Positions 1 to 64,000 of a DNA stretch of 64,000 nucleotides are shown here, piece after piece; positions within the stretch are counted from its first letter, which is position 1; the number at the start of each line of letters is the position of its first letter. Made by a program: the position numbers and the translations under genes. Below the pieces are notes generated by a model. That model did no database searches. It saw only the letters and a list, made by a program, of their open reading frames with translations, and was not told the DNA's origin. This DNA comes from Flavobacterium cauense R2A-7 (GTDB lineage Bacteria; Bacteroidota; Bacteroidia; Flavobacteriales; Flavobacteriaceae). Location: NCBI RefSeq assembly GCF_000498475.1, contig NZ_AVBI01000024.1:1-64000 (forward strand). The letters are read 5' to 3'.

Positions 1-136
1 TGTAGGAGAAGGCTGGAACGGAACGTATAACGGAGAACCGTTACCTTCAACAGATTACTGGTTTACGGTTAAGTTTAAAGATGGAGTGAATAAAGAGGAG
101 CGTATCTTCAAAGCACACTTCTCGATGAAACGTTAA
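1..136 (+). CDS. C-terminal fragment of a T9SS type B sorted surface protein
   Basis: Only the last 44 codons are inside the window; the gene begins upstream of base 1. The visible residues include GWNGTYNG, STDYWFTVK and end in FKAHFSMKR. These match the end of the gliding-motility-associated C-terminal domain (T9SS type B sorting signal), which directs a secreted protein through the type IX machinery to the cell surface. The end of the next gene is almost the same (GWDGTFNG, STDYWFTVK, FKAHFSMKR), so the two are probably tandem paralogues. What the missing N-terminal part does cannot be seen. Confidence 0.85.
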   Translation, partial: VGEGWNGTYNGEPLPSTDYWFTVKFKDGVNKEERIFKAHFSMKR

Positions 137-153
137 TATTTATAATTTAATAA

Positions 154-187
154 CAAAAAAAAGCTGCCTTTGGGCGGCTTTTTTTGT
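154..187 (+). terminator. Intrinsic terminator after the first T9SS gene
   Basis: An 8-bp stem (AAGCTGCC with GGCGGCTT, one G-T wobble) with a TTTG loop is followed by a run of T. It lies 18 bases past the stop codon and separates this gene from the next large gene. Confidence 0.8.
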
Positions 188-260
188 ATTAATAACAAAT
201 TAATTGGTTTTTGTTTGACGTTTAGTGATATAAAATTTTAATTTTAACAGTTAGATGTGT

Positions 261-268
261 TACTTTTG
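261..268 (+). promoter_or_regulatory. Bacteroidota -7 promoter box for the large surface protein
   Basis: TACTTTTG fits TAnnTTTG, the -7 element used by the Bacteroidota primary sigma factor. It ends 25 bases before the ATG at 294. An in-frame ATG at 255 lies upstream of this box and so would not be on the transcript. No convincing -33 element was found here or at the other boxes listed. Confidence 0.55.
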
Positions 269-293
269 CGTTTTACGGTTTAAATTTCTTATT

Positions 294-3200
294 ATGAAAA
301 ATAATTACCTTTTTTTATTTCTTTTTGGATTCATGTCGTTTTTTGTCAAGGCACAGGGACCAGGAAATATAGGTGTAAATGCAAACTCAGCCGCTTCAAT
401 TTGTAATCCCGGCGACTGTACAAATTTAACGTCAACATTTTTTCAGACCTACCAGACTACAGGGTATAATGTGTCTTCAATACCTTATAATCCTCCTTTT
501 GGTGTTACTGCGGGAAGTGCTACAGCGCTTACTATAGATGATCAATGGTCTGGTATTATTGATTTAAAAGGAATTACACCGCAAGATTTTAATTTTTGTT
601 TTTATAATAATAGCTATGTAAAATGTTTGGTGTCAACAAATGGAGTAATAACATTTAGTATAAACGGTGTTGTTGCTGGAGGTTTGTATAGTCCAAATGC
701 TTTTAGTACTTGGGTGAATTCTGGCGCTATTCCGTTTTCAGGACCAAGTGGTAATGCTCCTTTTAAAAATTCAATTAATGGAGTATTTCAGGATACTAAT
801 CCAGCAGTAAGTAATGGTTTTGCAACGCCAAATATTAATTATTACACTACAGGTGTATACCCTAATAGGGTGTTTGTTGTAAATGTTGCTAACGTAGCTC
901 AGTATGGATGTTCAAGTGATGCAACTGTTGGGGCTCAAACGAGTCAGATGATGCTTTATGAAGGAACAAATATTATCGATGTATATGTAAAGAGAAGATA
1001 CCCTTGTGTTTCATGGTCAAGTGGGAATGGATTAATCGGTGTTCAGAATAATGCAGGGACTGCAGGTGTGACACCGGCAGGAAGAAACGGAGGGACATGG
1101 ATTACAAATAATGAAGCGTGGCGTTTTACACCAAATGGAGTGCCAATTGTTCCAACTTTTCAGTGGACTGACGGGTCAGGAAATGTAGTAGGGAATACAC
1201 AAAATATTTCTGTTTGTCCTACAGCGACAACAACATATACTGTAACGGCTACATATCCTTCTTGTAGTCCTTCGGTTAACTATCAGGTAACGGATGTGGT
1301 AACTGTTGATTTAATTAGTATTCCAACAGGTACACCAGTTAATTTATATCAATGTAACACCGGTGCGGCAACTTACACATGGGATTTGTCCGGGAATCAA
1401 ACTACAGCTATGGCTGCTTTGGATCCGGGAACGTATGTGCCTAGTTTGCATACTTCTTTAGCAAGTGCACAAGGAACCGATGCTGATTTGATAACGGGAA
1501 GTATTACTAATTACACAACTTCTGGAGGAACTGTAACGATATGGGTAGCAGTTGAGGATTTAAATACCGGTTGTAGAAACATACAATCTTTTGATTTAAT
1601 TGTAAGAAACTGTAATGCTACACCAATTCAACCACCAAATTTAGTGCTTTGTGATGCCGATGGTAATGGTACGGAATCTTTCGATTTGACGCCACAAAAT
1701 ACAATAATTTTAGGGGGACAAAATCCTGCAAATTATAATATCACATACCATACAACTCTTGCAAGTGCTGATGGGACAACACCTAACAGTAATTTAATAC
1801 CGGCAGGTAGTTTAGCAGCTTTTATTAGTGCGGGTCAAACCATCTATGTAAGAATGGAAGATGCAACTAATCCGGCCGTGTTTGGCAATACAACTTTCCA
1901 ATTGATTGTCAATCCACGTCCAGTAATATCAGGAACGTTGTCTGTTTGTGTGGGCTCTACTACCCAATTAAGCGGAACAGGTTCACCTAGTGCCTCGAAT
2001 GCTTGGGCATCTTCAGATACAACTGTAGCTACAGTGAATTCATCTGGTTTGGTTACAGGGGTTGCTTCGGGTACTTCTACAATTACATATACTGACAATA
2101 ACGGATGTTCTAATACAACGATAGTTACAGTTAATCCATTGCCGACAGTTACGGTTAACAGTGGTTCTGCTTGTCAAGGGGGAACGGTGACTTTGACTGC
2201 TACTCCAGGACTTGCAGGTACTTATAACTATGTTTGGACAGTACCGGCTGGAGCTACGAATCCTGGAAATGTTGCTAGTTTTTCAACTGGAATTGGAGGT
2301 GCTTACGGAGTAGTTATAACAGATACCACTACAAATTGCTCGAGCGCGATTGGTTCCGGTACAGTTACTATTAATCCATTGCCTACTGTGGCAGTAAACA
2401 GTCCTTCGGTTTGTTCTGGAAATGCCGCTACCGTAACGGCAACTCCAGGTGTTGCGGGAAGTTATAATTATTCGTGGACAGTACCGGCTGGTTTTGCAAA
2501 TCCGGGTAACGTTTCCACTTTTACAACAACAATCGCTGGAAATTATAGTGTTGTCATAACAAATACGATCACAACTTGTTCAAGTGCAAGTGCATCAGGA
2601 ACAGTTAGTACAAATTCATTGCCAACTGTAACAGTTAATAGTCCTGTTACTTGTGCAGGTAATTCTGTTACTGTAACTGCTACTCCTGGAGCAGCAGGAA
2701 CCTATAATTACGCTTGGACAGTACCTGCAGGTGCTACAAATCCAGGAAATGTTGCTACTTTTTCTACTTCAATTGCTGGAACATATAGTGTTGTTATAAC
2801 GAATACAGCAACAACATGTTCAAGTGCAAGTGCATCGGGAACAGTTACGATTAATCCATTGCCAACTGTTACGGTTAATAGTTCGTCGGTATGTGCCGGA
2901 GGAACAGCTACAGTAACCGCTACACCTGGAACGGCAGGAACATATACTTATGTGTGGACAGTACCAGCGGGTGTAACCAATCCTGGTAACGTTGCAAGTT
3001 TTACCACGACTATTTTAGGAACATATAGTGTTGTTATTACCGACACAACAACAAGCTGTAGTAGTGCAAGTGCTTCTGGAACTGTAACAGCAAGTCCGTC
3101 AGGTGGAAGTATGAACTTACAATGTGGTCCTTATAATAATAATCCAACTTACCCTAACTCAATATATATTGATTGGTCGAATGTTCCGGGAATCACTACT

Positions 3201-6200
3201 TTTAATTATAGTTATTCAATTAATGGAGGTCCGGTAGTAACAGGAAGTCAGAATAGTCCAAGTTCTATTTATATTGTAACGAATGGAATGCCAATAACCT
3301 TTACTTTATCTGGAGTTGGTAGTGTGTGTGTACCTACGGAAACAATTACTTGTGGTTGTCCTGCGCCAATAATCAATGCAGTACCAAACGTATCTCTCTG
3401 TTCTGGTCAATCGGTTAGTCAACTTAACTTTACAACCTCTGATGCTTATGATTCGGTTAGTTGGACTAACAGTAACCCAGCTATTGGATTACCGGCCAGT
3501 GGTTCAACATTTTTCTTGCCATCCTTTACAGCTCAAACGGTATCAACGCCTCAAACAGCAACCATTACGGTTACTTTAACAAAATATGGTTGTAACGGAC
3601 CTACACGAACTTTTACAGTAACGGTTAATCCATTACCTGAAGTTACGGTAAACAGTCCAGTTGTTTGTGCAGGGACACCGGCTACAGTAACCGCAACACC
3701 TTTAACTACAGGAACTTTTACTTATGCTTGGACAGTTCCGGCGGGAGCGACAAATCCAGGTAACGTTGCAAGTTTTACAACAACAACAGCGGGTAACTAT
3801 AGTGTTATCATTACCAATACAACTACTACATGTTCGAGCGTAAGTGCTTCCGGAACTGTAACGGTTAATCCATTACCAACGGTAACAGTTAACAGTTCTA
3901 CTGTTTGTACAGGTGCTTTGGCTACTGTAACTGCTACGCCTGGAACACCTGGAACTTACAATTATGCTTGGACAGTTCCAGCAGGAGTAACGAATCCTGG
4001 TAACGTTGCAAGTTTTACAACAGCAACAGTAGGAACATACAGTGTGGTTATTACCAACACTACAACAAACTGTTCTAGTTTAAGTGCTTCTGGAACAGTA
4101 AGCAACTATGCGGTTCCAACAGTTACAGTTAACAGTCCGTCTATATGCACGGGTGGCACTGCAACAGTAACCGCTACACCGGGAATTGCAGGGACTTATA
4201 CTTATGTATGGACAGTTCCGGCGGGAGTTACAAACCCTGGAAACGTTGCAAGTTTTACAACAACAACAGCGGGCAACTATAGTGTTGTCATTACAAATAC
4301 AACTACTACGTGTTCAAGCGCCAGTGCTTCTGGGACCGTAACGGTTAATGCATTGCCAACGGTTACAGTAAACAGTCCGGCGGTATGTGCAGGAACAGCT
4401 GCAACTGTAACAGCTACACCGGGTACAGCTGCCACTTATACTTATGTATGGACGGTTCCGGCGGGAGCGACAAACCCAGGCAACGTTGCAAGTTTTACAA
4501 CAACAACAGCGGGTAACTATAGTGTTATCATTACCAATACAACTACTACATGTTCGAGCGTAAGTGCTTCCGGAACTGTAACGGTTAATCCATTACCAGC
4601 GGTAACAGTAAACAGTTCTACTGTTTGTACAGGTGCTTTGGCTACTGTAACTGCTACGCCTGGCACACTTGGAACTTACAATTATGCTTGGACAGTTCCA
4701 GCAGGAGTAACGAATCCTGGTAACGTTGCAAGTTTTACAACAGCAACAGTAGGAACATACAGTGTGGTTATTACCAACACTACAACAAACTGTTCTAGTT
4801 TAAGTGCTTCTGGAACAGTAAGCAACCATGCGGTTCCAACAGTTACAGTTAACAGTCCGTCTATATGCACGGGTGGCACTGCAACAGTAACCGCTACACC
4901 AGGAATTGCAGGGACTTATACTTATGTATGGACAGTTCCGGCGGGAGTTACAAACCCTGGCAACGTTGCAAGTTTTACAACAACAACAGCGGGCAACTAT
5001 AGTGTTGTAATTACAAATACAACTACTACGTGTTCAAGCGCTAGTGCTTCTGGGACCGTAACGGTTAATGCATTGCCAACGGTTACAGTAAACAGTCCGG
5101 CGGTATGTGCAGGAACAGCTGCAACAGTAACCGCTACACCGGGAATTGCAGGGACTTATACTTATGTGTGGACGGTTCCGGCGGGAGCGACAAACCCTGG
5201 CAACGTTGCAAGTTTTACAACAACAACAGCGGGTAACTATAGTGTTATCATTACCAATACAACTACTACATGTTCGAGCGTAAGTGTTTCCGGAACTGTA
5301 ACGGTTAATCCATTACCAACGGTAACAGTAAACAGTTCTACTGTTTGTACAGGTGCTTTGGCTACTGTAACTGCTACGCCTGGAACACCTGGAACTTACA
5401 ATTATGCTTGGACAGTTCCAACAGGAGTAACGAATCCTGGTAACGTTGCAAGTTTTACAACAGCAACAGTAGGAACATACAGTGTGGTTATTACCAACAC
5501 TACAACAAGTTGTTCTAGTTTAAGTGCCTCCGGAACGGTAAGCAATTATGCAGTTCCAACAGTAACGGTAAACAATCCGTCAATTTGTTCAGGAGCTTCA
5601 ACAACAGTAACGGCTACACCAGGTATTGCTGGAAGTTATACTTATTCATGGACAGTTCCTACTGGGGTTACAAATCCGGGTAACGTGGCAAGTTTTGTCA
5701 CTTCTACACCAGGAGCTTATAGTGTAGTTATTACCAATACTACTAACTCGTGTTCTAGTGCATTGGCAACGGGTAATGTTACTCTTAATCAAACGCCTAC
5801 AGTTATAGCAACGCCAACTTCACAATCGCTATGTTCAGGTCAATCTACAGGTATTCAATTGCAAAGTAATGTTGCAAATGCAACTTTCACATGGACCTAT
5901 ACACAAACGGGTGGTGTTACAGGAGCTTCTAATGGAAGTGGAAATATTATTTCACAAGTCCTTACTGCCGGTACGACAACCGGAACAGTAACCTACACGA
6001 TAACGCCTACATCGGCGGGAAGCTGTACAGGAATTCCAATTTCTGTTACTATTACAGTTACTCCGGTTCCTGTTGTTAATCTTAATGTGACTTCACAGTC
6101 GATTTGTACTGGTCAAACAACAAACATTACTATGACAAGTACTATTGCCACAACAACTTTTGGATGGAATGTAGTTCAGTCCGGAGGGGTAACAGGAGGA

Positions 6201-7649
6201 ACCAACGGAACAGGAACAGCTATTACCGATGTTCTTACGGCTTCAGGAAATACAATTGGTCAGGCGATTTATACAATTACGCCGATTAATAACGGATGTC
6301 CTGGAACTCCGAAAACGGTTATGGTTACAGTTTATCCAAAACCTATCGTGACGGCTAGTCCTACATCAGCAATTTTATGTTCAGGTCAAACCACTAATAT
6401 TACTTTGACCAGTACTGTACCGGGAACAGTTTTCAATTGGACAGTTGTACAAACTGGTGTTTTTGGCGCGGCTTCAGGTACTGGAAGTACAATCAGTCAA
6501 ACTTTATCAACGGTTGGTTTGGTTCAGGGCACAGTAACATACACAATTACCCCAGTAGTTAACGGATGTAGCGGTGATCCGGTTACTGTAACTGTTACAG
6601 TAAATCCTACACCAGAGGTATTCAGCTCATCAGCACCACAATTTATTTGTAGTGGGGTGTCGCCAGGAATTACCGTATTTCCTAATATTCCGGGAACTTC
6701 AATTACTTGGACAGTTGTTCAGACTAATGTAACGGGCGCTAGTGACGGAAGTGGTTCTGAGACAACGCCGGGTGCTGGAATTTCTATTAATCAGGTGTTA
6801 ACAGCAACAGGAAATATACAAGGAACCGTAATTTATACAATCATACCAATTAACAATGGTTGTTCGGGTGCTCCGATAACAGTTGAAGTTAAAGTGAATC
6901 CGTTACCAAACCCTCAAATTGCCGATGGTGTGATATGTGTTGATGCTATAACCGGAAGTTTAATATATGGTTATGAAATGGATACCCAATTGAGTGATAC
7001 AGATTACGATTTCCAATGGTATTTCGGAAGTGATTTGACAACCATTATTGGGACAAACAGCTCGTACACTGCTACTCAAGCTGGTCAGTATACCGTTTCA
7101 ATTATGAATATGATTACAGGTTGTACAAATGTTGCAATTATTGATGTAACGGCGTCTAATCCTGCACTAGGTGCTACCGCTATGGTATCGAATTATTTCC
7201 AAGATGATCAGACGATTACAGTGATTGTGAATGGAAACGGAATCTATGAGTACGAATTGGATCATAGTGGAATTTGGCAGACAAGTAACATATTCCCTCA
7301 TGTTTTACCTGGTGAACATACGGTAGCCATCCGTGATGCTAAAGGGTGTACGGATATTGTATTAGAACATATTTGGACAATTGGCTATCCGCACTTCTTT
7401 ACACCAAATGGTGACGGTTATAACGACACTTGGAACATTTGGTCATTAGAAAAAGACCAGCCAAATGCTGAGATTCATATCTTTGATCGTTATGGTAAAT
7501 TAGTCAAACAGATTGTTCCTTCCGGAACAGGATGGGATGGAACGTTTAACGGACAGTTATTGCCATCTACGGATTATTGGTTCACTGTTAAATACATGGA
7601 GAACGGTGCCGAGAAAATTTTCAAAGCGCACTTCTCAATGAAACGATAA
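294..7649 (+). CDS. Giant repeat-rich T9SS type B surface protein (2451 aa)
   Basis: Probable surface adhesin or gliding-associated filament protein. The start at 294 gives a signal peptide (MKNNYLF... ending VKAQ); the ATG at 255 would put 13 charged and mixed residues in front. Order of parts: a Cys-containing N-terminal globular region (about 20-330), two less repetitive regions, one Big2-like Ig domain (about 540-610), then 13 copies of an 80-residue Ig/PKD-like repeat (cores such as YVWTVPAG and NPGNVASF, two Cys each), interrupted after copy four by about 175 unrelated residues. Four longer PKD-like repeats with LCSGQ-type starts follow, and then a type B sorting domain starting near PHFFTPNGDGYNDTW. 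Ligand and role are unknown. The Thr/Ser/Val-rich, low-Lys composition suits a long extracellular stalk. Confidence 0.88.
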   Translation: MKNNYLFLFLFGFMSFFVKAQGPGNIGVNANSAASICNPGDCTNLTSTFFQTYQTTGYNVSSIPYNPPFGVTAGSATALTIDDQWSGIIDLKGITPQDFNFCFYNNSYVKCLVSTNGVITFSINGVVAGGLYSPNAFSTWVNSGAIPFSGPSGNAPFKNSINGVFQDTNPAVSNGFATPNINYYTTGVYPNRVFVVNVANVAQYGCSSDATVGAQTSQMMLYEGTNIIDVYVKRRYPCVSWSSGNGLIGVQNNAGTAGVTPAGRNGGTWITNNEAWRFTPNGVPIVPTFQWTDGSGNVVGNTQNISVCPTATTTYTVTATYPSCSPSVNYQVTDVVTVDLISIPTGTPVNLYQCNTGAATYTWDLSGNQTTAMAALDPGTYVPSLHTSLASAQGTDADLITGSITNYTTSGGTVTIWVAVEDLNTGCRNIQSFDLIVRNCNATPIQPPNLVLCDADGNGTESFDLTPQNTIILGGQNPANYNITYHTTLASADGTTPNSNLIPAGSLAAFISAGQTIYVRMEDATNPAVFGNTTFQLIVNPRPVISGTLSVCVGSTTQLSGTGSPSASNAWASSDTTVATVNSSGLVTGVASGTSTITYTDNNGCSNTTIVTVNPLPTVTVNSGSACQGGTVTLTATPGLAGTYNYVWTVPAGATNPGNVASFSTGIGGAYGVVITDTTTNCSSAIGSGTVTINPLPTVAVNSPSVCSGNAATVTATPGVAGSYNYSWTVPAGFANPGNVSTFTTTIAGNYSVVITNTITTCSSASASGTVSTNSLPTVTVNSPVTCAGNSVTVTATPGAAGTYNYAWTVPAGATNPGNVATFSTSIAGTYSVVITNTATTCSSASASGTVTINPLPTVTVNSSSVCAGGTATVTATPGTAGTYTYVWTVPAGVTNPGNVASFTTTILGTYSVVITDTTTSCSSASASGTVTASPSGGSMNLQCGPYNNNPTYPNSIYIDWSNVPGITTFNYSYSINGGPVVTGSQNSPSSIYIVTNGMPITFTLSGVGSVCVPTETITCGCPAPIINAVPNVSLCSGQSVSQLNFTTSDAYDSVSWTNSNPAIGLPASGSTFFLPSFTAQTVSTPQTATITVTLTKYGCNGPTRTFTVTVNPLPEVTVNSPVVCAGTPATVTATPLTTGTFTYAWTVPAGATNPGNVASFTTTTAGNYSVIITNTTTTCSSVSASGTVTVNPLPTVTVNSSTVCTGALATVTATPGTPGTYNYAWTVPAGVTNPGNVASFTTATVGTYSVVITNTTTNCSSLSASGTVSNYAVPTVTVNSPSICTGGTATVTATPGIAGTYTYVWTVPAGVTNPGNVASFTTTTAGNYSVVITNTTTTCSSASASGTVTVNALPTVTVNSPAVCAGTAATVTATPGTAATYTYVWTVPAGATNPGNVASFTTTTAGNYSVIITNTTTTCSSVSASGTVTVNPLPAVTVNSSTVCTGALATVTATPGTLGTYNYAWTVPAGVTNPGNVASFTTATVGTYSVVITNTTTNCSSLSASGTVSNHAVPTVTVNSPSICTGGTATVTATPGIAGTYTYVWTVPAGVTNPGNVASFTTTTAGNYSVVITNTTTTCSSASASGTVTVNALPTVTVNSPAVCAGTAATVTATPGIAGTYTYVWTVPAGATNPGNVASFTTTTAGNYSVIITNTTTTCSSVSVSGTVTVNPLPTVTVNSSTVCTGALATVTATPGTPGTYNYAWTVPTGVTNPGNVASFTTATVGTYSVVITNTTTSCSSLSASGTVSNYAVPTVTVNNPSICSGASTTVTATPGIAGSYTYSWTVPTGVTNPGNVASFVTSTPGAYSVVITNTTNSCSSALATGNVTLNQTPTVIATPTSQSLCSGQSTGIQLQSNVANATFTWTYTQTGGVTGASNGSGNIISQVLTAGTTTGTVTYTITPTSAGSCTGIPISVTITVTPVPVVNLNVTSQSICTGQTTNITMTSTIATTTFGWNVVQSGGVTGGTNGTGTAITDVLTASGNTIGQAIYTITPINNGCPGTPKTVMVTVYPKPIVTASPTSAILCSGQTTNITLTSTVPGTVFNWTVVQTGVFGAASGTGSTISQTLSTVGLVQGTVTYTITPVVNGCSGDPVTVTVTVNPTPEVFSSSAPQFICSGVSPGITVFPNIPGTSITWTVVQTNVTGASDGSGSETTPGAGISINQVLTATGNIQGTVIYTIIPINNGCSGAPITVEVKVNPLPNPQIADGVICVDAITGSLIYGYEMDTQLSDTDYDFQWYFGSDLTTIIGTNSSYTATQAGQYTVSIMNMITGCTNVAIIDVTASNPALGATAMVSNYFQDDQTITVIVNGNGIYEYELDHSGIWQTSNIFPHVLPGEHTVAIRDAKGCTDIVLEHIWTIGYPHFFTPNGDGYNDTWNIWSLEKDQPNAEIHIFDRYGKLVKQIVPSGTGWDGTFNGQLLPSTDYWFTVKYMENGAEKIFKAHFSMKR
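3640..5560 (+). repeat. 720-bp higher-order tandem repeat (three 240-bp units) inside the surface protein gene
   Basis: Blocks of three 80-residue domains recur with an exact 720-base period. The 60 bases starting at 3781, 4501 and 5221 are identical, and those starting at 4021, 4741 and 5461 differ at only two positions. About 2.7 copies are present. This points to recent in-frame duplication of a three-domain unit. Confidence 0.9.
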
Positions 7650-7668
7650 ATAATACTATTTTATAAAA

Positions 7669-7706
7669 ACAAAACCATCTTGTAATAGCAAGATGGTTTT
7701 GTTTTT
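7669..7706 (+). terminator. Intrinsic terminator after the giant surface protein gene
   Basis: A long perfect stem (AAAACCATCTTG pairing with CAAGATGGTTTT, loop TAATAG) followed by GTTTTTT begins about 20 bases after the stop codon. Confidence 0.9.
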
Positions 7707-7753
7707 TATAAGGTTTTAAAAATGGAAGTGTGTAAAGAAAAAGATTTGTTTTC

Positions 7754-7831
7754 TAGCCCTGATGGGAGCGACATCCTTTTTCGGTCATTGCGGCTCTCGA
7801 AAGGATCGGAAAAGATATAGCGGACAGCAGG
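7754..7831 (+). repeat. Interspersed structured element, copy A
   Basis: This begins TAGCCCTGATGGGAG and ends CGGACAGCAGG, with a variable hairpin between (7776-7786 pairing with 7804-7814, including two wobble pairs). Similar starts and ends with different but still paired hairpins occur at 11195-11266, 22894-22949 and 38543-38620. It lies between the convergent surface protein and aminotransferase genes. It resembles an abundant Flavobacteriaceae intergenic element, possibly the Rfam Flavo-1 RNA family; that name is from memory and unverified. Confidence 0.7.
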
Positions 7832-7875
7832 AGTAAAGGTCTTCTGAAATAGAAAACGCGTTGCTGCTTAAAATA

Positions 7876-7904
7876 AAAAAGCCTCTTTTTACAGAGGCTT
7901 TTCG
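7876..7904 (-). terminator. Intrinsic terminator of the aminotransferase gene
   Basis: The stem AAGCCTCT/AGAGGCTT sits 3 bases past the stop codon on the minus strand and is followed there by a T run. Confidence 0.85.
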
Positions 7905-7906
7905 TT

Positions 7907-9097
7907 TTAGTTGTTGTAAGCTTTTAAGGCTTCTTTCAGTATCTGAACAGATTTTATTAAATCTTCTTTTTTCAAAACGTAGGCGATTCGGACTTCATCC
8001 AAACCAACACCTTTGGTGGAGTAGAATCCGGCTGCGGGTGCCACCATAACGGTTTCGCCATTGAAGTCGTATGATTCTAATAACCATTGTGCAAAATCAT
8101 CGGCATTTTTTACCGGCAGTTTTGCAATGCAGTAGAAAGCTCCTTTTGGTGTGGCTACTTTAACACCTTCAATTTTATTTAACTCGGCAATTAAGGTGTC
8201 ACGACGGTCTTTGTATTCGGTGATCACATCGTCGAAGTAACTTTGAGGCGTGTCTAAAGCGGCTTCACTGGCAATTTGTGCATAGGTTGGCGGACTCAAT
8301 CGGGCCTGAGCAAATTTCATAGCCGTAGCCATAACTTCTTTGTTTTTGGAAACGATACAACCGATTCGTGCGCCACACATACTGAAACGTTTGGACACGG
8401 AATCAATCATGATAGCGTGTTCTTCCAAACCTTCAACATTCATAACCGAATGGTGTGTGTAACCATCGTAGGCAAATTCACGGTATACTTCATCGGCAAT
8501 TAGGAACAAATCATGTTTTTTAACCAATTCGGCCAATTGCATAATCTCTTCTTTCGAATACAGATAACCTGTTGGATTTCCTGGGTTGCAAATCAAGATT
8601 GCCTTAGTTTTTGGAGTAATCAATTTTTCGAAATCAGCAATAGGAGGTAAGGCAAATCCTGTGTCAATAGTTGAAATTACCGGAACTACATTTACTCCTG
8701 AAGCTGTTGAAAAACCGTTGTAATTAGCATAGAATGGTTCCGGAATGATGATTTCATCGCCTGCATCCATAGTACTTCCCATAGCAAAAAGCAAAGCTTC
8801 AGAGCCTCCTGTGGTAATGATGATGTCAGCAGTATTTATCGGTAAACCTTGTTTTTGATAGTATGCTGCAAGTTTGTTTCTGTAACTTTCAAAACCGGCA
8901 GAATGGCTGTATTCTAAAACTGTAATGTCGGCATTTTTAACAGCATTTAAAGCTACTTCCGGTGTTTTGATATCGGGTTGGCCAATATTCAAATGGTATA
9001 CTTTATGACCTTTCTTTTTTGCAATTTCTGCATAAGGAACCAATTTACGAATTGGTGATTCAGGCATTTGTTGGCCTTTTAATGAAATTTTAGGCAT
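7907..9097 (-). CDS. Class I/II pyridoxal-phosphate aminotransferase
   Basis: A fold-type I aminotransferase of 396 residues, the usual size for the aspartate aminotransferase-like group. Visible family marks are NPGNPTG (171-177), DEVY (202-205) and the PLP-binding lysine in SVSKRFSMCGARIG (Lys236). The N-terminal region (SPIRKLVPYAEIAKKKG, NIGQPD) resembles the AspC-like enzymes common in Bacteroidota. Substrate choice (aspartate, alanine or aromatic amino acid) cannot be read from the sequence. It is a single-gene unit, convergent with the surface protein gene and divergent from the protease gene at 9226. Confidence 0.9.
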   Translation of the reverse strand: MPKISLKGQQMPESPIRKLVPYAEIAKKKGHKVYHLNIGQPDIKTPEVALNAVKNADITVLEYSHSAGFESYRNKLAAYYQKQGLPINTADIIITTGGSEALLFAMGSTMDAGDEIIIPEPFYANYNGFSTASGVNVVPVISTIDTGFALPPIADFEKLITPKTKAILICNPGNPTGYLYSKEEIMQLAELVKKHDLFLIADEVYREFAYDGYTHHSVMNVEGLEEHAIMIDSVSKRFSMCGARIGCIVSKNKEVMATAMKFAQARLSPPTYAQIASEAALDTPQSYFDDVITEYKDRRDTLIAELNKIEGVKVATPKGAFYCIAKLPVKNADDFAQWLLESYDFNGETVMVAPAAGFYSTKGVGLDEVRIAYVLKKEDLIKSVQILKEALKAYNN

Positions 9098-9225
9098 GGT
9101 TTGTTTGTTTTGAGATACAAATTTGCAATATTTTTTAGAAACTAAGCAATCCGATTTGTTATTAATTTTTTAAAGTTTTAGGAAATTAAAAATTTATGTA
9201 GTAATTTTCACAAAATAACTTTTTT

Positions 9226-10542
9226 ATGAGATTAATTTTTTTAGTCTTTTTTCTATTATTGGGCCTTACAAATTATGGGCAAGTGGGCTTTCAATGGGAG
9301 TCTGATAAAGATAAAATTGAGATTCCGTTTACTTTTGTGGATAACCTCATTATTATTCCGGTTGAAATTAATAATACCAAATTAAATATGTTGTTGGATT
9401 CGGGTTCTGAACCGTCTCTTATTTTCAGTTTCCCCGAAAACGATACGATCCAACTTTACAATACCAAAAAAATAAAAATTTCCGGGCTAGGGAACGAAGA
9501 AATGGCAGAGGGAATTTATTCAGATAAGAATACGGCTAATGTGAGTGGATTTATCAATAGAGGTTTTGATTTGCTGGTTATACTGGATGAAAACTTAAAT
9601 TTTTCTTCCCGAATAGGGATTCCTGTTAACGGCATTTTGGGATATTCTTTTTTTAAAAATAACATTGTGCAAATTGATTATCAGAAAAAAAAGATCACCG
9701 TATATAAAGATCGTAAGATTCTTGAAAAAAGAAAAATAAAGTCTTTTACACCCTTACCAATAAGTGTTGTAAATGACAGGGCTTATCTTAATGTTCGTGC
9801 AAAACTGGACGAGAAGGAACATAACCTGAAATTATTGGTAGATACTGGTTTGGGTGACGGGTTGTGGCTTTTTGAAAATGAAGAGATCAAATCCAATGCT
9901 AATTATTTTGAAGATGTTCTTGGTGAAGGAATAGGAGGAACCGTGTTCGGTAAAAAGTCGCGATTGGATGAGTTGCAGTTTTCGAAATTTAGTTTTAAAT
10001 CACCTTTAGTATGTTATCCGGACACAGCATCCTATAAGCAATTACGCCTGATAAAAAACAGAAACGGTTCTTTGGGTGGAGCCATGCTTAAACGATTTTC
10101 AATGATTATGGATTATAAAGGAGAACAGCTTTATTTGAAAAAAAGTGTGTTTTACGATGATCCGTTTAACTATAACATGAGTGGTATTGAAGTCCAACAT
10201 GGCGGAATCGAGTGGGTGAAAGATGAATTGGTTAGAGATTCCAAGCCGTCAAACTCGCTTAATGCCAATGATTTGGTCTTTGAAAACAGTAATCTAAAAT
10301 ACAAATTCACCCTGAAACCGGTTTATGTAATTGCTTCCATAAGGAAAAATTCACCTGCAGAAACGGCTGGTTTACTCATTGGGGACAAGATTTTAAGAAT
10401 AGACCGGAAAAGCGTCGGTAACCTCACAAAACAAATAATTGACGAATTGCTACAATCAGAAGATGGTAAGACCATAGAAGTCGAAATCGAGCGCAAAGGA
10501 ATTAAAAAGAAAGTTGAGTTTAAACTCAAAAAGTTATTGTAA
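9226..10542 (+). CDS. Secreted retropepsin-like aspartyl protease with PDZ domain
   Basis: The 438-residue protein starts with a signal peptide (about 1-19, ending NYGQ). Two retropepsin-like halves follow, each with an active-site loop: LLDSG (Asp58) and LLVDTG (Asp206). A C-terminal PDZ domain (about 365-438) contains SPAETAGLLIGDKI. This is the arrangement of Bacteroidota 'aspartyl protease family' periplasmic or surface proteins. Having both half-domains in one chain suggests an active site formed within the monomer. The first loop carries DSG instead of DTG, a tolerated variant. The substrate is unknown. It is a single-gene unit ending at a shared terminator. Confidence 0.85.
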   Translation: MRLIFLVFFLLLGLTNYGQVGFQWESDKDKIEIPFTFVDNLIIIPVEINNTKLNMLLDSGSEPSLIFSFPENDTIQLYNTKKIKISGLGNEEMAEGIYSDKNTANVSGFINRGFDLLVILDENLNFSSRIGIPVNGILGYSFFKNNIVQIDYQKKKITVYKDRKILEKRKIKSFTPLPISVVNDRAYLNVRAKLDEKEHNLKLLVDTGLGDGLWLFENEEIKSNANYFEDVLGEGIGGTVFGKKSRLDELQFSKFSFKSPLVCYPDTASYKQLRLIKNRNGSLGGAMLKRFSMIMDYKGEQLYLKKSVFYDDPFNYNMSGIEVQHGGIEWVKDELVRDSKPSNSLNANDLVFENSNLKYKFTLKPVYVIASIRKNSPAETAGLLIGDKILRIDRKSVGNLTKQIIDELLQSEDGKTIEVEIERKGIKKKVEFKLKKLL

Positions 10543-10544
10543 TA

Positions 10545-10577
10545 AAAAAGTCCGCTTTTTAGCGGACTTTTTTTTAT
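10545..10577. terminator. Bidirectional terminator
   Basis: The stem AAGTCCGCT/AGCGGACTT is flanked by A-rich and T-rich tracts on opposite sides. It can therefore end both the protease gene (plus) and the DUF1573 gene (minus). Confidence 0.88.
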
Positions 10578-10589
10578 CTGTAAAGTTGG

Positions 10590-11024
10590 TTACGATTGCG
10601 GACCTACTTTTTCTTTTTGAAGCACATTTTTCTCTTCCTTCACAATTACTTCACCTTTAATACGTAAAGCAACTTTTCCTCCTTCATAATTTACCGCATT
10701 GGATTCTACAGTAATCGTTTTCGAAATTCTTCCGGGATTCATATTGTATTTTACCTCAATTTTTCCTGTTTTTCCTGGCATAATTGGTTCCGTTGGTTTT
10801 GTAGGAACGGTACATCCGCAGGTTGACTGTACATGAGTGATAATCAAAGGCGCATCACCGGTATTGGTGAACTCAAAAGTTCTTACTCCATTGTCGGCAT
10901 CTTTAGAAACAGTTCCATAATCAATAGTGTTGTCTTTTGCTTTAAATTCAATTTTTGGTCCTTTTTGAGCATATGATGCAACGCTAAATGCTAAAATTGC
11001 AACTAATCCTAATAATTTTTTCAT
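10590..11024 (-). CDS. DUF1573 secreted protein
   Basis: The 144-residue protein has a signal peptide (MKKLLGLVAILAFSVASYAQ) and one DUF1573 domain, an immunoglobulin-like fold. Typical marks are the TCGCTVP motif (Cys69, Cys71) and a GKIEVKYN stretch. DUF1573 proteins are very common exported proteins of Bacteroidota with no settled biochemical role. The CxC pair could form a disulfide or bind metal. It is monocistronic and uses the shared terminator at 10545-10577. Confidence 0.85.
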   Translation of the reverse strand: MKKLLGLVAILAFSVASYAQKGPKIEFKAKDNTIDYGTVSKDADNGVRTFEFTNTGDAPLIITHVQSTCGCTVPTKPTEPIMPGKTGKIEVKYNMNPGRISKTITVESNAVNYEGGKVALRIKGEVIVKEEKNVLQKEKVGPQS

Positions 11025-11116
11025 CTTTTTAAGTTTTAATAGTTATCGTAAAATTACATTGTTTTAATAAACGAACAAATAATTTAACGCTCTTTTTTTA
11101 TTTGCTCAGTTATAGC

Positions 11117-11124
11117 TATTTTTG
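11117..11124 (+). promoter_or_regulatory. -7 promoter box upstream of valS
   Basis: TATTTTTG fits TAnnTTTG. If used, the valS leader would be about 235 bases and would contain structured element copy B in antisense orientation. Confidence 0.4.
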
Positions 11125-11194
11125 CAGATATAATTACAAAAAGCGTACCAAAGTTTTTGGAGCGAAAGTTTCGGGCTTTTCCGTAAACCATTTT

Positions 11195-11266
11195 CCCGCT
11201 GTACGTTACATCTTTTATTTCGTTAAAAGTAACGAAATAAAAGGATTTCCACTGCCATCGGGGCTA
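11195..11266 (-). repeat. Interspersed structured element, copy B
   Basis: Read on the minus strand it runs from TAGCCCCGATGGCAGTGG to CGTACAGCGGG. The central hairpin is a perfect 14-bp stem (11212-11225 with 11230-11243) with a 4-base loop. A conserved downstream tail extends to a GCTCC at about 11159. It lies in the valS leader, opposite in direction to valS. Confidence 0.75.
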
Positions 11267-11363
11267 TTAAGGAAACCATTTGTCTTTTTGTAAGCATAGT
11301 AAGAAAAAGTATTGCGGTACAACACGATTGAATCCGTATAACCAAATAACCGAAGAAACGAAT

Positions 11364-13994
11364 ATGACAATTCCGGCGCAATTTGAAGCGAAAGCAGCAG
11401 AACAGAAATGGTACGACTACTGGATGAAAAACAACTATTTTCATTCAAAACCCGACCACAGAACCCCATATACCATTGTAATCCCGCCACCTAACGTAAC
11501 CGGAGTCTTGCATATGGGACACATGCTGAACAACACCATTCAGGATGTATTAATCCGTCGCGCCCGCTTAAAAGGCTTCAACGCCTGCTGGGTTCCGGGA
11601 ACGGATCATGCCTCCATTGCGACAGAAGCAAAAGTGGTTGCCAAATTAAAAGCAGAAGGCATCAATAAAAATGATTTGTCTCGCGAAGAATTTCTAAAAC
11701 ACGCTTGGGAGTGGACTGACAAATACGGTGGCACCATTTTAGAACAATTGAAACAATTGGGCTGTTCTTGCGATTGGGACCGAACTAAATTTACCATGGA
11801 TCCGGACATGTCGGCATCCGTAATCCGTTCATTCGTAGATTTATACAACAAAGGATTGATTTACCGCGGGTACCGAATGGTAAACTGGGATCCGGAAGCC
11901 AAAACAACACTTTCCGACGAAGAAGTAATTTTCGAAGAAAGACAAGGGAAATTATATTTCATCAACTATAAAATTGAAGGATCAGAAGAATTTTTAACGG
12001 TGGCAACTACACGTCCGGAAACCATTTTCGGGGATACTGCTATCTGTATTAACCCTAATGACGAGCGTTTCACTCATCTGAAAGGTAAAAAAGCCATCGT
12101 TCCGATTTGCGGCAGAGTAGTTCCGATTATCGAAGACGAATATGTAGATGTAGAATTCGGAACCGGATGTTTAAAAGTAACTCCGGCACACGATATGAAC
12201 GATAAAGAATTGGGTAACAAGCACAATTTGGAAATCATCGATATTTTCAATGAAGATGCAACGTTAAATTCTTTCGGATTGCATTATGCCGGAAAAGACC
12301 GTTTTGTAGTTCGTGAAGAAATTGCCAAAGAACTGGAAACTATCGGCGCTTTAGCAAAAACGGAAACCCATTTAAATAAAGTAGGAACTTCCGAAAGAAC
12401 CAAAGCCGTAATCGAACCAAGATTATCAGATCAATGGTTTTTAAAAATGGAAGATTTGGTTAAACCGGCCATTAAAGCTGTTTTGGAAACGGAAGAAGTA
12501 AAATTATATCCATCACGATTTAATAATACTTACCGCCACTGGATGGAAAACATCCGCGACTGGAACATTTCCCGTCAGTTATGGTGGGGGCAACAAATTC
12601 CGGCGTATTTCTATGGCGAAGGAAAAGAGGATTTCGTTGTGGCGGAAACGCCTGCTGAAGCGTTGGAATTGGCAAAACAAAAAACAGGAAATGCTTCGTT
12701 GCAATTGGCCGATTTAAAACAAGATGCCGATGCTTTAGATACTTGGTTCTCTTCATGGTTATGGCCAATGGCTGTTTTTGGTGGCATCATGGATCCTGAA
12801 AATGAAGATTTCAAATACTATTACCCGACTAATGATTTGGTAACGGGTCCGGATATTTTATTCTTCTGGGTAGCCCGTATGATTATCGCAGGTTACGAAT
12901 ATGCCGGTGAAAAACCATTCAGTAATGTATATTTAACAGGTTTGGTACGTGACAAACAAGGACGTAAAATGTCAAAATCACTTGGAAATTCTCCGGAACC
13001 ACTTGGTTTAATCGAGAAATTTGGTGCCGATGGTGTTCGTTGTGGATTGTTGTTAAGTGCTTCGGCAGGAAACGATATTTTGTTCGATGAAGAATTATGC
13101 AACCAAGGTAAAGGTTTCGCCAATAAAATCTGGAACGCGTTTCGATTGATAAAAGGGTGGGAGGTAGCCGATATCGCACAACCGGAATCTTCAAAAGTAG
13201 CCATCGAATGGTATGAAGCGAAATTGCAGAGAACTTTAGCCGAAATCGAAGACAACTTCGAGAAATACAGAATTTCCGATGCGTTAATGGCAACATATAA
13301 ATTGGTTTGGGACGATTTCTGTTCCTGGTTCCTGGAAATGATTAAACCGGGTTACCAACAGCCAATCGATCGTGCGACTTTCGACAAAGCGATTGAAATG
13401 TTGGAAACTAATTTGAAATTATTGCATCCGTTCATGCCGTTCTTAACGGAAGAAATCTGGCACCACATCGCCGAAAGAACTCCAGAACAGGCGTTAATCG
13501 TGGCGGAATGGCCAAAAGCGAAATCGTATAATGAAGCTTTAATTGCCGATTTCGATTTTGCTACGGAGGTGATTTCAGGAATTCGTACCATCAGAAAAGA
13601 CAAAAACATTCCGTTCAAGGATACCATTGAGTTGAAAGTGGTGAACAATGAAAAAGCGTCAACTCATTTCGATTCGGTAATTACCAAATTAGGAAACATC
13701 ACTTCATTGGAGTACGTTTCTGAAAAAGTTGACGGAGCATTGTCGTACCGTGTGAAATCCAACGAATACTTTATTCCGATTACCGGAAATATTGATATCG
13801 ATGCTGAAATTGCGAAGTTAACCGAAGAGTTGAATTACAACAAAGGTTTCCTGAAATCGGTACAGGCGAAATTATCCAACGAGAAATTTGTAGCCGGAGC
13901 TCCGGAGAAAGTAATCGAAATGGAACGTAAGAAAGAAGCGGATGCTTTAGCAAAAATAGCTACAATAGAGCAGAGCTTAATGAGTTTGAAATAA
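11364..13994 (+). CDS. valS: Valyl-tRNA synthetase
   Basis: Charges tRNA-Val with valine. It is a class I synthetase of 876 residues, normal for ValS. Signature motifs: the HIGH-type HMGH at 50-53 within [18 protein letters not shown] at 535-539, a CP1 editing domain between them ([10 protein letters not shown]), an anticodon-binding domain, and the C-terminal coiled-coil arm typical of ValS (about 810-876). The start [20 protein letters not shown] at 11364 fits the family. The frame can be extended back to 11280, but that extension reads into and alongside element copy B and has no family support. Confidence 0.97.
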
Positions 13995-13999
13995 AAAAT

Positions 14000-14029
14000 G
14001 AAAAGCCCCGAATTTCGGGGCTTTTTTAT
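14000..14029. terminator. Bidirectional terminator after valS
   Basis: The stem AAAGCCCCGAA/TTCGGGGCTTT is followed by T on the plus strand and by an AT-rich T tract on the minus strand. It serves valS and the PepSY-like gene. Confidence 0.9.
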
Positions 14030-14042
14030 TGCTGTAAAGTGT

Positions 14043-14489
14043 TTATTTTTTACTGTTTTTTTTCAGTGTTTTGCCTGAAGCGTTTATTATTGCCTCGTAA
14101 ATTTCATTGCCTTTTTTGAGTTTTATTTCGTAAACGATTCCGCTACTTGCTGTTTCGGCTTTTTCAGCTTTCTCAATCTTGTAACCGGCAAATTCTTTTG
14201 CGATGGTTTGGCTTACTTCAATTGGTAATTCCTCCACTTTGATTTCGTTTTTGGTTTTTAACCATTTTCCGGATTTGGCAAACTTAGCGGATTGTTTTGT
14301 TCTGTCTATAAGGAATTCGGCTTCGTACCCACTATTGTTTTCTATTCTCCAACTGGCCTTTGTGGCATCGTGAAATTTGTCTTTAAAGCTTATTAATACC
14401 GCTGTTGGAACTTTGCTTTCTGAAATTTTTTGCGCCGAAACGGTTGTACTAAATAGTATGGTGCTTAACAATAATAGGACTGATTTCAT
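14043..14489 (-). CDS. PepSY-like domain secreted protein
   Basis: The 148-residue exported protein has a signal peptide (1-19, ending TVSAQ). It has one PepSY-like domain: two repeats of the pattern in which a helix such as VPTAVLISFKDKF is followed by strands with W and YE (ASWRIENNSGYEAEF, then YKIEKAEKAE...YEIKLKKGNEIYE). The family is common in the Bacteroidota periplasm and its function is not established. It is the last gene of the probable LUD-to-PepSY operon, 32 bases after the superoxide dismutase gene. Confidence 0.8.
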   Translation of the reverse strand: MKSVLLLLSTILFSTTVSAQKISESKVPTAVLISFKDKFHDATKASWRIENNSGYEAEFLIDRTKQSAKFAKSGKWLKTKNEIKVEELPIEVSQTIAKEFAGYKIEKAEKAETASSGIVYEIKLKKGNEIYEAIINASGKTLKKNSKK

Positions 14490-14521
14490 TTTTATGGTAT
14501 CGTTAAATGTGTTTTATAGGA

Positions 14522-15304
14522 TTATTTTACTACGCGTTTCATAGCGTCAAGATATTTTTTTTCCACGACATTCCAATTCACCACATTGAAGAAGGCCGAA
14601 ATGTATTCCCCGCGTTTGTTTTGGTATTTTAAATAATAAGCATGTTCCCAAACATCTATTGCTAAAATAGGAGTTCCTGAAACAGGCATATCCGGCATTA
14701 ATGGATTGTCTTGATTTTGCGTACTTCCAACAACTAGTTTTCCGGTTTTGTCGACTACCAACCAAGCCCATCCTGAGCCAAAATGTTTGGTGGCTGCATC
14801 TACAAATTGTGCTTTAAAAGTATCGTAATTACCAAAATCGCGATTAATGGCTGCTGCCAGACTGTCTTTTGGTTGTCCGCCCGCTTTGGGCCCCATTACT
14901 TCCCAATATAAATTGTGATTGTAATAACCTCCGGCATTGTTACGAATGGCTAAGTTGTTCGGATCAGATTTTTTTAAAATATCTTCTAAACTCCATTTTT
15001 CTAAATCGGTTCCGGCTAAGGCTTTGTTCAAATTATTGCAATAGCTTAAATGGTGTCGGGAATAGTGTAATTCCATCGTTTTTCCATCGATGTAAGGCTC
15101 TAACGCGTTGTAAGCATACGATAAACCACGCATTTTAAATTTTCCCTTTTCGGCTTTTACATCGGCAGGATTTCCGTAAACGGATTGTGTTTCCTGGGCT
15201 TCCGGTTCCGGTATTTGAATAACTTCTTCAAGATTGTTTTTTTCCCGGCACGCGAATAGCATTAAAAATGTAAAACTGAGTAAGGCTAATTTTTGAATTT
15301 TCAT
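14522..15304 (-). CDS. Superoxide dismutase, Fe/Mn family, predicted lipoprotein
   Basis: Converts superoxide to oxygen and peroxide. The catalytic domain (about 55-260) shows ligand regions YSRHH, NHNLYW and DVWEHAYY. The residues that separate metal types look Mn-like: GG before YYNH, where Fe enzymes have AQ, and Gln in QNQDNPLM. The N-terminus is a lipoprotein signal (LMLFAC, lipidated Cys at about 19), so this enzyme should be anchored in an envelope membrane and not cytoplasmic. At 260 residues it is longer than the usual 200 because of the signal and a linker of about 35 residues. It sits 33 bases after the acyl-CoA-binding protein gene, probably on the same transcript. Confidence 0.92.
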   Translation of the reverse strand: MKIQKLALLSFTFLMLFACREKNNLEEVIQIPEPEAQETQSVYGNPADVKAEKGKFKMRGLSYAYNALEPYIDGKTMELHYSRHHLSYCNNLNKALAGTDLEKWSLEDILKKSDPNNLAIRNNAGGYYNHNLYWEVMGPKAGGQPKDSLAAAINRDFGNYDTFKAQFVDAATKHFGSGWAWLVVDKTGKLVVGSTQNQDNPLMPDMPVSGTPILAIDVWEHAYYLKYQNKRGEYISAFFNVVNWNVVEKKYLDAMKRVVK

Positions 15305-15337
15305 GGTAATTAGTTTAAAATAAAAAACGAAATCTGC

Positions 15338-15619
15338 TTACAAATTTCGTTCTTTCATGAGTCTGTTGATAATCTCGATGTATTGTTTTTTTGCTTCTTC
15401 AGGCGAAATGTGATTCACTTGCATCCAGGCATTTAGCTTGAAAGCACTTCTGAGGTTTTGTGATTCCTGCCGGAAATAAAAACTATCAGATTCATTAGCG
15501 GTAGCCTGTTTGTAAAGACCATACAAAATCAACTGCAAATCTATCGGTACGGAAGATTGCGGAATCAATTGCGCATTTTCAAACGCTTCCTCAAATAATG
15601 TATCTAAATCTTTCTCCAT
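15338..15619 (-). CDS. Acyl-CoA-binding protein
   Basis: A 93-residue cytoplasmic four-helix protein that binds medium and long acyl-CoA esters. Family marks are YGLYKQAT in helix 2, the AFKLNAWMQ stretch (equivalent of KWDAWN) and the SPEEAKKQYI helix 4. It starts 2 bases after the psd stop codon, inside the phospholipid gene cluster, so it is likely co-transcribed and may buffer acyl-CoA for lipid metabolism. Confidence 0.88.
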   Translation of the reverse strand: MEKDLDTLFEEAFENAQLIPQSSVPIDLQLILYGLYKQATANESDSFYFRQESQNLRSAFKLNAWMQVNHISPEEAKKQYIEIINRLMKERNL

Positions 15620-15621
15620 TG

Positions 15622-16281
15622 TTATTTAATAGCAATGATAGTTTTTCCGCCAACGGCTTTTTCGTTAAGTTTTACGTTAACTTGGGTACCTAAAGGTAAG
15701 TATAAATCTACTCTCGAACCAAATTTAATGAAACCGGCATCAGTTCCCTGTACGACCTGCATTCCTTCTTGTGCATAGTTTACAATACGACGCGCCAAGG
15801 CTCCTGCAATTTGTCGGTACAAAATTTCCCCAAAAACGCGGTTTTCTACAACTACTGTAGTTCTTTCGTTTTCCTCACTGGCTTTTGGATGCCAGGCCAC
15901 TAAATATTTTCCAGGATGGTATTTGCTGAATTTTACCAATCCGTTTACCGCATAACGGGTAACGTGAACGTTAATGGGAGACATGAAAATGGAAACCATT
16001 AAACGTTTGTCTTTGAAATATTCCGGTTCAAAAACTTCTTCAATTACTACTACTTTTCCGTCAACGGGAGCAATAATATGATTGTCATTTATGGCTACCA
16101 CACGTTTTGGATTTCTGAAAAACTGCAAAACCATGATTAGCATGAATAATGCAAGAATCTGAACTGCTTTTTGAAGCCAGAAAATCGGTAGGAACGCATC
16201 TGCCAAAAATACAACCGCAACTACGGCTATTGTTGTTCCTAAAATAATTTTAGCGCCCTCTTTATGAAATTGTATGAACAT
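15622..16281 (-). CDS. psd: Phosphatidylserine decarboxylase (Psd family)
   Basis: Makes phosphatidylethanolamine by decarboxylating phosphatidylserine, using a pyruvoyl group formed by self-cleavage. At 219 residues it belongs to the short Psd form. It has an N-terminal hydrophobic region (about 10-55), the APVDGKV motif (71-77), SPINVHVTRY (101-110) and the self-cleavage triplet FGS (187-189). The ATG overlaps the end of cdsA by 20 bases, which suggests translational coupling. Confidence 0.94.
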   Translation of the reverse strand: MFIQFHKEGAKIILGTTIAVVAVVFLADAFLPIFWLQKAVQILALFMLIMVLQFFRNPKRVVAINDNHIIAPVDGKVVVIEEVFEPEYFKDKRLMVSIFMSPINVHVTRYAVNGLVKFSKYHPGKYLVAWHPKASEENERTTVVVENRVFGEILYRQIAGALARRIVNYAQEGMQVVQGTDAGFIKFGSRVDLYLPLGTQVNVKLNEKAVGGKTIIAIK

Positions 16282-17080
16282 AATTTAAGATTTGATAAAA
16301 CAAATAAAGAAATGGTATTGCAAATATAACACTATCTAAGCGATCTAAGATGCCTCCGTGTCCCGGCATGATTTTTCCGCTGTCTTTTACGCCGGCGGAA
16401 CGTTTGAATTTGGATTCGATTAAATCACCGATAGTACCGAAGAACCCCACGATTAAACCGGTGCAAATCCAAACTATTGGCGAAAAGAAAGTAAAATACA
16501 TGCTTAACAAATAGCTTCCAATCATGGTGAACACTAATCCTCCAATGAAGCCCTCAATAGTTTTTTTAGGGGAAATGCGTTCAAAAAGTTTATGTTTTCC
16601 AATGGATTTCCCAACTATATAAGCAAAAGTATCATTAACCCAAATCAGAATGAAAATCCCGATGATTATTTTCGGATTGAAATGTGCTCCGATGTTTGGG
16701 ATTTTCATCAGTAAAACAAATGGTAAGATAATATAGCCGAATAGTGTAACGTATTTCGATTGTTGATCCGATTTTGGTTTGATTTTCTCACTGAACAAAT
16801 CGACAATCAGATTTACTGAAACAAAAAGTGCTGCAAGATTCAGTAAAATATCGGTTGAAAATCGGTTTCCGTTGAAAAAAACAAAAATAATATAGCTTCC
16901 CAAAGCGAGTAGAATAGGAAGGTTTTGTTTCAGATGAATCAATTTACAGAATTCGGAAACTGTAATTAGCATGAATAGCCCAAAAAGCAGCGAAAAACTG
17001 TATTCGGAATATAAGGTTGCTGAAACAAGTAGCAAAATATAAAGTAACCCGGAAAGGGTTCTTGTTACACTTTCATGCAT
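16262..17080 (-). CDS. cdsA: Phosphatidate cytidylyltransferase
   Basis: Makes CDP-diacylglycerol from phosphatidate and CTP at the inner membrane, the branch point for phosphatidylserine and phosphatidylglycerol. It has 272 residues, about eight predicted membrane segments and the C-terminal CDP-DAG synthase signature (about 228-250: SAGVKDSGKI then MPGHGGILDRLDS). It starts one base after the LUD gene and overlaps psd, so these three are one transcription unit. Confidence 0.95.
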   Translation of the reverse strand: MHESVTRTLSGLLYILLLVSATLYSEYSFSLLFGLFMLITVSEFCKLIHLKQNLPILLALGSYIIFVFFNGNRFSTDILLNLAALFVSVNLIVDLFSEKIKPKSDQQSKYVTLFGYIILPFVLLMKIPNIGAHFNPKIIIGIFILIWVNDTFAYIVGKSIGKHKLFERISPKKTIEGFIGGLVFTMIGSYLLSMYFTFFSPIVWICTGLIVGFFGTIGDLIESKFKRSAGVKDSGKIMPGHGGILDRLDSVIFAIPFLYLFYQILNYVHTIS

Positions 17081-17081
17081 A

Positions 17082-17684
17082 CTATAAGTCTTCTAAAAGA
17101 AGCAAATATAAGTTTTTAGGACAACTACCATATTGTAAAAAGTCTTCTTCTTTTGCTTTTTCAAAATATTTAAAAGTAGTGATATTGGTAGGGTATTCTT
17201 TGTCGTAGCGTTTTTTGATTTCTCGCAAACCATCACTTTTGTTTCCAATGATTTGGCTAGTAGTGGCAAGAATTACGATATGCGAAGGTAAGTCGTTTGG
17301 TTTGAACTGTCTGATCTGATTGGAAGAAAATAAAATGGAACCTTCATCGGCAATCAGATTTTCGCAGGAAGCCAATAAAAAGATTGGATTTTTCGGATTT
17401 GTGTAATTTAATTTATTTTCATCCAACAGACTAAAAAGTTTTGGTTCCATGCACATGGCCTCTTTCTCAAACCAGTCGTTTTCTTCCAATATACTTTCAA
17501 AATTATCATGGACTTCGTTTAAGTTTTCACAATACAAAAACTTACCTCCATTTTTTTTGAAGTTAAAAGTAAAAAGTTCGTCTATGGGCATTTGGGGCTC
17601 CGGATGATAAGGGCTTAATTCGCCTTCTTTATCGTCATGAGAACCTTCTGAAGCGGCACCAAAAAATTTTCTGAAAAGATTCAT
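17082..17684 (-). CDS. LUD-domain protein (LutC/YkgG-like)
   Basis: A 200-residue protein with one LUD domain, the fold shared by LutB and LutC of lactate utilisation. Supporting stretches are LLASCENLIADEGSILFSSN (about 101-120) and IVILATTSQIIG. In Bacteroidota a stand-alone LUD protein commonly sits between ftsH and cdsA, as here, away from lactate genes, so a lactate role should not be assumed. The N-terminal 30 residues are acidic and polar. It has its own candidate promoter at 17725-17732. Confidence 0.75.
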   Translation of the reverse strand: MNLFRKFFGAASEGSHDDKEGELSPYHPEPQMPIDELFTFNFKKNGGKFLYCENLNEVHDNFESILEENDWFEKEAMCMEPKLFSLLDENKLNYTNPKNPIFLLASCENLIADEGSILFSSNQIRQFKPNDLPSHIVILATTSQIIGNKSDGLREIKKRYDKEYPTNITTFKYFEKAKEEDFLQYGSCPKNLYLLLLEDL

Positions 17685-17724
17685 AAATTATATAAAATCT
17701 CGAAATTTTGCGTTTGAAAACACT

Positions 17725-17732
17725 CAAAGATA
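17725..17732 (-). promoter_or_regulatory. -7 promoter box for the LUD-cdsA-psd operon
   Basis: On the minus strand this reads TATCTTTG, a full match to TAnnTTTG, 40 bases upstream of the LUD start codon. It lies just after the hairpin that ends ftsH, so the lipid genes can be transcribed independently. Confidence 0.6.
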
Positions 17733-17778
17733 AAAAAATCTTAATTCAATCATACAATTGAGTTAAGATTTTTCTAAA
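17733..17778 (-). terminator. Intrinsic terminator downstream of ftsH
   Basis: A 16-bp stem (AAAAATCTTAATTCAA with TTGAGTTAAGATTTTT, one wobble) has a T tract on the minus strand. It separates rsfS-ftsH from the lipid operon. Confidence 0.75.
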
Positions 17779-17797
17779 TTTTTATTAAAATAAAGTA

Positions 17798-19732
17798 TTA
17801 CATTTCTGTAATTGCTTCACTCTCTGATTTTTCGAAAGGACGCTTCCCGAAAATAGTTTCAAGGTCGTCTTTGAAAATAACTTCTTTTTCAATCAGAATA
17901 TCGGCTAATTGCATTAATTTGTCGCGGTTTTCATTCAGAATGCGAATTGCTCTCTGGTATTCATTTTCGATTAAATTAGAGATTTCTTTATCAATTACCT
18001 GTGCCGTTTCTTCCGAGTACGGTTTAGAGAAATTATAATCGCTCTGACCGGATGAATCGTAATAGGTAACGTTACCTAATTTGTCGTTCAATCCGTAAAC
18101 GGTTACCATTGCTCTGGCTTGTTTGGTAACTTTTTCCAAGTCACTCAAAGCACCGGTTGAAATTTTATCGAATACTACTTTTTCAGCAGCACGACCGCCC
18201 ATAGTGGCACACATTTCATCCAGCATTTGCTCAGGACGAACTATTAATCGCTCTTCCGGTAAATACCAGGCTGCTCCTAAACTTTGACCGCGCGGTACAA
18301 TGGTTACTTTTACCAAAGGCGCAGCATGCTCCAACATCCAGCTCACAGTGGCATGACCAGCCTCATGGATGGCAATGGCACGTTTTTCTGCCGGAGTTAC
18401 AATTTTATTTTTCTTTTCTAGACCACCCACGATTCGGTCGACCGCATCAAGGAAATCTTGCTTGTCTACTGCTTTTTTACCTTTTCGGGCAGCAATTAAA
18501 GCCGATTCGTTACAAACATTGGCAATATCTGCTCCTGAGAATCCCGGAGTTTGTTTCGCTAAGAATTCGGTATCCAATTCCTCTGATTTTTTCAAAGGTT
18601 TCAAGTGTACTTCAAAAATCTCTTTACGTTCACGGATGTCCGGTAAATCCACATAAATCTGTCTGTCAAAACGTCCTGCACGCATTAAAGCTTTGTCCAA
18701 TACATCGGCACGGTTGGTCGCTGCCAAAACGATTACGTGTGTATTGGTTCCGAAACCATCCATTTCGGTTAATAACTGGTTTAGCGTGTTTTCACGTTCG
18801 TCGTTTGATCCTGACATGTTGTTTTTGCCACGAGCACGACCCACAGCATCAATTTCATCAATGAAAATAATCGATGGAGATTTCTCTTTTGCCTGTTTGA
18901 ATAAGTCACGTACACGCGATGCTCCAACGCCCACAAACATTTCCACGAAATCCGATCCGGAAAGGGAAAAGAATGGTACTTGCGCTTCACCGGCAACGGC
19001 TTTTGCTAATAAGGTTTTACCGGTTCCCGGAGGACCAACCAATAAGGCTCCTTTTGGAATTTTACCTCCAATTTCGGTGTATTTTTCAGGGTTTTTAAGG
19101 AATTCAACGATTTCCTGAATTTCTTCTTTGGCACCTTCTAATCCGGCAACATCTTTAAAAGTGGTTTTAACATCGGTTTTTTCGTCGAATAATTTGGCTT
19201 TCGATTTTCCGATGGAGAAAATTTGTCCGCCACCACCGCCGGCGCCACCACCAGACATTCTGCGCATCATGAAGATCCAGAATCCGATAATGATTATCAA
19301 TGGAAGGAAATTGATTAAAATATCACCCCAATTGCTTTCGGGTTCTGATGAATAATCACTTAATTTTCCACTGGTACGGGCTTCGTCCAGTTTCTTTTGG
19401 AACAATTCAGTGTTACCGATGTCCAAAGTGTAATGAGGGCCAACATTTTCTTTACCTAAAATAGTTTGCTTTTCTACTTTGTCATGAGTTTTACTTTTTA
19501 AAGCCTCTTTTTTCAGATAAACTTTAGCAGTTGTTTTGTTAAAAACCACTTTGCTTACCTGACCGGAATCTAAATACTGGTAAAATTTGGACAATGAAGT
19601 AGGGCGGACTTCCTGAAAATTGGCGCCGCTGGAAACTAATTGTATTGTCACTAAAATCAATAGTATTGCTCCATAGATAATCCATGGACTTACCTTAATT
19701 TTGGTAGGATTGGGTTTTTTATCTTTTGACAT
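17798..19732 (-). CDS. ftsH: ATP-dependent zinc metalloprotease FtsH
   Basis: A membrane-anchored AAA+ protease that degrades misfolded and regulatory membrane and cytosolic proteins. It has 644 residues. Membrane segments lie at about 18-35 and 139-156 with a periplasmic domain between. A Gly-rich linker (about 160-169) follows, then Walker A GPPGTGKT (233-240), Walker B IIFIDEID (288-295), the second region of homology and the zinc site HEAGH (456-460). The start [17 protein letters not shown] gives a short cytoplasmic tail before membrane segment 1, as expected. It lies 12 bases downstream of rsfS. Confidence 0.98.
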
Positions 19733-19744
19733 GTAGTATGACTG

Positions 19745-20116
19745 TTAGTATTTGTTTTCGATTGTAGTGATTTTCGCATCACCCCACAAACTCTCGATGT
19801 TGTAGTATTCACGAATGTGTTTCTGGAAAACGTGAACCACAATGTTCACATAATCCATCAATACCCATTCGCCGTTTTCATTACCTTCAACGTGCCAAGG
19901 TTTGTCTTTTAATTCTTTTGAAACTACTTTTTGAATAGAGTTAACTATCGCGTTAACCTGTGTATTGGAGTTACCGTTACATATTACGAAATAATCGCAC
20001 ACGGTATTGTCGATTGCTCTTAAATCCAGTATATCTATATCGTTACCTTTTACGTCTTCAATTCCTTTAATGATGTTTGCCAACAGCACATCATTGTTAA
20101 TCTCCTTTTTCGCCAT
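19745..20116 (-). CDS. rsfS: Ribosomal silencing factor RsfS
   Basis: Binds ribosomal protein L14 on the 50S subunit and blocks subunit joining when nutrients are low. It has 123 residues and one RsfS/DUF143 domain: DIDILDLRAID, CDYFVICNGNSNTQVNAI and the C-terminal GEWVLMDYVNIVVHVF, which is the most conserved part of the family. It is the first gene of the rsfS-ftsH unit and divergent from birA, a common Bacteroidota arrangement. Confidence 0.96.
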   Translation of the reverse strand: MAKKEINNDVLLANIIKGIEDVKGNDIDILDLRAIDNTVCDYFVICNGNSNTQVNAIVNSIQKVVSKELKDKPWHVEGNENGEWVLMDYVNIVVHVFQKHIREYYNIESLWGDAKITTIENKY

Positions 20117-20138
20117 CTATTATTTAATATGTTTTTCG

Positions 20139-20146
20139 CAAAGTTA
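20139..20146 (-). promoter_or_regulatory. -7 promoter box for rsfS-ftsH
   Basis: The minus strand reads TAACTTTG (TAnnTTTG), 22 bases upstream of the rsfS ATG. It lies only 14 bases from the opposite-facing box for birA. Confidence 0.6.
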
Positions 20147-20160
20147 CCAATTTTTGTCTT

Positions 20161-20168
20161 TATTTTTG
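20161..20168 (+). promoter_or_regulatory. -7 promoter box for birA
   Basis: TATTTTTG fits TAnnTTTG and ends 43 bases before the birA ATG. It is face to face with the rsfS box, so polymerase footprints at the two promoters should overlap. Confidence 0.5.
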
Positions 20169-20211
20169 AACCTTAACATAAGATTAAACTTCATAAAGCA
20201 AAATTATTTCC

Positions 20212-20943
20212 ATGAATATCATCAAACTCGATGCCACACCTTCAACAAATGACTTTTTAAAAGAGTTACTGACAAATCAGTTTGTTGAAAATTTCACAGT
20301 TGTCACTGCCGAAAACCAAACTTCAGGCAGAGGACAAATGGGTGCGAAGTGGGAAGTGGAATTCGGTAAAAACTTGACTTTTAGTGTGTTGGTTAAGGAT
20401 GTGCTGACGGAAATCAACTCGATTTTTCATTTGAATGTTTTGGTAGCGGTAAGCATTATCGAAGCATTGGAACATTTTAATATTCCGAATTTAGCCATTA
20501 AATGGCCTAACGACATTTTGGCAGAGAGTAAAAAAATTGCCGGCGTTTTAATCGAAAACAGTTTGAAGAGCAATGGTGAGATTTTTTCGGTGGTAGGAAT
20601 CGGACTTAACGTTAATCAGAAAAACTTTGATGAGTTACCCAAAGCGACATCACTGAGTTGTATATTAAATCATGATTTGGATAAAGAAGCAGTTATGGTT
20701 TCCGTTATTCAAAACCTGAAACGAAACGTGGCCTTGCTTCAAATTGGCGAGTACGACAAGTTTTGGCAGACCTACAATAAAAAATTATTCAAAAAAGGAA
20801 TTCCGATGCCTTTCGAAGGGAATGACGGTATTCGGTTTATGGGAATCATTCAAGGTGTTTCCACTTATGGAAAACTAAAGGTTATGCTTGAGGATGATGC
20901 AGTAAAAACCTATGATATTAAAGAAATTCAGATGTTATATTAA
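20212..20943 (+). CDS. birA: Biotin--[acetyl-CoA-carboxylase] ligase
   Basis: Activates biotin to biotinyl-AMP and transfers it to the biotin carrier protein of acetyl-CoA carboxylase. It has 243 residues. The biotin/ATP-binding motif TSGRGQMG is at 37-44 (canonical GRGRxG) and the catalytic KWPNDI at 97-102, followed by KKIAGVLIE. The start MNIIKLDATPSTND is at the beginning of the catalytic domain, so the DNA-binding HTH of E. coli BirA is absent: this is a group I ligase that cannot act as the bio repressor. Confidence 0.96.
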   Translation: MNIIKLDATPSTNDFLKELLTNQFVENFTVVTAENQTSGRGQMGAKWEVEFGKNLTFSVLVKDVLTEINSIFHLNVLVAVSIIEALEHFNIPNLAIKWPNDILAESKKIAGVLIENSLKSNGEIFSVVGIGLNVNQKNFDELPKATSLSCILNHDLDKEAVMVSVIQNLKRNVALLQIGEYDKFWQTYNKKLFKKGIPMPFEGNDGIRFMGIIQGVSTYGKLKVMLEDDAVKTYDIKEIQMLY

Positions 20944-20980
20944 AAAAAAAAGCTTTTAGAGATAACTAAAAGCCTTTTTT
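20944..20980. terminator. Bidirectional terminator between birA and the SRPBCC gene
   Basis: The stem AAAAGCTTTTAG/CTAAAAGCCTTTT is flanked by A9 on the left and T6 on the right, so it suits both converging genes. Confidence 0.85.
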
Positions 20981-20997
20981 ATTCCGACATGTTGAAA

Positions 20998-21390
20998 TTA
21001 TAATTTATTCATGTTTTGTGCCAGCGTTTCAATAAACTTAGTAATTGGACCTTTAATCATCATGGCCATCATTGGGTTAAAATCACCATTAAAAAGCAAT
21101 TGTACTTCCGAAGTGTTTGGCGTTAACGAATTGATGTTTGCTGTTAAGGTAAACGGTAATTTATCACTGGCAGCACCCAAAACTACTTTGTTTGGAGCTA
21201 CTTTGTCTTTCATTTTTAATTTAATTTCCGGCATGCCTTTCAATCCAAAGATAAAAGCATTCTCATCCAAAACCTCAAATTTGGCAATGGAATCCGGCAT
21301 TAATTTTTCAAAATTCTTAACGTCTGTCAGTGATGTGAACAAATACTCAGCAGATTTTTCAACGTTAACTTTTGGGCTTTCTAAATTCAT
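20998..21390 (-). CDS. SRPBCC (START-like) family protein
   Basis: A 130-residue protein with the helix-grip fold. The N-terminal pattern SPKVNVEKSAEYLFTSLTDVKNFEKLMPD is typical of the polyketide-cyclase/CoxG-like group, and the rest alternates strands up to a long C-terminal helix (MMIKGPITKFIETLAQNM). Such proteins bind small hydrophobic ligands in a central cavity; no ligand can be inferred. It follows pyrE by 27 bases, so it is probably co-transcribed, an order that recurs in Flavobacteriaceae. Confidence 0.75.
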   Translation of the reverse strand: MNLESPKVNVEKSAEYLFTSLTDVKNFEKLMPDSIAKFEVLDENAFIFGLKGMPEIKLKMKDKVAPNKVVLGAASDKLPFTLTANINSLTPNTSEVQLLFNGDFNPMMAMMIKGPITKFIETLAQNMNKL

Positions 21391-21417
21391 ATTTTTAAAT
21401 AAATCTTGTTTGTTATT

Positions 21418-22065
21418 TTAAACTTCCACACCCCAGGTTGACGGACTCTTACGCCATTCTTTCAAGGTATCGTACTCGTCTTCGGTGATGTATTGTTTGG
21501 CAACGGCTTCTTTTAAAAGCATGTCGTAATTACCAAGCGTGTACACTTCGATATTCGCGTCTTTGAAGTTTTTTTCTGCGATTTCAAATCCGTACGTGAA
21601 AATGGCCACCATTCCTTTAACGTTTGCTCCGGCTGCTTTTAAAGCTTCAACGGCTTGCAGGCTGCTTTTTCCAGTGCTGATCAAATCTTCTACTACCAAT
21701 ACGTTTTGTCCTTTCTGTAAAAAGCCTTCCACCTGATTTTCGCGGCCGTGTTTTTTTGGTTCCGGACGAACATATACGAACGGAAGCCCCATAATTTCGG
21801 CTACAAGCATCCCGATTCCGATGGCTCCGGTAGCTACTCCGGCAATTACGTCGGGTTTGCCAAATTGTTTTTCAATGTTTTTGGCAAATTCCTCACGAAG
21901 ATAATTTCTAATCGGTGGAAATGAGAGGGTTATACGATTATCGCAGTAAATAGGCGATTTCCATCCAGAAGCCCATGTAAAAGGATTTTTTGGATTTAAT
22001 TTAATTGCGTTTATTTGTAAAAGCAATTCGGCAGTTTTTTTAGCTGTGTCTGTGTTAAAAATCAT
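21418..22065 (-). CDS. pyrE: Orotate phosphoribosyltransferase
   Basis: Joins orotate to PRPP to give OMP in pyrimidine synthesis. It has 215 residues. The PRPP-binding motif VVEDLISTGKSS is at 124-135. Other conserved parts are SGWKSPIYCDNR (33-44), GVATGAIGIG and the PEPKKHG loop. The pyrD gene for the preceding step is also in this window at 30244. The start codon lies only 7 bases from the start codon of the divergent NUDIX gene. Confidence 0.97.
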   Translation of the reverse strand: MIFNTDTAKKTAELLLQINAIKLNPKNPFTWASGWKSPIYCDNRITLSFPPIRNYLREEFAKNIEKQFGKPDVIAGVATGAIGIGMLVAEIMGLPFVYVRPEPKKHGRENQVEGFLQKGQNVLVVEDLISTGKSSLQAVEALKAAGANVKGMVAIFTYGFEIAEKNFKDANIEVYTLGNYDMLLKEAVAKQYITEDEYDTLKEWRKSPSTWGVEV

Positions 22066-22069
22066 ACTA

Positions 22070-22077
22070 CAAATGTA
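22070..22077 (-). promoter_or_regulatory. -7 promoter box for pyrE, overlapping the NUDIX start codon
   Basis: The minus strand reads TACATTTG (TAnnTTTG), ending 4 bases before the pyrE ATG. The spacing implies a leaderless or nearly leaderless pyrE message. The same bases contain the plus-strand ATG at 22073. Confidence 0.5.
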
Positions 22078-22672
22078 TAAAGTTTTTGTAAACGATAAGC
22101 CTCTTTTTTTGACAAATCAAGTTGTTAAAGAAACTGATTTTCAACTTTTTCTTTTGGAAAGCGTTGATATCAAGCAAATTATTGTAAAAATGTTTCAGAA
22201 TAAAATTCAAAAAGCATTTTTATACCATCCCGATGAAAAAGAAATTCTTACCAAATTAAAAGAAAAAATTCCAGCTGTAAAAGCAGGAGGAGGTTTGGTT
22301 TTTAATAAAAATGGTGAAGTTTTATTCATCTTTCGCAACGGAAAATGGGATTTGCCAAAAGGGGGAACCGAAAAAGGTGAAGTAATTGAAGAAACGGCCA
22401 TTCGTGAAGTGGAAGAAGAAACCGGCGTTACCGGACTAAAAATCACGCAAAAACTACAAAAAACCTATCATGTTTTTAAACGCAACGGGCGTTACAAACT
22501 AAAAATTACGCATTGGTTTGAAATGAAAACCGATTTTGAAGGGACTCCGGTAGGTCAGGAAGACGAAGGAATCGAGAAAGTAGCCTGGCTGAAACCCGAA
22601 CAAATTAAGGAAGCGCTTGGCAATTCGTATGAAAATATAAAATTGCTTTTTCAGGAAGAAAAAGTGGTTTAA
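22073..22672 (+). CDS. NUDIX hydrolase
   Basis: A 199-residue protein that hydrolyses a nucleoside diphosphate linked to some group X. The Nudix box spans about 97-119 (GGTEKGEVIEETAIREVEEE then TG) with the REVEEE metal-binding helix. About 65 residues precede the Nudix fold and begin MYKVFVNDKPLFLT, a start I recognise from Flavobacteriaceae homologues next to pyrE; that is why 22073 was chosen over in-frame upstream non-ATG codons inside pyrE. The substrate is unknown. Any promoter must lie inside pyrE coding sequence. Confidence 0.88.
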   Translation: MYKVFVNDKPLFLTNQVVKETDFQLFLLESVDIKQIIVKMFQNKIQKAFLYHPDEKEILTKLKEKIPAVKAGGGLVFNKNGEVLFIFRNGKWDLPKGGTEKGEVIEETAIREVEEETGVTGLKITQKLQKTYHVFKRNGRYKLKITHWFEMKTDFEGTPVGQEDEGIEKVAWLKPEQIKEALGNSYENIKLLFQEEKVV

Positions 22673-22727
22673 AATATTTTTAAACGGTTTTATCAATAAA
22701 AAATATTGGAATATCTATTGATAATAC

Positions 22728-22819
22728 TGTCATTTCGACGGAGGAGAAATCCCATAATCTGAATAACTTGATGCTATTTAGCTACACTGAGCTATAGTTT
22801 CTGCTTCGTTGAAATGACA
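22728..22819. repeat. Short inverted-repeat (MITE/REP-like) element
   Basis: The left end TGTCATTTCGACGGAGGAGA and the right end, which on the opposite strand begins TGTCATTTCAACGAAGCAGA, form imperfect inverted repeats around 50 unrelated bases. Elements with ends of the form TGTCATTTCGACG are familiar from intergenic regions of Flavobacteriia. No coding capacity is present. Confidence 0.65.
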
Positions 22820-22893
22820 TACTATAATTTTCTTTCGGTTAATTCAAAAATGAAGCGGAATTAGACATTCAAAAAGTTTTAAAGTCGGCTCTA

Positions 22894-22985
22894 TAGCCCT
22901 GATGGGAGTGTTATCCTTTTGTGAAACAAAAGATATAACGTACAGCAGGAACAAGGATTCTAAAGAAGCCCGAACCTTTCGCTCC
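22894..22985 (+). repeat. Interspersed structured element, copy C
   Basis: This starts TAGCCCTGATGGGAG and reaches CGTACAGCAGG at 22949; the tail AAGCCCGAACCTTTCGCTCC ends at 22985. The central hairpin is short (CTTTTGT at 22916-22922 pairing with ACAAAAG at 22926-22932). It occupies the gap between the NUDIX gene and the helicase gene, in the same direction as both. Confidence 0.75.
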
Positions 22986-22990
22986 AAAAA

Positions 22991-23042
22991 AACTGAACAC
23001 TGCGACTGACCACTGAATACTTCATTCTGACCACTGAAAACT
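22991..23042 (+). repeat. Short degenerate direct repeat
   Basis: The phrase TGACCACTGAA occurs twice about 27 bases apart, and related ACTGAACACTG lies just before. Together with copy C and the inverted-repeat element, this accounts for most of the 389-base gap between the NUDIX and helicase genes. Confidence 0.45.
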
Positions 23043-23049
23043 TTTTTCT

Positions 23050-23057
23050 TACCTTTG
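23050..23057 (+). promoter_or_regulatory. -7 promoter box for the DEAD-box helicase gene
   Basis: TACCTTTG fits TAnnTTTG and ends 4 bases before the ATG at 23062, so the message may be leaderless. Confidence 0.5.
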
Positions 23058-23061
23058 CCGT

Positions 23062-24411
23062 ATGTATAAAAATCCCCGTTCCAATAATATTCTTCTCAAT
23101 TTAGGAATTGAAAGTCTGAATGAAATGCAGGAAATGGCACAGGATGCTATTTTGAATGACCCTAATGTTTTACTGCTTTCGCCGACAGGTTCCGGAAAAA
23201 CACTGGCTTTTTTGTTACCCATTTTCGAAATGTTGCAGCCGGAAGTCAATGGCGTGCAATGTCTCATTATTGTTCCTTCAAGGGAATTAGGCTTGCAGAT
23301 TCAGCAGGTTTGGAAACAGATGACGGTTGATTATAAAGTAAATGTTTGTTATGGCGGACATAATATCGAAACTGAAATCAAGAATTTAAGCAATCCACCG
23401 GCGATTCTAATTGGAACTCCGGGCCGAATTGCCGATCATATTGACCGTGAAACCTTTAAAACCGATACGATTCAGACGTTGGTTTTGGACGAGTTTGACA
23501 AATCCCTGCAATTGGGTTTCCATGAGCAGATGTCATATATTATTGCACGATTACCGAAATTAAACAAGCGTGTTTTGGTTTCGGCGACTTCGGATATTGA
23601 AATTCCGAAATATACACGGGTTGTAAATCCGACCGTTTTGGATTTTGTTCCGACTGATAAAGAGAACCTGAATCTTTCCATGAATATGGTGGTTTCCAAA
23701 GAAAAAGACAAGATCGGAAGTTTGTTTCAATTGTTATGTTCTTTAAATTCGGAATCGGCAATTATTTTCTGCAACCATCGTGATGTTGCGGAACGTATTA
23801 GCGACACGTTGAATGAAAAAGGCATTTACGCTACTTATTATCACGGCGGAATGGATCAGGACGAACGCGAACGTGCTTTAATTCAGTTTCGAAACGGTAG
23901 TGTAACGTATTTGGTTACAACCGATTTGGCAGCGCGTGGTTTGGACATTCCGGAAATGAATCATGTTATCCATTATCATCTGCCTGCCAAAGAAGAGGAG
24001 TTTACCCATAGAAACGGACGAACCGCAAGGATGTTGGCTTCGGGAACGGCTTATATTATCGTACATGAAAGTGAAAAGAAAATGGAGTATATCGATTATC
24101 AAATGCCGGTTTTAAATGTGGAAAATGCCAAATCGTTACCGAAACCGCCGGAATTTAAAACGATTTACATTAGCGGTGGAAAGAAAAACAAGCTTAATAA
24201 AATTGACATTGTTGGCTTCTTTTCGCAAAAAGGAAAACTGGAAAAAGGCGATTTGGGGCTGATTGAAGTCAAAGATTTTGTTTCGTTTGCCGCAGTGAAA
24301 TTCAAAAAAGTAAATGAATTGCTACGCAATATTAAAGACGAAAAAATGAAGGGCAAAAAATTCAAAATTGAAGTGGCCCGAAATGTCATTAAGAAGGAAG
24401 AAGAGAAATAG
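23062..24411 (+). CDS. DEAD-box-type RNA helicase with DEFD motif
   Basis: A 449-residue superfamily 2 helicase expected to unwind or remodel RNA with ATP. Motifs: Q motif near SLNEMQ (19-23), motif I SPTGSGKT (40-47), PSRELG (71-76), TPGR (118-121), motif II DEFD (142-145) in place of DEAD, motif III SAT (173-175), then the C-terminal RecA domain with TDLAARGLDIP and HRNGRTAR. The last 90 residues resemble a small RNA-binding (DbpA-like) extension. The motif II variant keeps both acidic residues, so ATPase activity is expected. Confidence 0.92.
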   Translation: MYKNPRSNNILLNLGIESLNEMQEMAQDAILNDPNVLLLSPTGSGKTLAFLLPIFEMLQPEVNGVQCLIIVPSRELGLQIQQVWKQMTVDYKVNVCYGGHNIETEIKNLSNPPAILIGTPGRIADHIDRETFKTDTIQTLVLDEFDKSLQLGFHEQMSYIIARLPKLNKRVLVSATSDIEIPKYTRVVNPTVLDFVPTDKENLNLSMNMVVSKEKDKIGSLFQLLCSLNSESAIIFCNHRDVAERISDTLNEKGIYATYYHGGMDQDERERALIQFRNGSVTYLVTTDLAARGLDIPEMNHVIHYHLPAKEEEFTHRNGRTARMLASGTAYIIVHESEKKMEYIDYQMPVLNVENAKSLPKPPEFKTIYISGGKKNKLNKIDIVGFFSQKGKLEKGDLGLIEVKDFVSFAAVKFKKVNELLRNIKDEKMKGKKFKIEVARNVIKKEEEK

Positions 24412-24425
24412 TCAGTAATAATTAT

Positions 24426-24459
24426 AAAAAAAGGTCGCAATTTATTGCGACCTTTTTTG
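24426..24459. terminator. Bidirectional terminator after the helicase gene
   Basis: The stem AAAAGGTCGCAA/TTGCGACCTTTT is flanked by A and T tracts, between converging genes. Confidence 0.88.
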
Positions 24460-24460
24460 G

Positions 24461-24682
24461 TTATTTATCTGTCAGTGCGAAGTAAATCACATAGAGCCAG
24501 CTAAAAATACCATGTATAATTGCGAGTAAGATGGACTTGTTTCTGGACCATGAGGTAACAACAGCAATTACAGTACCTAATCCAACCCCTTGATTAATGA
24601 TGGTTCGCTGAATGGTATCTTCTGCAAACATTGGAGTTGTCATTAAAATTAAGAAAAGTATTAAAAAGATTGTCTTTTGCAT
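24461..24682 (-). CDS. Small membrane protein of unknown function
   Basis: A 73-residue protein with an N-terminal signal-like helix (MQKTIFLILFLILMTTPMFA) and a second hydrophobic helix near the C-terminus (ILLAIIHGIFSWLYVIYFAL). A Gly-rich stretch (GVGLGTVIAVV) may be part of a third helix. I do not recognise the family by name. It starts two bases after the stop codon of the M14 peptidase gene and ends at a clear terminator, so it is the last gene of the ddl-coaD-peptidase operon. That position makes it a real gene despite its size. Confidence 0.7.
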   Translation of the reverse strand: MQKTIFLILFLILMTTPMFAEDTIQRTIINQGVGLGTVIAVVTSWSRNKSILLAIIHGIFSWLYVIYFALTDK

Positions 24683-24684
24683 AA

Positions 24685-26418
24685 TTAATAACGCATTACT
24701 TTGTAAACCGGATACTGCAAATGTTCTTTTTCATAGTATTTGGAATGTTTGTACACCCAGTCTAATTGGGCGTCGCCGTTTTCGGCAAACTTCTTGTCTT
24801 CCTGGCGTTTCTTTTCCAGTTCGGCTTTTAATTTCGGGTTTTCGTCTAAAATTTTCTTCGCCAAATCTTCAAAAACATAGGCCGAATAATATTCTTTCTG
24901 TTGTAAAATGGTATCGAAGAAATTCCAGTTAAAGAACGAATCGGCTGCTTCCGGTTCCAAGGTTTCCAAAAGGTATTTTACGTTTTTCTGATTGGTTTTC
25001 ACCACAAAATCACCCTGACTGAATTTTACATTTTCACGGCTGGCACTAACCGAAGTATTGGAATGACCGTAATGCCCTTCAAAGGCTTCTTTTGACGTTT
25101 TATAATCGGTGATTTTATAACTTTCCACATTGATGATGGTATCCTTTTTTAACGGACTCATTTCAATTTTATTCAGTTTCAGTAAGTCGATTACTTCCCA
25201 ATATTGTTTTGGTACGATGTAGGATTCCGGAATGGTGATTTCTTTTTTCGCTTTATATACTTCATAATACGGAATCATTTTGCTGAAAGGTTTCGTTCTG
25301 TCGTAATACAAACGCGGTTTTCCGGAAACTTCGCTGGGTTTGTATTTCCCTTCGTAGCCTAAAAAAGGAATCTGTTTTACCTTTGCCGAATCAATTTCCC
25401 ATTGCACCGTATACTTGTTGTGCGGATAATAATTCGTTAAGTTTTCCTGACGCAGTTTTTTGATTTCAGCAGCATTTTTATCGGTATAATTTAAGGTCGA
25501 CAACATGTATTCGTAGGTTACTTTGACTCTGTCGGCATATTTTTTCAGCATATGTGTTTCCACCATTGCTCCTAAAGTATTGAACATCGAAGCGTATCCA
25601 GTAGAGAAACGCGGTGTTTCCATGCTTTTTGCAAAACCTTTCTCCGGAACATCGTTATGAACGTTTACATATGGAACCGATTCGATTTTCTTTGTTTTAA
25701 GATCTTTTAGGATGGCCGGCATCATTTGTTCGTTAAAAAACGTTCCCAAATTACCGCCTAATTTCTGATAATGTGTGGCGATGTAAGTCAGTGTGTATTG
25801 GTAATCCGCACCATTACTCACATGATTGTCGATGAAAACATCCGGATTTACGATATTGAAAATCACCTGAAAACTTCTTGAATTTCTGGTGTCCGATTTG
25901 ATGAAATCGCGATTCAAATCAAAATTTCTTGAATTTCCTCTGAAACCGTACGATTCCGGTCCATTCTGATTCACACGGGAAGTTGAATTTCGGTTCATGG
26001 CGCCACCAATGTTATATACCGGAATAGTAACAATAACGGTATTTTTAGGAGCTACAATTTTTCCGCTGGCCAAATCTCTCATGAAGGACATGGTAGCGTC
26101 AATTCCGTCGGTTTCTCCGGGATGTATTCCGTTGTTAATCAGCATTACGGTTTTATTTGAAGCATTTATTTGTTTGAAATCAAATACTTTATCGGCATTG
26201 AAAGTAACAATATGTAAAGGTTCGCCGTTATCGGTTGCTCCCATGGTTTTCATGGAAATCGTTTCGAAATTTTTATCAAGCATCTGATAATAATTCATGG
26301 TTTCCTGATAGGTTGCCGATTGGTTTCCGTTTCCTTTTTCGAAAGGTGTTTTTAAATCCGGTTGCTGGGCAAACAACATGGACGAGCTTAAAAGGAATAT
26401 TCCTAAAATGTTCTTCAT
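24685..26418 (-). CDS. Secreted M14 zinc carboxypeptidase
   Basis: A 577-residue protein exported by a signal peptide (1-18, ending MLFAQ). The M14 domain is in the first 300 residues. Zinc ligands are seen in GIHPGE (His99, Glu102) and DNHVSNG (His199). The substrate-binding region NSRNFDLNRDF (162-172) and the catalytic glutamate in MVETHM (Glu287) are present. The C-terminal 270 residues are a non-catalytic region found in Bacteroidota M14 proteins. Likely role: trimming of peptides outside the inner membrane. It lies 7 bases after coaD in a tight operon. Confidence 0.9.
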   Translation of the reverse strand: MKNILGIFLLSSSMLFAQQPDLKTPFEKGNGNQSATYQETMNYYQMLDKNFETISMKTMGATDNGEPLHIVTFNADKVFDFKQINASNKTVMLINNGIHPGETDGIDATMSFMRDLASGKIVAPKNTVIVTIPVYNIGGAMNRNSTSRVNQNGPESYGFRGNSRNFDLNRDFIKSDTRNSRSFQVIFNIVNPDVFIDNHVSNGADYQYTLTYIATHYQKLGGNLGTFFNEQMMPAILKDLKTKKIESVPYVNVHNDVPEKGFAKSMETPRFSTGYASMFNTLGAMVETHMLKKYADRVKVTYEYMLSTLNYTDKNAAEIKKLRQENLTNYYPHNKYTVQWEIDSAKVKQIPFLGYEGKYKPSEVSGKPRLYYDRTKPFSKMIPYYEVYKAKKEITIPESYIVPKQYWEVIDLLKLNKIEMSPLKKDTIINVESYKITDYKTSKEAFEGHYGHSNTSVSASRENVKFSQGDFVVKTNQKNVKYLLETLEPEAADSFFNWNFFDTILQQKEYYSAYVFEDLAKKILDENPKLKAELEKKRQEDKKFAENGDAQLDWVYKHSKYYEKEHLQYPVYKVMRY

Positions 26419-26425
26419 TGATGTG

Positions 26426-26881
26426 TTATTTTATTTTTACAGATTCGGGAACTAAAATGGTGTAATCGCCGCCATTTCGGATAACATCACGAACGATGCT
26501 GGAACTGATGTGCGAAGTATCGATAGCCGTTAAAAGAAAAACCGTTTCTATGTCTGACAACTGACGGTTGGTATGGGCAATGGCTTTTTCAAACTCGAAG
26601 TCGGCCGGATTTCTTAGTCCGCGGAGAATGAACTGCGCGTCAAGTTTATGGCAAAGATCGATGGTTAATCCTTCATAACTTACTACAGAGACTTTTGGTT
26701 CGTTTTTAAAGGAATCTTCGATGAATTTTTTACGGTCTTCCAAGGAAAACATGTATTTTTTTTCAGCGTTGATACCAATGGCGATTACAATTTCGTCAAA
26801 CAAAGGTAAGGCTCTTTTGATGATGTCGTAATGACCTAAGGTAATTGGGTCGAAGGAACCTGGGAATATAGCTTTTCTCAT
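26426..26881 (-). CDS. coaD: Phosphopantetheine adenylyltransferase
   Basis: Catalyses the penultimate step of CoA synthesis, 4'-phosphopantetheine plus ATP to dephospho-CoA. It has 151 residues. The nucleotidyltransferase motif is GSFDPITLGH (8-17; TxGH form), and the C-terminal ISSSIVR motif contacts ATP. It lies 3 bases downstream of ddl; ddl-coaD pairing is frequent in Bacteroidota. Confidence 0.97.
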   Translation of the reverse strand: MRKAIFPGSFDPITLGHYDIIKRALPLFDEIVIAIGINAEKKYMFSLEDRKKFIEDSFKNEPKVSVVSYEGLTIDLCHKLDAQFILRGLRNPADFEFEKAIAHTNRQLSDIETVFLLTAIDTSHISSSIVRDVIRNGGDYTILVPESVKIK

Positions 26882-26884
26882 TTT

Positions 26885-27859
26885 TTATTGTACTAATGCC
26901 AATTCAATAGCGTTATCAAACAATTCGGTTAATGAAATTCCGGCTTCTTTGGCTTGTTGTGGTAAAATACTTTCGGTGGTTAAGCCCGGAATTGTATTCA
27001 TTTCCAGCATAAAAGGTTCTCCGTTTACGATAATGAATTCACTTCTTGAAAACCCTTTCATTTTTAAAACTTCGTAAGCTTTTTTGGAAACGGCTTCCAC
27101 TTTTAGGCGGATTTCGTCTGAAATTCTTGCCGGTGTGATTTCTTTTGATTTTCCTAAATATTTAGCTTCATAGTCGAAGAAGTCATTTTCGGATACGATT
27201 TCCGTAATTGGTAAAACGGTGGTTTCGCCTTTGTAATTGATTACGCCAACAGAAACTTCGGTGCCGTCAAGGAAACTTTCGATAATGATTTCGTTGTCTT
27301 CTTTATAAGCGTTTTCAATCGCCGGAAGCAATTCTTGTTTCGATTTTACTTTCGAAATTCCGAAACTGGAACCCGATTTGTTCGGTTTCACAAACATTGG
27401 TAAACCAACGGTTTTGATAATTTCGTCTTCGTTAATTACATCGCCTTTATCCAAATAGAAAGAAGTGGCCGTTTTGATGCCATAAGGTTTTAAAACCGAA
27501 AGCATGTCGCGTTTGTTAAAGGTTAATGCCGCCTGATAATAATCGCAGGAAGTTTGCGGAATACCCAATAGTTCGAAATACGCCTGCATTAGTCCGTCTT
27601 CGCCCGGAGTTCCGTGAATCGCGTTGAAAACCACATCGAACGTAAGTTTTACTCCTGCATAGTTCACTGAAAAATCGTGACGGTTTACCGGGAATTCGTT
27701 TTCATTGTCGTCCACCATTACCCATTTTTCTTTAAAAATATGAATTCGGTAGGCATTGTATTTTGATTTATCCAAGAAGTTGTATACTACATTTCCGCTT
27801 TTTATGGAAATTTGATATTCGCTGGAATAGCCTCCCATGATGATGGCAACATTTTTCAT
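26885..27859 (-). CDS. ddl: D-alanine--D-alanine ligase
   Basis: Joins two D-alanines with ATP for the peptidoglycan stem peptide. It is an ATP-grasp enzyme of 324 residues. Visible family features: the N-terminal GGYSSEYQISIKSG, HGTPGEDG (about 83-90), the ATP-binding loop KPNKSGSSFGI, and C-terminal MEMNTIPGLT with the Mg-binding Glu/Asn. It is first in an operon with coaD, the M14 peptidase and a small membrane protein. Confidence 0.97.
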   Translation of the reverse strand: MKNVAIIMGGYSSEYQISIKSGNVVYNFLDKSKYNAYRIHIFKEKWVMVDDNENEFPVNRHDFSVNYAGVKLTFDVVFNAIHGTPGEDGLMQAYFELLGIPQTSCDYYQAALTFNKRDMLSVLKPYGIKTATSFYLDKGDVINEDEIIKTVGLPMFVKPNKSGSSFGISKVKSKQELLPAIENAYKEDNEIIIESFLDGTEVSVGVINYKGETTVLPITEIVSENDFFDYEAKYLGKSKEITPARISDEIRLKVEAVSKKAYEVLKMKGFSRSEFIIVNGEPFMLEMNTIPGLTTESILPQQAKEAGISLTELFDNAIELALVQ

Positions 27860-27893
27860 AAATCGTACGTTATTTGATAAGTAATAGTTCTTA

Positions 27894-27901
27894 CAAAATT
27901 A
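27894..27901 (-). promoter_or_regulatory. -7 promoter box for the ddl-coaD operon
   Basis: The minus strand reads TAATTTTG (TAnnTTTG), 34 bases before the ddl ATG. Confidence 0.5.
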
Positions 27902-28025
27902 TCACTATTTGTTGAAACCCACATCAAAAAATATTTTTCTTCCGATAAAAATAAAAAAGTGGGTTCCTGATGACCTTTGGCAAACAATTACTTTTCGGAA
28001 GAAACAAAAAATCTTTAGTATTTTA

Positions 28026-28033
28026 TATCTTTG
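28026..28033 (+). promoter_or_regulatory. -7 promoter box for the PASTA-rluD operon
   Basis: TATCTTTG fits TAnnTTTG and ends 15 bases before the ATG at 28049. An alternative TTG start at 28031 would overlap the box, which supports 28049. Confidence 0.6.
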
Positions 28034-28048
28034 CCCAAAACCAAAACT

Positions 28049-28678
28049 ATGAGTTGGAAAAAATTTTTAACAAGTCCTGTATTTTTTAAAAACCTCGCAA
28101 TAGCGTTATTAATTGTAGCGGTAGCCGTATTTGGAGTGATGAAGTTTTTAAGTGTAGCTACAAATCACGGTGAGGAAATTCCGGTGCCGAACCTTTCTAA
28201 AATGTCCGTTGAAAAGGCAGAGGAGCGCTTAAATGATATTGATTTGGAATTGCATTTGTTGGATACAGTGGATTATAATCCGTCTTTTCCACCTTATTCT
28301 ATTGTAGAACAAGATCCGTTGCCTGCTGTAACCGTGAAAGACGGACGTAAAGTGTATGTGAAAATTAATGCCGGAGGATTTACCAAAGTTGCTTTACCCG
28401 AATTAGTACAGAAAACCTACCGACAAGCATTATCTACCTTGCGTGCCTTAGGATTGGAAGAAGGCGATGTGAAATATGTGGAATACATGGCAAAGGATGT
28501 GGTTTTGGAAGTGAAACAAAACGGTAAAACTTTAAAAGCCGGAGATAAAATTTTAAAATCGTCTAAAATTGATTTTGTTTTAGGTGACGGTAAAACCGGA
28601 TTCCAGGATCAGGAGATGGATAGTATTAATGCAAGTGAAAAATTAGCGCCGGTTCCGGCAGAAGAAAATGCTCAATAA
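28049..28678 (+). CDS. PASTA-domain membrane protein
   Basis: A 209-residue protein anchored by one N-terminal helix (about 17-35) with its bulk in the periplasm. Two PASTA domains follow (about 43-115 and 116-185, with repeating patterns such as PNLSKMSVEKAEERL and PELVQKTYRQALSTL), and then an acidic low-complexity tail. PASTA domains bind muropeptides or cell-wall fragments in other bacteria; here there is no attached kinase or transpeptidase. It is divergent from ddl, which suggests a peptidoglycan link, and overlaps the pseudouridine synthase gene by 11 bases. Confidence 0.85.
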   Translation: MSWKKFLTSPVFFKNLAIALLIVAVAVFGVMKFLSVATNHGEEIPVPNLSKMSVEKAEERLNDIDLELHLLDTVDYNPSFPPYSIVEQDPLPAVTVKDGRKVYVKINAGGFTKVALPELVQKTYRQALSTLRALGLEEGDVKYVEYMAKDVVLEVKQNGKTLKAGDKILKSSKIDFVLGDGKTGFQDQEMDSINASEKLAPVPAEENAQ

Positions 28679-29714
28679 TCAGAATACAGATCAGGAAGAA
28701 TTAGAAGACGAGTTGTATGAACATCATCGTTTTGAAGCAGGTAATGGGCAATCGCCTTTGCGTGTAGACAAGTTTTTAATGAATTTAGTGGAAAATGCCA
28801 CACGAAATAAAATCCAACAAGCGGCAGCGAATGGGAATATTTTTGTGAACAACATTCCGGTAAAATCCAATTATAAAGTAAAAGCGAATGATGTGGTGCG
28901 CGTATTGTTAGAGCATCCACCCTTTGAAAATATTATAATTCCGGAAAATATTCCGTTGGATATCGTTTACGAAGACGATCAATTATTGGTAATCAACAAA
29001 CCGGCTGGTTTGGTGGTTCATCCCGGTCACGGAAACTACACCGGAACTTTGGTAAATGCTTTAGCCTATCATTTTGAGAACCTTCCGATGAACAGCAGCG
29101 AACGTCCCGGACTAGTACATCGAATTGATAAAGACACTTCCGGATTGTTAGTGGTTGCCAAAACCGATCATGCGATGGCGTATCTGGCAAAACAGTTTGA
29201 AGAGAAAACTTCTGAAAGAGAATATGTTGCCCTGGTTTGGGGAAATGTCGTGGAAGAGGAGGGAACCGTAACCGGATACATCGGACGGCATATGAAAGAC
29301 CGCATGCAAATGGCGTGTTATGACAATGAAGAATACGGAAAATGGGCGGTGACCCATTATAAGGTTATAGAACGGTTTGGCTATGTAACATTGGTTTCCT
29401 GTAAATTGGAAACCGGTCGTACCCACCAAATCCGTGTGCACATGAAACACATTGGGCATACCTTGTTTAATGACGAACGTTACGGCGGTCATCTGATTTT
29501 AAAAGGAACAACGTTTACCAAATACAAACAGTTTATCGACAATTGTTTTAAAACGTTGCCAAGACAAGCCTTGCACGCCAAAACTCTTGGTTTCGAACAT
29601 CCAATTACAAAGGAATTCATGCGTTTCGATACCGAAATTCCTCAGGACATGAAAGAATGTATTGAAAAATGGCGTGTGTATTCGAAATCACATACGGTAG
29701 AAGAAGAAAATTAA
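28668..29714 (+). CDS. rluD: RluA-family pseudouridine synthase (RluD-like)
   Basis: Converts uridines to pseudouridine in 23S rRNA if the RluD assignment is right. It has 348 residues: an S4 RNA-binding domain (about 30-85, LRVDKFL...GNIFVNN), then the catalytic domain with HRIDKDTSG (151-159, catalytic Asp154), VHPGHGNYTGTLVNAL and TGRTHQIRVH. Length and S4 domain fit RluD; target uridines cannot be proved. The ATG lies inside the end of the PASTA gene, so translation is probably coupled. Confidence 0.92.
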   Translation: MLNNQNTDQEELEDELYEHHRFEAGNGQSPLRVDKFLMNLVENATRNKIQQAAANGNIFVNNIPVKSNYKVKANDVVRVLLEHPPFENIIIPENIPLDIVYEDDQLLVINKPAGLVVHPGHGNYTGTLVNALAYHFENLPMNSSERPGLVHRIDKDTSGLLVVAKTDHAMAYLAKQFEEKTSEREYVALVWGNVVEEEGTVTGYIGRHMKDRMQMACYDNEEYGKWAVTHYKVIERFGYVTLVSCKLETGRTHQIRVHMKHIGHTLFNDERYGGHLILKGTTFTKYKQFIDNCFKTLPRQALHAKTLGFEHPITKEFMRFDTEIPQDMKECIEKWRVYSKSHTVEEEN

Positions 29715-29718
29715 AAAA

Positions 29719-29747
29719 CGAATCCCTCATTTGAGGGATTTTTTTAT
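29719..29747. terminator. Terminator after rluD, also facing the 98-aa gene
   Basis: The stem AATCCCTCA/TGAGGGATT is followed by T6 on the plus strand, with a T-rich tract on the minus side. Confidence 0.82.
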
Positions 29748-29756
29748 TTGTATATG

Positions 29757-30053
29757 TTAAGCAATCTGTTTCAGAATTTCCCGTTCGGAGTGACTTACGT
29801 AAGCTTTGAATTTTTCATACCATTCTTTCCAGGCGGCGGCATTCATTTCTTTGGCTAAATCGGTTTCAAAATCGGCAAGAGTTTTATAAGGCGATTCGAA
29901 TATCAGTCGGTAACCGGCACCGGTAAAATCGGTTAGGATTCTGCCTCCTGCAGGTTGTGTCATTAAACCGAGCCCGGCGGCTTCATCACATAGCGCTTTG
30001 GCTTCTTTGTATCGGCCAAATTGCAGATAAAATATTTCACGAACGATATACAT
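29757..30053 (-). CDS. Small conserved protein, probable dimeric alpha/beta-barrel (NIPSNAP-like)
   Basis: A 98-residue cytoplasmic protein. The pattern of an N-terminal strand (MYIVREIFYLQFGRY), a helix (EAKALCDEAAGL), central strands (GRILTDFTGAGYRLIFE) and a helix with Trp residues (AAWKEWYEKFKAYV) resembles the NIPSNAP/ferredoxin-like dimeric barrel proteins. No catalytic residues can be named and the fold call is tentative. It is a single-gene unit with its own -7 box. Confidence 0.6.
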   Translation of the reverse strand: MYIVREIFYLQFGRYKEAKALCDEAAGLGLMTQPAGGRILTDFTGAGYRLIFESPYKTLADFETDLAKEMNAAAWKEWYEKFKAYVSHSEREILKQIA

Positions 30054-30088
30054 GATTTCTGATGTTTAAATTAAACAAAAATGACTAA

Positions 30089-30096
30089 CAAAGTTA
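30089..30096 (-). promoter_or_regulatory. -7 promoter box for the 98-aa barrel protein gene
   Basis: The minus strand reads TAACTTTG (TAnnTTTG), 35 bases before the start codon. Confidence 0.5.
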
Positions 30097-30215
30097 AGAA
30101 TTTATAAAATATAAGATATTGTAAATCAATTATTTAAAATTAATTTAGATGTTTTGGTTGAATTAGTAAATGAAACATTCTCGATGATACTATCTGAATT
30201 CTGAATTCAAATTTC

Positions 30216-30223
30216 TATTTTTG
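30216..30223 (+). promoter_or_regulatory. -7 promoter box for pyrD
   Basis: TATTTTTG fits TAnnTTTG and ends 20 bases before the pyrD ATG. Confidence 0.55.
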
Positions 30224-30243
30224 CACTACAACACAACACAACC

Positions 30244-31263
30244 ATGTACAAACAAATTATTCGTCCGATACTTTTTTGTTTTGACCCTGAGGCGGTTCAT
30301 CATTTTACCTTTTCGTTGGTCCGATTTGTAAACAAAATCCCCGGAATTTCTTCGTTAATCAAATCTCTTTATACCGTAAACGATAAGCGTTTGGAACGTG
30401 AGGTTTTCGGATTGAAATTTAAAAATCCGGTAGGATTGGCAGCCGGATTCGATAAAGATGCCAAATTGTACAAAGAGCTTTCCAATTTCGGATTCGGATT
30501 TATTGAAATCGGTACCCTTACCCCAAAAGCACAAGAAGGCAACCCTAAAAAACGATTGTTCCGTTTAAGAGAAGATTCGGCGATTGTAAACCGAATGGGT
30601 TTCAACAACGGCGGTGTCGATGAAGCAGTAAAACGACTGAATGTAAATAATGGTGTGCTTATCGGCGGAAACATCGGAAAAAATAAAGTTACTCCAAACG
30701 AAGAAGCAGTAAAGGATTATGAAATCTGTTTCGATGCTTTATACGATTACGTCGATTATTTTGTGGTGAATGTGAGTTCGCCCAATACTCCTAATTTGAG
30801 AGCCTTGCAGGATAAGGAGCCGTTGACACAATTATTACAGGCACTTCAGAATAAAAATACAACAAAGCAAAAGCAAAAACCGATTCTTCTGAAAATCGCT
30901 CCCGATTTAACCGATGAGCAATTGCTGGACATTATTGATATCGTGAAAGAAACGAAAATTGCGGGTGTAATTGCAACGAATACGACAATTTCCCGCGATG
31001 GATTAAAATCGGTGAACAAAATTGAAATGGGCGGGCTTTCCGGTAAACCTTTAACCAGACGTTCTACTGAGGTGATTCGTTTTCTTTCCGAAAAAAGCAA
31101 TAAAGCCTTTCCTATTATTGGTGTGGGCGGCATTCACACAGCCGAAGATGCTATCGAAAAACTGGAAGCCGGAGCGAGCTTGGTGCAATTGTATACCGGA
31201 TTTATCTATGAAGGACCGGCACTGATAAAAGCCATCAACAAAAAGATTTTAGAAAAAGCATAA
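30244..31263 (+). CDS. pyrD: Quinone-dependent dihydroorotate dehydrogenase (class 2)
   Basis: Oxidises dihydroorotate to orotate, passing electrons to membrane quinone. It has 339 residues. The N-terminal helical extension (about 1-45) marks the membrane-associated class 2 enzyme. The FMN barrel shows [13 protein letters not shown], the catalytic serine region [11 protein letters not shown] (Ser178/Ser179), and the phosphate-binding GVGGI and LYTGFIYEG near the end. The product feeds pyrE at 21418. Confidence 0.97.
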
Positions 31264-31301
31264 AACATAGTATCTTAGCCACTCAGAACCACAAACCTTC
31301 A

Positions 31302-32165
31302 ATGGAAAAAGTCAAAATTATCGAATGTCCGCGCGATGCCATGCAAGGCATTAAAGAGTTTATTCCATCAGATAAAAAAGTACAGTACATCCAATCGTTA
31401 TTGCGTGTTGGCTTTGATACCATTGATTTTGGGAGTTTTGTTTCCGCGAAAGCGATACCGCAAATGCAAGATACGGCTGAAGTTTTGGCAAAATTGGATT
31501 TGTCGCAAACCCAAAGTAAGTTATTGGCCATTATTGCCAATACCCAAGGTGCTGAAAATGCCTCAATTCATCCGGAAATTCAGTATTTGGGTTTTCCTTT
31601 TTCGATTTCTGAGAATTTCCAGATGCGAAACACCCACAAAACCATTGCCGAATCATTGGTAACGTTGCAGGAAATCTTAAACATTGCTGATAAGACCAAT
31701 AAAGAAGTGGTGACTTATATTTCCATGGGCTTCGGAAATCCGTATGGCGATCCGTGGAATGTGGATATAGTAGGCGAGTGGACCGAAAAACTGGCCAATA
31801 TGGGCGTTAAAATTCTGTCACTTTCTGATACTGTTGGCAGTTCTACACCTGAAGTTATCGATTATTTGTTTTCCAATTTGATTCCGAAATACCCAAATGT
31901 CGAGTTTGGTGCACATTTGCATACCACGCCGGAAAAATGGTTTGAAAAAGTAGATGCAGCTTACAAAGCAGGCTGTCGTCGTTTTGACGGGGCGATTCAG
32001 GGCTTTGGTGGCTGCCCGATGGCCAAAGACGATTTAACCGGAAACATGCCAACCGAAAAAATGTTGTCTTATTTCACGACCGTAAAAGCCGATTCCAATT
32101 TGAGTCCGATGAGTTTTGAAAGTGCCTATAACGAAGCCTTGAAAATCTTTACCGTATATCATTAA
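31302..32165 (+). CDS. Hydroxymethylglutaryl-CoA lyase
   Basis: Cleaves HMG-CoA to acetyl-CoA and acetoacetate, the last step of leucine degradation. It is a 287-residue TIM barrel of the DRE-TIM family. Visible marks are the N-terminal ECPRDAMQG (CPRD in place of the usual GPRDG/CPRDG), AHLHTTP with metal-binding histidines, and GFGGCPMAKDDLTGN with the active-site Cys238. It lies 38 bases after pyrD with only a weak promoter-like TATCTTAG between, so it may share the pyrD transcript. Confidence 0.9.
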   Translation: MEKVKIIECPRDAMQGIKEFIPSDKKVQYIQSLLRVGFDTIDFGSFVSAKAIPQMQDTAEVLAKLDLSQTQSKLLAIIANTQGAENASIHPEIQYLGFPFSISENFQMRNTHKTIAESLVTLQEILNIADKTNKEVVTYISMGFGNPYGDPWNVDIVGEWTEKLANMGVKILSLSDTVGSSTPEVIDYLFSNLIPKYPNVEFGAHLHTTPEKWFEKVDAAYKAGCRRFDGAIQGFGGCPMAKDDLTGNMPTEKMLSYFTTVKADSNLSPMSFESAYNEALKIFTVYH

Positions 32166-32221
32166 TCCCAGTTTAACATCTCTTTGTGTTTTAGGCCTTT
32201 GTCAGTCTAAATAAAAATGCT

Positions 32222-32229
32222 TACATTTG
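32222..32229 (+). promoter_or_regulatory. -7 promoter box for guaB
   Basis: TACATTTG fits TAnnTTTG and ends 26 bases before the ATG at 32256. An upstream in-frame start at 32217 would precede the box and is unlikely. Confidence 0.6.
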
Positions 32230-32255
32230 CATGCAATTCAACTACAAATTGCAAC

Positions 32256-33728
32256 ATGAAAGCACACACAGCTAAAATTATCGGAGAAGGTCTAACCTAC
32301 GATGATGTTCTCTTAGTTCCCAATTATTCTGAAATACTTCCTCGTGAAGTCAGCATTAAAACGAAATTTTCAAAAAACATTACTTTAAACGTTCCAATTG
32401 TCTCAGCTGCAATGGATACCGTTACCGAAAGTTCTATGGCAATTGCTATGGCTCAGGAAGGTGGAATTGGTGTTTTGCATAAAAATATGACCATTGAGCA
32501 ACAAGCTGCCAAAGTGCGCAAAGTAAAACGTGCCGAAAGCGGAATGATTCTTGATCCGGTTACCTTACCTTTAACAGCAACGGTTGGTGATGCCAAACAA
32601 GCGATGCGTGAATTCGGTATCGGAGGAATTCCGGTAGTAGACGACAATCAAATCTTAAAAGGTATTGTCACCAATCGCGATTTACGTTTTGAAAAAAACA
32701 ACACGCGCGATATTACCGAAGTAATGACTTCAGAAAAATTGGTAACTGCTCCGGAAGGAACAACTTTAGCGACTGCCGAAGAAATTCTTCAGGAAAATAA
32801 AATCGAAAAATTACCGGTGGTGAATGCTGATAACAAGTTAATCGGATTAATCACTTTCAGAGATATTACAAAACTTACCCAAAAGCCTAATGCCAATAAG
32901 GATAAATTCGGACGTTTGCGTGTAGCTGCTGCTTTAGGTGTTACAGCCGATGCAGTAGAAAGAGCAACCGCTTTGGTTAATGCCGGGGTTGATGCTGTTA
33001 TTATCGATACGGCGCACGGTCATACTAAAGGTGTGGTAGATGTTTTGAAACAGGTAAAAGCAAAATTCCCAGATTTAGACGTAGTGGTTGGTAACATCGC
33101 TACTCCGGAAGCTGCTTTATATTTAGCAGAAAATGGTGCTGATGCGGTGAAAGTAGGAATCGGACCAGGTTCTATCTGTACGACTCGTGTAGTGGCTGGT
33201 GTTGGTTTTCCTCAGTTTTCAGCGGTATTGGAAGTAGCTGCTGCTTTAAAAGGCACAGGTGTTCCGGTAATTGCCGATGGAGGAATTCGTTACACAGGTG
33301 ATATTCCGAAAGCAATTGCTGCCGGTGCGGATTGTGTGATGTTGGGTTCCTTATTAGCAGGAACGATGGAATCTCCGGGAGAAACCATCATTTTCGAAGG
33401 AAGAAAGTTCAAATCTTACCGCGGAATGGGCTCTGTGGAAGCCATGAAAGAAGGTTCAAAAGACCGTTATTTCCAAGATGTGGAAGACGATGTGAAGAAA
33501 CTGGTTCCGGAAGGAATTGTTGGTCGTGTACCGTACAAAGGGGAATTAAACGAAAGCATGCTGCAATTCATTGGCGGACTTCGTGCCGGAATGGGTTACT
33601 GTGGTGCCAAAGACATTCAAACACTTCAGGAAACGGGTCGTTTCGTTAGAATCACTGCCAGTGGAATCGGAGAAAGTCATCCGCACAATGTGACGATTAC
33701 TAAAGAAGCTCCAAATTATTCAAGATAG
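32256..33728 (+). CDS. guaB: Inosine-5'-monophosphate dehydrogenase
   Basis: Oxidises IMP to XMP with NAD, committing purine flux to GMP. It has 490 residues, the standard length with two CBS domains (about 95-205, for example [20 protein letters not shown]) inserted in the barrel. The catalytic loop GPGSICTTR places Cys308, with GGIRYTGDI and the flap Arg/Tyr region RGMGSVEAM following. [20 protein letters not shown] is a typical N-terminus, which fixes the start. Confidence 0.98.
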
Positions 33729-33743
33729 TTTAGTGTTCAGATA

Positions 33744-33786
33744 ACAAAAAAGGGATGAGTTTTAAACTTATCCCTTTTTTGTTTTT
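33744..33786. terminator. Bidirectional terminator between guaB and the antiporter gene
   Basis: The stem AAAAAGGGATGAGTTT/AAACTTATCCCTTTTT is flanked by A and T tracts between converging genes. Confidence 0.85.
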
Positions 33787-33797
33787 AATTTGTTGTA

Positions 33798-36038
33798 TTA
33801 ACTTCTGCTTAAACTGGTTAATAGTTTTTTATCACCAACAACCCAAAGAATATCGCCTTGTTCCAGTATCAGATGCGAATCGGGATTAAGCATGCGTCGG
33901 CCTTCTCGTTCGATACCTACCACCAAACCGTTAGTTTTTTCCCGAATTTGAGATTCCCGGATACTTTTTCCGATAAACGATTCGTTTTTCAGTTCCAAAT
34001 GTTGTAAAACGATATCGGATTCGGTTACATTTTCTTCCGGTTCAATTTCGTTCTGATCGAGGTATTTTTTGAATTTCTTTACTTGAAAGTCGGTTCCGAT
34101 AACACAGATCTCATCACCCGGAAACAAACGTTCGTTTCTGCTGGGTACATTTATCATGATTTCACCTCGTTTGATAAAAGCGATATTAATCCCGATTTTC
34201 TCCCGCATACGGAGTTCTTCCAGTGTTTTTCCAATCAAATTGGATTCCGCAACAATATCAAATGTTGCCATGTGTCCGTCCCAAGGCGTCAGGTCTTTTC
34301 GTGTTTTTTGTTCTTTCGCAATTTCCCGATCGTTGAGGTTACTCAAGAAGTGACGTTCAATACGATGGTATCGGGCGTGCAATTGTTTCGGAAACAGGAA
34401 ATAGGCTGTCAGCGCGATGATTAAAGCGATGAAAGCAATTCCGGGCGAAAAGAAATTGTTCAGGATGAATCCGATGAAAAACAATCCGAGTGCCATTCGG
34501 AAGAAAATCAGCAGTACGATCGGACCGCGGTGTTTTCGGTTTTCGAATAATTCACTGACTTCGTTTACAGCAATTCGTCGTAACGAAAGCGCCCAAAGGA
34601 AAGGCGAAAGCAGTACCAAGGTTATTAAGGCGGCAATACCGTGACCAAATTTGGATCCTTCCACCAACGGTAAAATATATTTGGATGACAGTAATACAAT
34701 GGCCATGATGATGATGGAGTGAATTACAATCTGAAAAAGATACGCTCTTAAAGCCACCTGCCAGGTGCTGACCGTTTTAATAGCTTCAGTATTGGCACTG
34801 TAATTGGCAATGGCCCGTACCCATTTTCGGGGTAATTTTTTTTCGAGAAAAACAGCAGTAGGTGCGCCCAATTTTACCATATAAGGTGTTGTAAATGCAG
34901 TAATGGCCGAAACAGCCACGATGGTTGGGTATAAGAAATCGCTGGTTACGTTTAAAGACATGCCTAACGTAGCAATGATAAAGGAAAATTCGCCAATCTG
35001 AGACAAACTCATCCCGGCCTGAACCGATTGTTTTAAAGGTTGCCCGGAAAGTAGTGATCCAACCGAAGCACTGATGGATTGTCCAAAAATAACGACTAAG
35101 GTTAGGATTGCAACCGGAATGGCATGTTCGATTAAGGCATCCGGATTAATCAGCATCCCTACGGATACAAAGAAAACGGCACCGAATAAGTCTTTTACAG
35201 GTTTTACGAGATGTTCAATATGTTCGGCCTGTGTCGTTTCTGCAATGATGGAACCCATGATGAAAGCCCCTAATGCCGGTGAAAATCCAACATTAGCCGC
35301 TAAAATTACCATAACCAAACATAAAGCAATGGCCAGTATCAGGAGCATTTCGTCGGTAAGAAGATCTTTGGCTTTTTTTAATAGGGTCGGGATGAAGAAA
35401 ATACCACCTATAAACCAAATCGTTAAAAAGAAAACCAATTTTAAAACCGACATTACCAATTCACTTCCCGAGAATTGCTGACTTACAGCAACGGTAGACA
35501 GTAGTACCATCATCAAAATAGCCATGATGTCCTGAACAATCAGTGCACCAATAACATTTCCGGCAAATTTTTGAGTTTTCACTCCCAGTTCGTCAAAAGC
35601 TTTTAAGATGATTGTTGTGGAAGAAACGGATATAATTACCCCTAAAAAGAGACTGTCCATTTTATGCCAACCCATTAACTGTCCCACACAAAAACCCAGA
35701 ACAACCATGGTGACAATTTGGGTTATGGCTGTTACAGAAGCCGTTCCGCCCACTTTTACTAGCTTTTTGAAACTGAATTCGAGTCCGAGACTAAACAGTA
35801 AAAAGATTACCCCGATTTCTGCCCAAACCTCGACACTATGGGTATCTTTTACCGATGGAAAAAAATCAAAATGATTTCCCGCTAAAAATCCGGCAATCAG
35901 ATAGCCTAAAACCAAAGGTTGTTTTAATTTTCGGAAAATAAGTACCGCAATTCCCGCGGTCATAAGAATTAACCCCAAATCACTGATTAAGGGTTGCAGA
36001 TGGGAGGTAGTGGCTTGTGCGGCAACAGTTAAAAGCAT
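33798..36038 (-). CDS. CPA2-type cation:proton antiporter with C-terminal RCK (TrkA-C) domains
   Basis: A 746-residue inner-membrane transporter exchanging a monovalent cation (K or Na) for protons. The first 400 residues form the Na/H-exchanger domain with 12-13 membrane helices (GYLIAGFLAG, LFSLGLEFS, AFIMGSIIAET). A second hydrophobic region (about 430-560) has four more helices, and two TrkA-C domains follow (about 595-675 and 685-746). TrkA-C domains usually sense nucleotides or ions. KefB/KefC are relatives, but the TrkA-N Rossmann domain of Kef proteins is not seen, so the Kef name is withheld. Confidence 0.9.
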   Translation of the reverse strand: MLLTVAAQATTSHLQPLISDLGLILMTAGIAVLIFRKLKQPLVLGYLIAGFLAGNHFDFFPSVKDTHSVEVWAEIGVIFLLFSLGLEFSFKKLVKVGGTASVTAITQIVTMVVLGFCVGQLMGWHKMDSLFLGVIISVSSTTIILKAFDELGVKTQKFAGNVIGALIVQDIMAILMMVLLSTVAVSQQFSGSELVMSVLKLVFFLTIWFIGGIFFIPTLLKKAKDLLTDEMLLILAIALCLVMVILAANVGFSPALGAFIMGSIIAETTQAEHIEHLVKPVKDLFGAVFFVSVGMLINPDALIEHAIPVAILTLVVIFGQSISASVGSLLSGQPLKQSVQAGMSLSQIGEFSFIIATLGMSLNVTSDFLYPTIVAVSAITAFTTPYMVKLGAPTAVFLEKKLPRKWVRAIANYSANTEAIKTVSTWQVALRAYLFQIVIHSIIIMAIVLLSSKYILPLVEGSKFGHGIAALITLVLLSPFLWALSLRRIAVNEVSELFENRKHRGPIVLLIFFRMALGLFFIGFILNNFFSPGIAFIALIIALTAYFLFPKQLHARYHRIERHFLSNLNDREIAKEQKTRKDLTPWDGHMATFDIVAESNLIGKTLEELRMREKIGINIAFIKRGEIMINVPSRNERLFPGDEICVIGTDFQVKKFKKYLDQNEIEPEENVTESDIVLQHLELKNESFIGKSIRESQIREKTNGLVVGIEREGRRMLNPDSHLILEQGDILWVVGDKKLLTSLSRS

Positions 36039-36213
36039 AGGCGTGTAAAATTTTGAATATTGAAAATGTACTATGGCGTAAAATAGAAAAAAAAGCCCGT
36101 TTTTTCAAGTTTTAACGTTGAAAAGGGTCTTTTTTAAGATGAATTTATGAAAATTGGAGTGTTTTTGTTAAAATTATTATTTCGATTAAGTGAGGTTTAA
36201 TATGTTCTGAGCG

Positions 36214-36310
36214 CCATTTATTACGTTGGTGAGCGTATTTTAATGCGTCAACAACCTCTTTTAATACATCAGCAACGCCATTTAATACGTCAGGTAACGT
36301 ATTAAAACTA
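36214..36310. repeat. Degenerate 21-bp tandem repeat
   Basis: The motif TTAATnCGTCAnnnAACG recurs at a 21-base spacing (TTAAT at 36240, 36261 and 36282, TTAA at 36302) with a weaker copy before. It fills the central part of the 337-base gap between the antiporter and purB genes. Read on the minus strand it would encode seven-residue repeats, but no credible gene uses it. Confidence 0.65.
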
Positions 36311-36355
36311 AATTGCAAAAAAAAAAAAATCCGCAACTGAAATTGTTGCGGATTG
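36310..36355 (-). terminator. Intrinsic terminator of purB
   Basis: The stem AATCCGCAAC/GTTGCGGATT has a 13-base T run on the minus strand, 21 bases beyond the purB stop codon. Confidence 0.92.
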
Positions 36356-36375
36356 TACTTTATATGTTGATGGAA

Positions 36376-37719
36376 TTAAATCCCCAAATAATTACTTGGC
36401 GTAATCTTCAACAGCTCGGCTTTAATTTCATCGGAAACATTTAAAGTACCAATGAAATTATGAATCGCTTCTTTGTTGATTACCGTGTTGGTTCGCGTTA
36501 ATTCTTTTAGTGCTTCGTATGGATTCGGATAGGCTTCGCGACGTAAAATCGTTTGGATCGCTTCAGCAACTACTGCCCAATTTCTTTCCAGATCTTCTGC
36601 GAATTTGTCTTCGTTTAAAAGCAATTTGTTCAATCCTTTCAAAGTAGCTTCAAAAGCGATTAAGGTGTGTCCCATCGGAACACCGATATTTCTTAAAACG
36701 GTACTGTCGGTCAAATCACGTTGTAATCTGGATACCGGTAATTTTGCTGATAGATGTTCGAAAATCGCATTAGCAATACCTAAGTTACCTTCCGAGTTTT
36801 CAAAATCGATTGGGTTAACTTTGTGAGGCATTGCTGACGATCCGATTTCTCCTGCTTTGATTTTCTGTTTGAAATAATCCATGGAAACATACGTCCAAAT
36901 GTCTCGGTCTAAATCAATTAAGATGGTATTGATACGTTTCAAGGTATCAAAAAACGCTGCAAAATGATCGTAATGTTCGATTTGAGTCGTAGGGAAAGAG
37001 TGGTGTAAGCCTAAAATTTCCTCCACGAAATCGTTTCCGAATTTTCTCCAGTCGTTATTAGGATAAGCCACTACGTGTGCGTTGTAGTTTCCGGTTGCAC
37101 CCCCGAATTTCGCAGCAAACGGTACGTTGAACAACAAACGCATTTGCTCTTCCAAACGTTCTACGAAAACCTGAATTTCTTTTCCTAAACGGGTAGGAGA
37201 AGCCGGTTGTCCGTGTGTACGTGCTAACATTGGAATGTCCTTCCATTCGATGCTTAATTCTTTCAGTTTGGAAACCACACTGATTAAGCCCGGTAAATAT
37301 ACTTTTTCAAACGCTTCTTTGGTAGAAAGTGGAATCGCGGTATTGTTGATGTCTTGAGAAGTCAGTCCGAAGTGGATGAATTCTTTGTATTGTTGCAATC
37401 CTAACTTGTCGAAAGCCGCTTTGATGAAATATTCCACCGCTTTCACATCATGATTGGTCGTTTTTTCGGTTTCTTTTATCCAAAGGGCATCTTCTGTGGA
37501 GAAGTTCTCATACATTTTGCGCAATTCCGGATATACTTTTTTATCAACACCTGAAAGTTGCGGTAACGGCAATTCGCAAAGGGCGATAAAATATTCCACT
37601 TCCACCAAAACACGGTAACGGATTAAGGCTTCTTCGGAAAAATATTGGGATAAGGAAACAGTTTTATTTCTATAACGACCGTCGATAGGTGAAATAGCGT
37701 TCAATTCAGTTAGTTGCAT
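36376..37719 (-). CDS. purB: Adenylosuccinate lyase
   Basis: Catalyses two fumarate-releasing steps in purine synthesis (SAICAR to AICAR and adenylosuccinate to AMP). It has 447 residues. The fumarase/lyase signature GSSAMPHKVNP with the catalytic serine loop is present, as are the THGQPASPTRLGKE and NNTAIPLS regions. MQLTELNAISPIDGRYRNK is the standard N-terminus, so the start is set at 37719; an in-frame ATG 30 bases upstream would add a non-family MRFLKNNTTN. Confidence 0.97.
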   Translation of the reverse strand: MQLTELNAISPIDGRYRNKTVSLSQYFSEEALIRYRVLVEVEYFIALCELPLPQLSGVDKKVYPELRKMYENFSTEDALWIKETEKTTNHDVKAVEYFIKAAFDKLGLQQYKEFIHFGLTSQDINNTAIPLSTKEAFEKVYLPGLISVVSKLKELSIEWKDIPMLARTHGQPASPTRLGKEIQVFVERLEEQMRLLFNVPFAAKFGGATGNYNAHVVAYPNNDWRKFGNDFVEEILGLHHSFPTTQIEHYDHFAAFFDTLKRINTILIDLDRDIWTYVSMDYFKQKIKAGEIGSSAMPHKVNPIDFENSEGNLGIANAIFEHLSAKLPVSRLQRDLTDSTVLRNIGVPMGHTLIAFEATLKGLNKLLLNEDKFAEDLERNWAVVAEAIQTILRREAYPNPYEALKELTRTNTVINKEAIHNFIGTLNVSDEIKAELLKITPSNYLGI

Positions 37720-37746
37720 GTTTGTTGTGTTGTTTTTAAGAAAGCG

Positions 37747-37754
37747 CAAAGATA
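37747..37754 (-). promoter_or_regulatory. -7 promoter box for purB
   Basis: The minus strand reads TATCTTTG (TAnnTTTG), 27 bases upstream of the chosen ATG. It lies at the very end of the longer reading frame, which also argues for the 37719 start. Confidence 0.6.
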
Positions 37755-37801
37755 GGATAATTAGTTAATTTGGAAATTAGATAATTTGAAAATTATTGTT
37801 T

Positions 37802-38482
37802 TTACAACCGTCCTTTCACGAATTCCATTCCTTCGCTCGCGCTCATTGGGATAACTTCTAATGGATTGGGTAAATCGTAAATCGTGGCGGGTTTTAAATC
37901 GATGTAATACACCGGAACCTGTTGTTTGGCGTAATTCATAAGTCCGGCGGCGGGATAAACCTGTAGTGATGTTCCGATGACGATGAGGTAATCAGCGGTT
38001 TCTACGATTTCTATGGCTTCGTCAATAGCGGGAACGGCTTCGCCAAACCAAACAATGTGGGGGCGGAGTTGGTGGCCGTGTTTGTCGGTATCACCCAGAT
38101 TTAAATCGGTTTTCCAGTCGAGAATGTGGTTTTCGTTGGCAATACTTCGTACTTTTAACAACTCGCCATGTAAGTGTAGAACTTTTGTACTTCCGGCGCG
38201 TTCGTGTAAATCATCTACGTTTTGGGTGATTACGTGAATGTCGAATTGGTCTTCCATTTCGGCGATGATTTCGTGTCCGCGGTTGGGTTGTACCTCGAAA
38301 AGTTGCGCGCGGCGTTTGTTGTAGAAATCCAGAACCAATTCCGGATTTTTGTTCCAACCGATGGGAGAGGCGACTTCCATAATGTCATGCCCTTCCCAAA
38401 GTCCGTCAGCATCGCGGAAGGTTTTAATGCCACTTTCGGCACTCATGCCGGCACCGGAAAGGATAACGAGTTTCTTTTTCAT
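37802..38482 (-). CDS. cobB: SIR2-family NAD-dependent protein deacylase without zinc-binding cysteines
   Basis: Removes acyl groups from lysines using NAD. It has 226 residues. Motifs: NAD-binding GAGMSAESGIKTFRD (10-24), QNVDDLHERAG (87-97), catalytic His105 in HLHGEL, and GTSLQVYPAAG. FYNKRR carries Tyr54 and Arg57, the YxxR pair that in class III sirtuins recognises succinyl or malonyl groups. The protein contains no cysteine at all, so the usual four-Cys zinc site is missing. The start at 38482 (MKKKLVILSGAG) is chosen because the longer frame reads backwards through structured element copy D. Confidence 0.88.
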   Translation of the reverse strand: MKKKLVILSGAGMSAESGIKTFRDADGLWEGHDIMEVASPIGWNKNPELVLDFYNKRRAQLFEVQPNRGHEIIAEMEDQFDIHVITQNVDDLHERAGSTKVLHLHGELLKVRSIANENHILDWKTDLNLGDTDKHGHQLRPHIVWFGEAVPAIDEAIEIVETADYLIVIGTSLQVYPAAGLMNYAKQQVPVYYIDLKPATIYDLPNPLEVIPMSASEGMEFVKGRL

Positions 38483-38542
38483 TTTTTTAAAACCAAATAA
38501 AGTAGTCAGAATATGATAACAGATACAAAAAGGACGTCTCAA

Positions 38543-38656
38543 TAGCCCCGATGGGAGTGGCATCCTTTTTTGGTGACTGAGGCTCTCGAAGTCACCAAAA
38601 AAGATAAAACGGACAGCGGGAAAATGGATTCCAAATAGGCCCAAGCCATTCGCTCC
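38543..38656 (+). repeat. Interspersed structured element, copy D
   Basis: The best preserved copy. TAGCCCCGATGGGAG at the start and CGGACAGCGGG at 38610-38620 flank a perfect 14-bp hairpin (38565-38578 with 38590-38603). The tail ends GCCATTCGCTCC at 38656. It is oriented against both flanking genes (sirtuin and anti-sigma factor, minus strand) and fills most of the gap between them. Confidence 0.8.
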
Positions 38657-38667
38657 TCAAAAAAAAA

Positions 38668-39468
38668 CTACACTTTTCCTAACGTATACAATTGTTCCAT
38701 GGTTGGCGTGGCGCTTCCACCTTCCGGTTCTAAGGTGATTCCGAAAGCTTCGGCTTCTGCGGTATTGTCGACTTTATACATTTTGGTGGTTGAAGCAGTA
38801 GCTTTTTCCAACAAACCGATACTGGTTGGGGTTAACGGATTCATTTTTAGTGCCCAAACCTGATAAACCATTCCCTGAGGGGCTTCCGGTAAGTCTTGGG
38901 CATCAATATACACTTCCTGAGTGGCTTTGTTCCAGTATACTTTTGCAGTGGCGCCCGGCATAGCGGCTTGTCCTTCGAGCATTACAATTGTATTGTTTTT
39001 GTCCCTAAGAATCTCCATCATGCTTTCGGTTGCTTTGTTTTTGTTTTCCAGCGTTACAATGGTTTTCTGCATTTTGTCGAAATCGGATTTGTTTTTTTCG
39101 ATTTCCTTATTGATAATGCCATTCATCTGATTGTTCATTTGCAGATACATAAAGGCGGCACCCAAAAGAATAACCACCGAAGCTGCCCAACCTATGTACT
39201 GTGACCAGTTGGTTTTGGTTTTCATTTGGATAATTTTAGGATCGTTGCCAAGTAATTCAGCGCGGATTTTATCATAGGTTTCGGCTGAAATGTTTGGGGA
39301 AACACTGTGCGACAGGTTAATCACGGCTTGTTCAATTGCGGCAATTTCTGTTCGGATGGCAGGATTGTCTGCGGCCATTTGTTGTACTTCAAGTCTTTCT
39401 TCTTCGGAGAGTTTTCCGAAAACATAAAGTTCTAAAATACCACTTTCTATATATTCTCTGCTGTTCAT
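38668..39468 (-). CDS. RskA-type anti-sigma factor
   Basis: A 266-residue single-pass membrane protein. The N-terminal cytoplasmic part (1-85, YIESGILELYVFGKLSEEE...) has the anti-sigma 'asp-rich, leaves early' pattern without zinc-finger cysteines. A membrane helix (about 93-110) follows, then a coiled-coil stretch (115-160) and a C-terminal extracytoplasmic RskA domain (about 170-266, VYWNKATQEVYIDAQDLPEA). It should hold the adjacent ECF sigma factor inactive until released by proteolysis. Its ATG overlaps the sigma stop codon as TAATG. Confidence 0.9.
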   Translation of the reverse strand: MNSREYIESGILELYVFGKLSEEERLEVQQMAADNPAIRTEIAAIEQAVINLSHSVSPNISAETYDKIRAELLGNDPKIIQMKTKTNWSQYIGWAASVVILLGAAFMYLQMNNQMNGIINKEIEKNKSDFDKMQKTIVTLENKNKATESMMEILRDKNNTIVMLEGQAAMPGATAKVYWNKATQEVYIDAQDLPEAPQGMVYQVWALKMNPLTPTSIGLLEKATASTTKMYKVDNTAEAEAFGITLEPEGGSATPTMEQLYTLGKV

Positions 39469-39998
39469 TATACTTTCAATAGGTTTCTTAATTCGTTGAT
39501 GCAGTTTCTGTTTTGTGTTTTTACGGTGCCCAGCGGAATTTCGAGTTCATCCGAAACTTCCTGTTGTGTGTAGCCTTTAAAAAACAGTAAATCGATTAAC
39601 TGAATGCACTTGGGTTTTAATTTTTTGACAAACTCCTGAATACCAATGGTGTCAATCTTGTTGTTGGTTTTCGAAGGATCGTCAAGGATATGTACGAAAT
39701 TATCAGCCGATAAGTTTTTCTGATTGTTGTTAAAGTTTTTCGAACGCAATTTATCGATAGCGGTATTGCGTGCGATGTTGAGAATCCAAGTGAAAAACCG
39801 TCCTTTACTTTCGTTGTAGGAATCGATGTTTTTCCAGATTTTTACGAATGTGTCCTGAAGTACGTCTTCGGCTTCTTCTTTGTCTTTGATAAGGTTGAAA
39901 ATTACACCAAAAAGGCTCTTGGCATACATATCATACAAAAGTGTGAAAGCTTTGTCGTCTTTTTTATAAATTTGCGGCAATAGTTCTTCTTGTGTCAT
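39468..39998 (-). CDS. ECF-type RNA polymerase sigma factor
   Basis: A 176-residue extracytoplasmic-function sigma factor. Region 2 (about 15-85: LYDMYAKSLFGVIFN, EAEDVLQDTFVKIW, ARNTAIDKLRS) binds core polymerase and the -10 region. Region 4 (about 115-176: YTQQEVSDELEIPLGTVKTQ) is the helix-turn-helix for the -35 region. It is coupled by a one-base overlap to the anti-sigma factor gene. The regulon is not visible in the window. Confidence 0.95.
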   Translation of the reverse strand: MTQEELLPQIYKKDDKAFTLLYDMYAKSLFGVIFNLIKDKEEAEDVLQDTFVKIWKNIDSYNESKGRFFTWILNIARNTAIDKLRSKNFNNNQKNLSADNFVHILDDPSKTNNKIDTIGIQEFVKKLKPKCIQLIDLLFFKGYTQQEVSDELEIPLGTVKTQNRNCINELRNLLKV

Positions 39999-40056
39999 GC
40001 GTAGGAATTAACTCCGACTAAAATACTAAACAATATCCAAAAATCCCATATTTTTA

Positions 40057-40737
40057 ATGGAAAACCTGTTATCTGACCCCGATTATCTGAATTATTTGGA
40101 AGATTTTATCACGCCAAGCCGTAAAGAGCGTTTTTTTGAAGTTCTTAAAAACCGAACCAAGCATTTCACGGTGGCTATTGAAGATGTGTATCAGTTGCAT
40201 AATACGAGTGCGGTGATGCGCAGTTGTGAAGTGTTCGGCATACAGGAATTGCATGTGGTGGAACAGCGATACGGTAAAAAAATTGACAAGGAAATTGCGT
40301 TGGGTGCCGAAAAATGGGTGGATATTCATCGATTCAATTCCAATCAGGATTGTATTGACGACTTGAAAGCGAGAGGATATCAAATAATTGCAACCACGCC
40401 GCACGAAAATGATTGTATGCTGGAGGATTTTGACATTAGTAAACCCTCGGCCATCTTTTTTGGTACCGAAAGATATGGTTTGTCAGATGAAGTGTTGCAA
40501 CAGGCAGACGGGTTTTTGAAAATCCCGATGTTTGGTTTTACGGAGAGTTTGAACATTTCGGTTTCGGCAGCGATTATACTTCAACACATTTCTTCCCGTT
40601 TGCGACATTCGGATATCGATTGGCAGCTTACCGAAGCAGAATTGTTTGAAAAACGTATCGATTGGACCCGTAAATCAATCAAGGATATCGAGTATATTAC
40701 TAAGAAGTATTTGGAGAAGGTTGCAGGTAGCAGGTAA
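40057..40737 (+). CDS. trmH: SpoU/TrmH-family RNA 2'-O-methyltransferase
   Basis: Methylates a ribose 2'-OH in tRNA or rRNA with SAM. It is a 226-residue SPOUT-fold protein. Motif 1 includes HNTSAVMRSCEVFGIQE (about 48-64, with N and R), motif 2 FFGTERYGLSDEVL (about 134-147), and motif 3 MFGFTESLNISVSAAI (about 158-173). The TrmH-like N-terminal TPSRKERFFEVLKNRTKHF suggests tRNA Gm18 specificity, but other SpoU targets are possible. It is divergent from the sigma factor gene. Confidence 0.85.
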   Translation: MENLLSDPDYLNYLEDFITPSRKERFFEVLKNRTKHFTVAIEDVYQLHNTSAVMRSCEVFGIQELHVVEQRYGKKIDKEIALGAEKWVDIHRFNSNQDCIDDLKARGYQIIATTPHENDCMLEDFDISKPSAIFFGTERYGLSDEVLQQADGFLKIPMFGFTESLNISVSAAIILQHISSRLRHSDIDWQLTEAELFEKRIDWTRKSIKDIEYITKKYLEKVAGSR

Positions 40738-40838
40738 CAGTGTTTAGAAGACAGTAGTCAGTATTTAAAAGGCAAGTTGTCAGAAGACATCCTGTTTTTT
40801 CTGGTTTTTTCTGCAATTTGCGACCTGTAATCTGCAAT

Positions 40839-41609
40839 CTACTTATTCTTCTTTAGTAATTTATAGTCCTCGTAACACCCTTTAATGGCGTCCATGATCT
40901 GAAGGTCATTGGCGGTTTCGATAAAGGTATCGGAGTAATTGCAGCCTTTAAGGATTTCTTTGATTTCTTTTTTGTCAATTCCTAAAAGAGCCGCTACGGT
41001 TTCCCGGTCGTATTTTGAAGCCAGTACGTTACGTACGGTTTCATCTTTTTTGAATTCGCGCAGCTTTTTCATTTCTTTTGGTTTTTTTCCAAAGAGATTG
41101 TATAAAGCATCAGCAGGATTGGATAGGGAGCCCAATACTTTTCCTATCTGGGAAGAAGAGCTTCCTCCGGATTCATAGCCATAAGGTAGTCCTGAAATAC
41201 TGTAGCGTTGTGCTTCATTAAGGGCAATTAGCTTAGTGTCTACTTCAATGTATCCCGTAAGCAGATATCGTGGAATGAAAATTTCTTCAAGGGCATAGGC
41301 TTTCTCGGTCAGTTTTACTTTGAAGCCGGTTTTGTTTTTAATCCAGTCGGCAGAAACACGAATTTTTATCGATTGAAAACCAATGTAGGAAAAGTGAAGT
41401 GTGTCGTTGACTTTGGCATCAATTTCAAATTCACCTCTACCATTAGTAGTGGTTCCTTTTACGGTGGAAAGATTGATAACGTTTACGTCGCTTTTTGGAA
41501 GCAGATTCGCTTCATTTACAACAACTCCTGAAATTTTAGTATACTCCCCATCTTGTGCAAAAGCCGAAAAGGAAAATATAGCCAATAAAAAAACTACGAA
41601 ATATTTCAT
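40839..41609 (-). CDS. CarboxypepD_reg-like domain envelope protein
   Basis: A 256-residue exported protein (signal peptide 1-18, ending SAFAQ). A CarboxypepD_reg-like beta-sandwich (about 20-105, for example KISGVVVNEANLLPKSDVNV and GTTTNGRGEFEIDAKVNDTLHFSYIGFQ) is followed by about 150 residues of Lys/Glu-rich helices with no named domain. The beta-sandwich is the same module that precedes SusC/TonB-dependent receptors, but no receptor barrel is present here. Function is unknown. Single-gene unit. Confidence 0.8.
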   Translation of the reverse strand: MKYFVVFLLAIFSFSAFAQDGEYTKISGVVVNEANLLPKSDVNVINLSTVKGTTTNGRGEFEIDAKVNDTLHFSYIGFQSIKIRVSADWIKNKTGFKVKLTEKAYALEEIFIPRYLLTGYIEVDTKLIALNEAQRYSISGLPYGYESGGSSSSQIGKVLGSLSNPADALYNLFGKKPKEMKKLREFKKDETVRNVLASKYDRETVAALLGIDKKEIKEILKGCNYSDTFIETANDLQIMDAIKGCYEDYKLLKKNK

Positions 41610-41686
41610 ACTGAATTTAGAAAGGTCTAAATGTAAGAGATATTTCGTAGTTATTGTTTCTATTAGAAGAAAATTAACAAAAAGAA

Positions 41687-43582
41687 TTAGCTTCTTCTTG
41701 GTCTTCTAGGTGCTGAACTGTCAGAACGTCTTGGAGTTGTACCTCCGGAACGACGCTCGTTACGCGGTGCTCTTTCTGAAGAATCGCTTCTTCTTTCAGA
41801 ACGGTCAGAACGTCTTTCGCCTCCGAAACCGCCGCGGTCACTTCTTTCACCTCTTGGTGCTCTTTCGCGATCGCCTCCGAAACTCTTGCGTTCTCCGCCA
41901 AAGCTTCTTCCGCCGCCAAAGCCGCCTCTTCTTTCTCCACCTGAATGTCTTCCGTTGTGATCACGTCTTCCACCACCGTCGTTTTTAGAAATCTCAACGT
42001 TAATACGTCTTCCTTCCAATTGAACGTTGTTTAAGATTTCCATTACTTTGTCAGAATGCTCTGCATCGGTATTAAAGAAAGAGAAACCTTCTTTAACGTC
42101 TACTTTAAATACGTCATCACGACCTAAGTCTAATGTTTCTTTTAAGTAGTCTTTCAAAGACATCCAATCGAAGTTGTCTCTTGAACCGATGTTGATGAAA
42201 TAACGAACCGCGTCACCTGCTTGAGGAGCTCTGCCTTCAGAACTTCTTTCTCCGGCTGATTGGCTTGATAAATCTCTTTTCTTTTTGTAGTAGCTGATGA
42301 ATCGGTTGAATTCCACAGATACCATTTTCTTGATTAATTCCTCTTTCGATAAACCGTCCAACACTTCGTTGATTGCCGGTAAGTAGTTGTCAATTTCGTG
42401 ATCAACTTCCGTATCTTTAATCTTGTTCGCTAAGTGTAATAACTGGATTTCGCAGATTTCAATTCCGTTTGGAATCGTTTTCTCTTCGAATTTCTGTTTG
42501 ATGATTCTTTCGATAGCAGAAATTTTACGCAATTCACTTTTCGTGATAATAACGATGGAAGTACCTAATTTACCTGCACGACCTGTACGGCCAGAACGGT
42601 GGTTGTAGGTTTCGATTTCATCCGGTAACTGGTAATTTACTACGTGAGTAACATTATCAACGTCAATTCCACGGGCAGCTACATCAGTTGCTACCAACAT
42701 CTGGATCTGACGGCCACGGAACGATTTCATTACCCCATCACGTTGTGCCTGAGATAAATCTCCGTGTAAAGCCGCAGCGTTGTATCCGTCTTCGATTAAT
42801 TTTTCGGCAATCGCCTGAGTGTCTCTTTTCGTACGACAGAAAACAACCGAGAAAATATCCGGGTTAGCATCTGCCAAACGTTTTAGAGCCTCATAACGGT
42901 CACGTGCATTTACTAAGTAAAATTCGTGTGAAACCGTTGCAGAACCTGAGTTTTTATGTCCTACGGTAATTTCTACCGGGTTAGACATGAATTGTTTTCC
43001 GATGCGTGCTACTTCAGCAGGCATGGTTGCAGAGAATAACCAAGTGTTTTTTTCCTCCGGTGTGTCCGATAATATGGAACAAATGTCGTCATAGAATCCC
43101 ATGTTCAACATCTCATCTGCCTCATCTAAGATACAAAAGTCGATGTTTTTGATGTTCACAAGACCTCTGTTGATCATGTCTTGCATTCTACCTGGTGTAG
43201 CCACAATAATCTGTGCACCACGTTTTACCTCTCTAGCTTGTTCTGTAATGCTTGCACCACCATAAACAGCCACGGTATGTAACCCCTTTATGTACTTTGA
43301 GTATAATTTAATCTCGTTGGTGATTTGTAAGCATAACTCACGTGTTGGCGACAAAATCAGTGCCTGAGTGTTTCTGTTCTCGGCATCAATTTTCTGAATT
43401 AGCGGAAAACCAAAAGCGGCGGTTTTCCCTGTTCCTGTTTGCGCTAGGGCAACTAAATCTGTGTTTTGTTCCAATAGTACTGGAATCGCTTTTTCTTGCA
43501 CTTCTGACGGATTCTCAAATCCTAGATCTTTAATCGCCAGCAGTAGCGACTCATTCAATCCTAATTGTTCAAATTTATTCAT
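41687..43582 (-). CDS. DEAD-box RNA helicase with DbpA-like domain and Arg/Gly-rich tail
   Basis: A 631-residue helicase of the DeaD/CsdA group involved in ribosome assembly and RNA turnover, often cold-linked. Motifs: AQTGTGKTAAF near residues 44-54, PTRELC, TPGRMQD, DEADEMLNMGF, SATMPAEV, TDVAARGIDVD and HRSGRTGRAG. A DbpA-like RNA-binding domain (about 455-535) follows, then a tail of about 95 residues made of RGG/RSD-type repeats (for example GGFGGGRSFGGERKSFGG), typical of cold-shock helicases that bind RNA non-specifically. Single-gene unit. Confidence 0.94.
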   Translation of the reverse strand: MNKFEQLGLNESLLLAIKDLGFENPSEVQEKAIPVLLEQNTDLVALAQTGTGKTAAFGFPLIQKIDAENRNTQALILSPTRELCLQITNEIKLYSKYIKGLHTVAVYGGASITEQAREVKRGAQIIVATPGRMQDMINRGLVNIKNIDFCILDEADEMLNMGFYDDICSILSDTPEEKNTWLFSATMPAEVARIGKQFMSNPVEITVGHKNSGSATVSHEFYLVNARDRYEALKRLADANPDIFSVVFCRTKRDTQAIAEKLIEDGYNAAALHGDLSQAQRDGVMKSFRGRQIQMLVATDVAARGIDVDNVTHVVNYQLPDEIETYNHRSGRTGRAGKLGTSIVIITKSELRKISAIERIIKQKFEEKTIPNGIEICEIQLLHLANKIKDTEVDHEIDNYLPAINEVLDGLSKEELIKKMVSVEFNRFISYYKKKRDLSSQSAGERSSEGRAPQAGDAVRYFINIGSRDNFDWMSLKDYLKETLDLGRDDVFKVDVKEGFSFFNTDAEHSDKVMEILNNVQLEGRRINVEISKNDGGGRRDHNGRHSGGERRGGFGGGRSFGGERKSFGGDRERAPRGERSDRGGFGGERRSDRSERRSDSSERAPRNERRSGGTTPRRSDSSAPRRPRRS

Positions 43583-43602
43583 AAAATATTTTAAATTGGG
43601 TG

Positions 43603-43610
43603 CAAAGGTA
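43603..43610 (-). promoter_or_regulatory. -7 promoter box for the DeaD-like helicase gene
   Basis: The minus strand reads TACCTTTG (TAnnTTTG), 20 bases before the ATG. Confidence 0.6.
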
Positions 43611-43681
43611 TTGATTATTAATGGAATAAACTAATGCAAAAACCAATATTAAAATTTTATTATCATTTGAAAATCAATAAG

Positions 43682-44254
43682 TTACTTTTTTAAAAAGGAC
43701 GTCAGAAGGGCTACAGCCTTACCACGATGGCTTACTCGAGCCTTTTCTTCGAGTGAAATTTGCGCAAATGTATCGGAAAAACCATCTGCAATAAAGATTG
43801 GATCGTAGCCGAAACCGTTCGTTCCGCGGGGCTCTTTTATGATTTTACCATTTACTATTCCGGTAAAAAGATGTTGTGTTTCGTCTAAATTAAGCGCAAT
43901 AACCGTTTTGAAATTAGCATTGCGGTTGGTTTCGTTTTCAAGGAGTTCGAGTACTTTGTTAATGTTGTCGTTATCATTGCGTTGCGGTCCTGCGAATCGG
44001 GCGGAATACACACCCGGAGCGCCGTTTAAGGCATCAATTTCCAAGCCGCTGTCATCAGCAAAACAGTTGTAGCCGTAATGTTCGGTAACGTAATTGGCTT
44101 TTAAAATGGCGTTGCCTTCAATGGTATCAGCCGTTTCGGGGATATCTACATCACAACCGATATCTTCTAAAGATAGAATTTGAATATCGGCAGGAACGAG
44201 TTGTTGGATTTCCTTTATTTTGTTTTTATTGTTGGAGGCGAAAACGAGTTGCAT
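43682..44254 (-). CDS. rdgB: Non-canonical purine NTP pyrophosphatase (RdgB/HAM1)
   Basis: Hydrolyses dITP, dXTP and ITP to keep deaminated purines out of nucleic acids. It has 190 residues. Family motifs: FASNNKNKIKEI at the N-terminus (5-16), FADDSGLEIDALNG, PGVYSARFAG, and NGFGYDPIF near 145. The start MQLVFASNN at 44254 is the family position; an upstream in-frame ATG adds seven unsupported residues and overlaps the -7 box. Confidence 0.96.
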   Translation of the reverse strand: MQLVFASNNKNKIKEIQQLVPADIQILSLEDIGCDVDIPETADTIEGNAILKANYVTEHYGYNCFADDSGLEIDALNGAPGVYSARFAGPQRNDNDNINKVLELLENETNRNANFKTVIALNLDETQHLFTGIVNGKIIKEPRGTNGFGYDPIFIADGFSDTFAQISLEEKARVSHRGKAVALLTSFLKK

Positions 44255-44272
44255 TTGAAATAAATTAAGGAA

Positions 44273-44280
44273 CAAATATA
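44273..44280 (-). promoter_or_regulatory. -7 promoter box for rdgB
   Basis: The minus strand reads TATATTTG (TAnnTTTG), 18 bases before the ATG. Confidence 0.5.
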
Positions 44281-44337
44281 TTATTTTGAATTTTGTAGTT
44301 TCAGAGATTTTGTAAAAAAAAACTATAGGAAATTATA

Positions 44338-45459
44338 TTAATTCGTTTTCTTATAACTCCAAACGGCTAATCCGTTAACAGCAATGGCGAAAAAAGTGAT
44401 GATGCCTAAATTTGGTAACACTTCCTGAAATCCAGCGCCTTTTAGCAAGACCATGCGAATGAATTCTACAAAATAACGAATCGGATTCGATAAAGTGACG
44501 TTTTGTGCCCATTTTGGCATGCTTTCGATAGGCGTGAATAAGCCGCTCATTAAAATAAAAATCACCATGAAAAACCATGCGATAAACATTGCTTGTTGCT
44601 GGGTTTCGGTATGATTGGAAATGAATAAGCCGAAGCCTAAAATTAGTAAGAGATAAATAGCGGTAAAAAAATACACTAACAGGATGTTACCCAACATTGG
44701 GACATTAAAAACGATTTTTGAAATAAGTAATCCTACTGTTAAGATTATTAATCCTAATATCCAAAAAGGGAATAATTTTCCAATGATGAATTGGTGTTTT
44801 TTAATTGGAGTAACATTGATTTGCTCTAGTGTTCCCAATTCTTTTTCTCTTACAATATTCATAGCCGAAAGAAATAAAGTTAACATAGTAACCAATAAAA
44901 CTAAAATACCTGGCACCATAAACGTTTTGTAATTGAGTGTACTATTGTACCAAAACGAAGGAATGGTTTCGATTCGGTTTGGAACAATTTGCTCGTTGAT
45001 TACTAGTTTGTTTTCTACCAGAATATTTTGATTGAACAATTGCACAATTTGGGTAATGTACACATTTTGTACGCCTGCTGTGGCTCCGTCTATGGCATTG
45101 ATTAAGACTTGAATTTGGGTGGTATTGTCATTTTGCAATTGTTTTTCAAACAGGTTTGGAATTTCGATGACGACATCGGTTGTTCCTTTGTTTAATCGTT
45201 CGATGCCTTCGTGAGTGTGCGATACGTTTTCTACTTCCGAAAAATATGCATTTGCCTTTACTTTTTCTATCAAAGCACGAGATGAAGAGGAATTACTATA
45301 ATCAGCAAGGGTTACCCGAATATTTTTCACATCAAAAGTAGCCGCATTGGAAAGAATTAAAAGTTGTAAAATAGGCAGAATAAATATCAAACGAAGCATA
45401 CTTTTATCTCTAAAAATTTGCTTGAATTCTTTTTGTATGATGAATAAAATCGTTTTCAT
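44338..45459 (-). CDS. ABC-2 type transporter permease (YbhR/YbhS-like), second subunit
   Basis: A 373-residue inner-membrane permease: one N-terminal helix (about 22-38), a large periplasmic domain (about 40-170) and five C-terminal helices (from MVPGILVLLVTMLTLFL). The cytoplasmic motif EKELGTLEQINVTPI is the family signature. It is the last gene of the TetR-TolC-HlyD-ABC efflux cassette, 9 bases after its partner permease, with which it should form the membrane heterodimer. Confidence 0.92.
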   Translation of the reverse strand: MKTILFIIQKEFKQIFRDKSMLRLIFILPILQLLILSNAATFDVKNIRVTLADYSNSSSSRALIEKVKANAYFSEVENVSHTHEGIERLNKGTTDVVIEIPNLFEKQLQNDNTTQIQVLINAIDGATAGVQNVYITQIVQLFNQNILVENKLVINEQIVPNRIETIPSFWYNSTLNYKTFMVPGILVLLVTMLTLFLSAMNIVREKELGTLEQINVTPIKKHQFIIGKLFPFWILGLIILTVGLLISKIVFNVPMLGNILLVYFFTAIYLLLILGFGLFISNHTETQQQAMFIAWFFMVIFILMSGLFTPIESMPKWAQNVTLSNPIRYFVEFIRMVLLKGAGFQEVLPNLGIITFFAIAVNGLAVWSYKKTN

Positions 45460-45468
45460 AAGTATAAT

Positions 45469-46572
45469 TTATTCCAAACGGGTTTTGTAATTTTTGATGC
45501 TCAATCCAATGAAAAGTAAGGTCATTCCTATTAGAATTAAGGTTTCTTTAAAAATATATTCTAATCCTACGCCTTTTAGCATAATGGATTTTACAATGAT
45601 GATAAACCATTTGGCAGGAATGATGTTACTGATAACTTGCATAGGCAACGGCATAGAAGCGATTGGAAAGATAAACCCTGAAAGAATAATCACTGGAAGC
45701 ATTAATCCCATCAACGAGATCATCATGGCGGTTTGTTGTGTATTGGAAATCGTTGAAATTAAAATACCCAATGACAATGCTGTGATAATGAATAAAATAC
45801 TTTCGAAGGCTAACAGGAAAATACTACCGTTAATGGGCATTCCAAAGATGAAATATCCCATGGAAACAATCACTATTGCATTGATAATCGACAGAAAAAC
45901 ATAAGGAAACACCTTGCCTAAAATCACCTGAAACGGTTTTAGAGGTGAAACCAATAAGATTTCCATGGTACCCAATTCTTTTTCTCTTGTGATGGAAATA
46001 GACGTCATCATCGCGGAAACCAACATTAAAATTACAGTCATGACTCCAGGAACAAAATTGAAAACACTTTTTAATTCCGGATTGTATAACATGCGACTTT
46101 GTATGATAACTCCATTACTTTTTTGAACCGTACTTTTTTGGTTTTGATAATTTTGGATAATCGATTGTGTATAATTGGCAATGGTGCTGGCTACATTGGG
46201 TTCGGTGGCATCGGTAATGACTTGAACCGTAGCTTTTTTTTCGGTTTGTAATTTTTTGGCAAAATCTTTTTCAAATAACAGAACCGCTTTTATTTTTCCT
46301 TTTTTAAACTCTCCTTCAATGACTTTTTCGTTTAAAATTTCATTTTCTACATGAAAGTAAGGTGAGGCTTTTATCTTTTGGATTATTTTTTGCGATTCAA
46401 CGTCTTTGGCATAATCCAAAACCGCGATGTCAACATTGTTGATTTCATTAGTAATAGCGAATCCGAACAACAGAATTTGGGCAACAGGCATGCCAAAAAG
46501 GATAAACAACGAGCGTTTATCACGAAAAATATGATAAAATTCCTTTTTAATAAAACCTATGAATCGTTTCAT
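45469..46572 (-). CDS. ABC-2 type transporter permease (YbhR/YbhS-like), first subunit
   Basis: A 367-residue permease with the same layout as its neighbour: an N-terminal helix (SLFILFGMPVAQILLFGF), a periplasmic domain, then five helices, and the motif EKELGTMEILLVSP. It is the probable heterodimer partner of the 44338-45459 product, working with the two ATPases encoded just upstream. The transported compound is unknown; relatives export drugs and, in the case of YbhFSR, cations have been suggested. Confidence 0.92.
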   Translation of the reverse strand: MKRFIGFIKKEFYHIFRDKRSLFILFGMPVAQILLFGFAITNEINNVDIAVLDYAKDVESQKIIQKIKASPYFHVENEILNEKVIEGEFKKGKIKAVLLFEKDFAKKLQTEKKATVQVITDATEPNVASTIANYTQSIIQNYQNQKSTVQKSNGVIIQSRMLYNPELKSVFNFVPGVMTVILMLVSAMMTSISITREKELGTMEILLVSPLKPFQVILGKVFPYVFLSIINAIVIVSMGYFIFGMPINGSIFLLAFESILFIITALSLGILISTISNTQQTAMMISLMGLMLPVIILSGFIFPIASMPLPMQVISNIIPAKWFIIIVKSIMLKGVGLEYIFKETLILIGMTLLFIGLSIKNYKTRLE

Positions 46573-46603
46573 TTATTTTTTTGTTTCAAGTTTCAGGTTA
46601 TTG

Positions 46604-47344
46604 TTACTCGATATTTCGGGCTAGTTTCAAGAAGACTTCGTTCATAGAATTGACCTGAAATTGCTCTTTTAATTTTTTTGGGGTGTCCAATGCTTCAATG
46701 ACACCGTCCACCATTATTGATACCCGATTGCAATATTCGGCTTCATCCATGTAGTGCGTGGTGACAAAAATTGTTGTGCCTTTATTGGATTCAGCATAAA
46801 TTAATTCCCAGAATTGTCTTCGCGTTATTGGATCGACACCGCCAGTGGGTTCATCTAGAAAAACAATTTTAGGTTCGTGTAATAAGGCTACAGAAAAGGC
46901 TAATTTTTGTTTCCAGCCTAAAGGTAAATCGCCTACTTTAGTTTTAGTAATGTTGCCTAGCTGTAATTCCGCGATCAGCTCTTCTGTTTTTGTTTTAATT
47001 TGTTTTCGCGATAAACCGTAAATACCGCCAAAAAAAGTAATGTTTTCCTGCACCGTTAAATCATCATACATGGAGAATTTTTGACTCATGTAACCGATAT
47101 TTCGTTTGACCTCTTCGCTTTGTGTATGCACATCAAAACCTGCGACATTAGCTGTGCCATCAGTTGGATTGGAAATCCCAATCAACATTTTCATTGCTGT
47201 CGTTTTTCCGGCACCGTTGGCTCCTAAAAAGCCAAATATTTCGCCTTTATTCACATGAAAACTAATGCCTTTTACGGCAGTGAAGTCGCCAAATTGTTTA
47301 GTTAAATTTTCTACGATAATGATTTTCTCTTGTACACTTTCCAT
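46604..47344 (-). CDS. ABC transporter ATP-binding protein with degenerate signature motif
   Basis: A 246-residue ATPase. Walker A GANGAGKTT is near 42-50, Walker B IVFLDEPTGG near 167-176, with the switch histidine in FVTTHYMDEA. The signature region reads LPLGWKQKLA where LSGGQ is normal, the same substitution seen in one half of the fused YbhF ATPase. So this and the next gene look like the two halves of YbhF encoded separately, giving one canonical and one degenerate ATP site. Confidence 0.92.
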   Translation of the reverse strand: MESVQEKIIIVENLTKQFGDFTAVKGISFHVNKGEIFGFLGANGAGKTTAMKMLIGISNPTDGTANVAGFDVHTQSEEVKRNIGYMSQKFSMYDDLTVQENITFFGGIYGLSRKQIKTKTEELIAELQLGNITKTKVGDLPLGWKQKLAFSVALLHEPKIVFLDEPTGGVDPITRRQFWELIYAESNKGTTIFVTTHYMDEAEYCNRVSIMVDGVIEALDTPKKLKEQFQVNSMNEVFLKLARNIE

Positions 47345-47356
47345 TTGCTTTTCATT

Positions 47357-48253
47357 TTATAAATCCATGAAAACATCCTCAATAGTTGCGGTTGCTTTTC
47401 GAATGCTTATGTTTTGATGTCCTTTTTTGTGCAAATAGGCTCGTAAGGTTTCGGTTTCAAAAGTATCGTTCTTGTCGATGTAATGCATGAATTCGCCAAA
47501 AGCATACACACTGTACTGCGAAGGAAACTCTTTTAAATCCAAAATCAATTGGTGCATTTGATTGGTTGCAACTTCGTAGATTGTTCTTTCATACGCTTTC
47601 ACAATGGCATCGGGAGAATCGATTTTAAGGATTTTTCCTTTTTGAATAAGTGCAATTCTATCGCACAAACTGGCTTCATCCATGTAGGGTGTGGAAACTA
47701 AAATGGTAATGCCTTTTTGTTTCAAGCGTTTTAGCATTTCCCAAAATTCTTTTCTGGAAACAGGGTCAACACCGGTTGTGGGTTCGTCTAAAAATAAAAC
47801 TTTTGGTTTGTGGATTAAAGCGCAACACAAGGCTAACTTTTGTTTCATTCCACCTGATAACGCCCCGGTTCTTCGGTTTTTAAACGGTTCGATTTGGACA
47901 TAAATATCTTCTATCAAATCGTAATTTTCTTCAATGGTTGTTCCGAATATTGTGGCAAAAAAAGCTAAGTTTTCCGCAATGGTTAAATCTTGATACAATG
48001 AGAACTTCCCTGGCATATAACCCACCGAATTCCGTATTTCTTTTACCTGCTTTAACACGTCATAATTCGCAACCGTTGCACTACCTTCATTTGGAAGCAA
48101 TAATGTTGTCAACAAACGAAATAGCGTAGTTTTTCCCGCACCATCAGGTCCAATTAGGCCAAAAAGTTCGCCTTCCTGTACTTCAAACGTGATGTTTTGT
48201 AGTGCCTGAACGGTCTTATATTTTTTAGAAATATTTTTAACGGAAATACTCAT
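47357..48253 (-). CDS. ABC transporter ATP-binding protein with canonical motifs
   Basis: A 298-residue ATPase. Walker A GPDGAGKTT is near 36-44, the signature LSGGMKQKLAL is intact, Walker B is VLFLDEPTTG. The usual switch histidine appears as STPYMDEA, with Pro-Tyr where TH is common. About 70 extra C-terminal residues form a regulatory or dimerisation tail. It pairs with the 46604-47344 ATPase. Confidence 0.92.
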   Translation of the reverse strand: MSISVKNISKKYKTVQALQNITFEVQEGELFGLIGPDGAGKTTLFRLLTTLLLPNEGSATVANYDVLKQVKEIRNSVGYMPGKFSLYQDLTIAENLAFFATIFGTTIEENYDLIEDIYVQIEPFKNRRTGALSGGMKQKLALCCALIHKPKVLFLDEPTTGVDPVSRKEFWEMLKRLKQKGITILVSTPYMDEASLCDRIALIQKGKILKIDSPDAIVKAYERTIYEVATNQMHQLILDLKEFPSQYSVYAFGEFMHYIDKNDTFETETLRAYLHKKGHQNISIRKATATIEDVFMDL

Positions 48254-48284
48254 GGGGTAAGGTGAAAAGTGATTAGTGAAGAGT

Positions 48285-48572
48285 CTATTTAATTAATAGA
48301 AAATTGCTTAGTTCTTGGGCATCTATCCAATGTTTTACATCGACTGGAATTTTGATGAAATCACCTGATTTTAAATGGCTTTTTTCACCGTTTTCAAAGC
48401 TAAATATGGCCTCTCCAGAAACGCATACCAAAAGTGCTGGAACGTTGGTAACGTGCTCTTTCAACTGCTCGTTTTTTGCAATTTGTAAAGCAATAACTTT
48501 GAAATCTGTAGGTTCAAACAACACTTGTGTTTGAACCGGTTTGTCACCTGAATGTAAGTCGGTTAAATTCAT
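48285..48572 (-). CDS. Small cupin-domain protein in the efflux cassette
   Basis: A 95-residue single-domain cupin: strands with PALLVCVSGEAIFSFENGEK and LKSGDFIKIPVDVKHWIDA carry the two cupin motif regions. Only the second contains a clear histidine (KHW), so metal binding is uncertain. The ATG overlaps the stop of the lipoprotein gene by four bases and the ATPase gene begins 31 bases later, so it is an integral member of the operon. It may be a ligand sensor or a small-molecule modifier; no direct evidence. Confidence 0.75.
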   Translation of the reverse strand: MNLTDLHSGDKPVQTQVLFEPTDFKVIALQIAKNEQLKEHVTNVPALLVCVSGEAIFSFENGEKSHLKSGDFIKIPVDVKHWIDAQELSNFLLIK

Positions 48573-49033
48573 TGGAAATACTGATTAAAGGTTGTAAAAG
48601 AATCTTGTATTGCTTTGAATTGAGCTTCTGAAGATTCTTTTTCTAAATTATCCACTAACTCAATGTATGGTACTAACCATTTGTGTAATTCGTCGTGCGC
48701 TTGCCCTTTCATGGTGCAGTTTGAGGTTAGTAAATCAAGATTGGTTTTTAAATTTGTTGCCAATTGCGCATAATTTTTATCTGAATTACCAGCAAAGGCA
48801 ATAACATCTTTCTCCATATTGCGAATGTGCTCCATCATGTTGTCATCGACTTTCCATTTTTCACCATTGTTTAAGACGATTGCTTCGTGTTCGTCGTGAT
48901 GGTGTTCTGTTTCGGTGGTTGTTTCGGTTGGAGTTACGCTACTTTTTTCTGTTTCTTTTGCGCCGGAGTTGCAAGAAAGTGTTAACACTGCAATTGTGCT
49001 AAAAAGCATCATTTTTACATTTGAATTTTTCAT
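48569..49033 (-). CDS. His-rich predicted lipoprotein of unknown function in the efflux cassette
   Basis: A 154-residue protein with a lipoprotein signal (LTLSC, lipidated Cys at about 21), a Thr/Glu-rich linker, a metal-binding-like HHHDEHE cluster (about 44-50) and a helical domain (about 60-154). The helical domain has a Met/His-rich start (DDNMMEHIRNME) and a CTMKGQAHDELHKWL stretch. Its layout resembles small four-helix metal-binding periplasmic proteins, but I do not recognise a named family. It lies between the HlyD and cupin genes and is translationally coupled to the latter. Confidence 0.7.
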   Translation of the reverse strand: MKNSNVKMMLFSTIAVLTLSCNSGAKETEKSSVTPTETTTETEHHHDEHEAIVLNNGEKWKVDDNMMEHIRNMEKDVIAFAGNSDKNYAQLATNLKTNLDLLTSNCTMKGQAHDELHKWLVPYIELVDNLEKESSEAQFKAIQDSFTTFNQYFQ

Positions 49034-49057
49034 GATTTTAGAGGTATTTATTTATTA

Positions 49058-49933
49058 TTATTTTAGCCAAACTTCTGCTGGCATTCCTGTTTTTAAACTT
49101 CCGTCATTTTTAACGGCTACTTTTACTGCATACACCAAATTAGCTCTTTCTTCTTTGGTTTGGATAACTTTTGGCGTGAATTCGGCTTGAGCGCTAATCC
49201 AAATGATATTTCCTTCGTATTTTTTTGTATTGTTTTCCGCATCAATGGCTACGATAACTTTTTGTCCGATTTTGATTTGTGCCAATTGGGTTTCGGTCAC
49301 ATAGACGCGTAATTCCATTTCGCTTAAATTGGCGATTTTGTATAAAGGTTTGCCAAAAGCTGTGATTTCAGAAGGTTCTGCGTATTTCGTTAAAACGGTT
49401 CCATGGACTGGATTATTGATTTTTGATTTCTTTATTTGGTCGTCTAATTTTTCAATTTGGACTTTAATTGCTTTTATTTCGTTTAAAATTGGTGCATTTT
49501 GTGTTTGTACACTGCTGATTTGTTTTTCGATGACTTTTACTTTTCCGTCAATTTCGTCAATTTGTCTTTTGGTTGCGGCATTTTCGGCAAACATATTTTG
49601 GATTCTGTTTTGTTCGATTTTAGCGGTTTTCAGTTGTTCGTTTAAAACATTTATTTGCGACAACACCGAAGCCGATTTGGATTGAACCGTTTCAATGGAA
49701 GCTTTAAGCTGTTCTCGGTTATAATGTATTTGCAACGTATCAATCAAACCCACAAGCGATCCTTTTTTAAGTTGGGCACCTTCTTCTACATTTAAAAACT
49801 CAATTTTTCCATTAGATTCGGAAGAAACGATGATTTCTGTAGCTTCAAAATTGCCATAAGCATCGGCTTTTTGGTTGTTTTTATTGCAACTTATTATTGT
49901 AATTGCCGTAAGTAGAATTCCTATTTTTTTCAT
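49058..49933 (-). CDS. HlyD-family periplasmic adaptor (YbhG-like)
   Basis: A 291-residue membrane-fusion protein linking the ABC permeases to the outer-membrane channel. It starts with a lipoprotein-type signal (ITIISC, Cys at about 16). The biotinyl-lipoyl halves (about 30-65 and 165-195) flank a long coiled-coil hairpin (about 70-160, EQLKASIETVQSKSA...). A beta-barrel domain follows near the C-terminus. The order TolC, HlyD, ABC subunits matches a tripartite efflux pump. Confidence 0.92.
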   Translation of the reverse strand: MKKIGILLTAITIISCNKNNQKADAYGNFEATEIIVSSESNGKIEFLNVEEGAQLKKGSLVGLIDTLQIHYNREQLKASIETVQSKSASVLSQINVLNEQLKTAKIEQNRIQNMFAENAATKRQIDEIDGKVKVIEKQISSVQTQNAPILNEIKAIKVQIEKLDDQIKKSKINNPVHGTVLTKYAEPSEITAFGKPLYKIANLSEMELRVYVTETQLAQIKIGQKVIVAIDAENNTKKYEGNIIWISAQAEFTPKVIQTKEERANLVYAVKVAVKNDGSLKTGMPAEVWLK

Positions 49934-49943
49934 GGTATATGCT

Positions 49944-51200
49944 TTAAATTCCTTTTATAATTTGGTGATTCGCTTTGGCTAATTGCAATTGAATCTGATG
50001 TGTTTTTTCGGTTATTTTTGATTCGAAAAGTTGGGTAACTTCGTTTAAATAATCAGAAGAAGTGATTACTCCGTTTTTCATTTGCGCTTCAGCCGAACGA
50101 ACAATTTTTTCTCGTAATTGGATAATTTCTTTATCCGATTTTAGTTGGGTTTCAATTTTTCCGATTTCAAAATTGATTTCTTGCAAATTCCGTTTTTGAT
50201 TTACTTCAAAGGTTTCCTTTTCAGAAGCAACGATTTGTTTTGAAATTTCCAGTACTTCTTTTTCTTTTTTTGTTTTGTTCCAATCGAATAAGGTCCAATT
50301 CAATTTTATTCCCGTCATGTAAAAGGCTTCAAATGAATTATTTAACATGTTCAAGGCGGGATTTCCGTAGCCACCTTGTAAAAAAGCGTTTAGTTTTGGT
50401 GCATTGTTGGTAGCGATTACTTTTTGTGACGTTTCGATTTGTTGTTTTTGTAATTCAAATAGGTCTAATTCTGGACGATTAACTTCGTTTATGGAAGAGA
50501 AATTTTCTGGAATTGCCAACTTTGCGTTCGTATTAAATGCAGTTGCTGAAAGTTCTTCTAAGTGCTGCCAAAGTTTGAGTTGGTCGTATTTCACATCATT
50601 TACTTGTTGGTTGATTTTGATGATTTCGGCCTCTATCACTTGTTCCGATGCTGGTAAAACCGCTCCAAATTTTACGGCTACTTGTATTTCTTTACTTTTT
50701 TCTTGAAGTAACTTTCGTTTCGTCAATAATAATTCTTCTTTTTCTTGACCTAATAAGAGTCCAAAATAATACTGATTGACGAAGTTTTTTAATTGGTACA
50801 AATTAATATCTACAAGTTTTTGTTGGGCTTTTATTTGCGATGCTTTGAGTTGGGTTTGCGCTTTGATGATCCCGCCATTGTAAATCAATTGGTTAACATC
50901 AATGGTGGCTCTGTATTGGTCTTTATTCAGAGGATCGATAGTCGTGTTAGGCATTGAAAAGGGTACTTGAGTGACTTCCGATTGGTAAGTAGCCTGTGCG
51001 TTTAATGCTACTTTTGGTAATCTGTCTTTTGATAAAATTTCTGAATGTAATTCCGATTGGTTTTGTAACAAACGGTTTTGTTTTGCCAATGGATAGTTCT
51101 TTTCTACCAACTCATAGCATTTTTCGAGCGTTAGTTTTTCCTGAGCCCAAATAGTTGGAGCTGTCAAGAGTAAGAGTATTTGAAAAATTTTTTTCATCAC
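49944..51200 (-). CDS. TolC-family outer-membrane efflux protein
   Basis: A 418-residue outer-membrane channel. A signal peptide (about 1-19, ending IWAQ) is followed by two OEP repeats rich in long helices (LTLEKCYELVEKNYPLAKQ at the start and EKIVRSAEAQMKNGVITSSDYL near 375-395). It lies 10 bases upstream of the HlyD gene and overlaps the TetR gene by four bases, so regulator and pump are one transcript. Confidence 0.93.
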   Translation of the reverse strand: MMKKIFQILLLLTAPTIWAQEKLTLEKCYELVEKNYPLAKQNRLLQNQSELHSEILSKDRLPKVALNAQATYQSEVTQVPFSMPNTTIDPLNKDQYRATIDVNQLIYNGGIIKAQTQLKASQIKAQQKLVDINLYQLKNFVNQYYFGLLLGQEKEELLLTKRKLLQEKSKEIQVAVKFGAVLPASEQVIEAEIIKINQQVNDVKYDQLKLWQHLEELSATAFNTNAKLAIPENFSSINEVNRPELDLFELQKQQIETSQKVIATNNAPKLNAFLQGGYGNPALNMLNNSFEAFYMTGIKLNWTLFDWNKTKKEKEVLEISKQIVASEKETFEVNQKRNLQEINFEIGKIETQLKSDKEIIQLREKIVRSAEAQMKNGVITSSDYLNEVTQLFESKITEKTHQIQLQLAKANHQIIKGI

Positions 51201-51790
51201 TTTTTAATTGCGTTGATAATTTGTTCCGAGATGTGGATTTTTCGTTCTTTCATTAATTGAAAGAATTCGTCATTAGAAATATTAATAATTCCTTTCACTA
51301 GGTTTTGTGCGGCAAAAGGAAAAGCAGTCATAGCAAAAATATCCAAGAGCAATTGCTTAGGTGAAATTGGTTTAATAATGCCCAATTCAATTTCGCTTTC
51401 AATTTGCTTGAGTAATTTCGTAGGATCCGGTCGTTTTTCATCTTTTAGAAATTTAGCCACAAATTCAGGATTGTTATTCATTTCCTGAATGATGAATTGG
51501 GGCAAAAAAGGATACTCCATGACAAATGAAATATAACTGTCCGTGAACTTCTTAATTTTTTCAAATAAAGCTTCGTCCGAGTTGAATATTCCATTGATTT
51601 GTGGGGCTAATTTTCCAAAAGCATTCATGAAAACTGCTTCAAACAATTTTTCTTTGCTTCTGAAAAAGTAATGTAGCATGGCTTTGTTTATTTCTGCTTC
51701 ATCGGCTATTTCCTGCATTCTGGCTCCTGTAAAGCCTTTTTTTTGAAATACATTAAAGGCTGCTTCGAATATTTTTTCTTCGGTTGTCAT
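51197..51790 (-). CDS. TetR/AcrR-family transcriptional regulator
   Basis: A 197-residue repressor. The N-terminal helix-turn-helix (about 1-50) reads KIFEAAFNVFQKKGFTGARM, then QEIADEAEINKAMLHYFFRS, KEKLFEAVF; the C-terminal half is the ligand-binding, dimerising part. It heads the efflux operon, and a palindrome lies 15 bases upstream of its start next to the -7 box, so autorepression of the whole cassette is likely. The inducer is unknown. Confidence 0.93.
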   Translation of the reverse strand: MTTEEKIFEAAFNVFQKKGFTGARMQEIADEAEINKAMLHYFFRSKEKLFEAVFMNAFGKLAPQINGIFNSDEALFEKIKKFTDSYISFVMEYPFLPQFIIQEMNNNPEFVAKFLKDEKRPDPTKLLKQIESEIELGIIKPISPKQLLLDIFAMTAFPFAAQNLVKGIINISNDEFFQLMKERKIHISEQIINAIKK

Positions 51791-51804
51791 GTGTTAACTT
51801 TTAG

Positions 51805-51823
51805 GTTTAACCATTTGGTTAAC
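51805..51823. promoter_or_regulatory. Candidate TetR operator palindrome
   Basis: The arms TTAACC and GGTTAA, separated by ATTT, sit at the centre of GTTTAACCATTTGGTTAAC. A third half-site GTTAAC lies at 51793-51798. The palindrome abuts the -7 box, so bound repressor would cover the transcription start. Confidence 0.6.
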
Positions 51824-51830
51824 AAAAATA
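51823..51830 (-). promoter_or_regulatory. -7 promoter box of the efflux operon
   Basis: The minus strand reads TATTTTTG (TAnnTTTG), 32 bases before the tetR-family ATG and touching the palindrome. Confidence 0.55.
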
Positions 51831-52009
51831 CAAATAATAGTATTGAATCTTATTTTTTAGATTTTTTTAACACTAAATTAACCCTCTATCGTGAGTGTTT
51901 CAGAGAGAATTGTCGGTTAATGTAATCAGAATGTACTTATGAAATAAAATGAATCAGCAAAGAAGAATGAAGGATGTTGAATTTTTTAAAATTTTGCTAA
52001 TTGTATAAA

Positions 52010-52041
52010 AAATAAAAAGCCGAGGTGGAGCCCCCGACTTT
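52010..52041 (-). terminator. Intrinsic terminator of the small RNA candidate
   Basis: A 10-bp GC-rich stem with two G-U pairs is followed on the minus strand by TTTTTATTTTTT. Confidence 0.75.
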
Positions 52042-52076
52042 TTGGTTGAACGTGTAACCACATTGCTGTGCGTTCG
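52010..52076 (-). ncRNA. Candidate small RNA, about 66 nt, two hairpins
   Basis: On the minus strand a perfect -7 box (52081-52088) is followed by a hairpin: GAACG/CGTTC (52071-52075 with 52048-52052) with an inner CACA/TGTG stem closed by a GCAA loop of GNRA type. A terminator-like hairpin at 52016-52041 (AAAGTCGGGG with CCTCGGCTTT, two wobble pairs) and a T-rich tract come next. There is no reading frame. Start and end are predicted from these signals. It lies in the 443-base gap between the efflux operon and the Spt-type gene. Too short for 6S or SRP RNA and without their conserved sequences. Family unknown to me. Confidence 0.6.
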
Positions 52077-52080
52077 GGTA

Positions 52081-52088
52081 CAAATGTA
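52081..52088 (-). promoter_or_regulatory. -7 promoter box of the small RNA candidate
   Basis: The minus strand reads TACATTTG (TAnnTTTG); the expected start is near 52076. Confidence 0.55.
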
Positions 52089-52189
52089 AGACAATCTTTT
52101 GTATTACCTAATAAATTCTATGAAAAAATTAAAATAAAATGTGTTGGTATCTATTTTTAAAATTATTATGATAGGAAAATAGAAATGGT

Positions 52190-52197
52190 TACTTTTG
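52190..52197 (+). promoter_or_regulatory. -7 promoter box for the Spt-type gene
   Basis: TACTTTTG fits TAnnTTTG and ends 36 bases before the ATG at 52234. Confidence 0.55.
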
Positions 52198-52233
52198 GAG
52201 CGATTAAAAATCAGAAATATACACTTTTGAATT

Positions 52234-53493
52234 ATGGTTAAAGATTTATTTGAAAGAATACAAAACAATAAAGGTCCGTTAGGAAAATGGGCCTCACAGG
52301 CAGAAGGTTACTATGTGTTTCCAAAATTGGAAGGAGAGTTAGGACCGAGAATGCAGTTTCACGGAAAAGATATTTTGAACTGGAGTTTGAATGACTACTT
52401 AGGTTTGGCTAATCATCCGGAAGTTCGTAAGGCAGATACAGATGCGGCAGCACAATTCGGAGCAGCTTATCCTATGGGTGCCAGAATGATGTCAGGCCAC
52501 ACCAAATACCATGAGCAACTGGAGAACGAATTGGCGGCTTTCGTAATGAAAGAAGCAGCTTATTTGTTAAACTTCGGTTATCAGGGAATGGTTTCCATTA
52601 TCGATGCTTTGGTAACTAAAAATGATATTATCGTTTATGACGTAGATTCTCATGCTTGTATCATTGATGGTGTTCGTTTGCACATGGGAAAACGTTTTAC
52701 CTACAAGCATAACGATTTGGAAAGCATGGAGAAAAATCTTCAGCGTGCAACCAAAATGGCTTTAGAAACGGGTGGCGGAATCTTATTCATTACAGAAGGT
52801 GTTTTTGGAATGCGCGGTCAGCAAGGAAAACTGAAAGAAATCGTTGCCATGAAGGAAAAATACAACTTCCGTTTGTTGGTGGACGATGCACACGGTTTCG
52901 GAACACTTGGTAAAACAGGTGCAGGAGCAGGAGAAGAGCAAGGTTGTCAGGACGGAATCGATGTTTATTTCTCAACCTTCGCAAAATCAATGGCGAATAT
53001 CGGAGCTTTCGTAGCGGCAGATAAAGACATTATCGATTATTTAAAATACAATTTACGTTCGCAAATGTTTGCTAAAGCGTTGCCAATGATTCAGACCATC
53101 GGTTCTTTGAAACGTTTGGAGTTGTTGCGTAATTCTTCTGAAATCAAAGATAAACTTTGGGAAAACGTAAATGCGTTACAAAACGGATTAAAAGAAAAAG
53201 GATTCAACATTGGGGATACCAATACCTGTATCACGCCGGTGTATTTGGAAGGTTCAATTCCGGAAGCCATGGTAATGGTAAATGATCTTCGTGAAAATTA
53301 CGGTATTTTCCTTTCTATTGTGGTGTATCCGGTAATTCCAAAAGGGATTATCTTGTTGCGTATGATTCCAACAGCATCGCATACTTTAGAAGATATCAAC
53401 GAAACGTTAACCGCTTTCGAAGCAATTCGTGAGAAATTGGTTAACGGAACTTACAAGAAAATTGCTGAAGAAACCACAGTTGACGTTTCTTAA
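52234..53493 (+). CDS. Alpha-oxoamine synthase family enzyme, serine palmitoyltransferase-like
   Basis: A 419-residue PLP enzyme that condenses an amino acid with an acyl thioester and loses CO2. The PLP lysine is Lys251 in STFAKSMANIGAF. The family stretches NDYLGLANHPEV, DVDSHACIIDG, VDDAHGFGTLG and VVYPVIPKG are present. Members include serine palmitoyltransferase, KBL, ALA synthase and the cysteate-using enzyme of sulfonolipid synthesis. The Bacteroidota versions with this N-terminus are usually linked to sphingolipid or sulfonolipid bases. The neighbouring GNAT gene supports a lipid role, but the substrate is not proved. Confidence 0.88.
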   Translation: MVKDLFERIQNNKGPLGKWASQAEGYYVFPKLEGELGPRMQFHGKDILNWSLNDYLGLANHPEVRKADTDAAAQFGAAYPMGARMMSGHTKYHEQLENELAAFVMKEAAYLLNFGYQGMVSIIDALVTKNDIIVYDVDSHACIIDGVRLHMGKRFTYKHNDLESMEKNLQRATKMALETGGGILFITEGVFGMRGQQGKLKEIVAMKEKYNFRLLVDDAHGFGTLGKTGAGAGEEQGCQDGIDVYFSTFAKSMANIGAFVAADKDIIDYLKYNLRSQMFAKALPMIQTIGSLKRLELLRNSSEIKDKLWENVNALQNGLKEKGFNIGDTNTCITPVYLEGSIPEAMVMVNDLRENYGIFLSIVVYPVIPKGIILLRMIPTASHTLEDINETLTAFEAIREKLVNGTYKKIAEETTVDVS

Positions 53494-53517
53494 TTAAAAA
53501 GCGAAATTCAAAATAAA

Positions 53518-53551
53518 TTAAAAAGCCATCTGTTTTCAGATGGCTTTTTAA
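53518..53551 (+). terminator. Intrinsic terminator after the Spt-type gene
   Basis: A perfect 12-bp stem (AAAAGCCATCTG/CAGATGGCTTTT, TTTT loop) is followed by T. Confidence 0.9.
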
Positions 53552-53681
53552 TTTTAAATTATCGGAAATAAATAAAGTTTTAAGACTGTTCGTAAACGGA
53601 AATAAGGGTTTCATAAACTAAAAACCGCTTTTCAGAAAGTTATCCGGAAGACATCGGGTTTTGATTGTATTTTTATTTAAA

Positions 53682-53780
53682 ATGATGTCTATGAAACCAC
53701 TGCAAAAAAACGAACGTCTCGAAATTGTCCTGATGGTACTCTATGCGATATTGGTAATTATTGCCTTATCGGCATTCTGA
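53682..53780 (+). CDS. Possible 32-residue single-helix membrane peptide
   Basis: A short frame encodes a charged N-terminus (MMSMKPLQKNERLE) and one hydrophobic helix (IVLMVLYAILVIIALSAF), the layout of a small membrane peptide. Three in-frame ATGs open it. It ends 7 bases before the stop of the converging GNAT gene. A near-consensus TATTTTTA lies about 14 bases before the first ATG. The rest of the 294-base gap holds only the Spt-gene terminator. Real translation is uncertain. Confidence 0.4.
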   Translation: MMSMKPLQKNERLEIVLMVLYAILVIIALSAF

Positions 53781-53787
53781 TTTAGAA

Positions 53788-54906
53788 TCAGATGTTTTTT
53801 CGATAGGTTTTTCTTCTTTTGTGAATGGTCGGATCAAAATTTTTCCAGAGATTTTGCATTGCCAGATTTTCTACCAATTCCGGTGTACGGATGAATTTCT
53901 CAATTTTCTTTTCTTCAAAAACCTTGTAATATTCGTCAAATATAATTGCGGTCACGCCCTTATTCTGGTAGTCCGGATGTACGCCGATCAGGTAAAAAAC
54001 CACTTCTTTTGCATTTTTTTTGGCCTGTAACAGATGAATGAATCCAAAAGGGAACAGTTTCCCTTTCGCTTTTTGCAGTGCTCTCTCGAATGAAGGCATC
54101 ACTATGGTAAATCCGATCATGTTATCATTACTGTCCATAATGAATTTAATATACTCCGGATTCATAAAGTTGATGTATTTCTTTTTGAAATAACTTTTGG
54201 TTTCTTCATTTATAGCCACAAACGATTGCAATCGGGCATACGTTTCGTTAAATAAATCGAACATCTGATCCACATAAGGCATGATGTCGGCCGTTTTTGT
54301 AAAATTTAAAACTTTCAACCCGTAGCGGTCTTTCACCATTTTACTGGCGCGTTGAAAAGGTGCCGGATTTACGGCTGCCATTGAAAAATAACTTTCAATG
54401 TATTCTTTTTCCGTAACCATTCCCAGTTGCTCGAAATGTTCTTTGTAGTAGGGCGGACTGTACCAGGAAATCATGGTTCCCAATTGATCAAAACCTTCCG
54501 TAAGCACACCAACTTTGTCTAAATTAGAAAAACCCATCGGACCTTCTATATGATCCATATGGTGTTTTCTGCCCAGTTCGAATGCTTTTTCAAGTAACGC
54601 TTTAGTCACTTCGATATCGTCGATAACATCAAACCAGCCAAATCGCACTTTCTTTTTACCCAATTGGTTTACTTCATCCCAATTGATAATCACGGCGATT
54701 TTACCGACAATTTTATCGTTTTTGTAGGCGAGATAAAAATGCGCTTCAGCTGATGCGAACGCAGGATTCTTTTCTTTGTCAAAAGATTCGAGTTCGTCAG
54801 CAATAATCGGTGGAATCCAATATGGATTGTTCTTAAAAAGTTCAAAGGAGAACAATACGAATTCTTTGAGTTCCTTTTTAGAGCTTACTTCTTTTACGGT
54901 AATCAT
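53788..54906 (-). CDS. GNAT-fold N-acyltransferase-like protein
   Basis: A 372-residue protein with GNAT features in both halves. The N-terminal half has VKEVSSKKELKEFVLF, HFYLAYKNDKIVGKIAVI and HMDHIEGPMGFSNLDKVGVL. The C-terminal half (about 255-345) has the acetyl-CoA-binding-like FYLIGVHPDYQNKGVTAIIF. At 372 residues it is about twice a simple GNAT. It is next to the Spt-type gene and one base after a porin-like gene in the same direction. A GNAT-superfamily ceramide synthase (bCerS) is known from Caulobacter, so N-acylation of a sphingoid or capnoid base is a reasonable hypothesis, not shown here. Confidence 0.8.
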   Translation of the reverse strand: MITVKEVSSKKELKEFVLFSFELFKNNPYWIPPIIADELESFDKEKNPAFASAEAHFYLAYKNDKIVGKIAVIINWDEVNQLGKKKVRFGWFDVIDDIEVTKALLEKAFELGRKHHMDHIEGPMGFSNLDKVGVLTEGFDQLGTMISWYSPPYYKEHFEQLGMVTEKEYIESYFSMAAVNPAPFQRASKMVKDRYGLKVLNFTKTADIMPYVDQMFDLFNETYARLQSFVAINEETKSYFKKKYINFMNPEYIKFIMDSNDNMIGFTIVMPSFERALQKAKGKLFPFGFIHLLQAKKNAKEVVFYLIGVHPDYQNKGVTAIIFDEYYKVFEEKKIEKFIRTPELVENLAMQNLWKNFDPTIHKRRKTYRKNI

Positions 54907-54907
54907 A

Positions 54908-55858
54908 TTATTGTACTTCGTCTGAACGTTTTTTCTTTTCCATTTCGGCTTTTTTTCCTTTGGAAGCTCCTTTTACTTCTTTTTCGCTCTGAATTTCAAC
55001 AGGCTTGTAAGATTTGTCAAAGCGCCAGGAAAATCCGATTGCACCTCCGAAAATAGAAGGTGTGGTTTTGATATTGGTTCCGATGGAAGCATCAATCTGC
55101 ATGTTCTTTTTTAACAGATAAGCCGCTCCGCCACGTAAAATACTGTCGGCATACCAATCGCTTTTATACCCCTGATTTTCAATAAACATCGACCAATGTT
55201 CGTCGATTCCTCGGCTTAGTGTTAATATGTATCCGTATGTAGGATAGTCGGTTGTAAATTTATCAGCGATAATATTTGTGGTCAGTACCGTTCTTGATCC
55301 GAAGTGATTTTGTAAAACCAACATTAATTTCGGACTCACTTTAGGATCTGTCGGGAACGTATACGGATTGTCGCCAATATTGAAATTTGCCCCGGCATAA
55401 GCACCTACTGCAGGTAACAATTTACGCCATTTGAATTTTTTATTGGCTTTCCAGCTGTAAACGTTTACTTTTTCTTTATAGTTTTTCCACGGATCGTAAA
55501 ACAAATATTTTGCACCAACGGTCAGCTGTTTGAACCCGTTTCGTTTTTCGTCTAAATATGGCGAAGAATAGGTGTCGGTTTGGTATTGCATTTCTGCAAT
55601 GAATTCCAATTGTTCCAAAAGTGCACCGTAACGCAGCGCAAGATCCAATCCGAAACCTTTGGCTTCCGACTCCAAAAGGCGATGCTTTTCTTTGGTATAA
55701 AAAATACCGGATTCCGCCTGAATAACCTTTTTTCCGATGGAATACGCACCGAATGATTTTCCGGGACGGTTGGAGTTGATTTCATCGGTATACTGCGCAA
55801 AGGTGATTCCTGTGGTTAGCAATAAAAAACCAAGTAGTTTTGTTTTTATCTGAAGCAT
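54908..55858 (-). CDS. Outer-membrane transporter-like beta-barrel protein (MetA-deg/porin-like)
   Basis: A 316-residue exported protein. The signal peptide is about 1-21, ending ITFAQ. It is followed by NSNRPGKSFGAYSIGKKVIQAESGIFY, the opening typical of 'transporter' proteins of the phenol_MetA_deg-like barrel family, and then alternating amphipathic strands ending IGFSWRF (about 285). A Lys/Glu-rich tail of 30 residues (SEKEVKGASKGKKAEMEKKK) follows the last strand, which is unusual for a barrel whose C-terminal Phe normally ends the chain. It is co-transcribed with the GNAT gene. Confidence 0.75.
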   Translation of the reverse strand: MLQIKTKLLGFLLLTTGITFAQYTDEINSNRPGKSFGAYSIGKKVIQAESGIFYTKEKHRLLESEAKGFGLDLALRYGALLEQLEFIAEMQYQTDTYSSPYLDEKRNGFKQLTVGAKYLFYDPWKNYKEKVNVYSWKANKKFKWRKLLPAVGAYAGANFNIGDNPYTFPTDPKVSPKLMLVLQNHFGSRTVLTTNIIADKFTTDYPTYGYILTLSRGIDEHWSMFIENQGYKSDWYADSILRGGAAYLLKKNMQIDASIGTNIKTTPSIFGGAIGFSWRFDKSYKPVEIQSEKEVKGASKGKKAEMEKKKRSDEVQ

Positions 55859-55889
55859 GTTGTTTGTGTTTCGATTAAATTATGCCTTC

Positions 55890-55897
55890 CAAAAATA
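55890..55897 (-). promoter_or_regulatory. -7 promoter box for the barrel-GNAT operon
   Basis: The minus strand reads TATTTTTG (TAnnTTTG), 31 bases before the barrel gene ATG. Confidence 0.5.
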
Positions 55898-55941
55898 GTT
55901 AATTTATTATTATTTTAAGAAACAGTTTTTATTTTTAAATG

Positions 55942-55949
55942 TAGCTTTG
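55942..55949 (+). promoter_or_regulatory. -7 promoter box for the DUF4834 gene
   Basis: TAGCTTTG fits TAnnTTTG and ends 28 bases before the ATG at 55978. Confidence 0.6.
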
Positions 55950-55977
55950 CTTAAATTTGACAAAATTTAGATTTAAG

Positions 55978-56247
55978 ATGGAAACAGCATCATTTACAGG
56001 TTTAATAAAAGCTTTAGTTTGGATTCTTTTTATTTATTATGCATTAAAATTCGTTATGCGTTTGTTGGCACCGTATTTTTTACAGCAAGTAGTAAAAAAA
56101 GCTGAAGAGAATTTCCAACAACAACAGCAACACTATAGAAATCAGCAACAACAGCAACAGCAAAATCAACAGCCATCTTCCAATTTCGAAAAGCCTCAGG
56201 AGAAGAAGAAAGTAGGCGAGTACATTGATTTTGAAGAAATTGAATAA
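55978..56247 (+). CDS. DUF4834-like small membrane protein with Gln-rich linker
   Basis: An 89-residue protein with one N-terminal membrane helix (about 8-30, FTGLIKALVWILFIYYALKF), a short amphipathic helix, a Gln-rich linker (about 48-66, largely CAA and CAG codons) and the conserved C-terminal VGEYIDFEEIE. This matches the DUF4834 family of Bacteroidota; function is unknown. The start at 55978 (METASFTG) is preferred to a TTG seven codons upstream. It ends at its own terminator. Confidence 0.8.
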   Translation: METASFTGLIKALVWILFIYYALKFVMRLLAPYFLQQVVKKAEENFQQQQQHYRNQQQQQQQNQQPSSNFEKPQEKKKVGEYIDFEEIE

Positions 56248-56255
56248 CTTTACTT

Positions 56256-56294
56256 AAAACGAATAACAGCCGAGTTATTCGTTTTCTTTTTTTA
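56256..56294 (+). terminator. Intrinsic terminator after the DUF4834 gene
   Basis: The stem AAAACGAATAAC/GTTATTCGTTTT with loop AGCCGA is followed by CTTTTTTT. Confidence 0.88.
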
Positions 56295-56347
56295 AAGGGT
56301 TTTTATTGCTATTTTAGCCTGATTTTTAAGCTAATTGAAGCAGTTAT

Positions 56348-58771
56348 ATGAAAAACCTGAACAAGATTTATCCTTATTTGTTAGTTGTAATCGGCTTTAC
56401 GGTTATATCCTTACTTTATTTTTATCCGGTAATGCAGGGTAAAAAAATCTACCAGAGCGATATTGCACAATATACCGGAATGGCGAAGGAACAAAATGAC
56501 TTCAGAAAAGAAACTGGAGATGAACCTTATTGGACGAATAGTGCTTTCGGTGGAATGCCAACCTATCAGTTGGGAGCCAATTATCCGCATAATTACATCA
56601 AACAACTCGATAATCTGATTCGCTTTTTACCGCGTCCTGCCGATTATCTTTTCCTTTATTTTGTTGGTTTTTTCATCTTACTCAAAGCGTTAAAAGTCGA
56701 TAATCTGAAAGCCTTTTTCGGAGCGCTCGCTTTTGGTTTTTCTACCTATATGATAGTTATTTTGGGTGTCGGACACAATGCCAAAGCGCACGCCATTGCC
56801 TATATGCCAATGGTTGTGGCAGGTGTAATTATGGTGTATCAGAAGCGATACATAGCGGGTGGATTGCTAACCATGATTGCTGTAGCGTTTGAAATCAATG
56901 CGAACCACTTTCAGATGACTTATTATCTGTTGTTTTTGCTATTGATTATCGGTATTTATTTTATCATTCAATACATCCGAAATAAAGATTATAAAAGTAT
57001 TGGAATCACCTCTGGAGTATTTGCGTTAGCCGCTGTTTTGGCGATTGGTGCGAATGCGACGAATTTAATGGCGACTTCCGAGTATGCTGATTTCAGTATG
57101 CGTGGAAAAAGCGAATTGACGTTCAATCCGGATGGCTCTAAAAACAATACAACATCTTCAATGCCGTATGATTATATAACGGAATACAGTTATGGGATTG
57201 CAGAAAGCTTGAATTTAATTTCCCCTCGTTTATTCGGTGGTTCGAATAATGAAAACGTGGGAGAAAATTCGCCAATGTATGATTTTGTTTTAAGTCAGGG
57301 TGCTGCGCCAACGGAAGCGAAAGAGTTTGCGTCTTCGGTACCAACCTATTGGGGCGATCAGCCTATAGTGGCGGCTCCGGCGTATATCGGGGCAATTGTT
57401 TTCTTCCTGTTTGTTTTGGGCATGTTTGTCGATAAACGAAAAATAAAGTACGCCTTTTTGGGCGGTGCAATTTTGTCTTTGCTGCTTTCCTGGGGAAAAA
57501 ACTTTCCGGCGCTGACGGATTTCTTTATTGATTTTGTACCGATGTACGATAAATTCCGTGCCGTTTCCTCAATACAGGTGGTGTTGGAATTGTGTATTCC
57601 GGTAATGGCTATTTTAGGATTACAGGCTTTCTTTAAGGAAGAGGAAAAAGCCCGTTTTAAAGCCTTATGGATGACAGCGGCAACTACGTTAGGTCTTGTT
57701 GTGTTGCTTTTTCTTTTCAAAGGAATGTTCAGTTTTACCGGTGGTAGCGACAGTATGTATTTACAGGCTTACGGCGAAATGGGCGGACCATTCGTACAGG
57801 CATTGAAAGAACAACGTCAAGCGATGTATTCTGCTGATTTGATGCGTACCGGGATTCTGATTTTATTGGCCGCCGGCGCTCTTTGGATGTTCACTAAAAA
57901 CAAATTATCTGAATTAACTACTATCATTATTATTGGGGTTTTAATGGTTGGTGATTTGTTTTTTATTGATAAGAATTATGTAAACAACGACAGTTTTATT
58001 TCTGCCCGTCAAGCGGATATTCCGTTCGAACCGACACCTGCCGATGAACATATTTTACAGGATACGACACATTACCGCGTTTATGAAGTTGAAGGTAGAT
58101 TACAGGCAAGAACGTCTTATTTCCATAAATCGTTATCTGGTTACAGCGCCGTTCGTCCAAGACGCATCGAGCAGTTGTATGATTATCAGATTGAAAAAAA
58201 CAACATCAACGTACTGAACATGCTGAATGTAAAATACATCATTCAGAAAGACGAGCAAAGACAAGATGTTCCAATGCAGAATCCAAATGCAAACGGCAAC
58301 GCTTGGTTTGTAAGCGAAATAAAAATGGTCAATTCGGCCGATGCAGAAATGAAAGCCTTGGATAAACTGGATACCAAGAAAACGGCAATTGTAAATCAGA
58401 TTGATTTCGGGAAAGCGGTTAAAGGAACTTCTTTTGCGAAAGACAGCACAGCGACGATTAAATTAGACGTTTACAAACCGAATTATATCAAATACACTTC
58501 CAATAACAGAAATGCCGGCGTTGCAGTTTTCTCCGAAATTTATTATCCGAAAGGATGGATTGCAACAATAGACGGTAAGGAAACGGACATTTTCTGTGCC
58601 GATTACGTATTGCGTGCCATAAATGTTCCTGCCGGAAAACATACCATTGAATTCAAATTCGAACCACAGGTCGTGAAAACCGGAAGCATGATTTCATTGT
58701 TCAGTTTTATTGGAATGTTAGCGTTACTGGGGGTTGGTATTTTTATGGAATTCAGAAAAAAACAAGAATAG
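56348..58771 (+). CDS. YfhO-family polytopic membrane protein
   Basis: An 807-residue inner-membrane protein with about 13 predicted helices: one at 10-28, a block from about 95 to 240, a block at 335-440, and a last one near 780-800. The soluble regions after helix 1 (SDIAQYTGMAKEQND, TNSAFGGMPTYQLG) and at 580-775 fit the YfhO family (GT-C-like fold). In Gram-positives YfhO glycosylates lipoteichoic acid; the Bacteroidota role is unknown, probably transfer of a lipid-linked sugar. It lies 17 bases upstream of a glycosyltransferase gene, which supports a role in glycan assembly. Confidence 0.9.
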   Translation: MKNLNKIYPYLLVVIGFTVISLLYFYPVMQGKKIYQSDIAQYTGMAKEQNDFRKETGDEPYWTNSAFGGMPTYQLGANYPHNYIKQLDNLIRFLPRPADYLFLYFVGFFILLKALKVDNLKAFFGALAFGFSTYMIVILGVGHNAKAHAIAYMPMVVAGVIMVYQKRYIAGGLLTMIAVAFEINANHFQMTYYLLFLLLIIGIYFIIQYIRNKDYKSIGITSGVFALAAVLAIGANATNLMATSEYADFSMRGKSELTFNPDGSKNNTTSSMPYDYITEYSYGIAESLNLISPRLFGGSNNENVGENSPMYDFVLSQGAAPTEAKEFASSVPTYWGDQPIVAAPAYIGAIVFFLFVLGMFVDKRKIKYAFLGGAILSLLLSWGKNFPALTDFFIDFVPMYDKFRAVSSIQVVLELCIPVMAILGLQAFFKEEEKARFKALWMTAATTLGLVVLLFLFKGMFSFTGGSDSMYLQAYGEMGGPFVQALKEQRQAMYSADLMRTGILILLAAGALWMFTKNKLSELTTIIIIGVLMVGDLFFIDKNYVNNDSFISARQADIPFEPTPADEHILQDTTHYRVYEVEGRLQARTSYFHKSLSGYSAVRPRRIEQLYDYQIEKNNINVLNMLNVKYIIQKDEQRQDVPMQNPNANGNAWFVSEIKMVNSADAEMKALDKLDTKKTAIVNQIDFGKAVKGTSFAKDSTATIKLDVYKPNYIKYTSNNRNAGVAVFSEIYYPKGWIATIDGKETDIFCADYVLRAINVPAGKHTIEFKFEPQVVKTGSMISLFSFIGMLALLGVGIFMEFRKKQE

Positions 58772-58788
58772 TTTAGCTTTCGGAAAAC

Positions 58789-60066
58789 ATGAAAAAAGTA
58801 CTCATCATAACGTATTACTGGCCACCGGCTGGCGGACCCGGCGTTCAGCGCTGGCTGAAGTTTGTGAAGTACTTGCCCGAATTTGGGATTGAGCCGATTG
58901 TGTACATTCCGGAAAATCCAACCTATCCTTTAGTTGATGAAAAGCTATTGCAGGAAGTGCCTGAGCAAGTCACCATTCTGAAAAATAAAATCATTGAACC
59001 TTATTCCTGGGCTTCTTTGTTTTCAAAAAAAAGTACTAAGAAGATAAGTTCGGGAATTATTCCGAATCAGAAAAAGCAATCATTTGTCCAAAAAATGATG
59101 CTTTGGGTTCGTGGTAATTTGTTTATTCCGGATGCGAGGGTTTTGTGGGTGAAACCATCGGTGAATTATTTATCAAAATACATTCAGGAAAACGGAATTG
59201 AGACTATAATTACTACCGGACCGCCGCACAGTCTGCATTTAATCGGATTGGAATTGAAGCAGCAACTCGGTATCAAATGGATTGCTGATTTCAGAGATCC
59301 GTGGACAACCATCGGCTATCATAAAGCTTTGAAATTAACGGAAACTTCTGCTAAAAAGCATAAAAATCTGGAATCAAAAGTGATGAATACAGCTGATTTT
59401 CTTTTAGTGACGAGTCCGACAACCAAAACAGAATTCGAAAGAATCACAACAAAACCCATTCATGTAATTACCAACGGTTATGATGTGGAAAAGATTGAAA
59501 AACAGTCTTTAGATGAAAAATTTACGTTGGCACACATCGGTTCATTTTTATCGGAACGAAACCCAAGGATTTTATGGAAAGCCCTGCGCGAATTGGTCAA
59601 AGAAAATCCGGATTTTAAAAAACATTTCGAATTAAAATTAATCGGAGCCACAAGTCAGGAAGTTTTGGATACGATTTCCGAGTTTAAATTATCGGACTAT
59701 GTAAACAATCTGGGCTATGTTTCGCATCAGGAAGCAATTGAGCATCAGCGCAAATCGCAGGTGTTGCTGTTAATTGAAATCGATTCGGAAGACACGAAAA
59801 GCATCATACCCGGAAAACTGTTCGAATACATGGTTTCGGAACGGCCAATATTGGCTATCGGTCCAAAAGACGCTGATTTTGCAACGATTCTAAAACAAAC
59901 CAATACCGGTGTTTTTGCTTTGTACGATGAAAAAGATAAAGTGAAAGAAACACTACTCGCTTACTTCAACTTGTATGTTGAAAAGAATTTGAAAGTGCAT
60001 CCGGTTGGCTTGCAACAATACAGCCGGAAAAATTTAACCAAAGATTTGGCAGCGTTGTTACAATAA
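58789..60066 (+). CDS. GT4-type glycosyltransferase
   Basis: A 425-residue GT-B-fold enzyme. The N-terminal acceptor domain starts KKVLIITYYWPPAGGPGVQR. The middle has DFRDPWTT (about 166-173), a common mark in family 4 enzymes related to polysaccharide synthesis. The C-terminal domain has HIGSFLSERNPRILWKAL and the nucleotide-sugar-binding region SIIPGKLFEYMVSERPILAIG with the catalytic-type Glu. Donor and acceptor are unknown. It forms an operon with the YfhO gene. Confidence 0.9.
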   Translation: MKKVLIITYYWPPAGGPGVQRWLKFVKYLPEFGIEPIVYIPENPTYPLVDEKLLQEVPEQVTILKNKIIEPYSWASLFSKKSTKKISSGIIPNQKKQSFVQKMMLWVRGNLFIPDARVLWVKPSVNYLSKYIQENGIETIITTGPPHSLHLIGLELKQQLGIKWIADFRDPWTTIGYHKALKLTETSAKKHKNLESKVMNTADFLLVTSPTTKTEFERITTKPIHVITNGYDVEKIEKQSLDEKFTLAHIGSFLSERNPRILWKALRELVKENPDFKKHFELKLIGATSQEVLDTISEFKLSDYVNNLGYVSHQEAIEHQRKSQVLLLIEIDSEDTKSIIPGKLFEYMVSERPILAIGPKDADFATILKQTNTGVFALYDEKDKVKETLLAYFNLYVEKNLKVHPVGLQQYSRKNLTKDLAALLQ

Positions 60067-60104
60067 AAAAATCCCGCTTCACATTGCTGTTTCGCGGGAC
60101 TTTT
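60065..60104. terminator. Terminator between converging genes
   Basis: The stem TCCCGC/GCGGGA with a loop of about 16 bases is flanked by A7 and T4. Confidence 0.7.
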
Positions 60105-60131
60105 AACCAAACTTAACCAACCAAAATCTTA

Positions 60132-60839
60132 TTATCTTTTATTTTTTTCCATCACAACTTTTTCATCTTTTTTAACGGTCTCGATTTCTTCAGCACTCAT
60201 TTTGGCTTTTGTGCCATCGGCTTTGTAGTAGTAGTAATCCTCTTCGTTGTAACCTGAACCACTTTCATAACCGTAATCGGTGTCGTAGTTCATGTTGTCG
60301 TAATCGTTTCCTCCGTAAGGCATATAAGTATAACCTGTACTGTAGCCGTTTACATAGCCGATTACATCGATGATATGGCCTCTTCGGTCATACATTATGC
60401 GTAAGCCACCCACTTGAGAAAGTGCGAAACTGTTGTATCTCATATAAACAGATCCTACGCGTTTCACTCTGTTGTATCCGTCGTAGTTGATAAACACGTT
60501 TCCGATGCGTCTTACTCTTCCAAAGTTATCGTGCTCAATTCGAACACCATAGTTTGAAGGGCCGTAATGAACACCTGTACGAACTCCGGGCGCTCCGTAA
60601 GTAACATTTGTTGATCCTCTTCTCGGTCCTGAAGGACGCGTGTTGAAATCAAATTGTCCGTCAGGAAAAACGTAGAATTCAATTCCGCGTTCCAGGAACA
60701 TAATTGGTTCGGCATCTCTGTAATCTACACTGTAACGAGGACCTTTTCCATTGATATCAGAAAAAACAGGGTTTTCTGACGCATAAGCCATACTTCCTAC
60801 CAGAAGTATACTGGCTACTAAAAGAGTAATTTTTTTCAT
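60132..60839 (-). CDS. Secreted Tyr/Gly/Arg-rich protein of unknown function
   Basis: A 235-residue protein with a signal peptide (MKKITLLVASILLVGSMAYA). The body repeats short strands such as NFGRVRRIGNVFINYDGYNR, then RVKRVGSVYMRYN and VGGLRIMYDRRG. After it comes a Tyr/Gly/Asp-rich stretch (about 165-205) and a charged C-terminal helix. The pattern resembles other Flavobacteriaceae exported proteins without assigned function. The start at 60839 is chosen because the 36 residues further upstream are polar, would bury the signal peptide and have no family look. Confidence 0.75.
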   Translation of the reverse strand: MKKITLLVASILLVGSMAYASENPVFSDINGKGPRYSVDYRDAEPIMFLERGIEFYVFPDGQFDFNTRPSGPRRGSTNVTYGAPGVRTGVHYGPSNYGVRIEHDNFGRVRRIGNVFINYDGYNRVKRVGSVYMRYNSFALSQVGGLRIMYDRRGHIIDVIGYVNGYSTGYTYMPYGGNDYDNMNYDTDYGYESGSGYNEEDYYYYKADGTKAKMSAEEIETVKKDEKVVMEKNKR

Positions 60840-61076
60840 GATATTTAAATTTAATGGTTTACCTACTCGTATCGTTTTTCGGTTTTCACGGTTCTGAATT
60901 TTTGTTTGATGATTCAGTTGATAAGTAGTATCCAATTTGCGTGCCAAAAATTAAAGTCTCTTTTTTTTGAAGAAGTGAATTGTGTTTATATATGTGATAA
61001 TCAGCTATTTATTATTGATAAAAAAATCTCACTTCTTTCTAGAAATGAGATCTGTAAATTAAAAACGCTATGTTGT

Positions 61077-61472
61077 TTATTGTATTTTTTCCGCGAAAGC
61101 GATAATGTGACCGTCTGAATCGGCAAAATAACAAACACGGTCGCCCCAGTTTCGGTCTTCAATGCCACTGATGATTTTTGCTCCAGCTTGTAAAGCATTT
61201 TGATATTCCAATTCGATATTCTCCACATAAAAATAGAGTTCACAACGCGGAATTCCGTTTCCTTTTTCCGGATGAACAGTGGTCGGAGTGATGATTTTAG
61301 CGATTCCGTTGTTGGGCATTAACCCGATTTTTAGGCTTTCTGAAATTGTAAACTCCGTCATGCCAGGGACTTCAAGCGTTGGTTTTGTTTTGAAAAGTAC
61401 TTCGTAAAATCGGGAACTGACTTCCTGATTGGCTACATAGAGAATGAATTCGGAAGCTAGAATGTGTTTCAT
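61077..61472 (-). CDS. VOC-superfamily (glyoxalase/bleomycin-resistance-like) protein
   Basis: A 131-residue protein with two beta-alpha-beta-beta-beta modules. The first begins EFILYVANQEVSSRFYEVLF and the second CELYFYVENIELEYQNALQAG. It ends YFADSDGHIIAFAEKI, the usual closing strand with a metal-ligand Glu. Members bind metal and act as isomerases, dioxygenases or antibiotic binders; which applies here cannot be told. Single-gene unit. Confidence 0.85.
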   Translation of the reverse strand: MKHILASEFILYVANQEVSSRFYEVLFKTKPTLEVPGMTEFTISESLKIGLMPNNGIAKIITPTTVHPEKGNGIPRCELYFYVENIELEYQNALQAGAKIISGIEDRNWGDRVCYFADSDGHIIAFAEKIQ

Positions 61473-61582
61473 TTGAAATTTAAATTTATCTGAATGAAAA
61501 ATATAAAAAAAATGTCTTCATTAGTTAAAATTTTATAAATTCGTAAACCAAAACTAACTTACTTAACTAAAACTAACAAAAA

Positions 61583-62773
61583 ATGACCTTTTTAAAGCAA
61601 AAAAATGTGTTGTTGCTATTGGCTTTTTTTAGTCTGCAAATCACCACCGCGCAGACTTTTATTCAGCGCTATGCAGATATTGTCAACCAGACATCACAAA
61701 CCAACATTACTAACAATTTAACAGAGTACGAAGCTCTTGGTGTAAAAAGAAGAGGAACCGTAGCCTTGCAAAACACGTTGGATTGGTTAAAGAATAAATA
61801 TTTGAGTTACGGTTATACAGCCGCTCAAATGACAGAAGACAGTTATACGAACAGCAGTTATACTTGTAAAAATCTTATTTTAACCAAAGTCGGAACCGTT
61901 TATCCCAATACTTATGTTATTGTTTGCGGGCATTATGATTCCATTGTCGGAACCGGAACCAACGATAACGGAAGCGGAGTGGTTTCTATTTTAGAAGTCG
62001 CACGATTACTGCAAAATGTTCCGACAGAATACTCCATTAAATTTATCAATTTCAGTGGTGAGGAAGATGGACTAATCGGAAGTCAACACTTTGTTTCTTC
62101 AGTAGTTAACGGTACCACGCCTAAAATGAATATAAAATTAGTTTTCAATTTAGACGAAGTGGGTGGTGTTGCCGGGATGACCAATAACAACATCACTTGT
62201 GAAAAAGATACCAATGCTTCACCGTCTACCAATAATGCGGCTTCTGCAACAATCACTAACGAGTTAATTGCTTGCGTAGGATTGTATTCTCCGCTTCAAA
62301 CGACATTGTCTTACGCATATGCATCAGATTATATGCCTTTCCAAGCCAATAACGAAATCATTACCGGTTTTTTTGAAACCAATGAAACTTCCCATAAGCA
62401 TACAAGTACCGATTTATTGGTTAATATGGATCCGGTATATAATTATAAAGTAGCCAAAGCTGCAGCCGGTGCCACTTTGCATTTTGCCAATGCAAGCACT
62501 ACATTGAGCAATGAAGAATTTAATGCCGATTTTCAAATCAGTTTTTTTCCTAATCCTACAAAAGAGAAACTCAATATTAATTTAGGAATGTTACCTCAAA
62601 ATAGTTATACGTTTTCATTGATGGACATTCAGGGGAAACAAGTTTATACAAATTCGATTTCAAATGCCAAGCAAATCGAAACCATTGATGTATCTCAATT
62701 AAGCAAAGGGATGTATATGGGGATTTTAGAATCGGGGGCTAACCGAATTACTAAAAAGATTGTTATTGAATAA
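61583..62773 (+). CDS. Secreted M28 aminopeptidase with T9SS type A sorting domain
   Basis: A 396-residue exocellular zinc peptidase. Signal peptide about 1-24 (ending TTAQ). Peptidase M28 domain about 40-310 with likely metal ligands His117 (CGHYD), Asp128 (TNDNGSG), Glu160/Glu161 (SGEED, one of them catalytic), Asp191 and a late His in SHKHTSTD. The last 80 residues are a T9SS C-terminal domain (ISFFPNPTKEKLNI to GMYMGIL...KKIVIE) for export and surface attachment. It is the third T9SS cargo in this window, counting the fragment at the left edge. Confidence 0.94.
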   Translation: MTFLKQKNVLLLLAFFSLQITTAQTFIQRYADIVNQTSQTNITNNLTEYEALGVKRRGTVALQNTLDWLKNKYLSYGYTAAQMTEDSYTNSSYTCKNLILTKVGTVYPNTYVIVCGHYDSIVGTGTNDNGSGVVSILEVARLLQNVPTEYSIKFINFSGEEDGLIGSQHFVSSVVNGTTPKMNIKLVFNLDEVGGVAGMTNNNITCEKDTNASPSTNNAASATITNELIACVGLYSPLQTTLSYAYASDYMPFQANNEIITGFFETNETSHKHTSTDLLVNMDPVYNYKVAKAAAGATLHFANASTTLSNEEFNADFQISFFPNPTKEKLNINLGMLPQNSYTFSLMDIQGKQVYTNSISNAKQIETIDVSQLSKGMYMGILESGANRITKKIVIE

Positions 62774-62776
62774 AAC

Positions 62777-62816
62777 AAAAAACGGTAATTGAGATTTTCA
62801 ACTACCGTTTTTTTAT
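62777..62816 (+). terminator. Intrinsic terminator after the M28 peptidase gene
   Basis: The stem AAAACGGTA/TACCGTTTT with partial inner pairing is followed by T. Confidence 0.82.
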
Positions 62817-62909
62817 TGTTATTATTTGGGCGTGCCCTTTCAGGTCGGGCTATCCGTTGCAAACGAAGTTCACGGAACACAAATTAAAATAGAAATAAAG
62901 TGAAGTAAT

Positions 62910-62988
62910 CTTTTTTGTTACAACGTTTACGTTGAAATTTGAATATAGTGAAAACAAAAAAGGATTTCCACTGCTATCCCTCACGCAG
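62910..62988 (-). repeat. Interspersed structured element, divergent copy E
   Basis: On the minus strand it reads GCGTGAGGGATAGCAGTGG, then AAATCC, then a stem (62953-62962 with 62910-62919, CTTTTTTGTT/AACAAAAAAG) with a smaller hairpin (CAACG/CGTTG at 62921-62934) inside its loop. It keeps the AGCAGTGG-AAATCC core of the other copies, but has GCGTGAGGGAT in place of AGCCCCGAT. A further fragment (GGACAGCC) may lie at 63006-63013. Confidence 0.5.
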
Positions 62989-63049
62989 TTATACCTGAAA
63001 GTCACTGGCTGTCCTCCTTTTAATTTCAAATTTCACGCAGCCCTGTTTG

Positions 63050-64000
63050 TTATAACTTCTCTTTCAGGTATTTCCCTGTAACGGATTTTGCATTTTTAGC
63101 AATTTCTTCCGGTGTGCCAAACGCCATTAAATTCCCTCCGTTTTCACCACCTTCCGGACCAATGTCGATAATATAATCGGCACATTTAATTAAATCCAGA
63201 TTGTGTTCAATCACAATAATGGAATGTCCTTTTTCGATTAAAGCATCAAACGAAGCCAATAATTTTTTGATGTCGTGGAAATGCAATCCGGTTGTAGGTT
63301 CGTCAAAAACGAATAATGCTTTTTCTTTGGTAGCGCCTTTCACTAAAAAAGAAGCCAGTTTAATACGCTGTGCCTCACCACCGGAAAGGGTAGAAGAGGA
63401 TTGCCCCAATTGCACATAACCCAAACCAACATCCTGAAGCGGCTGCAATTTTTGCGTGATTTTGGTTTGTTTGTGATTGTTGAAAAACGCGATGGCATCA
63501 TCAATGGTCATCGTTAAAATGTCATCGATGTTTTTATTTTCATAATTGACTTCCAGAATTTCTTTCTTGAAGCGTTTTCCGCCACAGGTTTCACATTCCA
63601 GATGTACGTCGGCCATGAATTGCATTTCGATTGTCACTTCACCATCGCCTTTACAGGTTTCACAACGACCGCCTTCTACATTAAAGGAGAAATGTTTCGG
63701 TTGATACCCGCGCATTTTCGACAACTGCTGTTTCGAAAACAAATCACGAATATCGTCATACGCTTTAATGTACGTCACCGGATTCGAACGCGAACTTCTG
63801 CCAATCGGATTCTGATCCACGTATTCAATATGTTTCACATGCGAATAACTTCCTGCTAATTCGGTGAACTGACCGGCTTTTTCACCCACACCTTCCAGTT
63901 TTTTCTGAATGGCGGGGAATAATATTTTTTTAACCAGCGTACTTTTTCCACTTCCTGAAACGCCGGTAATTACCGTTAAACATTCCAAAGGGAAAGTCAC
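63050..64000 (-). CDS. uvrA: Excinuclease ABC subunit A, C-terminal part
   Basis: The damage-recognising ATPase of nucleotide excision repair. Only about 316 C-terminal residues are present; the reading frame is open at base 64000 and the gene continues outside the window. Visible parts: the second Walker A GVSGSGKST near the window edge, zinc-finger cysteines in CETCKGDGE and CETCGGKRF, the ABC signature LSGGEAQRIKLA, Walker B LFVFDEPTTGLH, and IVIEHNLDLIKCAD. The GTG at the window edge is an internal valine, not a start. Confidence 0.97.
   Translation of the reverse strand: MTFPLECLTVITGVSGSGKSTLVKKILFPAIQKKLEGVGEKAGQFTELAGSYSHVKHIEYVDQNPIGRSSRSNPVTYIKAYDDIRDLFSKQQLSKMRGYQPKHFSFNVEGGRCETCKGDGEVTIEMQFMADVHLECETCGGKRFKKEILEVNYENKNIDDILTMTIDDAIAFFNNHKQTKITQKLQPLQDVGLGYVQLGQSSSTLSGGEAQRIKLASFLVKGATKEKALFVFDEPTTGLHFHDIKKLLASFDALIEKGHSIIVIEHNLDLIKCADYIIDIGPEGGENGGNLMAFGTPEEIAKNAKSVTGKYLKEKL

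Follow-up and report, generated by a model that had tools for sequence, protein, structure and literature searches.

The Locus

We have studied an intergenic element of Flavobacterium cauense R2A-7 that lies in a stretch of 64,000 nucleotides of contig NZ_AVBI01000024.1, referred to here as the window. Read along the minus strand, the element comprises the box TACATTTG (52088-52081), five bases, the segments GAACG-CACA-GCAA-UGUG-GUUACA-CGUUC-AACC, the terminator AAAAAGUCGGGG-GCUCCA-CCUCGGCUUUUU, and a U-rich tail. Its features, and the genes on its two sides, are the following (window coordinates).

52081..52088, minus: -7 promoter box TACATTTG, consensus TAnnTTTG (sequence and comparison)
52009..52076, minus: small RNA (sRNA) of about 67 nt, with its start placed at C52076 or G52075 from the position of the box; both ends predicted
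52071..52075, minus: 5′ side of helix P1, GAACG, pairing with CGUUC (comparative alignment)
52059..52070, minus: helix P2, CACA/UGUG, with the GNRA loop GCAA at 52066-52063 (comparison)
52053..52058, minus: GUUACA, the 3′-side linker joining P2 to P1, unpaired by prediction; GUUAC is invariant
52048..52052, minus: 3′ side of helix P1, CGUUC (comparative alignment)
52014..52043, minus: intrinsic terminator stem-loop with G-U pairs (terminator scan and comparison)
52026..52031, minus: terminator loop GCUCCA, invariant; the proposed pairing seed (kept in 67 of 67 aligned copies)
52006..52013, minus: U-rich tail 3′ of the terminator stem (sequence)
51197..51790, minus: TetR regulator, downstream (Pfam TetR_N); not part of the system
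52234..53493, plus: BioF/Kbl/SPT-like PLP acyltransferase, divergent (NCBIfam SerpalmtaseCFB, 295.8 bits); not part of the system

In the terminator stem, 52043-52032 pairs with 52025-52014. The TetR gene stands in a row with genes for an outer membrane efflux protein and an HlyD-type protein (49058-51790, minus strand). On the other side, a long terminator-like stem of 18 pairs (53515-53554) lies between the SPT-like gene and a convergent GNAT gene.

Taken alone, the sequence is only mildly unusual, and it is the comparison among relatives that is decisive. The fold of the whole element has z = -3.01, with 1 of 200 shuffled sequences as stable, and the 5′ hairpin by itself has z = -0.58 (47 of 200 as stable); three terminator-like sites were found in 4 kb, where 2.6 are expected. 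With statistics this modest, the view of the first-pass annotation, that a compact small RNA with its own promoter and terminator lies here, could not be settled from one sequence.

Distribution of the RNA

A blastn search of 299 Flavobacterium genomes with a query of 93 bases gave matches in 26, including the genome of origin and one spurious match of 24 nt (L065), which was dropped. A covariance model built from 16 of these first copies (R1) revealed a second and a third sequence group, and a second model (R2) was built from 67 copies. When R2 was run on the genus and on 21 relatives, 70 of 398 Flavobacterium genomes gave strong matches, at 71 places in all and with scores of 68.6-91.4 bits; the next match scored 36.8 bits. 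Blastn plus a covariance search, as proposed in the first-pass annotation, recovers the RNA in dozens of Flavobacterium species. The element in the window is matched at 52075-52009 with 83.8 bits by R1 and 78.1 bits by R2. Of the 70 carriers, 69 have a single strong copy, and the remaining one has two, both at contig edges. Our alignment took in 67 of the 71 strong places; those left out (G065, G195 and both of G069) are absent from all the alignment counts given below.

Beyond the genus we used R1 with stricter filters. All of 397 genomes of the family, except that of F. cauense itself, scored at most 35.3 bits, and the four strong matches in 196 genomes of the order were all in Flavobacterium. 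Nothing outside Flavobacterium scored above 36 bits with this narrower model, which could miss distant forms. Weak matches (25-37 bits), both inside and outside the genus, were treated as background; three of them that were read with their flanks (L176, L177 and L178) have a terminator and lack the GCUCCA loop.

Scanning named species genomes for the sequence pattern returned 93 stretches. The pattern was confirmed on re-reading in all 80 of those listed, with TAnnTTTG just upstream in 79. The titles of 78 of these 80 are Flavobacterium, another Flavobacteria, Flavobacteriia or Flavobacteriales name, or uncultured Bacteroidetes; the two records with other names are probably misbinned. These two, titled Bifidobacterium breve (L207, 3029-3071) and Candidatus Nitrotoga (L222, 4991-5033), contain the Flavobacterium RNA and are probably misnamed or misbinned metagenome assemblies. 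Flavobacterium paronense carries the pattern on three contigs (L223, L245 and L272), either a redundant assembly or a rare case of multiple copies. F. saliperosum and F. aquatile, both environmental species, are among the listed carriers. F. psychrophilum, F. columnare and F. johnsoniae do not occur among the 80 listed of the 93 stretches. A looser pattern found no copy in any of 31 genomes that had no strong model match, while recovering all three positive controls, one of them with an extra chance match.

In single-gene trees of the SPT-like gene, genomes that lack the RNA fall among those that bear it, which would mean losses or transfers; the two trees disagree with one another. Plasmid and phage collections, searched by blastn with short words, contained no match to the element, and thus give no sign of a mobile element.

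Promoter and Structure

In 66 of the 67 aligned copies (the exception, L052, has TACATTTA) a TAnnTTTG sequence stops 3-5 nt short of the RNA, and none of 2345 background positions further upstream has one. The sigma-A box TAnnTTTG is reported to sit at -12 to -5 in F. psychrophilum (PMC9723704), and by this spacing transcription would begin at C52076 or G52075, at the base of helix P1. The conservation of the box thus points to a predicted promoter belonging to the RNA itself, as expected of an intergenic trans-encoded sRNA, and the intrinsic terminator expected of such an RNA is found both by the terminator scan and by covariation.

The three sequence groups spell the same helices with different letters, and there are compensatory changes in all three helices. 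In a set of 48 distinct sequences, pairing holds in 96.4% of 938 cells, compared with 79.4% on shuffling, and 13 of 20 pairs change on both sides, compared with 7.6. The covariation score is 0.498, against 0.180 for shuffled and at most 0.096 for slid alignments. In P1, all of the cells with letters on both sides pair and four of the five pairs change on both sides in these 48 sequences. All four pairs of P2 do so across the groups (CACA/UGUG, UUCC/GGAA and CCUG/CAGG), as do 5 of the 11 modelled pairs of the terminator stem, with variants such as GGGG/CCUC and GAUC/GAUC.

Since the alignment underlying these 48-sequence counts had been fitted to the structure of the model, the count was repeated on an alignment made without structure and without gaps, using 29 of the 35 aligned group 2 copies, which are of equal length. 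Here 99.3% of 288 cells are paired, two-sided change occurs in 7 of 16 pairs, and the covariation score reaches 0.298 against 0.158; none of 500 shuffles was as high on any of five measures. In the 16 of 29 aligned group 1 copies that have an extra A the signal is weaker. No shuffle reaches their values for paired cells, two-sided cells or score, but 414 of 500 shuffles are as high in the number of pairs that change on both sides, and 460 of 500 in the number of types. When each sequence is folded singly, 54 of the 67 copies retain 80% or more of the model pairs and the other 13 retain fewer.

A four-base GNRA loop caps P2 in 65 of the 67 copies, with a five-base loop in the other two (L171 and L174). 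The parts that the first-pass annotation had named, a full -7 box, a hairpin with a GNRA-type GCAA tetraloop and a terminator preserved through G-U pairs, are all borne out, and comparison across Flavobacterium supports its overall reading of the locus as a compact sRNA equipped with a promoter and a terminator. We consider it almost certain that this is a real structured RNA gene.

Relation to Known RNAs

No family of Rfam 15 (4227 families) matched the element at gathering score, either in the window or at 14 loci of relatives drawn from groups 1, 2 and 3. With a relaxed threshold there were 11 sub-threshold matches, none near its cut-off. The best of these at the locus is GibS (RF04182), with 25.1 bits (E = 0.23) against a cut-off of 115 bits, and the alignment is strongest over the generic terminator and the A/U-rich stretch upstream. 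GibS is described as a trans-encoded intergenic sRNA that pairs with mRNAs at their start regions, and its authors report no obvious Hfq or ProQ in Bacteroides (PMC7366714). The Flavobacterium RNA resembles it as an intergenic sRNA of Bacteroidota that would also act in trans. However, GibS is depicted as largely unstructured with a long 5′ seed (PMC7366714), whereas the Flavobacterium RNA begins with a hairpin, and the latter is about half as long as the 142-position GibS model.

The Rfp sRNAs come from the same genus, and those described are, like the present RNA, independent and in some cases structured (PMC9723704). Rfp18 of F. psychrophilum is conserved beyond its species, and its deletion is reported to lower two metalloprotease mRNAs; it pairs through a third stem-loop (PMC9723704), whereas our RNA has two hairpin loops. 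The same account lists 85 new RNAs of F. psychrophilum, and candidates have been reported for F. columnare (PMC5395568). The present RNA is set apart from Rfp18 by the described architecture, and could still prove to be the same as another Rfp RNA. Among the open-access papers listed in our searches we recognized none that describes it.

Flavo-1 (RF01705) also gave no match at the locus at its gathering score of 42 bits. It too is a structured RNA of Bacteroidota, and is present in this genome and window, but it differs from the Flavobacterium RNA in its many copies, its consensus and its single long interrupted hairpin. Of 75 Flavo-1 matches in the genome 59 are over the cut-off, and four lie in the window (7751-7838, 22891-22956 and 38540-38627 on the plus strand and 11188-11269 on the minus strand), a density that looks more like that of a dispersed repeat than of several separate regulators. 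At 62839-62994 (minus strand) a match to Flavo-1 that is long but weak, with 28.6 bits against the cut-off of 42, is perhaps a decayed copy. Elsewhere in the window, DUF805b RNA (RF02914) has a sub-threshold match at 60860-60892 (minus strand, 28.4 against 35.6 bits, E = 0.00065).

Invariant Motifs and Possible Mode of Action

Two short stretches of the RNA are invariant in the 67 aligned copies. GUUAC, in the 5′ hairpin, has a mean predicted unpaired probability of 0.68-0.98 per position. GCUCCA, the terminator loop, is kept in every copy even though its closing stem varies, with a mean predicted unpaired probability of 1.00. An intrinsic terminator requires no particular loop sequence, and the invariance of GCUCCA therefore asks for another reason, of which a pairing seed would be the usual one. 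Rsa RNAs of Staphylococcus and LhrC of Listeria use C/U-rich loops that target GGAG sites; the Flavobacterium RNA, from another phylum, shares with them a short exposed loop in which CUCC is the likely pairing element.

We propose the following scheme. A free-standing gene, with a sigma-A-type -7 box, would give rise to a structured RNA of about 67 nt comprising the 5′ hairpin, a short linker and the intrinsic terminator. This RNA would act in trans, the exposed GCUCCA loop pairing with UGGAGC-like sites in mRNAs and altering their translation or stability, and the GNRA/GUUAC hairpin may protect the 5′ end or bind a protein partner. Hfq gave no match in this genome (the control found Hfq in 5 of 14 known genomes), and the remark of the first-pass annotation that Bacteroidota lack a typical Hfq fits this genome as far as it was checked. 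It is because of the missing Hfq match that the one RRM_1 protein matched in the genome (88 bits) suggests itself as the partner. RbpB, an RRM-1 protein, is described as binding sRNAs in Bacteroides thetaiotaomicron (PMC11697453). RbpB and GibS may serve as models of possible action, and not of family membership.

Most likely, then, the RNA works in trans, without Hfq, by base-pairing through the GCUCCA loop, which is predicted to be exposed. Action in trans rather than in cis we regard as very likely; as to whether the seed resides in the terminator loop, we are evenly divided. Instead of serving as a seed, the conserved loop could be bound by a protein.

The last point is the core of the alternative that survives best, in which the RNA would bind or sequester a protein, for example an RRM or ribosomal protein that recognizes the GCUCCA loop and the GUUAC-bearing GNRA hairpin, and pairing with mRNA would not be its main action. 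In its favor, the two stretches that never vary are short and lie unpaired within a fixed structure, and the RRM_1 match and the RbpB precedent can be read in the same way. Yet each motif is present just once in the RNA, unlike the repeated protein sites of known sponge RNAs, and we judge this alternative unlikely, if worth keeping in mind.

A more specific version of pairing is that the anti-Shine-Dalgarno-like loop (CUCC in GCUCCA), in bacteria whose ribosomes disregard most Shine-Dalgarno sites, may act on the few mRNAs with an extended site, for example rpsU (bS21), tying the sRNA into the translational control circuit of bS21. F. johnsoniae is reported to use Shine-Dalgarno sites seldom (PMC9976891, PMC8710568). 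We regard this as a long shot; if true, it would be a new kind of wiring, in which the target set of an sRNA is defined by residual Shine-Dalgarno sequences.

Neighboring Genes

If the RNA were instead a cis-acting leader or attenuator of the gene downstream, the mRNA of that gene would begin with it and the terminator would be conditional. In the window the downstream TetR gene shares the strand of the RNA and lies 285 nt from its 5′ end, and several group 1 species have rdgB next downstream in the same orientation. However, TetR adjoins the RNA in just 2 of the 26 first blastn loci (the window and L041), and among the loci examined the window shares the TetR-efflux cluster beside the RNA with a single close relative (L041/L189). 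The downstream gene differs both between and within groups. Strand was read at 56 loci with long flanks. The first ORF downstream faces the other way in 31 of 35 loci of group 2, 6 of 18 of group 1 and 2 of 3 of group 3; the other 12 group 1 loci have it on the same strand, and in 6 of them it starts before the RNA and runs across it. Because the neighbors change and the downstream ORF so often faces the other way, we read the RNA as a free-standing sRNA, independent of the downstream gene, and not as a leader. A leader of TetR or of rdgB was rejected on these grounds, and a cis-acting role for the RNA in general appears improbable.

The other neighbors vary as well. The SPT-like gene is found in the flanks of 22 of the 26 first blastn loci, one of the other four being the spurious short match, and within 3 kb, mostly divergent, in 26 of 28 named group 1 loci. 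The suggestion of the first-pass annotation that the location beside an Spt-type gene is conserved holds to that extent. It fails in group 2, where the gene is near none of 48 named loci and prfB and/or lpxD are near in 34, and the SPT-like gene is therefore not part of the system. In group 3, rdgB is near in three of four named loci (gene names by NCBIfam), and it is also near in 17 of the 28 loci of group 1, pointing to an older place in common; in the two group 3 genomes that carry the SPT-like gene and the RNA on one contig, the two are 16-18 kb apart.

UGGAGC, the complement of the loop and the one complementary site examined, occurs at the promoter of the SPT-like gene in the window; it is present there in 3 of 29 group 1 loci and in 1 of 27 mixed-group loci. 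Regulation of the adjacent SPT-like gene by the RNA was considered and rejected, since UGGAGC is present in so few loci, the group 2 RNAs are elsewhere and those of group 3 are at the distance given above. The gene itself occurs in 27 of 29 genomes of the genus searched, with or without the RNA. Its score with the best NCBIfam model, SerpalmtaseCFB, is below the cut-off for a serine palmitoyltransferase (295.8 against 640 bits); the enzyme may instead belong elsewhere among the alpha-oxoamine synthases, for instance as the cysteate acyltransferase that serves sulfonolipid synthesis.

Coding Potential

We also considered a small peptide gene, in which the ATG in the group 1 hairpin (ATGTGGTTACAC...) would start a short protein. 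The sequence ATGTGGTTA, containing this ATG, is present in all 29 aligned group 1 copies, and some ATG, GTG or TTG frame of at least 20 amino acids begins inside the element in 41 of the 67 copies; in the window a mechanical TTG frame of 46 amino acids overlaps it. But the hairpin ATG is missing from groups 2 and 3, the linker varies in length among the copies and so shifts the frame, and the changes in the helices follow base-pairing. By this comparison the element would contain no conserved reading frame, as expected of an sRNA; the first-pass annotation, which saw no frame, was right in substance, and a peptide gene is very improbable. That this is an ordinary terminator fallen by chance beside a promoter, without function, is a notion for which the modest single-sequence statistics leave room, but conservation with compensatory change across 70 genomes makes it negligible.

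Conclusions

Our alignments show a predicted layout that is kept by selection in a subset of Flavobacterium species, independently of particular neighbor genes. We conclude with high confidence, on comparative grounds, that these RNAs are a real family of structured sRNAs, apparently new and confined as far as tested to part of Flavobacterium, with a mechanism that we infer. As a whole, a free-standing sRNA that acts in trans by loop pairing is in our opinion the probable explanation.

In the literature covered, Rfp18 is the only Flavobacterium sRNA with a tested effect (PMC9723704). For the present family the structure is defined, the ends are predicted, carriers are named and a six-nucleotide loop is invariant, and the genome studied here has no Hfq match. 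Tests by deletion and of targets and protein partners can therefore start directly, and the RNA gives an opportunity to ask how a short seed would function in the absence of Hfq.
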